Of a stretch of 47,288 bases of DNA, positions 1-47,288 are shown piece by piece (positions within the stretch are counted from its first letter, which is position 1; each line of letters starts with the position of its first letter). The DNA is from Silanimonas sp. (GTDB taxonomy: Bacteria > Pseudomonadota > Gammaproteobacteria > Xanthomonadales > Xanthomonadaceae). The translations under genes and the position numbers were made by a program. The notes under the pieces were generated by a model that saw nothing but the letters and a program-made list of their open reading frames with translations, made no database searches and was not told where the DNA came from. Where the stretch lies: NCBI RefSeq assembly GCF_027530345.1, contig NZ_JAPZQK010000061.1, positions 1-47,288 of the forward strand. The letters are read 5' to 3'.

Positions 1-141
1 GAGATGGTGATGCCGGGCGACAACATCAAGATGGTGGTGACGCTGATCGCCCCCGTCGCGATGGACGAAGGCCTGCGCTTCGCGATCCGCGAAGGCGGCC
101 GCACCGTCGGCGCCGGCGTCGTGGCCAAGATCATCAAGTAA
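1..141 (+). CDS. tuf: Elongation factor Tu, C-terminal end (partial)
   Basis: The window opens inside this gene. The 46 visible residues plus TAA are the last part of EF-Tu domain III, with the family-typical motifs [22 protein letters not shown] and terminal VVAKIIK. EF-Tu is the GTPase that delivers aminoacyl-tRNA to the ribosome. Its position just before rpsJ matches the usual str operon (rpsL-rpsG-fusA-tuf) next to S10. A GC-rich hairpin follows the stop. The GTPase domain lies outside the window. Confidence 0.96.
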
Positions 142-156
142 TACCTGGTGGCATCT

Positions 157-182
157 CCCCGCCTGGCAGACGCCGGGCGGGG
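157..182 (+). terminator. Hairpin downstream of tuf
   Basis: Eleven base pairs (ccccgcctggc with gccgggcgggg, one G-T wobble) close a 4-nt loop 16 bases after the tuf stop. There is no T tract behind it, so it may stabilise the mRNA end or terminate weakly. Confidence 0.5.
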
Positions 183-246
183 CACCAAGCGAAAAGAGGT
201 CCAAGGATGGGCTTCGTCTTCGCCGGACAGGGAAGCGTGGATCGTT

Positions 247-271
247 AAGCCGCCGTTGTTGACGGCGGCTT
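247..271 (+). other. Inverted repeat overlapping the S10 promoter -35
   Basis: A perfect 10-bp inverted repeat (aagccgccgt / acggcggctt, 5-nt loop) covers the candidate -35 box at 259-264. It could be the far end of a tuf terminator or an operator-like palindrome. Which of these applies is inference. Confidence 0.45.
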
Positions 272-288
272 GCCATCCCCTCTATACT
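259..288 (+). promoter_or_regulatory. Candidate sigma-70 promoter of the S10 operon
   Basis: TTGACG at 259-264 and TATACT at 283-288 are separated by 18 bases, which is close to consensus. Transcription would start near 295 and leave a leader of about 90 nt before rpsJ. Confidence 0.7.
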
Positions 289-297
289 CTCCCGTCT

Positions 298-331
298 CGG
301 CAGAGCCCCGTGGTTCTGTCGATGTTTTTTT
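298..331 (+). promoter_or_regulatory. Attenuator-like hairpin in the S10 leader
   Basis: Bases 298-307 pair with 312-321 (ten pairs, two of them G-T) around a 4-nt loop. Three bases later comes a run of seven T (325-331), the form of an intrinsic terminator inside the leader. The CCCC at 306-309 can alternatively pair with GGGG at 332-335, across the T run. In E. coli, L4 controls the S10 leader by attenuation and by translational repression. A similar role here is inference. Confidence 0.55.
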
Positions 332-385
332 GGGGTTCGCGCCAGACGCGTGCGGCCCGTCGCTCTTTAACTCAGGAAACCGGCC

Positions 386-697
386 ATGGCGGACCAGAAA
401 ATCCGTATTCGCTTGAAGGCGTTCGATCACCGACTGATCGATCGTTCCGCGAGCGAGATCGTCGAAACGGCCAAGCGGACCGGCGCGCAAGTGCGCGGCC
501 CGATCCCGCTGCCGACGAAGATCGAACGTTATACCGTCCTCGTTTCTCCGCACGTCGACAAAGACGCGCGTGACCAGTACGAGACCCGCACCCACAAGCG
601 CGTCCTGGACATCGTTGATCCCAACGACAAGACCGTCGACGCCCTGATGAAGCTCGAACTCGCCGCTGGCGTGGACGTGCAGATCAAGCTGGCCTGA
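386..697 (+). CDS. rpsJ: 30S ribosomal protein S10
   Basis: The 103-residue product has full S10 length, starting [16 protein letters not shown] and containing the loop motif [16 protein letters not shown]10 sits in the head of the 30S subunit and also partners NusB in transcription antitermination. An AGGAAA ribosome site at 373-378 fixes the ATG. It is the first gene of the S10 operon, behind a promoter and an attenuator-like hairpin, and rplC follows after 11 bases. Confidence 0.98.
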
Positions 698-708
698 GGT
701 ACACGATC

Positions 709-1353
709 ATGAAGCACAGCATCGGTATCGTTGGGCGTAAGGCAGGCATGAGCCGGGTTTTCACTGCGGATGGCGCGTCCATCCCGGTCACCCTGATCGA
801 AGCCACCCCCAACCGCGTCACCCAGATCAAGACCGTCGAGACCGACGGCTACACCGCCGTGCAGGTCACCGCGGGCGACAAGCGCGCCTCGCTGGTGAAC
901 AAGCCGGAAGGTGGCCACTTCGCCAAGGCGAAGGTCGCTCCGGGTCGTGGCCTTTGGGAGTTCCGCGTCGAAGCCAAGGACCTGGGTGCCTACGAAGTGG
1001 GCGCCGAGATCAAGGCGGACGTCTTTGCTGTCGGCCAGATGGTCGACGTGCAGGGCGTGACGAAGGGCAAGGGCTTCCAGGGCACGATCAAGCGCTGGAA
1101 CTTCACCATGGGTGACGCCACCCACGGTAACTCGCTCTCGCACCGCTCGCCGGGCTCGATCGGCCAGCGCCAGACGCCGGGTCGCGTGTTCCCCGGTAAG
1201 AAGATGTCGGGCCACATGGGCGCCGAGGTTCTCAGTGTCCAGAATCTCGAAGTCGTCAAGGTCGACGTCGAGCGCGGCCTCATCGCGATCCGTGGCGCCG
1301 TTCCCGGTGCGCCGGGTGGCGACGTGGTCGTCCGTCCGGCCAGCAAGGGTTAA
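709..1353 (+). CDS. rplC: 50S ribosomal protein L3
   Basis: The 214-residue product begins [18 protein letters not shown] and contains the L3 core motif [12 protein letters not shown] and the loop [23 protein letters not shown], whose tip reaches toward the peptidyl transferase centre. L3 is an early assembly protein of the 50S subunit that binds 23S rRNA near its 3' end. The gene lies 11 bases after rpsJ and 10 bases before rplD in the same transcript. The Gln in the GQRQTPG stretch is the residue methylated by PrmB in E. coli. Confidence 0.98.
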
Positions 1354-1363
1354 GGAGTAGACG

Positions 1364-1966
1364 ATGGAACTTTCCGTCATCAACGGCAAGGCGCTGTCGG
1401 TCAACGACGCCGTCTTCGGCCGTGAATTCAACCAGGACCTCGTGCACCAGGTCGTCGTTGCCTACCGCAACGCCGGTCGCGCGGGCACCAAGGCGCAGCT
1501 GACGCGTTCGGAAGTCCGCGGCACGACCAAGAAGTTCAAGAAGCAGAAGGGCGGCGGCGCTCGTCACGGCGACTACCGCGCTCCGATCTTCGTGGGCGGC
1601 GGCGTGACCTTCGCGGCCAAGCCGCGCAGCTTCGCGCAGAAGGTCAACAAGAAGATGTACCGCGGCGCCATGGCCGTGATCCTGTCCGAGCTCGCTCGCC
1701 AGGGTCGCCTGATGGTCGTCGAGGGCTTCGACGTCGACGCGCCCAAGACGCAGGGCCTCGTTGCCAAGCTGGCCGACATGAAGGTCGGTACCCGCACGCT
1801 GATCGTGTCGGAGCAGGCGAGCGAGAACCTGTACCTGGCCGCGCGCAACATCCCGTACGTGGAAGTGCGCGACGTTCAGGGTCTGGACCCGGTGTCGCTG
1901 GTCGGTGCCGACTCGGTCGTCATCACCGCCGAGGCCGTCAAGCTGATCGAGGAGTGGCTGGCATGA
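1364..1966 (+). CDS. rplD: 50S ribosomal protein L4
   Basis: The 200-residue product has the L4 loop [18 protein letters not shown], which lines the exit tunnel, and the usual C-terminal Rossmann-like part. L4 binds 23S rRNA domain I. In E. coli it is also the autogenous repressor of the S10 operon, and the leader at 298-331 would be the place for such control here. A GGAG site precedes the ATG. Its stop overlaps the rplW start as ATGA, so the two are translationally coupled. Confidence 0.98.
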
Positions 1967-2256
1967 TCAACGAGAGCCTGTTTTCGGTCCTCCGCGCCCC
2001 GAAGGTGTCGGAAAAGACCGCCCGTCTCGCCGAGAGCAACCAGTACGTCTTCGAAGTCGCCAAGACGGCGACCAAGGCTGACGTCAAGGCGGCGATCGAG
2101 CACCTGTTCAACGTTAAGGTGCTCGCGGTGAACGTCGCGAACATCAAGGGCAAGTCGAAGGCGTTCCGCCAGCGTGCTGGCCGTCGCTCCGACAAGCGCA
2201 AGGCGTATGTCCGTTTGGCCGAAGGCCAGACGCTCGACGTCACCGCCAAGGCCTGA
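1963..2256 (+). CDS. rplW: 50S ribosomal protein L23
   Basis: The 97-residue product starts [18 protein letters not shown] and carries [21 protein letters not shown], typical of L23. L23 lies at the tunnel exit and is the docking site for trigger factor and the signal recognition particle. I chose ATG 1963, which overlaps the rplD stop by four bases. A GTG nine bases upstream would add only three residues and has no better ribosome site. Confidence 0.97.
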
Positions 2257-2268
2257 GGATAAAGACCC

Positions 2269-3096
2269 ATGGCAGTCATGACTTTCAAGCCGACCTCGCC
2301 TGGCCGCCGCGCCATGGTCAAGGTCGTCAACCCGGACCTCCACAAGGGCGCGCCGTTCGCGGCCCTCGTCGAGAAGAAGGGCAAGACCGGTGGCCGTAAC
2401 AACCACGGCCGCATCACCACCCGCCACATCGGCGGTGGCCACAAGCAGCATTACCGCATCATCGACTTCAAGCGTGACAAGGAAGGCATCGCCTCCCGCG
2501 TCGAGCGCCTCGAGTACGATCCGAACCGCACGGCGCACATCGCGCTCCTGTGCTACGCGGACGGCGAGCGCCGCTACATCATCGCGCCGAAGGGCCTGCA
2601 GGTCGGCGACCAGCTGATCTCCGGCAAGGACGCGCCGATCAAGGTCGGCAACACGCTGCCCCTGCTCAACATGCCGATCGGTGCCACCGTGCACTGCGTC
2701 GAGATGAAGCCGGGCAAGGGCGCCCAGCTGGCGCGCGCCGCCGGGGCTGGCGTCCAGCTGATCGGTCGCGAACACGGCTACGCCACCCTGCGCCTCCGCT
2801 CCGGCGAAATGCGCAAGGTGCCGGTCGACTGCCGCGCCACGATCGGCGAGGTGGGTAACACCGAGCACAACCTCGAGAAGCTGGGCAAGGCCGGTGCCTC
2901 CCGCTGGCGCGGCATCAAGCCGACCGTCCGCGGCGCCGCGATGAACCCGGTCGACCATCCGCACGGCGGTGGTGAGGCGAAGGCCGGTCAGGGCAACCCG
3001 CATCCGGTCAGCCCCTGGGGCCAGCCGTCGAAGGGTTACAAGACGCGTAAGAACAAGCGCACCGACAAGTTCATCGTGCGCGATCGTAGGGGTTAA
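2269..3096 (+). CDS. rplB: 50S ribosomal protein L2
   Basis: The 275-residue product contains [23 protein letters not shown] near the N-terminus and the C-terminal signature [16 protein letters not shown] in the form [16 protein letters not shown]. The conserved His in this signature is linked to peptidyl transferase activity. L2 joins the subunits and binds 23S rRNA domain IV. The start is preceded by AGGATAAAG. rpsS begins six bases after the stop. Confidence 0.98.
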
Positions 3097-3102
3097 TCGG
3101 CC

Positions 3103-3378
3103 ATGCCACGTTCACTCAAGAAGGGCCCGTTCGTCGACCACCACCTCGCCAAGAAGGTGGAAGTCGCTTCAGCGGCCAACAGCAAGAAGCCGATCAAGAC
3201 CTGGTCGCGTCGTTCGATGATCCTGCCGGAAATGATCGGCCTGACCATTGCCGTGCACAACGGCAAGGCGCACATCCCGGTCCTGGTCAACGAGAACATG
3301 ATCGGCCACAAGCTCGGCGAATTCGCGCTGACCCGGACCTTCAAGGGTCACGGCGGCGACAAGAAGTCGGGCAAGTAA
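3103..3378 (+). CDS. rpsS: 30S ribosomal protein S19
   Basis: The 91-residue product [20 protein letters not shown] has the S19 signature around residues 50-75 ([20 protein letters not shown]). S19 forms a head complex with S13 and contacts the A-site finger of 23S rRNA. The length matches the family. Upstream spacing is only six bases from rplB, so it probably relies on coupling with rplB translation. rplV follows behind an AAGGAG site. Confidence 0.98.
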
Positions 3379-3388
3379 GGAGATGACC

Positions 3389-3730
3389 ATGGAAGCGAAA
3401 GCCATCCTGCGCTCGACGCGCATCTCCCCGCAGAAGGCCCGCCTGGTCGCTGACCAGGTGCGCGGCCTGCCCGTGGCCCGTGCCCTCGACCTGCTGAAGT
3501 TCAGCGACAAGAAGGCCGCCGGCATCATCCGCAAGGTCGTCTACTCGGCAGCTTCGAACGCCGAGAACAACCTCGGCGCCGATGTCGACGAACTGAAGGT
3601 CGCCACGATCATGATCGACGAGGGCCCGGTGCTGAAGCGCTTTGGCGCCCGCGCCAAGGGTCGTGGTACCCGCATCCTCAAGCGCACCAGCCACATCACT
3701 GTGGTCGTGGGCTCCGGCAAGAAGGCGTAA
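3389..3730 (+). CDS. rplV: 50S ribosomal protein L22
   Basis: The product is 113 residues, [20 protein letters not shown], with the hairpin region [20 protein letters not shown] whose tip lines the exit tunnel near the macrolide site. The AAGGAG at 3377-3382 touches an upstream ATG at 3383 but lies six bases from ATG 3389. I therefore prefer 3389; the alternative adds Met-Thr. The gene has normal spacing to rpsS and rpsC. Confidence 0.96.
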
Positions 3731-3740
3731 GGACGAGATT

Positions 3741-4436
3741 ATGGGTCACAAAGTTCATCCGACCGGTATCCGTCTTGGCATCGCCAAAGACTGGAACTCC
3801 AAGTGGTACGCGAACAAGAAGGAATTCGCCGGCTACCTCGCCGCCGACCTGAAGGTTCGCCAGATGCTTCGTGAGAAGCTGGCGCAGGCCGGCATCTCCA
3901 AGATCCTGATCGAGCGTCCGAGCAAGTCGGCGCGCGTGACGATCCACACCGCCCGCCCGGGCGTCGTGATCGGCAAGCGCGGCGAGGACATCGAGAAGCT
4001 GCGCAAGCAGGTTTCGGACATCATGGGCGTCCCGGCGCACATCAATGTCTCCGAAGTCCGCAAGCCGGAACTCGATGCCCAGCTGGTCGCCGAGTCGATC
4101 GCCCAGCAGCTGGAGCGCCGCATCATGTTCCGCCGCGCCATGAAGCGCGCCGTGAGCAATGCGATGCGCCTCGGCGCGCTCGGCATCAAGGTCAACGTCG
4201 CCGGCCGCCTGAATGGCGCCGAGATCGCGCGTTCGGAGTGGTACCGCGAAGGTCGCGTGCCGCTTCACACGCTGCGCGCCGACGTTGACTACGGCTTCGC
4301 CGAAGCCCGCACCACGTTTGGCGTCATCGGCGTCAAGACGTGGGTCTACAAGGGCGAAATCTTCGACTTCTCGCAAGTCGGCCAGGAAAAGACCGAAGAG
4401 CGCGCGGAACGTCCGTCGCGTGGTCAGGCCAAGTGA
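3741..4436 (+). CDS. rpsC: 30S ribosomal protein S3
   Basis: The 231-residue product begins [18 protein letters not shown]. It has a KH domain with the GxxG-type loop in [15 protein letters not shown] at about residues 73-87, followed by the S3 C-terminal domain ([30 protein letters not shown]). S3 forms part of the mRNA entry helicase site with S4 and S5. An open frame extends upstream into rplV, but ATG 3741 matches the family N-terminus and sits behind GGACGAG. Confidence 0.98.
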
Positions 4437-4447
4437 GGTAACGAGCC

Positions 4448-4861
4448 ATGTTGCAACCCAAGCGAACTAAATATCGCAAGCAGTTCAAGGGCCGTAACGA
4501 GGGCCTGAGCTGGTCGGCCAATGCCGTCAGCTTCGGCGAGTACGGTCTGAAGGCTACCGAACACGGCCGCCTCACGGCCCGCCAGATCGAATCGGCCCGC
4601 CGTACGATCAGCCGCTACGTCAAGCGCGGCGGCAAGCTCTGGATCCGCGTGTTCCCGGACAAGCCGATCACCCAGAAGCCGATCGAAGTCCGAATGGGCG
4701 CCGGTAAGGGTAACGTCGAGTACTGGGTCGCCCAGATCCAGCCCGGCCGGATGCTCTACGAGATGGAAGGCATCCCGGAGGACCAGGCCCGCGAAGCGAT
4801 GCGCCTCGCCGCCGCCAAGCTCTCCGTCAAGACCACTTTCGTGACCCGGACGGTGCGCTAA
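4448..4861 (+). CDS. rplP: 50S ribosomal protein L16
   Basis: The 137-residue product starts [19 protein letters not shown] and carries both L16 signatures ([17 protein letters not shown] and [14 protein letters not shown]). L16 helps position tRNA in the A site and is a late assembly protein. The Arg in MGAGKGN is near the residue hydroxylated by RoxA/YcfD in some species. The stop TAA shares its last A with the ATG of rpmC, giving a one-base overlap and tight coupling. Confidence 0.98.
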
Positions 4862-5046
4862 TGGAACTCCAGGAACTGCGTCAGAAGTCGGCCGAAGAGC
4901 TGAAGGCCCACCTGCTGGAGCTCCGCAAGGAGCAGTTCTCTCTGCGCATGCAGAAGACGACGAACCAGCTGGCGAAGACCCACGAGATCAGCCGTGTCCG
5001 CCGCGAAATCGCGCGCGTCAACACGCTGCTGACCCAGAAGAACTAA
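4861..5046 (+). CDS. rpmC: 50S ribosomal protein L29
   Basis: The 61-residue product [20 protein letters not shown] is a two-helix protein with the L29 signature [20 protein letters not shown]29 lies next to L23 at the tunnel exit. The start codon overlaps the rplP stop (TAATG), so it has little ribosome site of its own and probably depends on re-initiation. rpsQ follows after ten bases. Confidence 0.97.
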
Positions 5047-5056
5047 GGGATAGGCC

Positions 5057-5320
5057 ATGAGCGATAACGCCACCCCGCTGCGCACGGTCGAAGGCCGTGT
5101 CGTCAGCAACAAGATGAACAAGACGGTCACGATCCTGGTCGAGCGCCAGGTCAAGCACCCGCTGTACGGCAAGTACATCCGCCGTTCGACGAAGCTGCAC
5201 GCCCACGACGAAGCCAATGCCTGCAACGAAGGCGACGTCGTCCGCGTGACCGAATGCGCCCCGATGTCGAAGACCAAGAACTGGCGCGTCGTCGAGATCG
5301 TCTCGAAGTCGGCCGAGTAA
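5057..5320 (+). CDS. rpsQ: 30S ribosomal protein S17
   Basis: The 87-residue product has an OB fold with the S17 motifs [20 protein letters not shown] and [21 protein letters not shown]17 is a primary 16S rRNA-binding protein of the 30S body. In E. coli it is the last gene of the S10 operon, and rplN, the first spc gene, follows after only 14 bases here. No terminator or promoter is visible between them, so S10 and spc probably form one transcript. Confidence 0.97.
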
Positions 5321-5334
5321 GAGGAGCCTGAGCC

Positions 5335-5703
5335 ATGATCCAGACGCAGAGCTACCTCGAAGTCGCCGACAACTCCGGTGCCAAGGAACTGATGTGCATC
5401 AAGGTGCTTGGAGGTTCCAAGCGCCGCTATGCCCACATCGGCGACATCATCAAGGTCACCGTGAAGGACGCGATCCCGCGCGGCAAGGTCAAGAAGGGCG
5501 AGGTCTACAACGCCGTCGTCGTGCGCACCCGCAAGGGCGTGCGCCGTGCCGATGGCTCGCTGATCCGCTTCGACGCGAACGCCGCCGTGCTGCTGAATAA
5601 CAAAGAAGAGCCGATCGGCACCCGCATCTTCGGACCCGTGACCCGTGAACTCCGCAACGAGAAGTTCATGAAGATCGTGTCCCTGGCGCCTGAAGTGCTG
5701 TAA
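5335..5703 (+). CDS. rplN: 50S ribosomal protein L14
   Basis: The 122-residue product [20 protein letters not shown] carries the L14 signature [28 protein letters not shown] in the middle. L14 forms inter-subunit bridge B8 and is the binding partner of the silencing factor RsfS. GAGGAG stands before the ATG. It heads the spc portion of the superoperon. Confidence 0.98.
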
Positions 5704-5718
5704 GCCGGAGACGAAACC

Positions 5719-6033
5719 ATGAACCGTATCCGCAAGGGCGACCAGATCGTCGTCATCACCGGCAAGGACAAGGGCAAGAAGGGCGAAATCACCCGCGTTG
5801 CCGGTGATCGCGTCATCGTCGCCAACATCAACGTGGTGAAGCGCCACACCAAGGCGAACCCGCAGGCCGGCCAGGCCGGCGGCATCGTCGAGCGCGAAGC
5901 CCCGATCCATATCTCCAACGTGATGCTGTTCAACCCGGCAACGGGCAAGGGCGACCGCGTTGGCTTCAAGGTGCTCGAGGATGGACGCAAAGTGCGTGTG
6001 TTCCGCTCGAGCGGTGAGGCGATCGACGCCTGA
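5719..6033 (+). CDS. rplX: 50S ribosomal protein L24
   Basis: The 104-residue product has an N-terminal KOW motif ([22 protein letters not shown]) that binds 23S rRNA at the start of 50S assembly. [18 protein letters not shown] is the usual C-terminal part. L24 is one of two assembly initiator proteins. The preceding ribosome site is CGGAGA. Gene order rplN-rplX-rplE is standard. Confidence 0.97.
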
Positions 6034-6044
6034 GGAATGCCCCG

Positions 6045-6587
6045 ATGAACACCCGGCTTGAAAAAATCTACAAGGACACCGTGGTGCCGAAGCTCATGAA
6101 AGAGTTCGGCTACACCAATCCGATGCAGGTGCCGAAGATCACCAAGATCACGCTGAACATGGGCGTGGGCGAGGCGGTCGGCAACAAGAAGATCCTCGAG
6201 AACGCCGTGGCCGACCTGGCCACGATCACCGGCCAGAAGCCGGTGACGACCAAGGCCCGCGTCTCGGTCGCCAGCTTCAAGATCCGCGAAGGCTGGCCGA
6301 TCGGCACCAAGGTGACCCTGCGTCGCGCCAAGATGTATGAGTTCCTCGACCGCCTGATCAGCGTCGCCCTGCCGCGCGTCCGCGACTTCCGCGGCGTGTC
6401 GGGTCGTGCGTTCGACGGCCGTGGCAACTACAACATGGGCCTGAAGGAGCAGATCATCTTCCCGGAGATCAACTTCGACCAGGTCGACGCCCTGCGCGGC
6501 ATGGACATCGCGATCACCACGACCGCGAAGACCGACGCCGAGGCCAAGGCCCTGCTCGCCGCCTTCAATTTCCCGTTCCGCAACTGA
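6045..6587 (+). CDS. rplE: 50S ribosomal protein L5
   Basis: The 180-residue product includes the L5 signature [19 protein letters not shown] and the C-terminal [11 protein letters not shown] and [12 protein letters not shown] motifs. L5 binds 5S rRNA in the central protuberance with L18. In E. coli the mRNA at this start is the S8 repressor target. No such element was recognised by eye here. rpsN starts 16 bases after the stop. Confidence 0.98.
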
Positions 6588-6603
6588 CCTTTAGGATCCA
6601 ATC

Positions 6604-6909
6604 ATGGCCAAGACCAGCATGGTGAACCGCGAGGTCAAGCGCGAGAAGCTTGCCAAGCGTTACGCCGCCAAGCGCGCCGAGCTCAAGAAGCTGATCGCCA
6701 ACCCGGCGACCGGCTACGAGGAGAAGATCGACGCCGTCAACAAGCTCGCGAAGCTGCCGCGCGACTCCTCGGAGTGCCGCCAGCGCAACCGCTGCGCCCT
6801 GTCGGGTCGTTCGCGTGGCGTCTACCGCAAGTTCGGCCTCGGCCGCAACAAGCTCCGCGAAGCCACCATGCGTGGCGACGTCCCCGGCCTCCGCAAGGCG
6901 AGCTGGTAA
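6604..6909 (+). CDS. rpsN: 30S ribosomal protein S14 (zinc-free form)
   Basis: The 101-residue product [20 protein letters not shown] is the long S14 form. It ends [12 protein letters not shown] and has no paired CxxC motifs, so it is the zinc-independent paralogue type. S14 binds the 3' domain of 16S rRNA in the head. A terminator-like hairpin follows at 6947-6972, unexpectedly inside the operon. Confidence 0.98.
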
Positions 6910-6946
6910 GACAAAAAGCTGCTATCCTAGGCGGCTTGCTGAACCC

Positions 6947-6972
6947 ACCCGGCCGGAGACGGCCGGGTTTTT
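6947..6972 (+). terminator. Terminator-like hairpin between rpsN and rpsH
   Basis: A perfect 9-bp stem (acccggccg / cggccgggt) closes a GAGA tetraloop and runs into five T. This is a full intrinsic-terminator layout, 37 bases after the rpsN stop and 54 bases before rpsH. A second small hairpin (6985-6998) with a GAAA loop follows. Confidence 0.65.
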
Positions 6973-7026
6973 CCACTGAACCTGTTCGCGAAAGCGGATA
7001 TCGGTGCTACTCATAAGGAACTCTCC

Positions 7027-7422
7027 ATGAGCATGACTGATCCCATCGCCGACATGCTGGTGCGCATCAAGAACGCGCTGGCTGTCCGCAAGGCCACGGT
7101 GAAAATGCCGTCGTCCAAGATCAAGCTGTCCCTTGCCAACGTCCTCAAGGCCGAAGGCTACATCCTCGACGTGCGCCAGGCTGGCGACGCCAAGAAGCCG
7201 GAACTCGAAATCGTTCTGAAGTACTTCGAAGGCAAGCCGGTCATCGAGCGCCTTGAGCGCTTCTCGCGTTCGGGTCTTCGCCAGTACCGCGGCAAGGACG
7301 CGCTCCCGAAGGTCCTCGGCGGCCTCGGTGTGTCGATCATCTCGACGTCCAAGGGCATCATGACCGACCGCGACGCACGCCAGCAGGGCGTGGGCGGCGA
7401 AGTCCTGTGCCTCGTGGCTTGA
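7027..7422 (+). CDS. rpsH: 30S ribosomal protein S8
   Basis: The 131-residue product [18 protein letters not shown] ends with the S8 signature [32 protein letters not shown]8 is a primary binder of the 16S central domain. In E. coli it represses the spc operon. AAGGAA at 7015-7020 favours ATG 7027 over the in-frame ATG at 7033. The unusually long 117-base leader with two hairpins may regulate this gene. Confidence 0.98.
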
Positions 7423-7438
7423 TGCAGGAGAACTGACC

Positions 7439-7966
7439 ATGTCCCGCGTCGCCAAGAAGCCGATCGCCCTCCCGAAGGGTGTTGAAATCACCTCCACCGC
7501 CGCGCAGTTCAGCGTCAAGGGCCCGAAGGGCACCCTGACCCTGGCCAAGCCGCAGGGCGTGGACCTGAAGAACGAGAATGGTGTGGTCACGATGGTTGCG
7601 GCGAACGCCGACGCCATCCCGATGGCCGGCACCGCGCGCGCCATCCTTTCGAACATGGTGAAGGGCGTTTCCGAAGGCTTCCAGCGCAAGCTGGAGCTCG
7701 TCGGCGTCGGTTACCGTGCCGCGATGCAGGGCAAGGACCTGAGCCTGTCGCTCGGTTTCTCGCACCCGGTCGTGTTCATCACCCCGGAAGGCATCACCAT
7801 CACCACGCCGACGCAGACGGAGATCCTGATCGCCGGCGCCGATGCGCAGCTGGTGGGCCAGGTCGCGGCCAAGATCCGCGCGTTCCGCTCGCCGGAACCG
7901 TACAAGGGCAAGGGCGTCCGTTACTCGGGCGAGAACGTCATCATCAAGGAAGCCAAGAAGGCCTAA
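7439..7966 (+). CDS. rplF: 50S ribosomal protein L6
   Basis: The 175-residue product [17 protein letters not shown] is a two-domain L6 with the C-terminal signature [25 protein letters not shown]6 lies near the factor-binding sarcin-ricin loop. AGGAGAA precedes the ATG. The gene is 16 bases after rpsH and 30 bases before rplR. Confidence 0.98.
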
Positions 7967-7996
7967 GGGTCTTCAGCTTCCAGAAGGTATCCAGTC

Positions 7997-8350
7997 ATGG
8001 AAAAGAAAATCGCCCGCCTGCGTCGCGCCAAGTCGACGCGCCTGCACATCCGCACGCTGGGCATCGCCCGCCTGTCGGTCCTGCGCACCGGTCAGCACCT
8101 CTACGCGCAGATCTTCACGGCCGATGGCTCGAAGGTCCTCGCGGCTGCTTCGACCCTTGAAGCCGACGTCAAGTCGGGCCTGAAGGGCAGCAAGAACCTT
8201 GAAGCCGCCGCCAAGGTCGGTGCCGCCATCGCCGCAAAGGCGAAGGCTGCCGGCATCGAGGCCGTCGCGTTCGATCGTTCGGGCTACCGCTACCACGGCC
8301 GCATCAAGGCGCTCGCCGATGCGGCCCGCGAAGGCGGCCTGCAGTTCTAA
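7997..8350 (+). CDS. rplR: 50S ribosomal protein L18
   Basis: The 117-residue product has a basic N-terminus ([20 protein letters not shown]) and the L18 ending [27 protein letters not shown]. It carries 5S rRNA into the central protuberance together with L5. The 95-base gap to rpsE contains a 7-bp hairpin. Confidence 0.97.
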
Positions 8351-8368
8351 GCGTCATCGATGCACCCA

Positions 8369-8390
8369 GGCGCGGGGTGGATTCCGCGCC
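8369..8390 (+). other. Hairpin between rplR and rpsE
   Basis: ggcgcgg (8369-8375) pairs perfectly with ccgcgcc (8384-8390) around an 8-nt loop. No T run follows, so it looks more like an mRNA stability or processing element than a terminator. A 4-bp hairpin lies just downstream. Confidence 0.4.
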
Positions 8391-8445
8391 TCAAACAACT
8401 ATAAGCGGCGCAAAGCCGTAAATTCCCTCATTACGAGAGTCCATC

Positions 8446-8973
8446 ATGAGCAGCAATGAAAGCCGCGATCGTCGCGACCGCGAAGGCGCAGACGACGGCA
8501 TGATCGAAAAGCTGATCGCGGTCAACCGCGTCAGCAAGACCGTCAAGGGCGGTCGCCAGTTCACCTTCACCGCGCTGACGGTCGTCGGCGACGGCGCCGG
8601 CAAGATCGGCTTCGGCTACGGCAAGGCGAAGGAAGTCCCGGTTGCCATCCAGAAGTCGATGGAATACGCCCGCAAGGCGATGGTCAACGTCGACCTGAAC
8701 GACGGCACCCTGTGGCACCCCGTCAAGGCCAACCATGGCGCGGCGGCGGTCTACATGCAGCCGGCGTCGGAAGGTACGGGCGTGATCGCCGGCGGCGCCA
8801 TGCGCGCCGTGCTGGAGGCGGTCGGCGTCAAGAACGTGCTGGCGAAGGCCACCGGTTCGCGTAACCCGATCAATCTGGTCCGTGCCACCGTGCGCGGTCT
8901 GTCGATGATGCACTCGCCGGCCAAGATCGCGGCCAAGCGTGGCAAGAAGCTCGAGGAGATCCTCCATGGCTAA
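8446..8973 (+). CDS. rpsE: 30S ribosomal protein S5
   Basis: The 175-residue product carries the S5 signature [31 protein letters not shown] and a C-terminal S5 domain ([33 protein letters not shown]). S5 helps decoding fidelity and mRNA unwinding with S3 and S4. Its last eight bases overlap the rpmD start, so the two are coupled. The 95-base leader is long for this operon. Confidence 0.98.
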
Positions 8974-9148
8974 CAAGACCGTCAAGGTCCGCCTGGTGCG
9001 CGGCCTCCGTGGCACCCAGCAGCGCCACCGCCTCTCGGTGCGTGCGCTCGGCCTGAACAAGCTCAACGACGTCCGTGAGTTGATCGATTCGCCGCAGGTC
9101 CGCGGCCTGATCAATCAGCTCCACTACCTCGTCCGCGTCGAGGCTTAA
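8966..9148 (+). CDS. rpmD: 50S ribosomal protein L30
   Basis: The 60-residue product [25 protein letters not shown] matches bacterial L30 in length and fold motif ([29 protein letters not shown]). It binds 23S rRNA next to 5S. The ATG lies within the last codons of rpsE, behind GAGGAG at 8953-8958. rplO follows after ten bases with an AAGGAGAA site. Confidence 0.97.
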
Positions 9149-9158
9149 GGAGAATCCC

Positions 9159-9593
9159 ATGCGTCTCAACACCATCACTCACGCCGAAGGCGCCCGCAAG
9201 GAGCGCACCCGCGTTGGTCGCGGCATCGGTTCGGGCCTCGGCAAGACCTGCGGCCGCGGCCACAAGGGTTCGTTCGCTCGCGCCGGCAAGGGCAAGATCA
9301 AGCCGGGCTTCGAAGGCGGTCAGATGCCGATGCAGCGCCGTCTGCCGAAGATCGGTTTCCGCTCCAAGATGTCGCACGAGTCGGCCGAGGTCCTGCTGTA
9401 CCAGCTGGCCATGCTCGACGCGGACGTTATCGACATCGTCGTCCTGCGCGCCGCCAAGCTGGTCTCGGCCGACGCCAAGAAGGTGAAGGTCGTCAAGAAG
9501 GGTGATCTGACCAAGAAGCTCACCATCAAGGGCCTGCTGGTGACGGCGGGTGCGAAGGCGGCGATCGAAGCCGCCGGCGGCTCGGTGGAGTAA
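9159..9593 (+). CDS. rplO: 50S ribosomal protein L15
   Basis: The 144-residue product has a glycine-rich basic N-terminal extension ([20 protein letters not shown]) that threads into 23S rRNA. It ends with the globular L15 part ([21 protein letters not shown]). L15 is a late assembly protein. Its stop lies four bases before the likely secY TTG start, and the secY ribosome site lies within its last codons. Confidence 0.98.
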
Positions 9594-9597
9594 TCGC

Positions 9598-10995
9598 TTG
9601 GCCTCGAACGCGGCGACGATGATGGGCGGACTCGGTAAGTTCAAGGAACTGAAGGACCGCCTGCTGTTCGTGCTTCTTGCGTTGATCGTCTTCCGGGTCG
9701 GGAGCTTCATTCCCGTCCCGGGCGTCAACCCGGAAGCCATGTTGGCCCTGTTCGAAAACCAGGGCGGCATCGTGGACATGTTCAACATGTTCTCCGGTGG
9801 CGCCCTGTCGCGTTTCAGCATCTTCGCGCTGAACGTCATCCCCTACATCTCCGCTTCCATCATCGTCCAGCTGCTCGGGCAGGTTTACGAGCCGTGGAAG
9901 GCGCTGAAGAAGGAAGGCGAGTCGGGCCGTCGCAAGCTGACCCAGTACTCGCGTTACGGTGCGGTCTTCCTCGCGATCGTGCAGGCGGGCAGCATTGCCA
10001 CGGCCCTTCAGGGCTCGGCGGCTGCTGGCGGCCAGCCAGTCGTCTACAGCCCGGGCATGGGTTTCGTCTTCACGGCGGTGGTTTCGCTGACGGCCGGCAC
10101 CATGTTCCTCATGTGGCTGGGTGAGCAGATCACCGAGCGCGGCATCGGCAACGGCATTTCGCTGATCATCTTCGCGGGTATCGTCGCGGGCCTTCCGGGC
10201 GCGCTGATCGACACCATGCGCCAGGTGAACGCCGGCGAGATCAGCTGGCCGGCCATTCTCGTGATCGCCGTGCTTGTGCTGGGCGTCGTCTACTTCGTGG
10301 TGTTCATGGAGCGCGGCCAGCGCCGGATCACCGTGCATTACGCCCGCAAGCAGGGCGCGCGCCAGGGCTACAACAACCAGAGCTCGCACCTTCCGCTGAA
10401 GCTGAACATGGCCGGCGTCATCCCGCCGATCTTTGCTTCGAGCCTCATCATGCTGCCGGCCACCATCACGGCGTGGACGGGTGGCGCCGGCGCGGCGGAA
10501 GCCGCGGCCGCGGCGACCGATGCGGGCTGGCAGGCCCAGGTCACGCTCGCCTTGCAGAAGGTCGCGACGGCGCTGGCGCCGAACGAGCCGCTCCACATGC
10601 TCCTGTTCGCTGGCCTGATCATCGGCTTCGCGTTCTTCTACACGGCGCTGGTGTTCAACAGCCAGGAAACCGCCGACAACCTCAAGAAGTCGGGCGCGCT
10701 CGTTCCGGGCATCCGTCCGGGCCGCGCGACTGGCGAGTACATCGATGGCGTGCTGACCCGCTTGACCATGATCGGCGCGCTCTATCTGGTCGCGGTTTGC
10801 CTGTTGCCGGAAGTGCTCCGCGCGACGTGGCAGGTCCCGTTCTATTTCGGCGGCACGTCATTGCTGATCGTCGTCGTGGTGGTCATGGACTTCACGGCGC
10901 AGGTCCAGGCGCACCTCTATTCGCACCAGTACGACAGCCTTCTGAAGAAGGCCAATTTGAAGGGCGGTCCGCGCGGCGGCTTGGCGCGCGGATGA
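9598..10995 (+). CDS. secY: Protein translocase subunit SecY
   Basis: The product is 465 residues with about ten membrane segments. Family landmarks are [11 protein letters not shown] (plug region), [50 protein letters not shown] and [11 protein letters not shown]. SecY is the channel of the SecYEG translocon. I chose TTG 9598 because GGTGGAG at 9584-9590 lies seven bases before it. ATG 9619 or 9622 is possible and would drop seven or eight residues. rpmJ (L36), which follows secY in E. coli, is absent. Confidence 0.96.
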
Positions 10996-11005
10996 ATCGA
11001 GGCGG

Positions 11006-11028
11006 GCCCGCGCAAGAGTAGCGCGGGC
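11006..11028 (+). other. Hairpin 1 downstream of secY
   Basis: gcccgcgc pairs perfectly with gcgcgggc around a 7-nt loop, beginning ten bases after the secY stop. No T tract follows. Confidence 0.5.
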
Positions 11029-11056
11029 GGCGAGGGGGCCTTCGGGCCTTGTCGCC
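11029..11056 (+). other. Hairpin 2 downstream of secY, TTCG loop
   Basis: A 12-position stem with one mismatch and two G-T pairs ends in ggcc-ttcg-ggcc, an extra-stable UUCG tetraloop. It directly abuts hairpin 1. Confidence 0.5.
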
Positions 11057-11076
11057 AACCCCGGTTTGTCGCCGGA

Positions 11077-11119
11077 GCATGGGCACACTCCCCATGCCGG
11101 GTTCGCCCCTGTTCAGGGG
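11077..11119 (+). other. Hairpins 3 and 4 between secY and rpsM
   Basis: gcatggg (11077-11083) pairs with cccatgc (11091-11097). cccct (11106-11110) pairs with agggg (11115-11119) around a 4-nt loop. They continue the run of hairpins after secY. Confidence 0.45.
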
Positions 11120-11125
11120 GCGGGC

Positions 11126-11205
11126 TTCATTTGAACCCCGAGCCAGTGTAAACTTTTCGATTCCTTGCGCCGCTAGTCGGCGACAAAACCAGTGGAGATC
11201 GCGTC
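11126..11205 (+). promoter_or_regulatory. Candidate alpha-operon promoter and rpsM leader
   Basis: A weak -35 (TTCATT at 11126) and a -10 (TAAACT at 11149-11154) are spaced 17 bases apart. A 5-bp hairpin (11168-11182) precedes the GGAG site of rpsM. In E. coli, S4 represses the alpha operon by binding a leader pseudoknot at this place. A similar fold here is inference. Confidence 0.35.
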
Positions 11206-11562
11206 ATGGCGCGTATTGCGGGTGTGAACCTGCCTGTCCAGAAGCATGTCTGGGTGGGCCTTCAGAGCATTTTCGGGATCGGGCGTACGCGCTCGCGCCT
11301 GGTCTGCACGGCCGCGGGTGTGAACCCGCACAGCAAGATCCGTGAACTGTCCGAGCCGGAAATCGAGCGCCTCCGCGCCGAGATCGGCAAGTACACCGTC
11401 GAAGGCGACCTGCGTCGCGAAGTCGGCATGTCGATCAAGCGCCTGATGGACCTCGGTTGCTACCGCGGCGTCCGTCACCGTCGTGGCCTGCCGCTCCGCG
11501 GCCAGCGCACCCGCACGAATGCCCGTACCCGCAAGGGTCCGCGCAAGGCGATCAAGAAGTAA
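11206..11562 (+). CDS. rpsM: 30S ribosomal protein S13
   Basis: The 118-residue product [19 protein letters not shown] has the helix-two-turns-helix region ([21 protein letters not shown]) and the basic tail [23 protein letters not shown] that contacts P-site tRNA. It starts the alpha operon (rpsM-rpsK-rpsD-rpoA-rplQ). It is preceded by 210 bases of structured leader after secY. Confidence 0.98.
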
Positions 11563-11574
11563 GGATCAGCCCAA

Positions 11575-11970
11575 ATGAATAAGCCGGCAGCTGCCAGCAA
11601 GACCAAGAAGAAGATCAAGCGCGTCGTCACCGATGGTGTGGCGCACGTGCAGGCTTCCTTCAACAATACGATCATCACGATCACCGACCGCCAGGGCAAC
11701 ACCCTGAGCTGGGCCACCTCGGGTGGCGCTGGCTTCCGCGGCTCGCGTAAGTCGACGCCGTTCGCGGCGCAGGTTGCCGCCGAGAAGGCCGGCAAGGCTG
11801 CGCTCGACTACGGCCTGAAGACGCTCGAAGTGCACGTGAAGGGCCCGGGTCCGGGTCGCGAATCGGCCGTCCGCGCGTTGAACAACGTCGGCTACAAGGT
11901 CACGAACATCATCGACGTCACGCCGATTCCGCACAACGGCTGCCGTCCGCCCAAGAAGCGTCGCGTCTAA
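11575..11970 (+). CDS. rpsK: 30S ribosomal protein S11
   Basis: The 131-residue product has a lysine-rich start and the S11 signature [20 protein letters not shown], ending [17 protein letters not shown]11 lies on the platform and contacts mRNA at the Shine-Dalgarno helix. AAGGATCAG precedes the ATG. It lies 12 bases after rpsM and 18 bases before rpsD. Confidence 0.98.
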
Positions 11971-11988
11971 GGGCAAGGGGAAAATCAC

Positions 11989-12618
11989 ATGGCTCGTTAT
12001 ATCGGTCCCACCTGTAAGCTCGCGCGCCGCGAAGGCGCCGACCTCAGCCTCAAGTCCCCGGCCCGCGCGCTGGACAGCAAGTGCAAGCTCGAGCAGAAGC
12101 CCGGCGTGCACGGCCCCGTCGCCAAGAAGGGCAAGCTGTCGGATTACGCCACCCAGCTTCGCGAGAAGCAGAAGGTCAAGCGTATCTACGGCCTGCTGGA
12201 GCGCCAGTTCCGCAACTACTACAAGAAGGCCGCCAACCGGAAGGGCAACACCGGCGAGAACCTGCTGCAGATGCTTGAGCAGCGTCTCGACAATGTCGTC
12301 TACCGCATGGGCTTCGCCGTCACCCGTCCGCAGGCCCGCCAGCTGGTCTCGCACCGTGGCGTGCTGGTCAACGGCAAGTCGGTGAACCTGCCGTCGTACC
12401 AGGTCCGCGTCGGCGACCAGATCACGCTCACCGAGAAAGCGGCTGCCCAGCTGCGCGTCAAGGAAGCCGTGGCCCAGTCGCAGCAGATGGACCTCGTGCC
12501 GTCGTGGTGCACGGTCGACGCCAACAAGTTCTCCGGCACCTTCAAGGCTGTGCCTGATCGCGCCGACCTGCCGGCCGACATCAACGAAGCGCTGATCGTC
12601 GAGCTGTACTCGAAGTAA
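11989..12618 (+). CDS. rpsD: 30S ribosomal protein S4
   Basis: The 209-residue product [19 protein letters not shown] has the S4 domain with [47 protein letters not shown]. Only the N-terminal cysteines are present, so this is not the four-Cys zinc form. S4 nucleates 30S assembly. In E. coli it represses the alpha operon translationally, and here it is the third alpha gene. Confidence 0.98.
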
Positions 12619-12638
12619 TTCTCCGGAGAACGCCGCCC

Positions 12639-13637
12639 ATGACGGTAAATGCCATCCAGATGCTGCGTCCCAAGGGTCCGCAGATCGAGCGCCTGTCGAC
12701 GACCCGCGCCCGCGTCGTCATCGAGCCGCTGGAGCGTGGTTACGGCCACACCATCGGCAACGCGCTGCGTCGCGTGCTGCTGTCCTCGATCCCGGGTTGC
12801 GCCATCACCGAGGTGGAAATCGATGGCGTGCTGCACGAGTACACCACGCTTGAAGGCCTTCAGGAGGACGTCCTCGACGTCCTGCTGAACCTCAAGGACG
12901 TGGCGATCCGTATGCACAACGTCGAGTCGACGATGCTCACCCTTCAGAAGAAGGGTCCGGGCGTCGTCACCGCCGCGGACATCAAGACCGACCACAACGT
13001 CGAGATCCTCAACGGCGAGCACGTGATCTGCACGCTGACGAAGGACACGGCGCTGAACATGCGCCTCAAGATCGAGCGCGGCTTCGGCTACCAGCCGGCT
13101 GCGGCGCGTCGTCGCCCGGACGAAGAGTCCCGTGCGATCGGCCGCCTCATGCTGGACGCCAGTTTCGCCCCGGTCCGTCGCGTGGCGTATGCCGTGGAAG
13201 CGGCCCGCGTCGAGCAGCGCACCGATCTCGACAAGCTCGTCCTCGACATCGAGACCAACGGCACGATCGATTCGGAAGAAGCCATCCGCACCGCCGCCAG
13301 CATCCTCACGGACCAGCTGTCGGTGTTCGGCGACTTCATCGTCCGCGGTCCGGCTTCGAGCAAGAGTGCGACCGGTGGTGTCGATCCGACCCTGCTGCGT
13401 CCGATCGACGACCTCGAACTGACCGTCCGTTCGGCCAACTGCCTCAAGGCCGAGAACATCTACTACATCGGTGATCTGATCCAGCGCACGGAAGTGGAGC
13501 TGCTGAAGACCCCGAACCTGGGCAAGAAGTCGCTCACCGAGATCAAGGAAGTGCTGGCACAGCGCGGCCTCGCCCTCGGCATGAAGCTCGAGAACTGGCC
13601 GCCGGCCGGTCTCACCCAGGGCGTGATGATGGGCTAA
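12639..13637 (+). CDS. rpoA: RNA polymerase alpha subunit
   Basis: The 332-residue product has the N-terminal dimerisation domain ([20 protein letters not shown] at about 32-51), which assembles beta and beta-prime. A linker then leads to the C-terminal domain from about residue 250, where [18 protein letters not shown] and [14 protein letters not shown] form the UP-element and activator-binding surface. Length and all motifs are normal. It is translated with the alpha operon ribosomal proteins, 20 bases after rpsD. Confidence 0.98.
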
Positions 13638-13665
13638 GGCCCACGATCGATAAGGAACCCAACCC

Positions 13666-14052
13666 ATGCGTCACCTCAACGCCGGCCGCAAATTCAGCCG
13701 CACCAGCGCGCATCGCGAAGCGATGTTCCGCAACATGGCTTCGTCGCTGTTCAAGCACGAGCTGATCCGTACCACCCTGCCGAAGGCCAAGGAGCTGCGT
13801 CGCATCGCCGAGCCGCTCATCACGATGGCCAAGACGGATGGCGTCGCCAACCGTCGTCTCGCCTTCTCGCGCCTGCGCGACAAGGAAGCGGTGGGCAAGC
13901 TGTTCGTCGAACTCGGCCCGCGCTACGTCGCTCGTCCGGGCGGCTACCTGCGCATCCTCAAGTGCGGCTTCCGTCCGGGCGACAACGCCCCGATGGCTTA
14001 CGTCGAGCTGGTGGATCGCCCGCGTGCCACCGAGGCCGTCGACGCAGAGTAA
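13666..14052 (+). CDS. rplQ: 50S ribosomal protein L17
   Basis: The 128-residue product [23 protein letters not shown] has the L17 signature through [20 protein letters not shown] and ends [12 protein letters not shown]17 lies at the tunnel exit rim. ATAAGGAA precedes the start. It is the last superoperon gene, and a strong intrinsic terminator follows 25 bases after its stop. Confidence 0.98.
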
Positions 14053-14077
14053 GCGTCGAGCGCTGCGTTCTTCGAAG

Positions 14078-14105
14078 AAAAACCCCGGCTAACGCCGGGG
14101 TTTTT
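14078..14105 (+). terminator. Intrinsic terminator of the ribosomal superoperon
   Basis: aaaaaccccggc, a taac loop, then gccggggttttt: a perfect stem flanked by A5 and T5. It closes the alpha operon and could act on both strands. Confidence 0.93.
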
Positions 14106-14212
14106 CGTTTGTGCCGTTCGCCGGCGGATTAAGCTAGCGCCAGTCTCCCTGTGCGATCGTGGTCGCGAGCAATTATCCCCCCCGGCCCCGTTTTCAAAAG
14201 GCTTCTTGAAGC

Positions 14213-15406
14213 ATGAAGGCTCCTCCTCCCGCTCATGTGTACCTTGCTCTGATTCTGGCAGTCGCGTTTTCGTCTGCGGCATCTGCATCGTGGTTGGTCC
14301 TGATCGATCAACAAGGAGTTACGCCCAATCGCGTCATCACCTATGCCGATGCTTTCGTCCACGATGAAAGTCCGTTGCCTGTGCTCTCGAACCTCTCGGC
14401 CTTGAAGGAACTCGAGAGCATCAAGCGGGTCAGGCTCACAATGGTGTACGAGGCCTTGGATCGACCGTTCTGGATGCAGACGCGTTTGGACATCCGCTGC
14501 CCGAGCCTTTCTCTCGAACGACGCTCTCGCCGCGCGGCCTCAGGTGACGACGATCAGCCCACGCGCATGCCGGAAGCGGTGCTGTTCCGGATGCACGACG
14601 GCCGCACGCGCGCCAAGAATTCGCCGGACATCACGCCGCTGGCCTCCGCCGAGTGGCAGTCCAGCGCCAACGAAACCATGAAGCGGGCGTATCAGGTGGC
14701 GTGCAATGCGCCTTTGGTCACCGCCGCGATCAACGGGTCGTTCGACGCGAACAACGTGTTGATTCCCGCAGTGTACCGCGAGCGGATGAGTCCGCTGGGG
14801 CTGGGGGAGACGCTGGTCGTGCCAAGCAGCCTGCTGCAAACGGAACTGGCTGAGCTGACGTGGTCGAAGATGTGGCCCGACGTGCAGATGCCGTCCATCA
14901 GCCATGGCGCCCCGCTGACGGAGCAGGAAAGGCTGGCGTTGCGGCAGCGCATCGAGGAGGCGCAGCGGAATCTGGAGGCACAGAAGGCGGCGGTGCTTGC
15001 TTCATTGGAGGAGCAGCAGGCGGAGTTCGACTTCCGTGACGAGGCCGCGCGCTTGCGCGGAGGTCGACACACCAGCAAGACGGAAGCCGACATGCTGATG
15101 GCTTGGCAGGGCAAATCCGAGCGCGATGTCGTGGTGGCGATGGGGGCCCCGCAGGTCAGCGAGGCGGCCGGGATCCGCTTCCTAGCTTACGGCCAGGATT
15201 ACGACAGCCGTTACTTTGTTCAGCGCGTTTACACCGGCCACAGCTGGGTCGAAGGGGTTTATCGCAGCTGCAACATCCAGTTCGTCCTGATTCCGGACGG
15301 CCGGCGCGAGTTCAGGGTCGCGGATGTCGTCGTCACGGCGTTCAAGAGCGGCGACGGCTGGTCGCCCAACCTGTGCGCAGAGATGACCGAGGCCCCGCGC
15401 TCCTGA
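14213..15406 (+). CDS. Exported protein of unknown function with coiled coil
   Basis: The 397-residue product has an N-terminal signal peptide (hydrophobic residues about 9-25, AxA-like site near 24-26). A long charged helix at about 238-280 is rich in Glu, Gln, Ala and Arg and is probably a coiled coil. The C-terminal segment GKSERDVVVAMGAPQ recalls the turn of BamE/SmpA-like lipoprotein domains, followed by about 80 residues with two Cys. I do not recognise the whole protein. A C tract lies 22 bases upstream of the start. It stands alone between the rplQ terminator and a converging gene. Confidence 0.75.
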   Translation: MKAPPPAHVYLALILAVAFSSAASASWLVLIDQQGVTPNRVITYADAFVHDESPLPVLSNLSALKELESIKRVRLTMVYEALDRPFWMQTRLDIRCPSLSLERRSRRAASGDDDQPTRMPEAVLFRMHDGRTRAKNSPDITPLASAEWQSSANETMKRAYQVACNAPLVTAAINGSFDANNVLIPAVYRERMSPLGLGETLVVPSSLLQTELAELTWSKMWPDVQMPSISHGAPLTEQERLALRQRIEEAQRNLEAQKAAVLASLEEQQAEFDFRDEAARLRGGRHTSKTEADMLMAWQGKSERDVVVAMGAPQVSEAAGIRFLAYGQDYDSRYFVQRVYTGHSWVEGVYRSCNIQFVLIPDGRREFRVADVVVTAFKSGDGWSPNLCAEMTEAPRS

Positions 15407-15414
15407 GCGGGGCC
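15391..15414. terminator. Hairpin at the convergent junction
   Basis: ggccccgc pairs with gcggggcc around an 8-nt loop, and the loop contains the stop codon of the plus-strand gene. A 6-bp hairpin (gacgcc / ggcgtc) follows at 15418-15435. There is no T run. Confidence 0.45.
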
Positions 15415-15432
15415 TGGACGCCGGAGGCGGCG

Positions 15433-16011
15433 TCAGCCGCGCATGCAGTCGCGCAACTTCACTCGGCCCTCGTTGTACGAGGTGATGTTCACCCGATAAA
15501 CCTCCGCGCCGTTGAAGACGATGCCGATCGATTCCTCTGGGTTGCTGGCTTCGAGCATCGCGGTGATCTGCACCGGCACCATGAAGACATTCATCTCGCC
15601 ATTGCTGTAGTGCATGGCGCGGGTCGTGTTGGGCGCTTCGTCGCTGAGGATGGTGATGCGCTGGAGGGCTCCATCCTGCGTTGAAGGAGGAATGCGACGG
15701 CCAGTGAATACGACAAGGCCGATGCCCTTCTCGGCGTGCTCTTTCGTGGCCGGGCCGATGAGGCCAAAGGTGTCGCCGATCTCATCGTTGCTCGTGGTGC
15801 TGATGAACGAGACGACGCATCCCAATCCTTCGCTGTTGCCTTGGCCGATGTCCGCCCAGCCGCCGCCCGACGGGGCTTGCAGCTTGCTGGTGTCGATGGC
15901 TTCGAGGGTGCTGTTGCCGAGGCCGAGCAGTTCCGGCGGGACTTGGGCGACGGCGGTGCCGGCAAGGACTGTGGTTAGGGTGAGAGCGGCGATCTGTGAG
16001 CGGGTCTTCAT
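15433..16011 (-). CDS. Exported protein of unknown function
   Basis: The 192-residue product begins MKTRSQIAALTLTTVLAGTAVAQ, a clear signal peptide with cleavage near AVA-Q. The mature part is about 170 residues with Gly/Asp-rich segments (GGGWADIGQGNSEGLGC) and a C-terminal Cys, so one disulfide is possible. No family is recognised. Instead of a purine-rich ribosome site, six C precede the ATG (CCCCCCA-ATG on the coding strand). The neighbour at 16262-17221 shares this feature. Confidence 0.72.
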   Translation of the reverse strand: MKTRSQIAALTLTTVLAGTAVAQVPPELLGLGNSTLEAIDTSKLQAPSGGGWADIGQGNSEGLGCVVSFISTTSNDEIGDTFGLIGPATKEHAEKGIGLVVFTGRRIPPSTQDGALQRITILSDEAPNTTRAMHYSNGEMNVFMVPVQITAMLEASNPEESIGIVFNGAEVYRVNITSYNEGRVKLRDCMRG

Positions 16012-16217
16012 TGGGGGGAGTCTTCTTTTTTGGGTGGGAGCGGAGATGGTTGCAGATCACGCCGCGGACCTTAATCGCTGGCACGCCGGCGATTGCCGCA
16101 GCTGCTGGAGATGAACCGGCACCTTGCGTCTCGGTTCCTGCAGAAATCCGAAGCTTCGATACTCAAGGTTCTGGGTGCCTTCGAAAAGCGGGGCCGCGTG
16201 GCTTCAACAGCATGAGA

Positions 16218-16241
16218 ACGGCGGCCGAGGGGCCGCCGTTG
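16218..16241 (-). terminator. Hairpin after the 16262-17221 gene
   Basis: aacggcggcc and ggccgccgtt form a perfect 10-bp stem with a 4-nt loop, 20 bases beyond the minus-strand stop at 16262. No strong T tract follows on the coding strand. Confidence 0.5.
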
Positions 16242-16261
16242 CATTGACGCTGGGGCGCGGA

Positions 16262-17221
16262 TCAGCAGCTGACGCCGCTGGCTGGGCCGAGGCGCGACAT
16301 CGTGTACTGGCCCGTCTGGCCATCCGACGTGCGCGTGTATCGCATGACGGCGGTGGAGCAGTTTGGGAATCGGAGATTCACCGTGCCCCATCCCGTCCGG
16401 GTGACATTAGCCGCGTTGAAGAGAGGCCCGAAACGGCCTCCGCGGGTCACGATCAACGGGACGTCGACCTGCGTGCCGTTCGGCGCCAGCGTGGCGTTGC
16501 CGACCAGCCACAACGGGTTGCCGGCATCGTCGAAGGTGTACCAGGAGACGAACACGCCCTTGTTGGCGCCAGCGTCGAAAAAGTCGACGAGGATGCCTTC
16601 GCCACTGCGTGCCGGATCGAAGTAGGTGCCGTTGAGAGCGCCTGCCATCGGCAAGTCTCCACCGCCACCGGTCGTTCCGCCAATGCTTACCGCCTGCGTG
16701 GTGCCGCGAAGGCGGAACTGGAAGCCGTTACGGAGGAGGACATTCGAATCGCGGGCTTGGGCGATGGCCCACGTCGCAAATTGGATCTGACCTCGCTCGT
16801 CGTACACCGGAAGCGAGACGACGCGGCATACGCCGGCAGCGCAGTAGCCTGGTTCCTCGGCGAACGTGCTGCTCGAACCTTGAAGCAGTTCGAAATCACG
16901 GTTCTGCATGACCAGAGCGCCACTAGGACTGATGTTCTCGAAGCGGACCATCAGGATCGGGAAGGCTGTGTTGTTCGCACAGTCCTGACGCCAAACGGCC
17001 ATCGTGACCTGCTGGCCGGAAAAGGTTGTGGTTAAGCGTTGGGCATTCGTCGGTGTTGGTAAGCGCTCGAATCCGCGTCCGTTGTCAGAAAAGGTTGGGT
17101 CGGACGCGAAGCAGCCCGAGATGTGAGCGCTCCATCCATTCGACGGGGCGGTCTGGGCCTGCATGGAGGGCGAGAAAAATCCAGCCGCCACAAGGGCGGC
17201 AGATGACATCAGTTTGCGCAT
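16262..17221 (-). CDS. Exported protein with Xanthomonadales-type C-terminal repeat domain
   Basis: The 319-residue product starts MRKLMSSAALVAAGFFSPSMQAQ (signal peptide). The C-terminal ~125 residues read GALNGTYFDPARSGEGI, SWYTFDDAGNPLWLVG, RFGPLF and a final Cys after MSRLGPASGV. This pattern (G-x-Y/W-x-D-x-x-R-S-G-E-G-I, then Y-T-F/Y-D-x-x-G-x-P-x-W-L) recurs at the end of many exported xanthomonad proteins of unknown role. Six C precede the ATG. A longer upstream frame exists, but the signal peptide fixes this start. Confidence 0.78.
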   Translation of the reverse strand: MRKLMSSAALVAAGFFSPSMQAQTAPSNGWSAHISGCFASDPTFSDNGRGFERLPTPTNAQRLTTTFSGQQVTMAVWRQDCANNTAFPILMVRFENISPSGALVMQNRDFELLQGSSSTFAEEPGYCAAGVCRVVSLPVYDERGQIQFATWAIAQARDSNVLLRNGFQFRLRGTTQAVSIGGTTGGGGDLPMAGALNGTYFDPARSGEGILVDFFDAGANKGVFVSWYTFDDAGNPLWLVGNATLAPNGTQVDVPLIVTRGGRFGPLFNAANVTRTGWGTVNLRFPNCSTAVMRYTRTSDGQTGQYTMSRLGPASGVSC

Positions 17222-17341
17222 TGGGGGGTATCGTCCTTGGTGTGCGGAGCCGGGGGTGGTCCGCGTGCGCGACTCTAGGGAACTGGCCGCGATTGCGGTA
17301 GTCGGAGCACAATCCCTTTTGACTTTCCCTGTGTGTCCTCC

Positions 17342-17857
17342 ATGCCGAACGCCAACCCCCTCGCCTGGTCCTTCCGCTTGCAGATGCTGTTCGGCTTCAC
17401 CGTCTGCGCGGCCCTGCTCGGTTTCGCGCTCTACGTCGAGCACGGCATGTTCATGCTGCCGTGCCCGCTGTGCATCCTGCAGCGCTTCTTCTTCGCCGGG
17501 ATGGGCCTGCTCGGCCTCGTTGCGGCCCTGCACAACCCCAGCGGTCGCGCGGGCCGGGGCGCCTACGGCATCGCCATCGCCCTGCTGGCCGCGGTGGGTG
17601 GCAGCATTGCGGCGCGTCACGTTTGGCTGCAGCTGCAGCCGCCGAGCGGCTTCCCGAGCTGCAGCGGGCAGGGGCTGTCCTACATGCTCGAATCGCTGGG
17701 CCCCATCGACGCGCTGGCCGAGACGCTGTCGGGTTCGGCCGATTGCGCGAAGGTCGACTGGAGCTTCCTCGGCTTGTCGATGCCGGCGTGGACGCTGCTG
17801 TGCTTCGCACTGCTGGGCGTTGGTGCGATGGTGGCGGGGCTGCGACGCCGCGGCTGA
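17342..17857 (+). CDS. dsbB: Disulfide bond formation protein B
   Basis: The 171-residue product has four membrane segments and both DsbB cysteine pairs: CPLC at 41-44 in the first periplasmic loop, and Cys107 and Cys135 in the second. DsbB reoxidises periplasmic DsbA and passes electrons to ubiquinone. I prefer ATG 17342. A GTG nine bases upstream is possible. It lies alone upstream of the DAHP synthase with a 90-base gap. Confidence 0.93.
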   Translation: MPNANPLAWSFRLQMLFGFTVCAALLGFALYVEHGMFMLPCPLCILQRFFFAGMGLLGLVAALHNPSGRAGRGAYGIAIALLAAVGGSIAARHVWLQLQPPSGFPSCSGQGLSYMLESLGPIDALAETLSGSADCAKVDWSFLGLSMPAWTLLCFALLGVGAMVAGLRRRG

Positions 17858-17947
17858 GTCATGAGCTCATGAAGTTGCGGATGTAATGGAGTCGCGACTC
17901 GAATTCTCGCGTGGCATAGTCTTTGGCCAACCCCAAAGAGAACACCG

Positions 17948-19342
17948 ATGAACGCGCAGGATCGTCCCGTCACCCCCGTCAACGCGCCCGCTGCCTGGAC
18001 GCGCTCGTCGTGGCGGACGAAGACGGCGCTGCAGCAGCCGAACTATCCGGACGCCGAGGCCCTCGCGGCCGTCGGCCGCGAGCTCGAAGCGCTGCCGCCG
18101 CTCGTGACCTCCTGGGAGGTGCTGGCGTTGAAGCGCCAGATCGCCGAGGCCGAGGTGGGCAAGCGCTTCATCCTGCAGGGTGGCGATTGCGCCGAGAGCT
18201 TCGCCGACTGCGAAAGCGGCCTGATCTCGAACCGCCTGAAGGTGCTGCTGCAGATGAGCGTCGTGCTCGTGCACGGCCTGCACCTGCCGGTGGTGCGCAT
18301 CGGCCGCTTCGCCGGCCAGTACGCCAAGCCGCGCTCGGCCGACCTCGAAGAGCGCGATGGCGTGACGCTGCCGAGCTACCGCGGTGATTTCATCAACGCG
18401 CCGGAGTTCACGCCGGAAGCCCGCATCCCCGACCCGCGCCGCATGGTGAAGGGCCACGCGCGCTCGGCGATGACGATGAACTTCGTCCGCGCGCTGATCG
18501 ATGGTGGTTTCGCCGATCTTCACCACCCGGAGTATTGGGATCTCGGCTGGGTGGCGCGCTCGCCGCTGGCCGAGGAGTACCAGAAGATGGTGAGCGGCAT
18601 CGGCGATGCCGTGCGCTTCATGGAGACGGTGACGGGCGGCCCGATCGACAACCTCAGCCGCGTCGATTTCTACACCTCGCACGAGGCGCTGTTGCTGCCT
18701 TACGAGGAGGCGCAGACGCGCCAGGTGCCGCGCCAGTGGGGCTGGTTCAACCTCAGCACGCATTTCCCGTGGATCGGCATGCGCACCGCGCAGCTCGACG
18801 GCGCGCACACCGAGTATTTCCGCGGCATCCGCAACCCGATCGGCATCAAGCTGGGCCCCTCGGTGACGCCGGACCAGGCCCTGCGCCTCGCCGACGTGCT
18901 GAACCCGGAGAACGAACCGGGCCGCCTCGTGTACATCCACCGCATGGGCGCCGGGAAGGTGCTCGAGAAGCTGCCGCCGCTGCTGGAGGCGATGAAGCGC
19001 GAAGGACGCCGCGTGGCGTGGATGTGCGACCCGATGCACGGCAACACCGAGACGGCGGCGAACGGCTACAAGACGCGCCGCTTCGACAACATCCGTGCGG
19101 AAGTGGAGCAGAGCTTCGATGCGCATGCGGCCGCCGGGACGCGTCTGGCCGGCGTGCATCTCGAGCTGACCGGCGAGAACGTCACCGAGTGCACGGGTGG
19201 TGCGCGCGAGCTGGTCGATGCCGACCTGGCCCGCGACTACCGCACCACGGTGGACCCGCGGCTCAACTACGAGCAGTCGCTCGAGATCGCCATGCTGATC
19301 GTCCGCAAGCAGGCGCAGATCGCCCAGCCGGCGTCGCTCTGA
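17948..19342 (+). CDS. 3-deoxy-7-phosphoheptulonate synthase, class II
   Basis: The 464-residue product is a class II (plant-type) DAHP synthase, which condenses PEP and erythrose 4-phosphate in the first step of the shikimate pathway. Landmarks are GKRFILQGGDCAESF (metal-binding Cys), RIGRFAGQYAKPRS, EYFRGIRNPIGIKLGPS, CDPMHGNT and ECTGGAREL. Length and order fit the family. An AAAGAGAA site precedes the ATG. A GC-rich hairpin follows. Class II enzymes are regulated differently from AroFGH, but no effector can be read from sequence. Confidence 0.95.
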   Translation: MNAQDRPVTPVNAPAAWTRSSWRTKTALQQPNYPDAEALAAVGRELEALPPLVTSWEVLALKRQIAEAEVGKRFILQGGDCAESFADCESGLISNRLKVLLQMSVVLVHGLHLPVVRIGRFAGQYAKPRSADLEERDGVTLPSYRGDFINAPEFTPEARIPDPRRMVKGHARSAMTMNFVRALIDGGFADLHHPEYWDLGWVARSPLAEEYQKMVSGIGDAVRFMETVTGGPIDNLSRVDFYTSHEALLLPYEEAQTRQVPRQWGWFNLSTHFPWIGMRTAQLDGAHTEYFRGIRNPIGIKLGPSVTPDQALRLADVLNPENEPGRLVYIHRMGAGKVLEKLPPLLEAMKREGRRVAWMCDPMHGNTETAANGYKTRRFDNIRAEVEQSFDAHAAAGTRLAGVHLELTGENVTECTGGARELVDADLARDYRTTVDPRLNYEQSLEIAMLIVRKQAQIAQPASL

Positions 19343-19359
19343 TCTGATGACCGTCGCCT

Positions 19360-19380
19360 CGCCCCGTTGGGGGCGGGGCG
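19360..19380. terminator. Hairpin at convergent junction after DAHP synthase
   Basis: cgccccg pairs with cggggcg (7 bp, 7-nt loop), just between the two converging stop codons. It could serve both genes. Confidence 0.55.
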
Positions 19381-19381
19381 C

Positions 19382-20248
19382 TCAGGGATTGCATTCCGGG
19401 CAGTGGCCCGCGTCGGCGACGGACAGGCCATCGGCGCGAGGCCGGTCTTCGTGATGCCCGCAGACGCCGCAGCCGTGGATTTCGGCGCGGACGAGGTCGG
19501 TCGCTTCCCCACACATTTCGCAGGGCAGCCCGAGGCGCGCGTCGATCCGGCCGAAGCCGGGTGCGCGACAGTCGGGGCAGGGTGTGGCCAAGCGCTCGGC
19601 CAGCCGCTGCCCGAGCCGGCCGAGGGCCGCGAGACGGGTCGGATTCATGTGTGCGCGTAGGTCGGCTTCAAGACGGGCCAGACCATCCTGCGAGTGCGCC
19701 GCCATGCGCTCGATCGCTTCGGCGACGTCGGCCGGGTCGATCAGGCCTTTGGCCACGGGCAGCGGCTCATCGAGGCGCGCCGTCCACCGGTTCGGTTTCA
19801 CCAAGGCCGCATGGGTGGGCAGGCCGATCGAGGCAAGCACGGGCTGGAGGTCGTCGCCGGGCCGGACCGCTTTCGAGACCCAGTTGGTGTCGTGACCCGC
19901 GTGCTCGACCACGATCGTCTGGCCGTGCTCGTCGTCGACGAAGGCCAGCAGCTCCATGTGCAGGGGCAGGAAGCCGAGCAGCGGATCGGGGCCGAAGCTG
20001 CCCTCGGTGGCGATGCCGAGTTTCAGCCCGCTGACGGCCATGCCGCGCCGGGCCTTTTCGATGACGACCTCGTGTGGTGTGCCTGGTCGCTCGATATCGC
20101 CGGCGAAGGTGCCGAGCGCGTCGGTGTCGATCGCGACGGTCTCAACCTGCAGGCCGAGCGACGCCAAGGCCGGCGCCAGCGCATCGGCTTTGCCGTGCAG
20201 GGTCGCGAGCGCGACGCGGGGATCGGGGTAGGGCAGGGGCATGCGCAC
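19382..20248 (-). CDS. Conserved protein with Cys-rich tail, DUF6671-like
   Basis: The 288-residue protein has no signal peptide. The N-terminal ~200 residues contain HEVVIEKARRGMAVSG, GIATEGSFGPDP and PLHMELLAFVDDE. The last ~70 residues hold four CxxC-like pairs (CPDC, CEMC, CGVC, CPEC) plus neighbouring His, very likely zinc-ribbon folds. I associate this layout with DUF6671, but that assignment comes from memory. The role is unknown. It lies downstream of icd on the same strand, separated by a strong hairpin, so it is probably its own unit. Confidence 0.72.
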   Translation of the reverse strand: MRMPLPYPDPRVALATLHGKADALAPALASLGLQVETVAIDTDALGTFAGDIERPGTPHEVVIEKARRGMAVSGLKLGIATEGSFGPDPLLGFLPLHMELLAFVDDEHGQTIVVEHAGHDTNWVSKAVRPGDDLQPVLASIGLPTHAALVKPNRWTARLDEPLPVAKGLIDPADVAEAIERMAAHSQDGLARLEADLRAHMNPTRLAALGRLGQRLAERLATPCPDCRAPGFGRIDARLGLPCEMCGEATDLVRAEIHGCGVCGHHEDRPRADGLSVADAGHCPECNP

Positions 20249-20267
20249 AGTCTCCGCCGGATCACGT

Positions 20268-20300
20268 CGAGGCGGCGCCGACGTGTCGGACGCCGCCTCG
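20268..20300 (-). terminator. Long hairpin between icd and the DUF6671-like gene
   Basis: cgaggcggcg pairs with cgccgcctcg (10 bp), and inside that ccgac pairs with gtcgg, giving about 15 pairs with one bulge. It starts 18 bases after the icd stop. No T run follows. Confidence 0.6.
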
Positions 20301-20318
20301 CGCTCCCCTCGGTGGGGC

Positions 20319-21830
20319 TTATTCGCCCTGCGCCTGCGAGTAGCCGCGCACGCCGTCGAAGGTGTAGAGGTTCTCGGTCTTCACCGCGTCGAAGCCGGCA
20401 TCCGCGATGCGCATCAGCAGCCGCGAGATGGCCTGCCCGTCGACGGTGTCGGCCTTGGCCGGGAAGCGGCAGCGCCAGTGGTCGGTACGCAGGGTCTGCG
20501 GGTTGCCGTTCGGGTAGACCTTCACGCCGCGGTTGGTGATCAGCGCGAGGCGGAAGTCGTCGCCGGCGAGGCCTTCGAGCGCCGCGCCGAGTTCGTTCGG
20601 GTCGCGGGTGTCGGTGTCCCAGTTCACGAACACATCGACGCCGACCAGTGCCTTCTTCGCATTGACGTGCGGCGGAATCGACACGTCCGGGTGCACCAGC
20701 GATTCCGGCTCGCGCTCGGGGTAGTCGACCGCGGCCATCTTGTTCGGCGTCTGCCCGAGGCGAGCAATGACGGCCTCGGCGAACTCGCGGGTGCCGACCT
20801 TCTTCGTGCTCACGCCGGCGCGGTAGATGTCGCCGGTGTGGAGGCCTTCTTCCAGTGCGCAGAGCCAGGCGTTGTGGATGTCCGTGGCGGGCTTCGAACG
20901 GCCGAGGTGCACCAGCATCATCACTGCGGAGAGCAGCAAGCCCGAGGGGTTGGCGATGTCCTTGCCGGCAATGTCCGGCGCGGAGCCGTGCACGGCCTCG
21001 AACATCGCGCAGTCGTGGCCGATGTTGGACGAGCCGGCGAGGCCGATCGAGCCGGCCACTTCGGCGGCGACGTCGGAGAGGATGTCGCCGTAGAGGTTGG
21101 GCGTGACCACCACATCGAAGTCGGTCGGACGACTGGCCATGCGCGCCGTGCCGATGTCGATGATCATGTGGTTCGTCGCGATTTCCGGGTACTGCGGCGC
21201 GATCTCGTCGAAGACCTTGTGGAACAGGCCGTCGGTGAGCTTCATGATGTTGTCCTTGGTCATGCACGTGACCTTCTTCCGCCCGTGCGCGCGGGCGTAC
21301 TCGAAGGCGTAGCGCACGATGCGCTCACAGCCGGGACGCGTGATCAGCTTCAGGCACTGCACCACCTCGTCGCTCTGGCGGTGTTCGATGCCGGCGTAGG
21401 TGTCCTCCTCGTTCTCGCGGACGATCACGACGTCCATCGTCGGGTGCAGCGCGGTCACGTAGGGGTGGTAGGACACGCAGGGGCGGAGGTTGGCGTAAAG
21501 GCCCAGCGTCTTGCGCAGCGTGACGTTCACCGACTTGTAGCCGCCGCCCTGCGGCGTGGTGATCGGGCCCTTGAGGATGATCTTGTGCTGGTCGATGGCC
21601 TGCCAGGTGTCCTCGCCGATGCCAGCCATCAGTCCGCCTTCGTAGGCCTTCAGGCCAACCGTGACGGCGTGGAAGGCGAGGGCCGGGTCGGCGGCCTTGA
21701 GGATGGCCAGCGTGGCGTCCATGATCTCGGGACCGATGCCATCGCCTGCGGCGACCGGGATGGTGGTGGCCGGCAGCGCGGCGGGGACGTAGCGGGGCGG
21801 GGCAAGGGATTCAGCGAGGACGGCGGACAT
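20319..21830 (-). CDS. icd: Isocitrate dehydrogenase, large homodimeric type
   Basis: The 503-residue product is an isocitrate/isopropylmalate-family enzyme. It has IPVAAGDGIGPEIM near the N-terminus, NEEDTYAGIEH, VVTPNLYGDILSDVAAEVAGS and AVHGSAPDIAGKDIANPSG. A ~140-residue C-terminal extension follows (VDVFVNWDTDTRDPNELG, ending GVRGYSQAQGE), as in the Thermus-like large ICDs. It oxidises isocitrate to 2-oxoglutarate in the TCA cycle, probably with NADP. GGAGAT lies eight bases before ATG 21830. The start almost abuts a divergent regulator gene. Confidence 0.93.
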   Translation of the reverse strand: MSAVLAESLAPPRYVPAALPATTIPVAAGDGIGPEIMDATLAILKAADPALAFHAVTVGLKAYEGGLMAGIGEDTWQAIDQHKIILKGPITTPQGGGYKSVNVTLRKTLGLYANLRPCVSYHPYVTALHPTMDVVIVRENEEDTYAGIEHRQSDEVVQCLKLITRPGCERIVRYAFEYARAHGRKKVTCMTKDNIMKLTDGLFHKVFDEIAPQYPEIATNHMIIDIGTARMASRPTDFDVVVTPNLYGDILSDVAAEVAGSIGLAGSSNIGHDCAMFEAVHGSAPDIAGKDIANPSGLLLSAVMMLVHLGRSKPATDIHNAWLCALEEGLHTGDIYRAGVSTKKVGTREFAEAVIARLGQTPNKMAAVDYPEREPESLVHPDVSIPPHVNAKKALVGVDVFVNWDTDTRDPNELGAALEGLAGDDFRLALITNRGVKVYPNGNPQTLRTDHWRCRFPAKADTVDGQAISRLLMRIADAGFDAVKTENLYTFDGVRGYSQAQGE

Positions 21831-21861
21831 TGTGCGATCTCCGAAACACGAAAAAGATGTC

Positions 21862-22272
21862 GTGAATATTGAAGCGCGAAAATCCGTGCGGCGCAAGCCC
21901 GTGGGTGAGTCGCGCGTGAAGGCTTCGCCCGCGAAGCCTGCGGCGAAGGCGGGATCAGGCACCCGGGCGATCTCGAAGCCGGTGGACACCGACGCCCCGT
22001 GGACTTTCCTCAGCAACCACACCCATGTGCTGGTGTGCCTCGCGGCGGACGCGGAACAGACGCTGCGCGACGTCGCCTCGAAGGTCGGCATCACCGAGCG
22101 CGCGGTTCAGCGCATCGTTGCCGAGCTCGAGGCCGCGGGCGCGTTGACGCGCGAACGCGACGGCCGGCGCAACCGCTACCGGCTCGACACCACGCTGCCG
22201 CTCCGCCACCCGCTCGAGAAGCACCGCAGCATCGGCGACATCCTCGCTCTCCTCCTCGGCAAGGGCCGATGA
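21862..22272 (+). CDS. Small winged-helix transcription regulator
   Basis: The C-terminal ~95 residues form a winged helix: HTHVLVCLAADAEQTLRDVASKVGITERAVQRIVAELEAAGALTRERDGRRNRYRL, then a helix ending ILALLLGKGR. The frame contains no ATG. GTG starts exist at 21832, 21862, 21901 and 21916. The first would lie one base from the divergent icd start. I chose 21862 after a purine-rich stretch, giving 136 residues; the Lys/Arg/Ala-rich N-terminal segment may not be translated. Four bases separate it from the kinase fusion, so they form an operon. Control of icd is inference. Confidence 0.65.
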   Translation: MNIEARKSVRRKPVGESRVKASPAKPAAKAGSGTRAISKPVDTDAPWTFLSNHTHVLVCLAADAEQTLRDVASKVGITERAVQRIVAELEAAGALTRERDGRRNRYRLDTTLPLRHPLEKHRSIGDILALLLGKGR

Positions 22273-22276
22273 CCGG

Positions 22277-25027
22277 ATGTCGGTAACGGATCCGAACCCG
22301 CGGGCTCCAGGCGAGGTGCCGCGCAGCGGCGTGCTGCGCTGGCCGGGTGCCGAATTGGACCTGCGCAGCGCGCAAGTGCGGCGTGGGCGGCAAGTGTTGC
22401 TACTCGACCGCTCGTCGTACGAGGTGCTGCTTGCCCTGCTGCTGCGTGCCGGACAGGTGCTCGGCAAGGACGATCTGCTCGACGCTGCGTGGCCCGGACG
22501 CGTCGTTTCTGAGAACTCGCTGGCCAAGGCGATCAGCCGGCTGCGTCGCGAGCTGGGCGACGAGGCCGGTGCACCGCTGCAGTCGGTCCATGGTTACGGC
22601 TATCGCTGGGCGGGCGAGGTGCACTGGGCAGAGTCCGAAACGCTGCCGCCCGCTCCCGCCGCCGAGCACGACTGGGTCGGTGCGGCGGTGCCGAACCGGT
22701 CGGGATGGACGTTCCGTCGCGTGCTCGGTCGCAGCGGGCACAGCATGGTGTTGCTCGCCGATTCCGTGGCGGGTGAGGCGCCGAGGGCACTCAAGCTCGG
22801 TCTCGGTGAAGATGGCTTGCGTCACGTGCGCCGGGAGGTCGCCCTGCATCGCTACCTCGCGGCCATCAACCATAGCGTGCCCGGCCTCGCGCCCGCGCTC
22901 GGCTGGCAGCTCGACGAGCCGCCCGTGTTCGTCGAGTACCCGTACTTCGAGGATGGTGACCTGGCGCGCTGGATGGCCGCGCGGACGGTCGGCGGCGGCG
23001 TGCCCTTGGAGCACCGCCTCGCCTTGCTCGCGCAGATCGCCGACACCCTCGGGGAACTGCACGCCGCGGGCGTCGTCCATCAGGACCTGAAGCCGGGCAA
23101 TGTCTTCCTGTCGCCGGACTCGTCGCTATCCGAAGGCTGGCGCACGGCCTTGGCGGACCTCGGCGGTGGCCATGCCTCGCCGCTGTCGCAGCAGACCGAA
23201 ACGCTCCTCGACGCGGACGTTCTCGTCGATGCCCGCCAAGCGTCCGCTCCCGGCGCGGGCGCCGCCCTCCACAGCGCCCCCGAGGTCCTGGCGGGTGGCC
23301 TGCCCACGCAGCGCAGCGATCTCTACGCGCTGGGCGTCCTCCTCTACCAGTTGGTCGTCGGGGACCTGCGGCGTCCGCTGGCGCCGGGCTGGGAGGCCGA
23401 TGTCGATGATCCGCTGTTGCGCGACGATATCCGCGCGTTGGCTGCACTCCGGGTGGAGGAACGCACCCTCGGCGCCCAGCAGTTGGCGCTGCACCTGCGC
23501 CAGCTGCCGGCGCGGCGCCTTGCCGCCGAAGCCCACGACGAGGCCGCGGCCCGCGAGCGCCTCGCCGCGCAGCAACTGCAGCGTCAGCAGGTCCGGCTGC
23601 GCCTGCTGGGAGCAGCGACGGCGGCCCTGTTCGTCGGGTTGGCCGTTGCCAGTTGGGCGGGCTGGCTGGCGTGGGACGCGCGGCGCGACGAGGCCGTGCG
23701 GCGCAGCGAGGCCCAGGCCGTGCTCGGATTCCTGACCGACGACATGCTCACCCGAGCCGATCCGTACCGCGGTGGCGACGCCGGGATCAGTTTGCGCAGT
23801 TCCCTCGATGCGGCGGCAGAGAAGATCGACGAGCGGCTCGGCGAGCGCCCCCTGGTCGCCGCGGCGGTGCATGCGTCGGTCGCCGAGGCCTACGAGTCCT
23901 GGGGCGAATACGCGAAGGCCGCGCGCCACCAGCGGTGGGCGATCGAGCGCACCGAGGGGGACAGCCCCGGTGCGGAGTCGCTGGCAGGCCAGCAGCGGCG
24001 TCTGTGCCAGTTGGAGCGGCTGGCCGGAAACCTGGAAGCCGCGCAGACCGCCTGCGACGCGGCCGTCGCCCTCGATCGGACCACCCTCGGCGCCGTTTCC
24101 GATGCCAGCCTCGTGGAGGGCGCGAAGCTGCTCTACGAAAGCGGGCGATGCGGCGAGGTGGTGGGCCAGCTCGGCTCGGTCCTCGCCGACGAACCGCGCC
24201 GGAGCCAGTTGCCTGCCGGGGTGGAAGCCGATGCGCGCTGGTTCATCGGCCTTTGCCAGAGCCGTATCGGCGAGGAAGGTGCGGCGGCGGAATCCTTCCG
24301 CGCCCTAGTCGCCCTGCGCGAGCGTGAATCCGGGCCCGACGATCCTCGGACGGCCTGGGCGCTTTCCGACTATGCGGAGGCGCTGGCCCGGGCCGGTCGC
24401 TTCGCCGAGGCGGGCGCCATCCTCGAGCGTCTGGATCGCCTGTTCCTGGATCGGCTGGGGCCTGACCACCCGGACTCGTTGGCGGTCGAGTATCGCCAGG
24501 GCCTGGTCGCGGCCGGGCAGGGTAGGGAAGACGAGGCGACGGGTTTGTTCGGCCGCGCGCATCGCGGATGGGGCCAAGCGCTGGGCGAACGCCACATCCT
24601 CACGGTGCTGGCGGGTTCCGAGCTGGCCCGCAGCTTGGCCCGGCAGGGCGACCGCCAAGGCGCGAGCGCCGTGATGGCGCGCCTGCAGCTCGTGGGACAA
24701 CCGGAGACGTTCGGTCGCGATGCGCGGGCCGTCGACATCCAGGAGCTTTGGGCCGAAACCCTGCTACTGCTGGGGCGCACCGAGGATGCGGCCCAGGCTC
24801 TGGCCGGCTTCCGGGCGAGGGCCTCCGAGGTCCTGCCGGACCACCACCCCCGCCTCGCGATGGCGCGTTGCTTCGAAAGCCAGATCGCGACGCGTCGAGG
24901 GCAGCTCGACCAGGCGGGCGTGGCCCTCAGCGCCTGCCGGTTGGGTCTCGCCCGGCTGGCTCCGGACGATTATCGGCGTCGCGCTCTGGCGGATGCGGAG
25001 CAGGCTGTGGACGCCATGATCCGCTGA
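22277..25027 (+). CDS. Winged-helix / Ser-Thr kinase / TM / TPR fusion protein
   Basis: The 916-residue product has four parts. Residues 20-115 are an OmpR/ToxR-type winged helix (SYEVLLALLLRAGQVLGKDDLLDAAW, then ISRLRRELGD, ending VHGYGYRW). Residues 143-410 are a Ser/Thr kinase with Lys173, Glu187, HQDLKPGN (Asp270, Asn275), DLG at 294-296, APE at 334-336 and SDLYALGVLLY. Residues 442-466 form a single membrane helix. The rest is helical TPR-like repeat. The ATP loop is degenerate (VLGRSGHS) and HRD is HQD. One helix would place the TPR part in the periplasm. Confidence 0.85.
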   Translation: MSVTDPNPRAPGEVPRSGVLRWPGAELDLRSAQVRRGRQVLLLDRSSYEVLLALLLRAGQVLGKDDLLDAAWPGRVVSENSLAKAISRLRRELGDEAGAPLQSVHGYGYRWAGEVHWAESETLPPAPAAEHDWVGAAVPNRSGWTFRRVLGRSGHSMVLLADSVAGEAPRALKLGLGEDGLRHVRREVALHRYLAAINHSVPGLAPALGWQLDEPPVFVEYPYFEDGDLARWMAARTVGGGVPLEHRLALLAQIADTLGELHAAGVVHQDLKPGNVFLSPDSSLSEGWRTALADLGGGHASPLSQQTETLLDADVLVDARQASAPGAGAALHSAPEVLAGGLPTQRSDLYALGVLLYQLVVGDLRRPLAPGWEADVDDPLLRDDIRALAALRVEERTLGAQQLALHLRQLPARRLAAEAHDEAAARERLAAQQLQRQQVRLRLLGAATAALFVGLAVASWAGWLAWDARRDEAVRRSEAQAVLGFLTDDMLTRADPYRGGDAGISLRSSLDAAAEKIDERLGERPLVAAAVHASVAEAYESWGEYAKAARHQRWAIERTEGDSPGAESLAGQQRRLCQLERLAGNLEAAQTACDAAVALDRTTLGAVSDASLVEGAKLLYESGRCGEVVGQLGSVLADEPRRSQLPAGVEADARWFIGLCQSRIGEEGAAAESFRALVALRERESGPDDPRTAWALSDYAEALARAGRFAEAGAILERLDRLFLDRLGPDHPDSLAVEYRQGLVAAGQGREDEATGLFGRAHRGWGQALGERHILTVLAGSELARSLARQGDRQGASAVMARLQLVGQPETFGRDARAVDIQELWAETLLLLGRTEDAAQALAGFRARASEVLPDHHPRLAMARCFESQIATRRGQLDQAGVALSACRLGLARLAPDDYRRRALADAEQAVDAMIR

Positions 25028-25356
25028 GTCAGCGCTTCGGTCTCCACTCAAGGCATTGTTTCATAAGGCTTTCATAACTCTTCAGAAATGCTCACGCTTG
25101 AGGAAAGCGTGAATCGGCGGCGGTTTGGCATCGTCACGCCACTCCGGGACGGGCAGTGGCGGTTCGAAGGGTGGGGACACCCGCATGGCAGGGAGCCAGC
25201 AAGGAGGCCGATAGCGCTGTTCGCCCCCGGGGCGATTCCACAGGAGGTGGAATCCAGGAGTTACAGGGGTTCAGATGACCACGAAGGCGCCGGTTCGGAA
25301 CCGGCGCCTTCGACTTTTCCGGGCCCCGAGTTTCGCGTGGGCGCTGACCACTGCCC
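25028..25356. other. Structured convergent spacer, 329 bases
   Basis: No convincing gene is seen. The stretch starts with an AT-rich direct repeat (tttcataa at about 25060-25077), then holds several inverted repeats: cacgct/agcgtg near 25092, gccact/agtggc near 25137, gggtg/caccc near 25171, gattccac/gtggaatc at 25234-25254, and the 14-bp stem at 25282-25312. It could encode a small structured RNA or simply terminate both flanking genes. Confidence 0.5.
25282..25312. terminator. Perfect 14-bp inverted repeat
   Basis: cgaaggcgccggtt pairs without error with aaccggcgccttcg around a 3-nt loop, followed on the plus strand by acttttcc. It lies 45 bases beyond the amidase stop and probably terminates from both sides. 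Confidence 0.7.
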
Positions 25357-26988
25357 TCAGGGCTGCAGCGTGGGCCGGAAGTCCGGCGCGCGACGCGCCT
25401 CGCCTAACGAGGCCTCGACGGCCGCCCCCAAGGCCAGCAGTCCAACATCGCCATCCTTTGGTCCGAGCAGGCTCAGGCCGACCGGCAGGCCATGGATCTC
25501 GCCCATCGGTACCGTCAGGCTGGGGGTCCCGGCCACGGCGGCCGCGCCGTAGCCCGCGCTCGTGAAGTGGTCGCCCAGCACGGGGTCGATCGGCCATGCT
25601 AGCCCGGTGGTGGGGGCGATCAGCGCATCGAATCGACCCTCCCGAAGCACCTTCAGCAACCCGTCTTCCCCCGCCAGACGCTTCGCCGACGCCCGTGCCT
25701 CCAGATAGGCGGGCTCCGTCAACGGCCCCTTCGCCTGCGCCTGTTCGAACAGCTCCTGCGCGAACCAGGGCATCGTCCGGTCGGCGTTCGCGGTGTTCCA
25801 GGCGATCAGGGCCTCGAGGTCGGCCACCGGCGCCGGCCCCTCGGCGAGGTAGCGGTTCAATCCGTCCTTGAACTCGTAGAGCAGCACCGTGAGTTCGGCC
25901 TCGCCCCATTGGCCCCAGGTCGGGATCTCCGCATCGACCACCTCGGCGCCGGCCGCGCGAAGTTGGGCCACGGCCGCCTCGGTCGCGGCATCGAGGCCGC
26001 CGTGGCGGCCCATCGCTTGCCGCAGCAGGCCGAAGCGCTTTCCGGCCAGCGTAGCGGCAGCGCCCGCGTCATTCGTTTCCGGAGCGTCGGTCGTGGCGAT
26101 CGGCTCAAGACCCGACATCGCTTCCATCAGCGCGGCCGCGTCCGCGATCGAGCGCGCCATCGGCCCAGCGGTGTCCTGCGAAGCCGAGATCGGCACGATG
26201 CCGTCGGCGGACACGAGGCCGACCGTCGGCTTGAAGCCGACCAGCCCGTTCACCGCCGAGGGGCAAAGGATGCTGCCGTCGGTTTCGGTGCCGACGCCGA
26301 CCGTCGCCAGGCTGGCGGCGATGGCGGCGCCGGTGCCGGAACTCGAACCGCAGGCGTTGCGGTCGAGCACATAGGGATTGCGCGTCTGGCCGCCGGCGCT
26401 GCTCCAGCCGGAGATGGAGTTCGTCGAGCGGAAGTTGGCCCACTCGCTCAGGTTGGTCTTGCCGAGGATCACGGCACCGGCCTCTCGCAGCGAAGCGACC
26501 AGCGTGGCGTCGTCGGCGGGCACGTGGTTTGCGAGGGCCAGCGAGCCTGCGGTGGTGGGCAGGCCGGCGACGTCGATGTTGTCCTTCACCAGCACGGGGA
26601 TGCCGTGCAGCGCCCCGCGGACTTGGCCCGCCGCGCGCTCGGCGTCCAGGGCCTCCGCGTCGGCGCGGGCCTCCGGGTTGAGGGCGATGACGGCGTTGAG
26701 CGTCGGGCCCGAATCATCGATGGCGGCGATGCGCGCGAGGTAGGCGTCGACGAGGTCGGCGCTGGTGAACCTGCCGGCCGCCATGCCGGCCTGCGCGTTG
26801 GCCACGGAAAGCTCGACGACGTCGACCTTCGGCGTCGCGGCGGCCGTCGCCAGGGTGCCGTCATCGCTCACCGGCAGCGCGTTCGATCCGCCCTCGTCAG
26901 CGCGGTTGGCGCAGCCCGAGAGGCCGGAGGCAGCAAGGACGAGCAGGCCCGCGATCAGGGCGGGCAGGGCGCGCGGACGGTTCGGCAT
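25357..26988 (-). CDS. Amidase-signature family lipoprotein
   Basis: The 543-residue product has a lipoprotein signal (LIAGLLVLAASGLSGC, Cys26). It carries the amidase signature with Lys135 (VLVKDN), Ser-rich GSSSGTGAA at 214-222 and the nucleophile region GTETDGSILCPSA (Ser239), which makes the Ser-cisSer-Lys triad. The family hydrolyses amides; GatA is a member, but this exported form is not GatA. The substrate is unknown. ATG 26988 has GGAG six bases upstream. An alternative TTG at 27000 is less likely. Confidence 0.9.
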   Translation of the reverse strand: MPNRPRALPALIAGLLVLAASGLSGCANRADEGGSNALPVSDDGTLATAAATPKVDVVELSVANAQAGMAAGRFTSADLVDAYLARIAAIDDSGPTLNAVIALNPEARADAEALDAERAAGQVRGALHGIPVLVKDNIDVAGLPTTAGSLALANHVPADDATLVASLREAGAVILGKTNLSEWANFRSTNSISGWSSAGGQTRNPYVLDRNACGSSSGTGAAIAASLATVGVGTETDGSILCPSAVNGLVGFKPTVGLVSADGIVPISASQDTAGPMARSIADAAALMEAMSGLEPIATTDAPETNDAGAAATLAGKRFGLLRQAMGRHGGLDAATEAAVAQLRAAGAEVVDAEIPTWGQWGEAELTVLLYEFKDGLNRYLAEGPAPVADLEALIAWNTANADRTMPWFAQELFEQAQAKGPLTEPAYLEARASAKRLAGEDGLLKVLREGRFDALIAPTTGLAWPIDPVLGDHFTSAGYGAAAVAGTPSLTVPMGEIHGLPVGLSLLGPKDGDVGLLALGAAVEASLGEARRAPDFRPTLQP

Positions 26989-27052
26989 GGTGGGCTCCAA
27001 TCACGGAAGCCTTGATGCTAATCGCGACGCCGCACGCCGTGCCGTGAACGGC

Positions 27053-27832
27053 TCAACCGCGCAGCAGGTCGAAGGCGAGCTTGCCGATAAGTGCCGTGAC
27101 CACGCCGAGGAACACGTAGCGGACGAAGCGCTGGCCCTTGCGGATGGCGAGGTGGCTGCCGATCCAGCTGCCCAGCATGTTGCCGAGGATCAGCGGCACC
27201 GCGAGCACCCACACCACGAAGCCGCCGATCGCCAGCACGGTCCACGAGCTCACGTCGGCCGCGACGTTCGCCGCTTTCGACACGCCCGAGGATTTCAGGA
27301 AATCGAGGCCCAGCACGCTGACGAAGGCGAAGACCATGATCGTTCCGGTGCCCGGGCCGATCAGACCGTTGTAGAAGCCGCAGGCCATGCCGACGCCGGT
27401 GGCCACGAGGGCTTCCTTCTCGAGCGGGTAGCGCCGGGATTCAACGAGGCCGAAGTCCTTGCGGAACGCGGTGTAGACCGCAAGCACGGCGCAGATCGCC
27501 AGCACGGTCCACTTCAGCAGTTCGGGGTCGAGGCACTTGGCGAACTGCACGCCGATGGCGGAAGCCACGAGCCCGCCGATGCAGGCCGGCACGACGATCC
27601 GCCGCTCGACCGGGATGCGTGACAGGTAGTTCCAGGCCGCGACGCTGGTGCCGAACATCGAGCTCGTGCGCTGCGTGCCGATGGTCTGGAGGATCGACAG
27701 GCCGGGATGCAGGTTGAGCATCGCCGGCGTGAGGATCAGCCCGCCGCCGCCAACGATGCTGTCGAGCAAGCCGGCGGCGAGGCCGGCCAGTGCGGTCAGC
27801 GCCAGCAGTTCGGGCGTGAGCTCGGCGAGCAT
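27053..27832 (-). CDS. TSUP family permease (TauE/SafE-like)
   Basis: The 259-residue protein has about eight membrane segments in two halves. Each half opens with the family glycine motif: GLLDSIVGGGGLILTPAML at about 21-39 and CGFYNGLIGPGTGTIMVF at about 152-169. TSUP members export or import small organosulfur or carboxylate anions; the substrate here cannot be told. It lies between typA and the amidase on the same strand. A perfect hairpin separates it from typA. Confidence 0.9.
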   Translation of the reverse strand: MLAELTPELLALTALAGLAAGLLDSIVGGGGLILTPAMLNLHPGLSILQTIGTQRTSSMFGTSVAAWNYLSRIPVERRIVVPACIGGLVASAIGVQFAKCLDPELLKWTVLAICAVLAVYTAFRKDFGLVESRRYPLEKEALVATGVGMACGFYNGLIGPGTGTIMVFAFVSVLGLDFLKSSGVSKAANVAADVSSWTVLAIGGFVVWVLAVPLILGNMLGSWIGSHLAIRKGQRFVRYVFLGVVTALIGKLAFDLLRG

Positions 27833-27839
27833 CGGGAAC

Positions 27840-27861
27840 GGGCGCCGGCAGGCCGGCGCCC
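27840..27861 (-). terminator. Hairpin between typA and the TSUP permease
   Basis: gggcgccggc pairs perfectly with gccggcgccc, leaving two unpaired bases (four in practice). It begins just after the typA stop. No T run follows. Confidence 0.55.
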
Positions 27862-27869
27862 GCGTTGGA

Positions 27870-29699
<1,830 letters not shown>

Positions 29700-29858
29700 G
29701 GGGAGGCGGCGCCACGGGGGGCGCTGGAGCTCGGTCGGAAAGGAAGCCCGGGAGTATACCGGCCCGGGTTGACGGGACGTTAACGGTTCCCCGCCGGCCG
29801 GGTCCCCGTCCGGGGGGCTGCAGCGCCGCGGCGGGACGGTCGCGGTGGGGGCTCGGGG

Positions 29859-29864
29859 TACACT
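29859..29864 (+). promoter_or_regulatory. Candidate -10 element of the cyclophilin gene
   Basis: TACACT lies 33 bases before the ATG. No good -35 is visible. The same hexamer occurs before the aminotransferase gene. Confidence 0.3.
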
Positions 29865-29896
29865 GCGCCCCCTTTTTCCGAGACCCGGAGCCCGCC

Positions 29897-30403
29897 ATGA
29901 GCACCGTCACCGCCACCTTCCACACCGCCCGCGGCCCGATCCAGGTCGCCCTGCACGCCGACAAGGCCCCGCTGACGGTCGCCAACTTCGTGAACCTGGC
30001 CCGCCGCAAGTTCTACGACGGCCTGAACTTCCACCGCGTCATCGCCGATTTCATGATCCAGGGCGGCTGCCCGCAGGGCCGTGGCACCGGCAACCCGGGC
30101 TATCGCTTCGAGGACGAGGTCGGCACCGGCCTGTCGCACGAGCGCGGCGTCCTGTCGATGGCCAACGCCGGCCCGAAGACCAATGGCAGCCAGTTCTTCA
30201 TCACCCACGTGCCCTGCCCGTGGCTCGACGGCAAGCACACCGTGTTCGGCAAGGTGCTCTCGGGCCTGGAGGTCGTCGACAGCATCAAGACCGGCGACCT
30301 GATCGAGAAGGTCACGCTCGAGGGCGACGTCGATGCCGTGCTGGCCGCCAAGGCCGAGCGCGTCGCCGAGTGGAACAAGGTGATGGACGAAGCCGCGCGC
30401 TGA
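29897..30403 (+). CDS. ppiB: Peptidyl-prolyl cis-trans isomerase, cyclophilin type
   Basis: The 168-residue product lacks a signal peptide and so is cytoplasmic. It shows FHRVIADFMIQGG (catalytic Arg), GVLSMANAGPKTNGSQFFIT and WLDGKHTVFGKV. Cyclophilins isomerise X-Pro bonds during folding. Length fits E. coli PpiB. GACCCGGAGCCCGCC precedes the ATG, with GGAG about eight bases away. A terminator-like hairpin follows the stop. Confidence 0.94.
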   Translation: MSTVTATFHTARGPIQVALHADKAPLTVANFVNLARRKFYDGLNFHRVIADFMIQGGCPQGRGTGNPGYRFEDEVGTGLSHERGVLSMANAGPKTNGSQFFITHVPCPWLDGKHTVFGKVLSGLEVVDSIKTGDLIEKVTLEGDVDAVLAAKAERVAEWNKVMDEAAR

Positions 30404-30423
30404 GCCGGCGCGCTGCACCCGCG

Positions 30424-30445
30424 AAGCCGCCCTCCGGGGCGGCTT
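30424..30445. terminator. Terminator after ppiB
   Basis: aagccgccc, a tccg loop, and gggcggctt form a perfect 9-bp stem, followed by tgtcgttt. It sits between converging genes and may work in both directions. Confidence 0.75.
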
Positions 30446-30460
30446 TGTCGTTTCCGGTGC

Positions 30461-31045
30461 TCAGAGCGGCTGGATCGAGTCGATCAGGGCCGCCACCGCC
30501 GCGGCGTCGCGGGCGTGGTAGTGCTCCACCGGCGCTTGCCAGTAGATCGTGGTGAGCCTGCCGTCGCGCTCGAACAGGGCGGCGGTGCCGGCGTAGCGCA
30601 GGCCGCGCTGCGAGGCCATGGTGAACTCGAAGCGCAGGCCCTCGACGGTGCCGAAGCGCGCCGGGCGAAGGTTGCTGGACTCGACCTCTGCCCAGCCCTG
30701 TTCGCGCAGGGCGGCGAGCAGCAGTTCGTGCAGCTCGTCGGGGCGCAGGCCGGGCTGGTACCACGCGCCTTGGGGCAGGTTGCGGCGTTCGCGACCGAGG
30801 TGGAACACGTGCTCGCCCGGTCGGGTGCCGGTGATCAGGCGGAGCTGGTTCAGGGCGGTGCCATCGATGGTCCAGGCCTCCTGGCGCGGGCTGGCATAGC
30901 GCGCCCAATCGAGCGAGGTCTCTACCGTCATGCCCAACACCTCGGTACGGCCGGCTGTCTGCAGTCGGCCGCCGGTGGCGCAGGCGGCAAGCCCCGCGAG
31001 GGCGAGCAGCAGCAGGGCAGTGCGCAGGGCGCAAGCGTTCGTCAT
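30461..31045 (-). CDS. Lipoprotein of unknown function
   Basis: The 194-residue product begins MTNACALRTALLLLALAGLAAC, with lipobox LAAC at 19-22. The mature part is about 170 residues with WYQPGLRPDELHELLLAALREQGW and ends with a helix LIDSIQPL. No family is recognised. The ATG overlaps the M48 protease stop by four bases (ATGA), so it is translated with that gene. It is the third member of a three-gene cassette of exported proteins. Confidence 0.78.
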   Translation of the reverse strand: MTNACALRTALLLLALAGLAACATGGRLQTAGRTEVLGMTVETSLDWARYASPRQEAWTIDGTALNQLRLITGTRPGEHVFHLGRERRNLPQGAWYQPGLRPDELHELLLAALREQGWAEVESSNLRPARFGTVEGLRFEFTMASQRGLRYAGTAALFERDGRLTTIYWQAPVEHYHARDAAAVAALIDSIQPL

Positions 31046-32232
31046 GGCGCGAGGGCCTCGAGGTCGCGTTCGACGAACGCGCGGTCCGGGGCGTCCGGCC
31101 GCAGGTGGAGGTAACGGGCGAGGGCGTCGCGCGCACCGGCGGCGTCGCCGGCCGCATGCAGCGCGTAGCCGTGTTCGCGGAAGGCGGCGGGCGGAGCGTC
31201 AGGCGCGGCGACGGCCTCGGCCTGGAGGGTGGCGGCCTTCGCTGCATCGCCTTCCCCGCGACGAAGGCGGTAGGCTTCGCCGAGGTAGTGCGCGGTGCGT
31301 CCGCGCCATGCGGGCGGCGCGTCGGCATGCAGTTCGCCGATCATCTGGATCGAGGCGGCGTAGCGGCGACGCGTCAACTCATCCGCGAGCCAGCCTTCGA
31401 GGAAGGGCTCGATGGCCGTCTGGTAGCGCTCACGGCGTTGGGCCACGAGATCGAGGGGCGGGACGACCGCCGCGGCCGTCGCCATCCGCCGATGCGCTTC
31501 GACGCGCGCTGCAGTCTCGGGGTGGCTGGCGAATACGGGATGGCGCCGTCGGCCGATGGTCGCGGCTTCCTCGCGCGCCAACCGTTCCCACAGCGCGAGC
31601 CCTGCGCCCGGCACGTAGCCCTGCGCGGCGGCGAATTCGAAACCCAAGGTATCCGCCTCGCGTTCATGCTCGCGCGAGAAGCCCGACAGTCCGGCCGTCC
31701 CTGCGAGCTGTGCGACACCGCCCACCAGTCCGATGCCGGCGCCAAGCGTGGCCAACCCGACGGTGCCCATCGTGGCGCTTCTGCGTTTGCTGGCCCGCCA
31801 CTGCTGTAGGGAGTGGCGCTGGCGGTAATGCGCGAACTCGTGGCCCAGCAGCACGGCGATTTCGTCTTCCGAGCGCAGCCGCAGCAGGGCGCCGGTGAAG
31901 ACGAGGGTCGCGCCGTTCGGCGCCATCGAGGCGTTGAACTCGGGGGCCGTCACCACGTACACCCGCAGGTCGCCGCAGTGTGGACCGGCCACGCGGCAGA
32001 GCACGTCGCGCAGATAGGCGTTGAGCGCGGCATCGCGTTCCACTTGCGGTAGGCCACGCAGCTCCTGCTCGGCGCGATCCATGCCGTACCAGAGCTCGGC
32101 CTCCGTGCTGTCCGCCGCCGGGCGTTCCCCGGGCGCCATCGGTCGCAGCGCGGCGTCCGCACCGGGTGCGAACGCGGCGATGCCGAGCCCGAGACCCACG
32201 GCGAGTGCGAGTGGGCGGGCCAAACGCGTCAC
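31042..32232 (-). CDS. Exported M48-family metalloprotease with TPR-like tail
   Basis: The 396-residue product starts with GTG, giving the signal peptide VTRLARPLALAVGLGLGIAAFAPGADA. The zinc site is HEFAH at 131-135 with third ligand Glu192 in READT. A hydrophobic stretch lies at about 155-182, and the C-terminal 130 residues are helical TPR-like. This is the BepA/LoiP-like M48 architecture for periplasmic quality control of outer membrane proteins. The GTG overlaps the stop of the upstream gene (GTGA), and its own stop overlaps the next start (ATGA). The precise role is inference. Confidence 0.88.
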   Translation of the reverse strand: MTRLARPLALAVGLGLGIAAFAPGADAALRPMAPGERPAADSTEAELWYGMDRAEQELRGLPQVERDAALNAYLRDVLCRVAGPHCGDLRVYVVTAPEFNASMAPNGATLVFTGALLRLRSEDEIAVLLGHEFAHYRQRHSLQQWRASKRRSATMGTVGLATLGAGIGLVGGVAQLAGTAGLSGFSREHEREADTLGFEFAAAQGYVPGAGLALWERLAREEAATIGRRRHPVFASHPETAARVEAHRRMATAAAVVPPLDLVAQRRERYQTAIEPFLEGWLADELTRRRYAASIQMIGELHADAPPAWRGRTAHYLGEAYRLRRGEGDAAKAATLQAEAVAAPDAPPAAFREHGYALHAAGDAAGARDALARYLHLRPDAPDRAFVERDLEALAP

Positions 32233-32984
32233 AGCGGCAGGCCCTCGAGCAGCCGGTCCACGCTCTTCCGTGCCTCGTCGCGTTCGCGAAGGTCGCCGCT
32301 TTGGCGCGCCAACTGGTTGAACCACACCACCTTGCCCGTGCGGAGGTCGACGAGGGTCGCGACGCCGTGTTGCCTGCCGCCGCCGATGTCGAGGCCCGTG
32401 CCCATCGCCGCGCCGGCGATGACGCCGAACACGCGCAGTGCGGTGCGGCCGCCGCTGGCGTAGCTGTCGCGCACGTAGGTGAACAGCGCGTAGTCCGCGC
32501 CGCTGGCGGCCCGGAGTTCCACCACGCCCTCGCCGAGCGTCCAGTCCAAGCGGGGCTGGCCGGCGGCGTCGCGTTTCGTGGCCAATGCGCCGCCGGGCAG
32601 GAGGAACTGGCTGATCGAGAGCGCCACCGCCTCGTTCAACCGCACCACCTGGCCGAGGCGCGAGTCGGGTTCGAGGTCGTCGGGAACGTCGAAATCCGGG
32701 GCCTGCGGGGTGTTGGCGGCAGCGAGGTGGGTGCGTACCGCCTCGGCGTAGAAGCGTCGGGCGTCGCGGGACCACGCCTCGCGCGGTTCCAGCAGGCCGC
32801 CGGCGGTGATGAGGCTCAGTTCGATGTTGGGTTCGACCAGCACCACCGTGCCTTCGATCCGGAGCGGCTGGCCGTCCTCGCCGGGGGCGGTCGCCGGGCG
32901 GGTCGCGGCGGCGGCGCAGGCGCTCCCCAGCAGGGCCAGCACGAAGGCGGTAGCGAAGCGGCCGCGTGGGAATCGGGCGGTCAT
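32229..32984 (-). CDS. Exported protein, probable lipoprotein, unknown function
   Basis: The 251-residue product starts MTARFPRGRFATAFVLALLGSAC, a signal with an imperfect lipobox (GSAC). The rest has IEGTVVLVEPNIELSLITAGG near the N-terminus and GGRQHGVATLVDLRTGKVVWFNQL near the C-terminus, which looks like a beta-rich surface protein. No family is recognised. An in-frame extension to 33032 is possible but would bury the signal. It is first in the cassette, and its stop overlaps the protease start. Confidence 0.72.
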   Translation of the reverse strand: MTARFPRGRFATAFVLALLGSACAAAATRPATAPGEDGQPLRIEGTVVLVEPNIELSLITAGGLLEPREAWSRDARRFYAEAVRTHLAAANTPQAPDFDVPDDLEPDSRLGQVVRLNEAVALSISQFLLPGGALATKRDAAGQPRLDWTLGEGVVELRAASGADYALFTYVRDSYASGGRTALRVFGVIAGAAMGTGLDIGGGRQHGVATLVDLRTGKVVWFNQLARQSGDLRERDEARKSVDRLLEGLPL

Positions 32985-33064
32985 GCGCGGGTCCGGCGAG
33001 GGGCGTGGCCCGGAGCTTCGGTGATGCGGCACCGCCCCCGCAAGGCGGGTGCCGGGCGGCGCGG

Positions 33065-33073
33065 TGCTACACT
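33065..33073 (+). promoter_or_regulatory. Candidate extended -10 of the aminotransferase gene
   Basis: TGCTACACT is an extended -10 (TGnTACACT) 37 bases before the ATG. A GC-rich hairpin lies immediately upstream (about 33027-33054). There is no clear -35. Confidence 0.4.
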
Positions 33074-33109
33074 TTCGGGCTTACCGCCAACGCCGCCGAG
33101 GGGAGTCCG

Positions 33110-34309
33110 ATGCCGCAGCTCAGCCATCGAATGGGTCACGCCAAGCCAAGCGCCATCATGGCCGTGGCGGAGAAGGCGAAAGCCCTCAAGGCCCAGGGGC
33201 GCGACATCATCAGCTTCTCGATCGGCGTACCGAACTTCCTCCCCGGCGAGCACGTCTACACCGCCGCCCGCGAGGCGCTGGCCAAGGACAGCGGCCAGTA
33301 CGGCAGCAACCGCGGCGCCGATGCGCTGCTCGACGCCTTCATCGCCCACATGGGCCGCCTCGGCCTGACCGGCTACACGCGCAAGCATTGCGCCACCGGC
33401 GTCGGCGCCAAGCACCTGTTGTACAACCTGGCCGAAGCGCTGCTCGATCCGGGCGACACCATCGCCTTCGCCACGCCGTACTGGACGACCTACGTCGACA
33501 TCGCCGACATCGTCGGCGCCAAGACGCTGCTGCTGCCGGCCCCGGCCTCGCAGGACTACAAGATCACGCCGGCCCAGCTCGACGCCGCGCTGGCGCAGAA
33601 GCCGAAGGTCTACCTGTTCAACAACCCGTCCAACCCGACGGGCATGGTCTACACCAAGGAAGAAATCGCCGCGCTGGCCGACGTGTTCGCGAAGCATCCG
33701 GACACCTGGATCATCAGCGACGACATCTACAACACGCTGGTGTTCGACGGCCTCGGCTACCACAACATCGTCATCGTCCGCCCGGAACTGCGCGAGCGCA
33801 CGGTGTTCGTCGACTCGCTGTCGAAGACCTACGGCATGCCGGGCTGGCGCGTCGGCCTGATGGCCGGCCCCGAGTCGGTGGCGCAGGCCATCACCACGCT
33901 CAACTCGAACCACATCACCAACCTGCCGGAAGTGGTGGTCGCCGCCGCCGTGGCCGCCCTCGCCGGGCCGCAGGACGTCCCGCAGCAGAAGTGCAGGGAG
34001 TTCGAGGCCAAGCGCGACGTGGTGCTGGCCGCGATGGCTGCCATCCCGGGCGTGAAGTGCCCGCGTCCGCAGGGCGCGTTCTACGTGTTCCCGGACATCA
34101 GCTGCGCCTTCGGCAAGTCGCACGGGGGCAAGCTCGTTGCGAACGACGTCGATTTCTGCAACCTGCTGCTCGAGGTGGAGGGCGTGGCCTGCGTGCCGGG
34201 CTCGGCCTTCGGCGAGCCCAGTGCCCTGCGCATCAGCTACACCTGCCCCGACGCCCCGCTGAAGGAAGGCCTGCGCCGCATCCAGGCCTTCTTCGCCGCC
34301 CTCGCCTGA
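33110..34309 (+). CDS. PLP-dependent aminotransferase, aspartate type (class I/II)
   Basis: The 399-residue product has ISFSIGVPNF at 35-43, NNPSNPTG at 171-178, DDIYNTL at 204-210 and the PLP lysine Lys239 in SLSKTYGMPGWR. It moves amino groups between aspartate-like substrates and 2-oxo acids; exact specificity cannot be told. GGGGAG lies five bases before ATG 33110. mdh follows 23 bases later on the same strand, which makes sense because oxaloacetate links the two. Confidence 0.93.
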   Translation: MPQLSHRMGHAKPSAIMAVAEKAKALKAQGRDIISFSIGVPNFLPGEHVYTAAREALAKDSGQYGSNRGADALLDAFIAHMGRLGLTGYTRKHCATGVGAKHLLYNLAEALLDPGDTIAFATPYWTTYVDIADIVGAKTLLLPAPASQDYKITPAQLDAALAQKPKVYLFNNPSNPTGMVYTKEEIAALADVFAKHPDTWIISDDIYNTLVFDGLGYHNIVIVRPELRERTVFVDSLSKTYGMPGWRVGLMAGPESVAQAITTLNSNHITNLPEVVVAAAVAALAGPQDVPQQKCREFEAKRDVVLAAMAAIPGVKCPRPQGAFYVFPDISCAFGKSHGGKLVANDVDFCNLLLEVEGVACVPGSAFGEPSALRISYTCPDAPLKEGLRRIQAFFAALA

Positions 34310-34332
34310 TTCCCCGCTAAGGAGCCCACCCC

Positions 34333-35319
34333 ATGAAGACCCCCGTCCGCGTCGCCGTCACCGGAGCTGCCGGCCAGATCGGTTACTCGCTGCTGTTCCG
34401 CATCGCCTCGGGCGAGATGCTCGGCAAGGACCAGCCGGTCATCCTGCAGCTGCTCGAGTTGCCGATGGAGAAGGCCCAAGCCGCGCTGAAGGGCGTGATC
34501 ATGGAGCTCGAGGACTGCGCCTTCCCGCTGCTCGCCGGCGTGGTCGGCACCGCCGATCCGATGGTCGCCTTCAAGGACGCCGACGTCGCCCTGCTGGTCG
34601 GTGCGATGCCGCGCGGCCCGGGCATGGAGCGCAAGGACCTGCTGCTGAAGAACGCCGAGATCTTCACCGTGCAGGGCAAGGCGCTCGACGCCGTCGCCTC
34701 GCGCGACGTCAAGGTGCTGGTGGTCGGCAACCCGGCCAACACCAACGCCTACATCGCCATGAAGTCGGCGCCCTCGCTGCCGGCCAAGAACTTCACCGCG
34801 ATGCTGCGCCTCGACCACAACCGCGCGCTCTCGCAGCTGTCGGCCAAGGCCGGCGTGGCCGTCGGCGACATCGAGAAGCTGATCGTGTGGGGCAACCACA
34901 GCCCGACCATGTACCCCGACTACCGTTTCGCCACGGTCGGCGGCGCCTCCCTCAAGGACAAGGTCAACGACGAGAACTGGAACCGCACCGACTTCATCCC
35001 GAAGGTCGGCAAGCGCGGCGCCGCGATCATCGAAGCCCGTGGCCTGTCGTCGGCCGCCTCGGCCGCCAACGCCGCCATCGACCACATCCGTGACTGGGTG
35101 CTGGGCACCAACGGCAAGTGGACCACGATGGGCATCCCGTCGGACGGCAGCTACGGCATCCCGAAGGACGTCATGTACGGCTTCCCGGTCACGTGCACGA
35201 ACGGCCAGTACGAAATCGCCCAGGGTTTGGCCATCGACGACTTCTCGCGCGAGATGATGAACAAGACGCTGGCCGAGCTCGAGGAAGAGAGCAGCGGCGT
35301 GGCACACCTCCTCGGCTGA
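34333..35319 (+). CDS. mdh: Malate dehydrogenase
   Basis: The 328-residue product is the cytosolic-like MDH type found in many beta- and gammaproteobacteria. It has [19 protein letters not shown] (NAD fold), [15 protein letters not shown] (Asp and Arg) and [11 protein letters not shown] (catalytic His). It interconverts malate and oxaloacetate in the TCA cycle. AAGGAG stands eight bases before the start. A 10-bp stem with a T-rich tail follows the stop. Confidence 0.97.
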
Positions 35320-35335
35320 TCGCCGGGAACATCGG

Positions 35336-35362
35336 AAAGGCGGCCTAGGCCGCCTTTCTTTT
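35336..35362 (+). terminator. Intrinsic terminator after mdh
   Basis: aaaggcggcc and ggccgccttt form a 10-bp stem with a central ta, followed by ctttt. Confidence 0.85.
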
Positions 35363-35386
35363 CGGCGATTTCGAAGGACTGGGTCG

Positions 35387-36004
35387 ATGCCATCCAGAGG
35401 ACCAAAGACGGCGCTGATGATCCTGGCCGCGTGTATTGCCGTGCCCGGCAAGGCGCAGGACTCGCGGACCGCCGAGCTGCCGGGCTCCGGCGTCGAACGT
35501 CAGACCCCTCGCTGCTGGCCAGCGCTGGCCGAAGTGACGGAACGTATCCGGCCTGGACGCCTGACGTATCGCACGGTGAGGCTCCATCCGGAGCAGAGCC
35601 CCTCGGCGGAGTTCGCGAGTGGTAGCAGTCTGGTTGAAGTCGTCGAGTTGCCCGAGTTCAAGCGGCCCTATCGGGTCGAATTCCAGTTGATCTTCGACAT
35701 CAACCTGAGTCGCGACAGCGAATACCTGCTGCCGTCGGCCGTGTTGGTCGACGCTTCGTTCTGTGAGCTCCTTGACGTTGGCGAGCTCACGTTCGAATTC
35801 AAGCGCAGCCTGATGAACCACCAGGGCGCTGAGGTCGCGCATGTCGGAGTGACGAACGCTGATCCGAGGTTCCTGCTGGTCTACACCGACGCGAGGAAGG
35901 TGGGCGAGCCTGCGGTACTGAACACGGGCCCATTTGCTGATTACGAGATGTATCGCGCCAGGGGCGGGTACACGATGGTTCGCATCCAGAACAAAACGCC
36001 TTAG
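35387..36004 (+). CDS. Exported protein of unknown function, weakly MalM-like
   Basis: The 205-residue product has a short signal peptide (MILAACIAVPGKAQ; A-x-A-like site near 23). The core VVELPEFKRPYRVEFQL, YLLPSAVLVDASF and FLLVYTDARKVGEP recalls the beta-rich MalM family of periplasmic proteins, but the match is faint. It stands between the mdh terminator and prpB, on the same strand. The stop lies only 12 bases before the prpB ATG, so it could be co-transcribed with prpB. Confidence 0.68.
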   Translation: MPSRGPKTALMILAACIAVPGKAQDSRTAELPGSGVERQTPRCWPALAEVTERIRPGRLTYRTVRLHPEQSPSAEFASGSSLVEVVELPEFKRPYRVEFQLIFDINLSRDSEYLLPSAVLVDASFCELLDVGELTFEFKRSLMNHQGAEVAHVGVTNADPRFLLVYTDARKVGEPAVLNTGPFADYEMYRARGGYTMVRIQNKTP

Positions 36005-36016
36005 GAGCTCATTGTG

Positions 36017-36892
36017 ATGACACAGATTTCCCCCGGTGCGCGCTTCCGCGCCGCCGTCGCCGACGAATCCCCGCTGCAGGTGATGGGCGCGATCACCGCC
36101 TACGCCGGCTTGATGGCCAAGCGCACGGGCTACAAGGCGCTGTACCTCTCCGGAGGCGGCGTGGCCGCCAATTCGCTGGGCATGCCCGATCTCGGCATCA
36201 GCACGATGGAAGACGTACTCACCGACGCCCGACGCATCGTCGACGCCACGCAGATGCCGCTGCTCGTCGATATCGACACCGGTTGGGGCGGCGCCTTCAA
36301 CATCGCCCGCACCATCCGCAGCTTCACCAATATCGGTGTCGCCGCCGTCCATATGGAGGACCAGGTGGGGCAGAAGCGCTGCGGCCATCGTCCCGGCAAG
36401 GAGGTGGTGTCGAAGGCCGAGATGGTGGATCGCATCAAGGCCGCCGTCGATGCGAAGACCGATGCGAATTTCGTGCTGATGGCGCGCACCGACGCCGCCG
36501 CGGTCGAAGGCCTCGATGCCGCCATCGAGCGCGCGGTCGCCTATGTCGAAGCCGGCGCCGACATGGTCTTCCCGGAGGCGATGAAGTCGCTCGAGGACTA
36601 TCGCAAGGTCAAGGCCGCAGTGAAGGTGCCGATCCTCGCCAACCTCACCGAGTTCGGCAGCACGCCCTTCTTCACCACCGACGACTTGCGTGGTGCCGGC
36701 GTCGACATCGCCCTGTACTGCTGTGGCGCCTACCGCGCCATGAACAAGGCCGCGCTGCACTTCTACGAGACCGTGCGCCGCGACGGCACCCAGAAAAACA
36801 TCATCGATACCCTGCAGACGCGCGCCGAGCTCTACGACTTCCTCGGTTACCACGCCTACGAGGACAAGCTCGACGCACTGTTCGCCAAGTAG
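36017..36892 (+). CDS. prpB: 2-methylisocitrate lyase
   Basis: The 291-residue product is an ICL/PEP-mutase superfamily lyase. It has [17 protein letters not shown] (metal Asp85/Asp87), the catalytic Cys122 in [10 protein letters not shown] and [14 protein letters not shown]. It splits 2-methylisocitrate to pyruvate and succinate in propionate catabolism. GGAG at 36004-36007 could serve either GTG 36014 or ATG 36017; I chose ATG. An opposing gene separates it from prpC. Confidence 0.95.
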
Positions 36893-36913
36893 GGTGGCTG
36901 AGGAGGGCGAGCC

Positions 36914-38029
36914 TCAGCCTTCGTCGACGCGCAGCTCGCGCACCGTCTGGGTGCGCGAGGCGCCGCTCTGGAGCACGGTCTTCGGGATGCGGCTGAAATC
37001 GATGGCCTTCAGGTCGAGCTTGCGCACCTGGCGGTCCCACATGGAGTGGAAATAGAACACGCGGTTGCGCAGGTCGGCCGCGGTGGTGATCTGCGTGGCG
37101 CTCACGATGTCCTCGGCGCGCTGCTCGGGCGCGCCCGTGCTGCCCACGGTGAGGTTGAAGCTGTCGAGGATGCGGAAAGCCTCGAACACGGCCTCCGGGC
37201 CGTCCTTGAGCGGGCGAGCCGAGGCGGTCAGGGCGACCGCGCGGACGAAGCGCGCGGGCGGCGTGAAGTCGCCGGGCAGGCCGCGCAGGCCGGTGCCCGC
37301 GCCGAGCGGCGAGAAGGTGCGCCCGTCGATCGTGATGGGCTTCTCCGCGGCGGGCGACAGACCGATGTGGTTGCGCAGGTTCGTCAGGTGCCAATCGTAG
37401 GTGGGCGAATTGGTCACCACGCCGAGCAGGGCGTCGTGCACCTTGACCTGCCCACCATCGATGATCTCGATGATGATCGCCGCGCCGGTGGCATCGGCCA
37501 CCTTCCAGTGGAAGGGCAGCGGGGCGCCGCCGAAGCGCGGGTCCTCGACATTGACCACGGTGACGTCGCGCAGGTGCTCGCGCACTTCGGCCACCGTCGA
37601 GAACGAGGAGAGCATCCACTGCATGTAGTCGCCGACGCTCAGCGACTGGCTGCGACGCGCGGGCTCGAAGGGCGCGAAGCGGGCGAAATCCGGGAAGTAG
37701 TACATGCCCACGTAGAGCCCCGCTTCGTTCAAACCATCCGGCCCGTAGGGTTCGCCGTAGGCCATCAGTGACACGAAGCCGTGCCGGCCCGTCCAAGCGT
37801 GGCCGTTCTCGCCTTCCGTGGTCCGCCCTGTGAAGCGGTGGCCGCGCGGGAACAGCACGAGGTGGTCGTGGCTGGCGTCGCTCAGGGCCCACTCCACCGT
37901 GCGCGCCGTGACGACGCTGCCGTCGCCTGCGGTGAGCGAGATGCCGGTGCAGGCGAGGGCCACGGTGGACAGCGCCGAAGCGGCGACGAGGCAGGCGGCG
38001 GCGAGGGCGCGGCGGGCGAGGCGGGGCAT
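36914..38029 (-). CDS. Exported choloylglycine-hydrolase-like Ntn amidase
   Basis: The 371-residue product has a signal peptide ending ALA at 24-26, followed at once by Cys27 in [21 protein letters not shown]. Cleavage therefore exposes the N-terminal nucleophile of the Ntn fold. The family includes penicillin V acylase, bile salt hydrolase and some homoserine-lactone acylases, all of which cleave linear amides; the substrate here is not readable. It points against prpB and away from prpC, and has its own start with no obvious link to propionate use. Confidence 0.9.
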
Positions 38030-38152
38030 GGGTGGGCCGTTCGGGTCGGGGCGAGAGGGGTGTGGCGGAGTATCGCAGGCGTCGAAGGGGGGTACGAGGG
38101 CCGCGCGCTGGCGATACCATGCGCGCCTCGACTCCCTGCTGGAACCGATCCG

Positions 38153-39304
38153 ATGAGTGACGCCGCGCCCACCCTCCCCAAGGCCAAGAAATCCGTCGCC
38201 CTGTCCGGCACCGCCGCGGGCAACACCGCGTTGTGCACCGTCGGGCGCAGCGGCAACGACCTGCATTACCGCGGCTACGACATCAAGGACCTGGCCGACC
38301 ACGCCGGCTTCGAGGAAGTGGCCCACCTGCTGGTGCACGGCGTGCTGCCCACGGCCAGCCAGCTGAAGGCCTACAAGGCCAAGCTGAAGCGCCTGCGCGG
38401 CCTTCCCGCGATCGTGGCCGAGGCGCTGGAACTCGTGCCGGCCGCCGCCCACCCGATGGACGTGCTGCGCACCGGCTGCTCGGTGATGGGTACGGTGCTG
38501 CCGGAACGCGAAGGCCATCCGGAGAACGAGGCCCGCGACATCGCCGACCGCCTCATCGCCAGCTTCGGGTCGATGCTGCTGTACTGGTGGCACTTCACGC
38601 GTAACGGTGATCGCATCCAGACGCAGACCGACGACGATTCGGTCGCGGCGCACTTCCTGCACCTGCTGCACGGCGAGCCGCCGAGCGCGCTGCACGCCCG
38701 CTCGCTGGACCGCTCGCTGGTGCTCTATGCCGAGCACGAGTTCAACGCCAGCACCTTCACCGCGCGCGTCATCGCCGGCACCGGCTCCGACCTGTTCTCG
38801 TGCATCACCGGCGCCATCGGCGCCCTGCGTGGCCCGAAGCACGGCGGCGCGAACGAGGTGGCGATGGACATCATCGCCCGCTACGGCAGTGCCGATCAGG
38901 CGGAGGCGGACATCCGCGCCCGCGTCGAGCGCAAGGAGATCGTGATCGGCTTCGGCCACCCGGTGTACACCATCGGCGACCCGCGCAACCCGATCATCAA
39001 GGAGATCTCGCGCGCCCTCTGCAAGGACGGCGGCAACGAGGTGCTGTTCGACGTCAGCGAGCGCATCGAGACGCTGATGTGGGACCTGAAGAAGATGTTC
39101 CCGAACCTCGATTGGTACAGCGCTTCCGCGTATCACATGATGGGCATCCCGACGGCGATGTTCACCCCGCTGTTCGTCATCGCCCGCACCACGGGCTGGA
39201 GCGCACACGTCATCGAGCAGCGCCAGGACGGCAAGATCATTCGTCCGAGTGCCAACTACACGGGGCCGGAAGACCGCGCCTACGTGCCGATCGAGAAGCG
39301 CTGA
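38153..39304 (+). CDS. prpC: 2-methylcitrate synthase
   Basis: The 383-residue product is in the citrate synthase family. It has the active-site His motifs [13 protein letters not shown] and [13 protein letters not shown], and [20 protein letters not shown]. Sequence and neighbour prpB indicate the methylcitrate enzyme, which joins propionyl-CoA and oxaloacetate. A plain citrate synthase is the alternative. The usual partners acnD and prpF do not follow; an ion-channel gene does. Confidence 0.92.
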
Positions 39305-39351
39305 GCGCGATCCCCTTCCGCCGGCCCCGTGTCGGCGGGTAGGGTGGGCCC

Positions 39352-39798
39352 ATGTACCCGCACTGGGATGCCAACCTGCTGATCGTCGCGGTGACGGTGG
39401 TGACCGTCGCCCTCGCGACCCTCGTGCATTACGAGGGCCTCGTGCTGATGTCGCGCTGGCTCTACCAGCGCAAGCAGGGCGAGCGTCGCCGCAAGGTGCT
39501 GTACGGCATCTTCGGCGTGCTCGCTTTGCATGTTGTCGAGATATGGATCTTCGGCACCAGCACCTGGCTGCTGCTGATGTACCCGAACACCGGGACGATT
39601 GCCGGCGCCCATCCGCCGCACCTGTTCGATGCGATCTACCTGTCCGCGGTGAGCTTCACCACGGTGGGCTTCGGCGACCTGACGCCGGTCGGCCCCATCC
39701 GCTTCAAGGTCGGCACCACGGCCCTGACGGGCTTCGTGCTGATCGCCTGGTCGGCGTCCTTTACCTATCTGGAGATGGAGCGCTTCTGGCGGCGCTGA
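39352..39798 (+). CDS. Small K+ channel-like membrane protein
   Basis: The 148-residue product has membrane helices at about 6-25, 51-77 and 119-140. A pore loop lies between the last two, with selectivity filter TVGFGD at 104-109, the signature of potassium channels (ion_trans_2 type). There is no RCK or cyclic-nucleotide domain, so gating is unknown. It lies 47 bases after prpC and converges on the SleB-type gene, with an 8-bp hairpin between them. Confidence 0.88.
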
Positions 39799-39800
39799 GT

Positions 39801-39819
39801 GGGCGGCCTGTGGCCGCCC
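39801..39819. terminator. Hairpin between convergent channel and hydrolase genes
   Basis: gggcggcc and ggccgccc pair perfectly (8 bp, 3-nt loop), directly after the channel stop. It may be a bidirectional terminator. Confidence 0.55.
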
Positions 39820-39826
39820 CGAAACC

Positions 39827-40321
39827 TCAGCGTGATCCGCCCGCCGTGCCGGCGGCGTCGCTCGTTTCCTCGCGGGAGCGCAGGCGATTGACCCGGAAGA
39901 AGGTGTGGTCGTCGATCGTCGCGACCTGCGGGTAGCTGGCCCAGCTGGGGTTCGCGATGCGCATGGCGGCGAAGTGGCTGGCGCCCGGCACGACCTCCCG
40001 ACGCTCGGCGTGCGGGCGGTTCCATTCCTTCTGGGCGGCGAAGGCGACGGCGACGGCCTCTTCCCAGGCCTCGACGTTGTTCAGTCGGGTGCGCGGGGGA
40101 ACCAGGGTCGGGGCGAACTGCTTGGGCGCCTTCACGACCGCGCAGACGTCGTCACCCCACATGCCGGAGTCCCGGCGGCGCAGCGCGACCTCGGCGACGG
40201 CACGCTGGCCCAGTTCGGACTGGTCGCGGGCTTCGAGGTAAACCGTGGTGGCGAGGCAGAGCGGCTCGGCCTGGGCCGGGGGCAGCAGCGTCGACAACCA
40301 CATCAAAAACGAGAGTTCCAT
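39827..40321 (-). CDS. Cell-wall hydrolase, SleB family
   Basis: The 164-residue product has a short hydrophobic N-terminus (MELSFLMWLSTLLPPAQA). A Hydrolase_2/SleB domain follows: CLATTVYLEARDQSELGQRAVAEVALRR with its presumed catalytic Glu, then CAVVKAPKQF and SHFAAMRIANPSW. The family cuts peptidoglycan; in non-sporeformers it acts on wall turnover. I chose ATG 40321 because it gives the exported N-terminus; an open frame continues upstream. A structured 323-base spacer precedes it. Confidence 0.85.
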   Translation of the reverse strand: MELSFLMWLSTLLPPAQAEPLCLATTVYLEARDQSELGQRAVAEVALRRRDSGMWGDDVCAVVKAPKQFAPTLVPPRTRLNNVEAWEEAVAVAFAAQKEWNRPHAERREVVPGASHFAAMRIANPSWASYPQVATIDDHTFFRVNRLRSREETSDAAGTAGGSR

Positions 40322-40644
40322 GGCTTTCCTTGCTCCGTTGCGTCCGTGGCGTCCCGTGCGATGTGCGGCGCGGGCGGAGCCAGTGACTTGGCGTAATGGG
40401 GATGAACGGGTCCAGGAGTTCTGTGCTGACCCGCCTTCCCGGTCCGCTGAAGCGGTGGGAAGCCCCCGAAGCGCCATGAGCCCGGGAGTCACGAGAACGC
40501 CGTACTGGCCAAGGGGCGGTCGGGCGAACGGGGCGAACCGTAGCCCGGTCTTTCCAAACCCGGGCTGAATGCCTATTTCATAAGTTTTTGAATTTGCTCG
40601 GGCTTTTACTCTAGCCCGAGGCTGTGCAGCCCAGTTTTCGGGGC
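40322..40644. other. Spacer between the SleB-type gene and fadH
   Basis: No gene is seen in 323 bases. Two hairpins with the same agcccg/cgggct core lie at 40542-40566 (7 bp, 11-nt loop) and 40597-40620 (8 bp, 8-nt loop). The second is near the fadH stop and may be its terminator, although the run behind it on that strand is A-rich rather than T-rich. Confidence 0.5.
40597..40620 (-). terminator. Hairpin after fadH
   Basis: ctcgggct pairs with agcccgag around an 8-nt loop, 25 bases beyond the minus-strand stop at 40645. Confidence 0.5.
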
Positions 40645-42906
<2,262 letters not shown>

Positions 42907-42922
42907 TCATTTGGAGTCGATC

Positions 42923-44008
42923 ATGAAGAAGAATTTGCTGTGTCTGGCCGTGCTGGCCGCCTCCTTCGCCAACGTGGCCATGGCGCAGGAGTTTGATGAC
43001 CGCTGGTACTTGGCTGGCAGCGCCGGAATCAACTTCCAGAGCTCGCAGCGCGCCACCGATCCGGAGTTCACGTTCGGCGTGGGCATTGGTCGTTTCTTCT
43101 CGCCGGAGTGGTCCCTTGACGCCGGGATCTATTCGACGAACGCCAGCTTCGACGGCAATGCCAACCTCAACTTCAGCCAGTACGGCGCATCGCTCGACCT
43201 TCGTCGCCACTTCCGCGACGCCGGTGAGACCTGGTGGCCCTACGTCAAGGGCGGCGTTGGCCTCCAGCGCGCCGAGGAAGAGTTCAACGCCTTCCCGAGC
43301 CCGAATTCCCCGGGCCAGCGCAAGGACAACAACCTTGCGCTCGACTTCGGCGGCGGCCTGCAGGCCGATTACGAGAATGTCGGTGTCCGTCTCGAAGCTG
43401 GTGCGCTGACCGTCTTCGACGACCAGAGCCGTATCGCACGCAACGAGGACTACTTCGTTGATCCGTACGTGAAGGCGATCTTGCTGGTGCCGCTGGGCCC
43501 GAAGGCGGCCGCTGCGGCCCCGGCTCCGGCGCCCGCTCCGGCCCCGGCTCCGGTCGCCAGCTGCGAAACGCAGGACGACGACGGTGACGGCGTCAACAAC
43601 TGCGTCGACAAGTGCCCGGGCTCGCAGGCCGGCCAGGCCATCGGTCCGGACGGTTGCGCCGTGCCGCTGACGATCGACCTGAGGGGCGTCAACTTCGACT
43701 TCGACCAGGCCACCCTGCGTCCGGACGCGGTGACGATCCTCAACGAGGCGATCGACATCCTGAAGAAGTACCCGCAGCTGAAGGTTGAAGTCGCCGGCCA
43801 CACCGACGCCGTCGGTACCGACGCCTACAACCAGGGACTGTCGGAGCGCCGCGCCCGCACGGTGTTCGACTACCTGACCAGCAATGGCATCGACGCTGCC
43901 CGCCTGAACGGCCCGACCGGTTACGGCGAAGCCCGTCCGATCGACAGCAACGACACCGACGCGGGTCGTGCGAAGAACCGCCGCACCGAGCTGAACGTCC
44001 AGAACTAA
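42923..44008 (+). CDS. OmpA-family outer membrane protein
   Basis: The 361-residue product has a signal peptide (residues 1-21, AMA-Q). A ~170-residue eight-strand barrel-like domain is followed by an Ala/Pro linker at 194-212. A short thrombospondin-3-like Ca site (DDDGDGVNNCVDKCPG; Cys214, 227, 231, 245) leads to a C-terminal OmpA domain from about 255 (VEVAGHTDAVGTDAYN, KNRRTELNV) that binds peptidoglycan. It anchors the outer membrane to the wall. GGAG lies six bases before ATG 42923. The intron region follows. Confidence 0.93.
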   Translation: MKKNLLCLAVLAASFANVAMAQEFDDRWYLAGSAGINFQSSQRATDPEFTFGVGIGRFFSPEWSLDAGIYSTNASFDGNANLNFSQYGASLDLRRHFRDAGETWWPYVKGGVGLQRAEEEFNAFPSPNSPGQRKDNNLALDFGGGLQADYENVGVRLEAGALTVFDDQSRIARNEDYFVDPYVKAILLVPLGPKAAAAAPAPAPAPAPAPVASCETQDDDGDGVNNCVDKCPGSQAGQAIGPDGCAVPLTIDLRGVNFDFDQATLRPDAVTILNEAIDILKKYPQLKVEVAGHTDAVGTDAYNQGLSERRARTVFDYLTSNGIDAARLNGPTGYGEARPIDSNDTDAGRAKNRRTELNVQN

Positions 44009-44100
44009 GTGCGACACGAGCAATCGTGAAGCGCTTGCTTATCCGACGAGCCAAGGTCGGAATTTCATTCCTAGCGTCGTCTCTACGGCCCTAGGACGCC

Positions 44101-44177
44101 CTCGTAACCCTCAATGGGTTGACGAGTAAGGAGCCCGGGAGGGCACTACCCTCCCGGGTCTCCGCGCAATGCGGAGA
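44101..44177 (+). terminator. Run of three hairpins downstream of the OmpA-family gene
   Basis: Three stems follow one another: ctcgt-aaccc with gggtt-acgag at 44101-44126 (one bulge), cccgggaggg with ccctcccggg at 44134-44158 (perfect, 5-nt loop), and tctccgc with gcggaga at 44159-44177. The middle one is a strong terminator candidate for the OmpA gene, though the T tract is missing. Confidence 0.6.
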
Positions 44178-44391
44178 GGGGGAGGAGTGCATCCGTACTT
44201 CCCGTTGCTCTCTCCAGCATCGCAACGATGACTGGATGCTCTCGCCTTGAGAGCTCTGGCGTTTCGTAGTCCGCAATGGGCCGCGAAATGATTTTTGCAG
44301 CGCGCAGATTGCGTGCTCTTGATGGCATTGCTCACTCGTGCTTTCGCACGACAGCGAGCTCGCTATGCGACTAGCGGTAGCCTAGGAAGGC
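44178..44391. other. Spacer between the OmpA gene hairpins and the intron
   Basis: No supported gene is present. A small hairpin (tcgtgc, tttc loop, gcacga) lies near 44336. Short minus-strand frames exist here, but they run through the hairpins and have no family match. Confidence 0.4.
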
Positions 44392-45460
44392 GTGCGTGAC
44401 TGGTAACGGTCTCGTGCGAAGCCCTTCTGACAATGAAACCCTCCAGAAGTTTTGGAAGCGCACCACCCGTGAGGGCGGAGCGTTGGACTGTGAGCAGCAC
44501 TACGGTTCGGGAGCTAGGCTGACCGGCATGGGTATCGAACAGAGAACTGTCTATAAACGCCGTTAGGACGATGGTGCCAACGCTGCTGGTTAAGGCATCG
44601 ACCAAAATGGTGTGTGAGCAGTTGTCCCGCTTTAGTTTCGGGGCACGTCGCTAAACAGGCTCACCGGCGAACAGACAGACCCTGACCCGGTCGTGTGTCA
44701 TCGAGGGAACGTGGCAACCCCGTCCATCCGCCCATTGGGCAGGCGAACCGCAAGGAACGCTGTCGGATGCACGGGGATGGGATCGCGGAGAAAGCGAATG
44801 GCCGGCTGTAATCGTCGGCATAGGCGTTGAAACATTACGCCAGTGCGAGAGCACGCCCACTTCCGCGTGGTTCTGGATCGCGACAGCGACCTGCCGCAAC
44901 CCGTTAGCAGATTTCGACCACCCGGTCGGATCTGTCATTTCATTGCCCGCATGGGGACCAGTGTCCCCATGGGGGTACTGCGTCTCCTGTGTGCGCATCA
45001 CTAAGGAGAGCAGCATGAGAGAGTCCAATCCCAAGGTTGGATCTGCGCCCTCCGGCGTGCCGCACGACTGGATGCACATTGACTGGCATCACGTCCATCG
45101 GACCGTTCGGGGTATGCAGATACGAATCGCGAAGGCGACACAGGAAGGCGACTGGCGCAGGGTGAAAGCCTTGCAACGGATGCTGACCCGCTCGTTCACG
45201 GCAAAGATGCTCGCCGTGCGACGCGTGACTGAAAACCAGGGCAAGCGCACGGCCGGAGTCGACCGTGTGCTGTGGACGGAACCTGAGCAACGATGGGAGG
45301 CGCTTTCTGGCCTTCGTCGTCGCGGTTACAAACCCTCGCCGTTGCGGCGCGTGTTCATCCCGAAATCCAACGGGAAGGAACGCCCGCTGGGCATTCCCAC
45401 GATGCGGGATCGGGCCATGCAGGCGCTTCATCTGCTGGCACTGGCTCCGGTGGCAGAAAC

Positions 45461-45468
45461 GACGGGCG
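45461..45468. repeat. Left copy of the 8-bp target duplication
   Basis: gacgggcg, repeated at 46775-46782. A preceding c on both sides makes a 9-bp reading possible. Confidence 0.82.
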
Positions 45469-45493
45469 CGGTCTGTCAAACGAACTGTGTAAC
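45469..45493 (+). repeat. Left terminal inverted repeat of the IS
   Basis: It reads GGTCTGT near its outer edge and GAACTGTGTAAC at its inner end, paired with 46750-46774. Confidence 0.8.
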
Positions 45494-45501
45494 CGGGATT
45501 G

Positions 45502-46704
45502 TCACAGCGCGGCCAGCGGCACGCGCTCTTCGCCGAACATCAACTGGAAGCTCTGCAGCGCTGGCTTCCAGTGGTGGATCATCTTCCAGCTCTTCGACGC
45601 TTCGCGGATCGCCATGAACAGCGCTTTCAGCGCCGCATCGTCGTTCGGGAAGATCCGCCGGTTGCGCGTGTACTTGCGCATCACCATGTTCAAGGACTCG
45701 ATGGCGTTGGTCGTGTAAATCACCTTGCGAATCTCCGGCAGGAACTGGAAGAACGGAATCACGTTGCCCCAGTTGCCACGCCACAGCCGCACCACGGACT
45801 TGTACTTGGCACCCCAACTCGCCTCGAAGGCGTCCAGCTCGCGCTGCGCTTCCTCGGCCGTGGCCGACTGGTAGATCGCCTTCAGCGCTTCCACCACCGC
45901 CTTGCGATCCGTGCTGCTCACGTAGCGCAGACTGGCCCGCACCAGATGCACGATGCACAGCTGCGTCAGCGTCTTCGGGTACACCGCGCTCACCGCCTCC
46001 GGCAGGCCCTTCAGCCCGTCCATGCTCGCCACGTAGATGTCCTGCACGCCGCGCTGGCGAAGCTCAGTCAGCACCGACAGCCAGAACTTCGCGCCCTCGT
46101 TCTCCGCCAGCCACAGGCCCAGCACCTCCTTCTCACCGCGCAGGTTGACCCCCAGCACCACGTGCGCCGATTTGTTCACCACCTGCTTGTTCTGCTGCAC
46201 CTTCACCACGATCCCGTCCAGCCAAACGATCGGGTAGATCGCCTCCAGCGGCCGCGTCTGCCACAGCCGAGCCTCGTCCAGCACCGCATCCGTCACCTGG
46301 GCAATTAGGCTGTGCGAGATCGTCACGCCGTACAAATCAACCAGCGCCGACTCAATGTCCCGAGTCGTCATGCCCTTGGCGTACAGCGCCAAGATCTTCT
46401 CTTCCATACCCGCCAGCCGCACCTGACGCTTCGGCACCAGCTGCGGCTCGAACGTGCCCTCGCGATCGCGCGGCGTTTCGATCTGCAGCTCACCCATCGT
46501 GCTCTGCACCCGCTTGCGGCTCTTGCCGTTGCGGGGGTTTCCGCTCGATTTGCCGTTCCGCTCGTGACCCAAATGCGCCTGCATCTCGCCCTCCAGCGCA
46601 CGATTGATCATGTGCTGAAGCATCTGCGAGTACAACGATTCCAACTCCTGGGGCGTCTTGTAACCCGCCGTCAGTTCGTCCAGCATCGCTTTCGATAACG
46701 CCAT
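45502..46704 (-). CDS. IS256-family (mutator-type) transposase
   Basis: The 400-residue product has a DDE core. Asp163 is in WLDGIVVK, Asp229 in SMDGLKGL and Glu335 in TTNAIES, with D-D and D-E spacings of 66 and 106 that match IS256. The CxxH pair LCIVHLV lies at 249-255. N-terminal GHERNGKSSGNPRNGKSRK is typical. GAGGAG lies seven bases before ATG 46704, which I prefer to the TTG at 46743. No frameshift or stop is seen, so it may be active. Confidence 0.95.
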   Translation of the reverse strand: MALSKAMLDELTAGYKTPQELESLYSQMLQHMINRALEGEMQAHLGHERNGKSSGNPRNGKSRKRVQSTMGELQIETPRDREGTFEPQLVPKRQVRLAGMEEKILALYAKGMTTRDIESALVDLYGVTISHSLIAQVTDAVLDEARLWQTRPLEAIYPIVWLDGIVVKVQQNKQVVNKSAHVVLGVNLRGEKEVLGLWLAENEGAKFWLSVLTELRQRGVQDIYVASMDGLKGLPEAVSAVYPKTLTQLCIVHLVRASLRYVSSTDRKAVVEALKAIYQSATAEEAQRELDAFEASWGAKYKSVVRLWRGNWGNVIPFFQFLPEIRKVIYTTNAIESLNMVMRKYTRNRRIFPNDDAALKALFMAIREASKSWKMIHHWKPALQSFQLMFGEERVPLAAL

Positions 46705-46749
46705 GTCGCTGCTCCTCGCGGGGTCAACCGCAGTCTCGCTCAAAGGGCA

Positions 46750-46774
46750 GTTACACAGTTCAAATTACAGACTC
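46750..46774 (-). repeat. Right terminal inverted repeat of the IS
   Basis: Read on the minus strand it starts GAGTCTGT and ends GAACTGTGTAAC, pairing with 45469-45493. Confidence 0.8.
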
Positions 46775-46782
46775 GACGGGCG
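46775..46782. repeat. Right copy of the 8-bp target duplication
   Basis: gacgggcg, identical to 45461-45468. Confidence 0.82.
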
Positions 46783-47189
46783 ACCCGAATAGCTTCGGCT
46801 TTCGACAAGGTCGTTCGACGCACGACGCCATGGCTCAGAGCTTCATCTGCCTCGCGAAGAAATACTCGCCGGGTTGGGTGCTCGAAGCTGACATCAAGGG
46901 GTGCTTTGACCACATTGACCACGACTGGCTGGTGACCCACGTCCCCATGGACAAGGGAATCCTTCGGAAGTGGTTGAAGGCCGGCATCCTCTATCGGGGT
47001 CGATACGAGCCGACGGAGGCGGGGACGCCGCAGGGCGGCATCATTTCGCCAACACTGGCGAATCTGGCACTGGATGGGCTGGAACGTGGACTGAGGGAGC
47101 ATGTGCTCGCGACCTTGGGCTACACGAAGGCCCAACAGGCGAAGATCAAGGCGCTGTTCGCGTTGATTGTTGATCGTCTCGAACGGTGA

Positions 47190-47288
47190 GCCGGGGTGGG
47201 AGCACGGTTTAGAAACGGCCCGAGGACTTCGGGCGTGGAGAAGCCGGATGCGTGCTCGAGAACTGAAGCGTTGGTTGGCGGAGGCTGA
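47190..47288 (+). other. Window end after the truncated RT
   Basis: No gene is supported. The segment cccgaggacttcgggc is a hairpin, and ggagaagccggatgcgtg resembles the 5' strand of a group II domain V, although the expected GAAA loop and return strand do not follow. The window ends here. Confidence 0.35.

Follow-up and report, generated by a model that had tools for sequence, protein, structure and literature searches.

A 916-amino-acid protein encoded at 22277-25027 on the forward strand of the window (the whole 47,288-nucleotide stretch of Silanimonas sp. DNA analysed here) is, on balance, probably a membrane-tethered one-component regulator that works in the mode of CadC and ToxR, carries an accessory kinase and controls a neighbouring unit through a TTCA direct repeat. 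In the mechanism that we propose, a cytoplasmic winged helix-turn-helix (wHTH) domain would be joined by one transmembrane (TM) helix to a periplasmic, disulfide-bearing TPR sensor, with a Hanks-kinase module separating the wHTH from the membrane. This DNA-binding domain would bind TTCA direct repeats beside its own gene and control the unit after them, which would be a structured noncoding RNA just 3' of the gene in Silanimonas and an LpoB-type operon or a divergent gene in related genera. The kinase would tune this switch rather than be its output: an active form would do so by phosphorylation, and the form in the S. lenta lineage would serve as a pseudokinase scaffold. In Silanimonas, the large gene would be expressed behind an autoregulated small wHTH gene. 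The direction of regulation, the signal and the kinase activity are among the inferred parts of this scheme.

The intact reading frame encodes, in order, a wHTH domain (residues 23-115; 22343-22621), a Hanks-kinase domain (residues 142-412; 22700-23512), a TM helix (about residues 443-465; 23603-23671) and a TPR region (residues 476-916; 23702-25024), which holds all six cysteines of the protein. This order in a single chain, proposed in an initial annotation, is borne out by Pfam, where Trans_reg_C (PF00486; residues 41-110, E 1.6e-12), Pkinase (residues 205-363, E 9.4e-12) and TPR_12 (E 1.3e-10) all score above cut-off, by comparison of the wHTH domain with relatives, and by hydropathy, which finds a single hydrophobic segment peaking at residues 443-461. 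An AlphaFold model (mean pLDDT 84.4, pTM 0.52; 28-row alignment) likewise shows the winged-helix and kinase folds and a helical solenoid, and it places a long helix where the membrane segment lies, with low confidence over part of it (residues 438-452). The kinase residues that the annotation had listed are all five present (Lys173, Glu187, Asp270 in HQD, Asn275, and Asp294 in DLG), as are the degenerate ATP loop and the change of HRD to HQD: the loop, which reads GRSGHS here and GRGAHS in two orthologs (G003 and G006), departs from the GxGxxG glycine-rich pattern. Judged from the sequence, HQD retains the catalytic aspartate and is by itself no mark of kinase inactivity. A fusion of separate genes by sequencing error is excluded, because four further Silanimonas genomes carry full-length orthologs (94% and 59-60% identical to the window protein) at the corresponding position. 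In all, the protein is found full-length in five of eight Silanimonas genomes.

The protein is probably oriented N-in/C-out, with a periplasmic C-terminal TPR region as first predicted, an assignment that draws on cysteine parity and on a precedent. The number of cysteines after the TM helix is even in 38 of 41 kinase-bearing relatives, and before it in 18 of 41; co-variation of cysteine pairs reflects as few as one and at most three independent events, and it does not reach significance when the tree is taken into account. The precedent is PknS, a kinase-TM-TPR protein whose TPR region is described as periplasmic in the accessible text of its report (PMC13147305).

Relatives occur elsewhere in Lysobacteraceae and beyond. 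The count of 41 in 247 family genomes includes one relative without a kinase (G193), one with TM and TPR only (G065) and one without a wHTH (G128). In the family set of 49 rows, start codons were picked by rule, which truncates three rows (L013, L014 and L059) N-terminally; the value for wHTH identity of L014 in the recognition-helix comparison is an artefact. Conservation of the regulator between Silanimonas species is highest in the wHTH (86-89% identity), lower in the kinase (59-67%) and lowest in the TPR region (49-55%).

Upstream lies a small wHTH gene (21862-22272, forward strand; 136 aa), called from its reading frame, Pfam and a comparison of ortholog starts. It ends at 22272, four bases before the ATG of the large gene at 22277, and is divergent from an icd-type isocitrate dehydrogenase gene (20319-21830, minus strand, starting at 21830; 503 aa), a name given in the initial annotation and supported by similarity. 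These coordinates agree with the second small DNA-binding protein reported there, with one revision: GTG 21862 is the more likely start over GTG 21832, because in the G006 ortholog the codon corresponding to the latter is not a start codon. The junction of the two genes is a 4-base gap in two Silanimonas genomes and an ATGA/GTGA overlap in three. The small gene adjoins icd outside Silanimonas too, in three other genera, and within it in genomes from which the kinase gene is absent; G028, G038 and G049 have both kinds of gene, which sit on different contigs among the matches listed. From this distribution, we read the small gene as the older icd neighbour and the two-gene unit as a Silanimonas arrangement. 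The N-terminal winged helix first singled out as unusual is present, while the regulator pair singled out with it holds within Silanimonas, where coupling is tight, but not as a general pair. An inverted repeat, CACGA-N8-TCGTG (21847-21864, either strand), overlaps the GTG start of the small gene and is its candidate operator; a relaxed form is exact at 15 of 18 small-regulator loci (5 of 25 small-regulator matches, having no locus, were left out) and accompanies the small gene whether icd is present or not. The icd intergenic region had been put forward as the first place to seek DNA targets of the large protein, but its inverted repeat tracks the small gene, and the better candidate is a direct repeat that lies past the 3' end of the large gene.

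Conservation of the kinase was assessed in 41 kinase-bearing rows, after four of 45 (L073, L075, L076 and L078; no kinase, misaligned) had been dropped. Because the lysine, the glutamate, HxD and the asparagine are kept in all 41 and the DFG aspartate in 39 (it is lost only in L004 and L005), the kinase is in most cases equipped for catalysis and may be more important than an accessory role implies. Taken further, the protein could act primarily as a receptor kinase like PknS, in which the TPR region senses and the kinase phosphorylates, for example, the small wHTH protein, while its own wHTH positions the kinase or serves as a substrate. The five key residues in the window kinase, their conservation in relatives and the translational coupling of the small gene in Silanimonas fit this, and PknS itself acts through phosphorylation of the sigma factor EcfK, according to the accessible part of its report (PMC13147305). 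We nevertheless consider it distinctly improbable: the wHTH is the most conserved part, the small gene is no general partner, four relatives keep wHTH, TM and TPR without a kinase, and the two orthologs without the DFG aspartate retain both the TTCA repeat and the 3' RNA.

The four kinase-less relatives were placed at two positions inside the kinase clade in a tree built without kinase columns from 30 of the 45 rows, comprising the whole of clade A (23) and 7 of clade B, and a constraint keeping the 26 kinase rows of this tree together was rejected (AU p 1.9e-47). Of the relatives encoded at the plsB locus, L074 has no kinase and L135 has neither wHTH nor kinase. The two DFG-less Silanimonas orthologs, judging from their dN/dS, remain under purifying selection (L004 versus L005: kinase 0.128, wHTH 0.127, TPR 0.125). 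The loss history of the kinase and the loss of DFG are established computationally. Together, the nesting of kinase-less relatives, the plsB-locus losses and DFG loss under purifying selection suggest that the kinase is a detachable module, which can drop out of a wHTH-TM-TPR regulator.

The best candidate DNA target of the wHTH is a direct repeat, TTCATAAGGCT-TTCATAACTC-TTCAGAAA, at 25060-25088 (forward strand). With at most two mismatches and within 400 bp, the repeat occurs near 15 of 23 clade-A wHTH genes, which share an ENS/T recognition-helix type, and near 0 of 22 clade-B genes (12 and 10 in two rounds), which lack that type (Fisher p 1.9e-6, with kinship ignored). Flanked genes include the kinase-less L074 and L134 and the DFG-less L004 and L005; the eight clade-A genes with no match within 400 bp are L006, L007, L059, L060, L065, L071, L072 and L077. 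The motif was spotted by eye and its patterns were built partly from loci later counted; among the 13 clade-A loci outside pattern building, 5 match. The association of motif and wHTH type is established computationally, and the pairing of protein with motif is putative. Alternatively, the repeat may belong to another regulator and lie near these genes by chance, with the RNA and the large protein linked by outside regulation. PhoB could be the binder, because the repeat in G000 and G003 resembles a Pho box; several clade-A genes lack the repeat, and three genomes (G064, G141 and G244) have matches although they possess no clade-A relative. Against this, the repeat tracks one wHTH type, and two of its 14-mers, searched as exact strings, are present in single copy in 7 and 8 of the 247 family genomes, with controls at zero; counting exact matches only, this does not look like a many-site regulon. 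We regard such a chance neighbourhood as quite unlikely.

In Silanimonas, the repeat directly precedes a candidate structured noncoding RNA (25090-25319, forward strand; transcript ends predicted). Each of the five genomes carrying the regulator has this RNA, and a search of the three lacking it found none. Its covariation exceeds that of 500 of 500 shuffles, with structure over about 230 nt; conservation and structure are established computationally. The predicted fold contains hairpins with a GAGGA loop (25092-25112), a GGGA loop (25169-25182) and an AGGAG loop (25234-25254), a GGA-loop hairpin being kept at the last position in 5 of 5 orthologs, and ends in a terminator-like hairpin (25282-25312) followed by ACTTTTC. 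GGA-loop hairpins number four in G000 (p 0.005) and four in G003 (p 0.0025), with the terminator counted among the four, two in G006 (p 0.12) and one each in G001 and G005 (not significant); plain GGA counts are no higher than in dinucleotide shuffles. The stretch could instead simply belong to the regulator transcript, as a lengthy 3' untranslated region or a terminator structure that does nothing in trans. It lies directly 3' of the regulator gene, a consensus scan found no sigma-70-type promoter for it, and 3'-end-derived RNAs are common in Xanthomonas, as stated in the accessible text of one study (PMC7694677). The covarying structure, the repeat immediately ahead of it and the above-chance GGA-loop hairpins in G000 and G003 argue for a separate RNA, and we consider the untranslated region possible but the less likely reading.

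Resemblance of the candidate RNA to Csr/Rsm sRNAs is weak. The model RF00166 scores 19.1 bits in a search of 471 bases (gathering threshold 44 bits; E 0.027). As part of a 20-kb search, the same stretch yields no hit with E of 1 or less, and four orthologous loci yield none with E of 3 or less; BLAST-reported absence of CsrB/RsmX/Y/Z homologues from Xanthomonas is noted in the accessible text of the same study (PMC7694677). If the RNA did bind RsmA, an envelope signal would act on a wHTH controlled by the kinase or pseudokinase domain of the same chain and thereby on a CsrA/RsmA-titrating sRNA directly 3' in Silanimonas, a one-protein route from the periplasm to the Rsm system that we hold to be unlikely.

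The regulator offers a testable case in which a eukaryotic-like kinase module sits in, decays in and drops out of an intact one-component regulator, with natural kinase deletions at one chromosomal locus for comparison. With its predicted DNA site, alternative targets (the RNA, the LpoB-type operon and the divergent gene) and a conserved RNA, it also opens the targets of bacterial kinase-TM-TPR receptors to direct tests.

Our searches of an open-licence PMC collection turned up no description of a wHTH joined to a kinase-TM-TPR chain, though print beyond it may hold one. The closest known mode is that of CadC/ToxR-type regulators, which bind direct-repeat sites and likewise have an N-terminal OmpR/PhoB-type wHTH, a single TM helix and a C-terminal domain that is probably periplasmic; the window protein differs by its Hanks kinase between wHTH and TM and its TPR solenoid sensor, and scores 19 bits against the CadC equivalog NF007540 (cut-off 400). 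HilA/EilA share the wHTH and have a TPR-type C-terminus, but to our knowledge neither a kinase nor a TM helix, and their equivalog NF009037 gives 31.2 bits (cut-off 589). The window copy of the RNA is weakly like RsmZ, CsrB and the RsmU of Xanthomonas in its GGA hairpin loops and terminator-like hairpin, and differs in its sub-threshold Rfam score, with the match absent from the larger search and the orthologs. vWA-MoxR conflict systems also couple an S/T kinase domain to a wHTH, but are multi-gene, and the accessible text describes no kinase-TM-TPR chain with an N-terminal wHTH (PMC7159879). PknS of Xanthomonas citri, also from Xanthomonadaceae, has the same kinase-TM-TPR order and a similar length (833 aa), but begins with an 83-aa extension that is not described as a wHTH in the accessible part of its report (PMC13147305). 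Finally, in EmbR/PknH of Mycobacterium, as far as the accessible text covers it, an OmpR-type DNA-binding regulator cooperates with a membrane Ser/Thr kinase, the two being separate proteins joined via an FHA domain (PMC4601284), whereas the Silanimonas protein holds both in one chain.

The family alignment of the regulator, a 916-residue wHTH-kinase-TM-TPR protein encoded at window positions 22277..25027 (+), comprises 49 distinct relatives, of which 41 bear a kinase. Among the latter, the kinase K, E, HxD, and N residues are retained in all 41 and the DFG aspartate in 39; the two proteins that lack this aspartate, the orthologs of S. lenta and KatS3mg127 (L004 and L005), also carry an arginine in place of the catalytic-loop lysine. 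In this little-diverged pair, dN/dS is 0.128 for the kinase, 0.127 for the wHTH, and 0.125 for the TPR region, which is consistent with retention of the domain as a putative pseudokinase. The wHTH is by far the most conserved part between Silanimonas species, at 86-89% identity, against 59-67% for the kinase and 49-55% for the TPR region.

Four relatives have a wHTH-TM-TPR architecture without the kinase: those of Sphingopyxis flava (L071), Marinicaulis flavus (L077), and Luteimonas arsenica (L074), and L134 from genome G193. Pfam searches of L071 and L074 detected the wHTH and TPR parts and no kinase. In a 30-row tree built without the kinase columns, these four proteins fall at two places within the kinase clade, and a constraint uniting the 26 kinase rows is rejected (AU p 1.9e-47). 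Losses are also seen at a single locus type, where the regulator lies between plsB and a PP-loop gene that we take to be ttcA-like: the full protein is present in six relatives (L061, L063, L064, L066, L111, and L112), L074 lacks the kinase, and in L135 the gene adjoining plsB is reduced to a stand-alone TM-TPR reading frame (L135:2133-3608, +). From the tree placement and the plsB-locus losses, we infer that the kinase is a removable accessory module. Other relatives carry an extra domain between the wHTH and the kinase that by eye resembles a nucleotide-cyclase fold (L014:652-3954 (+) and L015:1216-3690 (-)); the L014 copy has no Pfam match. Cyclase-like-domain proteins are further encoded at L136:4247-7303 (+) and L137:2934-5213 (-), and genome G128 combines such a domain, again judged by eye, with a kinase and TM but no wHTH.

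The wHTH type is associated with a TTCA direct repeat, found in the window at 25060..25088, 3' of the regulator. A recognition helix of type ENSLAKAISRLR is common to clade A of the regulator relatives and not to clade B. Allowing up to two mismatches, the repeat occurs within 400 bp of 15/23 clade-A genes, including the kinase-less L074 and L134, and of 0/22 clade-B genes (Fisher p 1.9e-6, uncorrected for kinship). The eight clade-A genes without a repeat in this range are L006, L007, L059, L060, L065, L071, L072, and L077, and among the clade-A loci that did not enter pattern-building, 5/13 match (L064, L074, L111, L112, and L134). A repeat of the TTCATAACTTTTCAGGA kind is common to the upstream regions of some Pseudoxanthomonas and Lysobacter relatives (L062, L063, and L114; L061 and L066), and none was seen in those of a third group (L060, L065, and L072).

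Across the 247 family genomes, the 14-mer TCATAACTYTTCAG occurs once in each of seven and never in the control. In the window it follows the regulator at a distance of about 45 bases, with the same placement in G003, whereas in G250 it precedes the regulator by about 100 bp. It also precedes an LpoB-type operon in three genomes: G190 and G214, about 4.5 kb from the regulator, and G270, unlinked to it. G141 has a single copy. The related form TTCAGAAGWTTTCA is present in eight of the 247. Three of these (G001, G005, and G006) carry it 3' of the regulator and two (G190 and G270) at the LpoB operon; the others are G028, G244, and G064. Eleven of the 13 genomes with either motif are among the 41 with a regulator relative, and ten have a clade-A relative; this holds for four of the seven motif genomes outside pattern-building (G028, G064, G141, G190, G214, G244, and G270).

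The TTCA strand is usually directed at a unit that could be its target. In L062, G190, G214, and G270 this is the gene of an LpoB-type secreted protein (PF13036 in L062 and L182; the copies in G214 and G270 share 81-92% identity with that of L182), located at L062:169-3521 (-) and also following the motif in the Lysobacter and Pseudoxanthomonas relatives L181, L182, and L184. In L062, more exported or TPR proteins follow this gene. In L061, L064, L066, and L112, the strand is directed at a conserved gene for a 216-239-residue protein, which follows the motif and runs divergently to the regulator gene (L061:3059-3709 (-), whose product has no Pfam match). An exception is L074, where it is directed at the regulator gene itself. 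In Silanimonas the unit is a candidate structured RNA (25090..25319), and this is possibly also the case in L114, with a full-length match of 26.7 bits (L114:1165-1304, -), and L063, where the match is restricted to the terminator hairpin (L063:3673-3707); both matches are divergent from the regulator gene.

Strong homologs of the DNA at 25055-25330 occur only in the five regulator-bearing Silanimonas genomes, directly 3' of the regulator (E 6e-142 to 2e-23); the best hit in three Silanimonas genomes without the regulator has E 0.049. A covariance model likewise gives five matches (E 5e-35 to 2e-28), a best E of 0.17 in the three regulator-less genomes, and weaker second matches elsewhere in G003, down to E 0.0036. 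The stretch is unlikely to be coding, because its indels are often not multiples of three. Its four helices are paired in 92% of cells, with 12 cells of double-sided change vs 4.0 in shuffles (0/500 as high), counted on five sequences from three lineages and a structure derived from the same alignment. The window RNA has four GGA-loop hairpins, including the terminator hairpin (shuffle mean 0.61, p 0.005); one is left in S. lenta. CsrA is encoded in the window genome, and the RNA may hypothetically bind RsmA. It scored 19.1 against Rfam PrrB_RsmZ, below the threshold of 44, and this match was absent from the orthologs and from a wider search that covered this stretch within 20 kb. That an envelope signal would act through the wHTH on a 3'-encoded, CsrA/RsmA-titrating small RNA in Silanimonas is a rather unlikely reading, made less probable by the missing match in the wider search.

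The small gene upstream (21862..22272, +) encodes a winged helix that Pfam assigns to the HTH_24/MarR type, with matches, some weak, in 21/60 relatives searched. It is divergent from icd (20319..21830, -) in eight Silanimonas genomes and in G020, G017, and G028 from other genera, both with and without the kinase gene; the G004 copy is truncated at a contig end. Where both genes are present (five genomes), its stop lies four bases before the kinase start (two) or overlaps it as ATGA/GTGA (three). Good matches to the adjoining icd type (at least 44%, near full length) occur in 12/40 relatives searched, and the window genome has two isocitrate-dehydrogenase-like genes (20319-21830 and G000:C58:184249-185244). 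The short gap to icd contains a CACGA-N8-TCGTG inverted repeat, a candidate autoregulatory operator of the small gene. An exact match to its relaxed form, YAYGA-N8-TCRTR, lies upstream of 15/18 small-regulator loci, and L026, L032, and L034 have one with a single mismatch; in dinucleotide shuffles, exact matches arise in 0-1%, and the one-mismatch loci are matched in 5.5-17%. The repeat is also exact at loci without icd (L030, L033, L035, L036, and L037); neither the upstream regions of two icd genes lacking the small gene (L148, three mismatches; L149, two) nor two weak small-gene matches (L039 and L040) showed it. Genome-wide, the strict form is no more frequent than its control.

The regulator is likely to be oriented N-in and TPR-out. 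An even number of cysteines follows the TM in 38/41 kinase-bearing relatives (28/31 of those with any) and precedes it in 18/41. All six cysteines of the window protein are C-terminal to the TM, and in a structure model 577/593, 625/660, and 865/887 lie on neighboring helices; of the 49 rows, 17 have both Cys 577 and Cys 593 and 32 have neither, which amounts to one or two independent events. Beyond the domain order, we infer each step of the proposed mechanism: a signal received by the TPR region in the periplasm would alter the dimer or the way it spans the membrane, and the wHTH would act on TTCA repeats close by. An active kinase would modulate this action or add an output, and the small wHTH protein would set operon expression.

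In targeted searches of an open-licence literature library, we found no description of the wHTH-kinase-TM-TPR order, the decay series, the predicted site, or the linked RNA. The separate parts of the regulator are each already known; the TPR region of the kinase-TM-TPR protein PknS of X. citri is described as periplasmic (PMC13147305).
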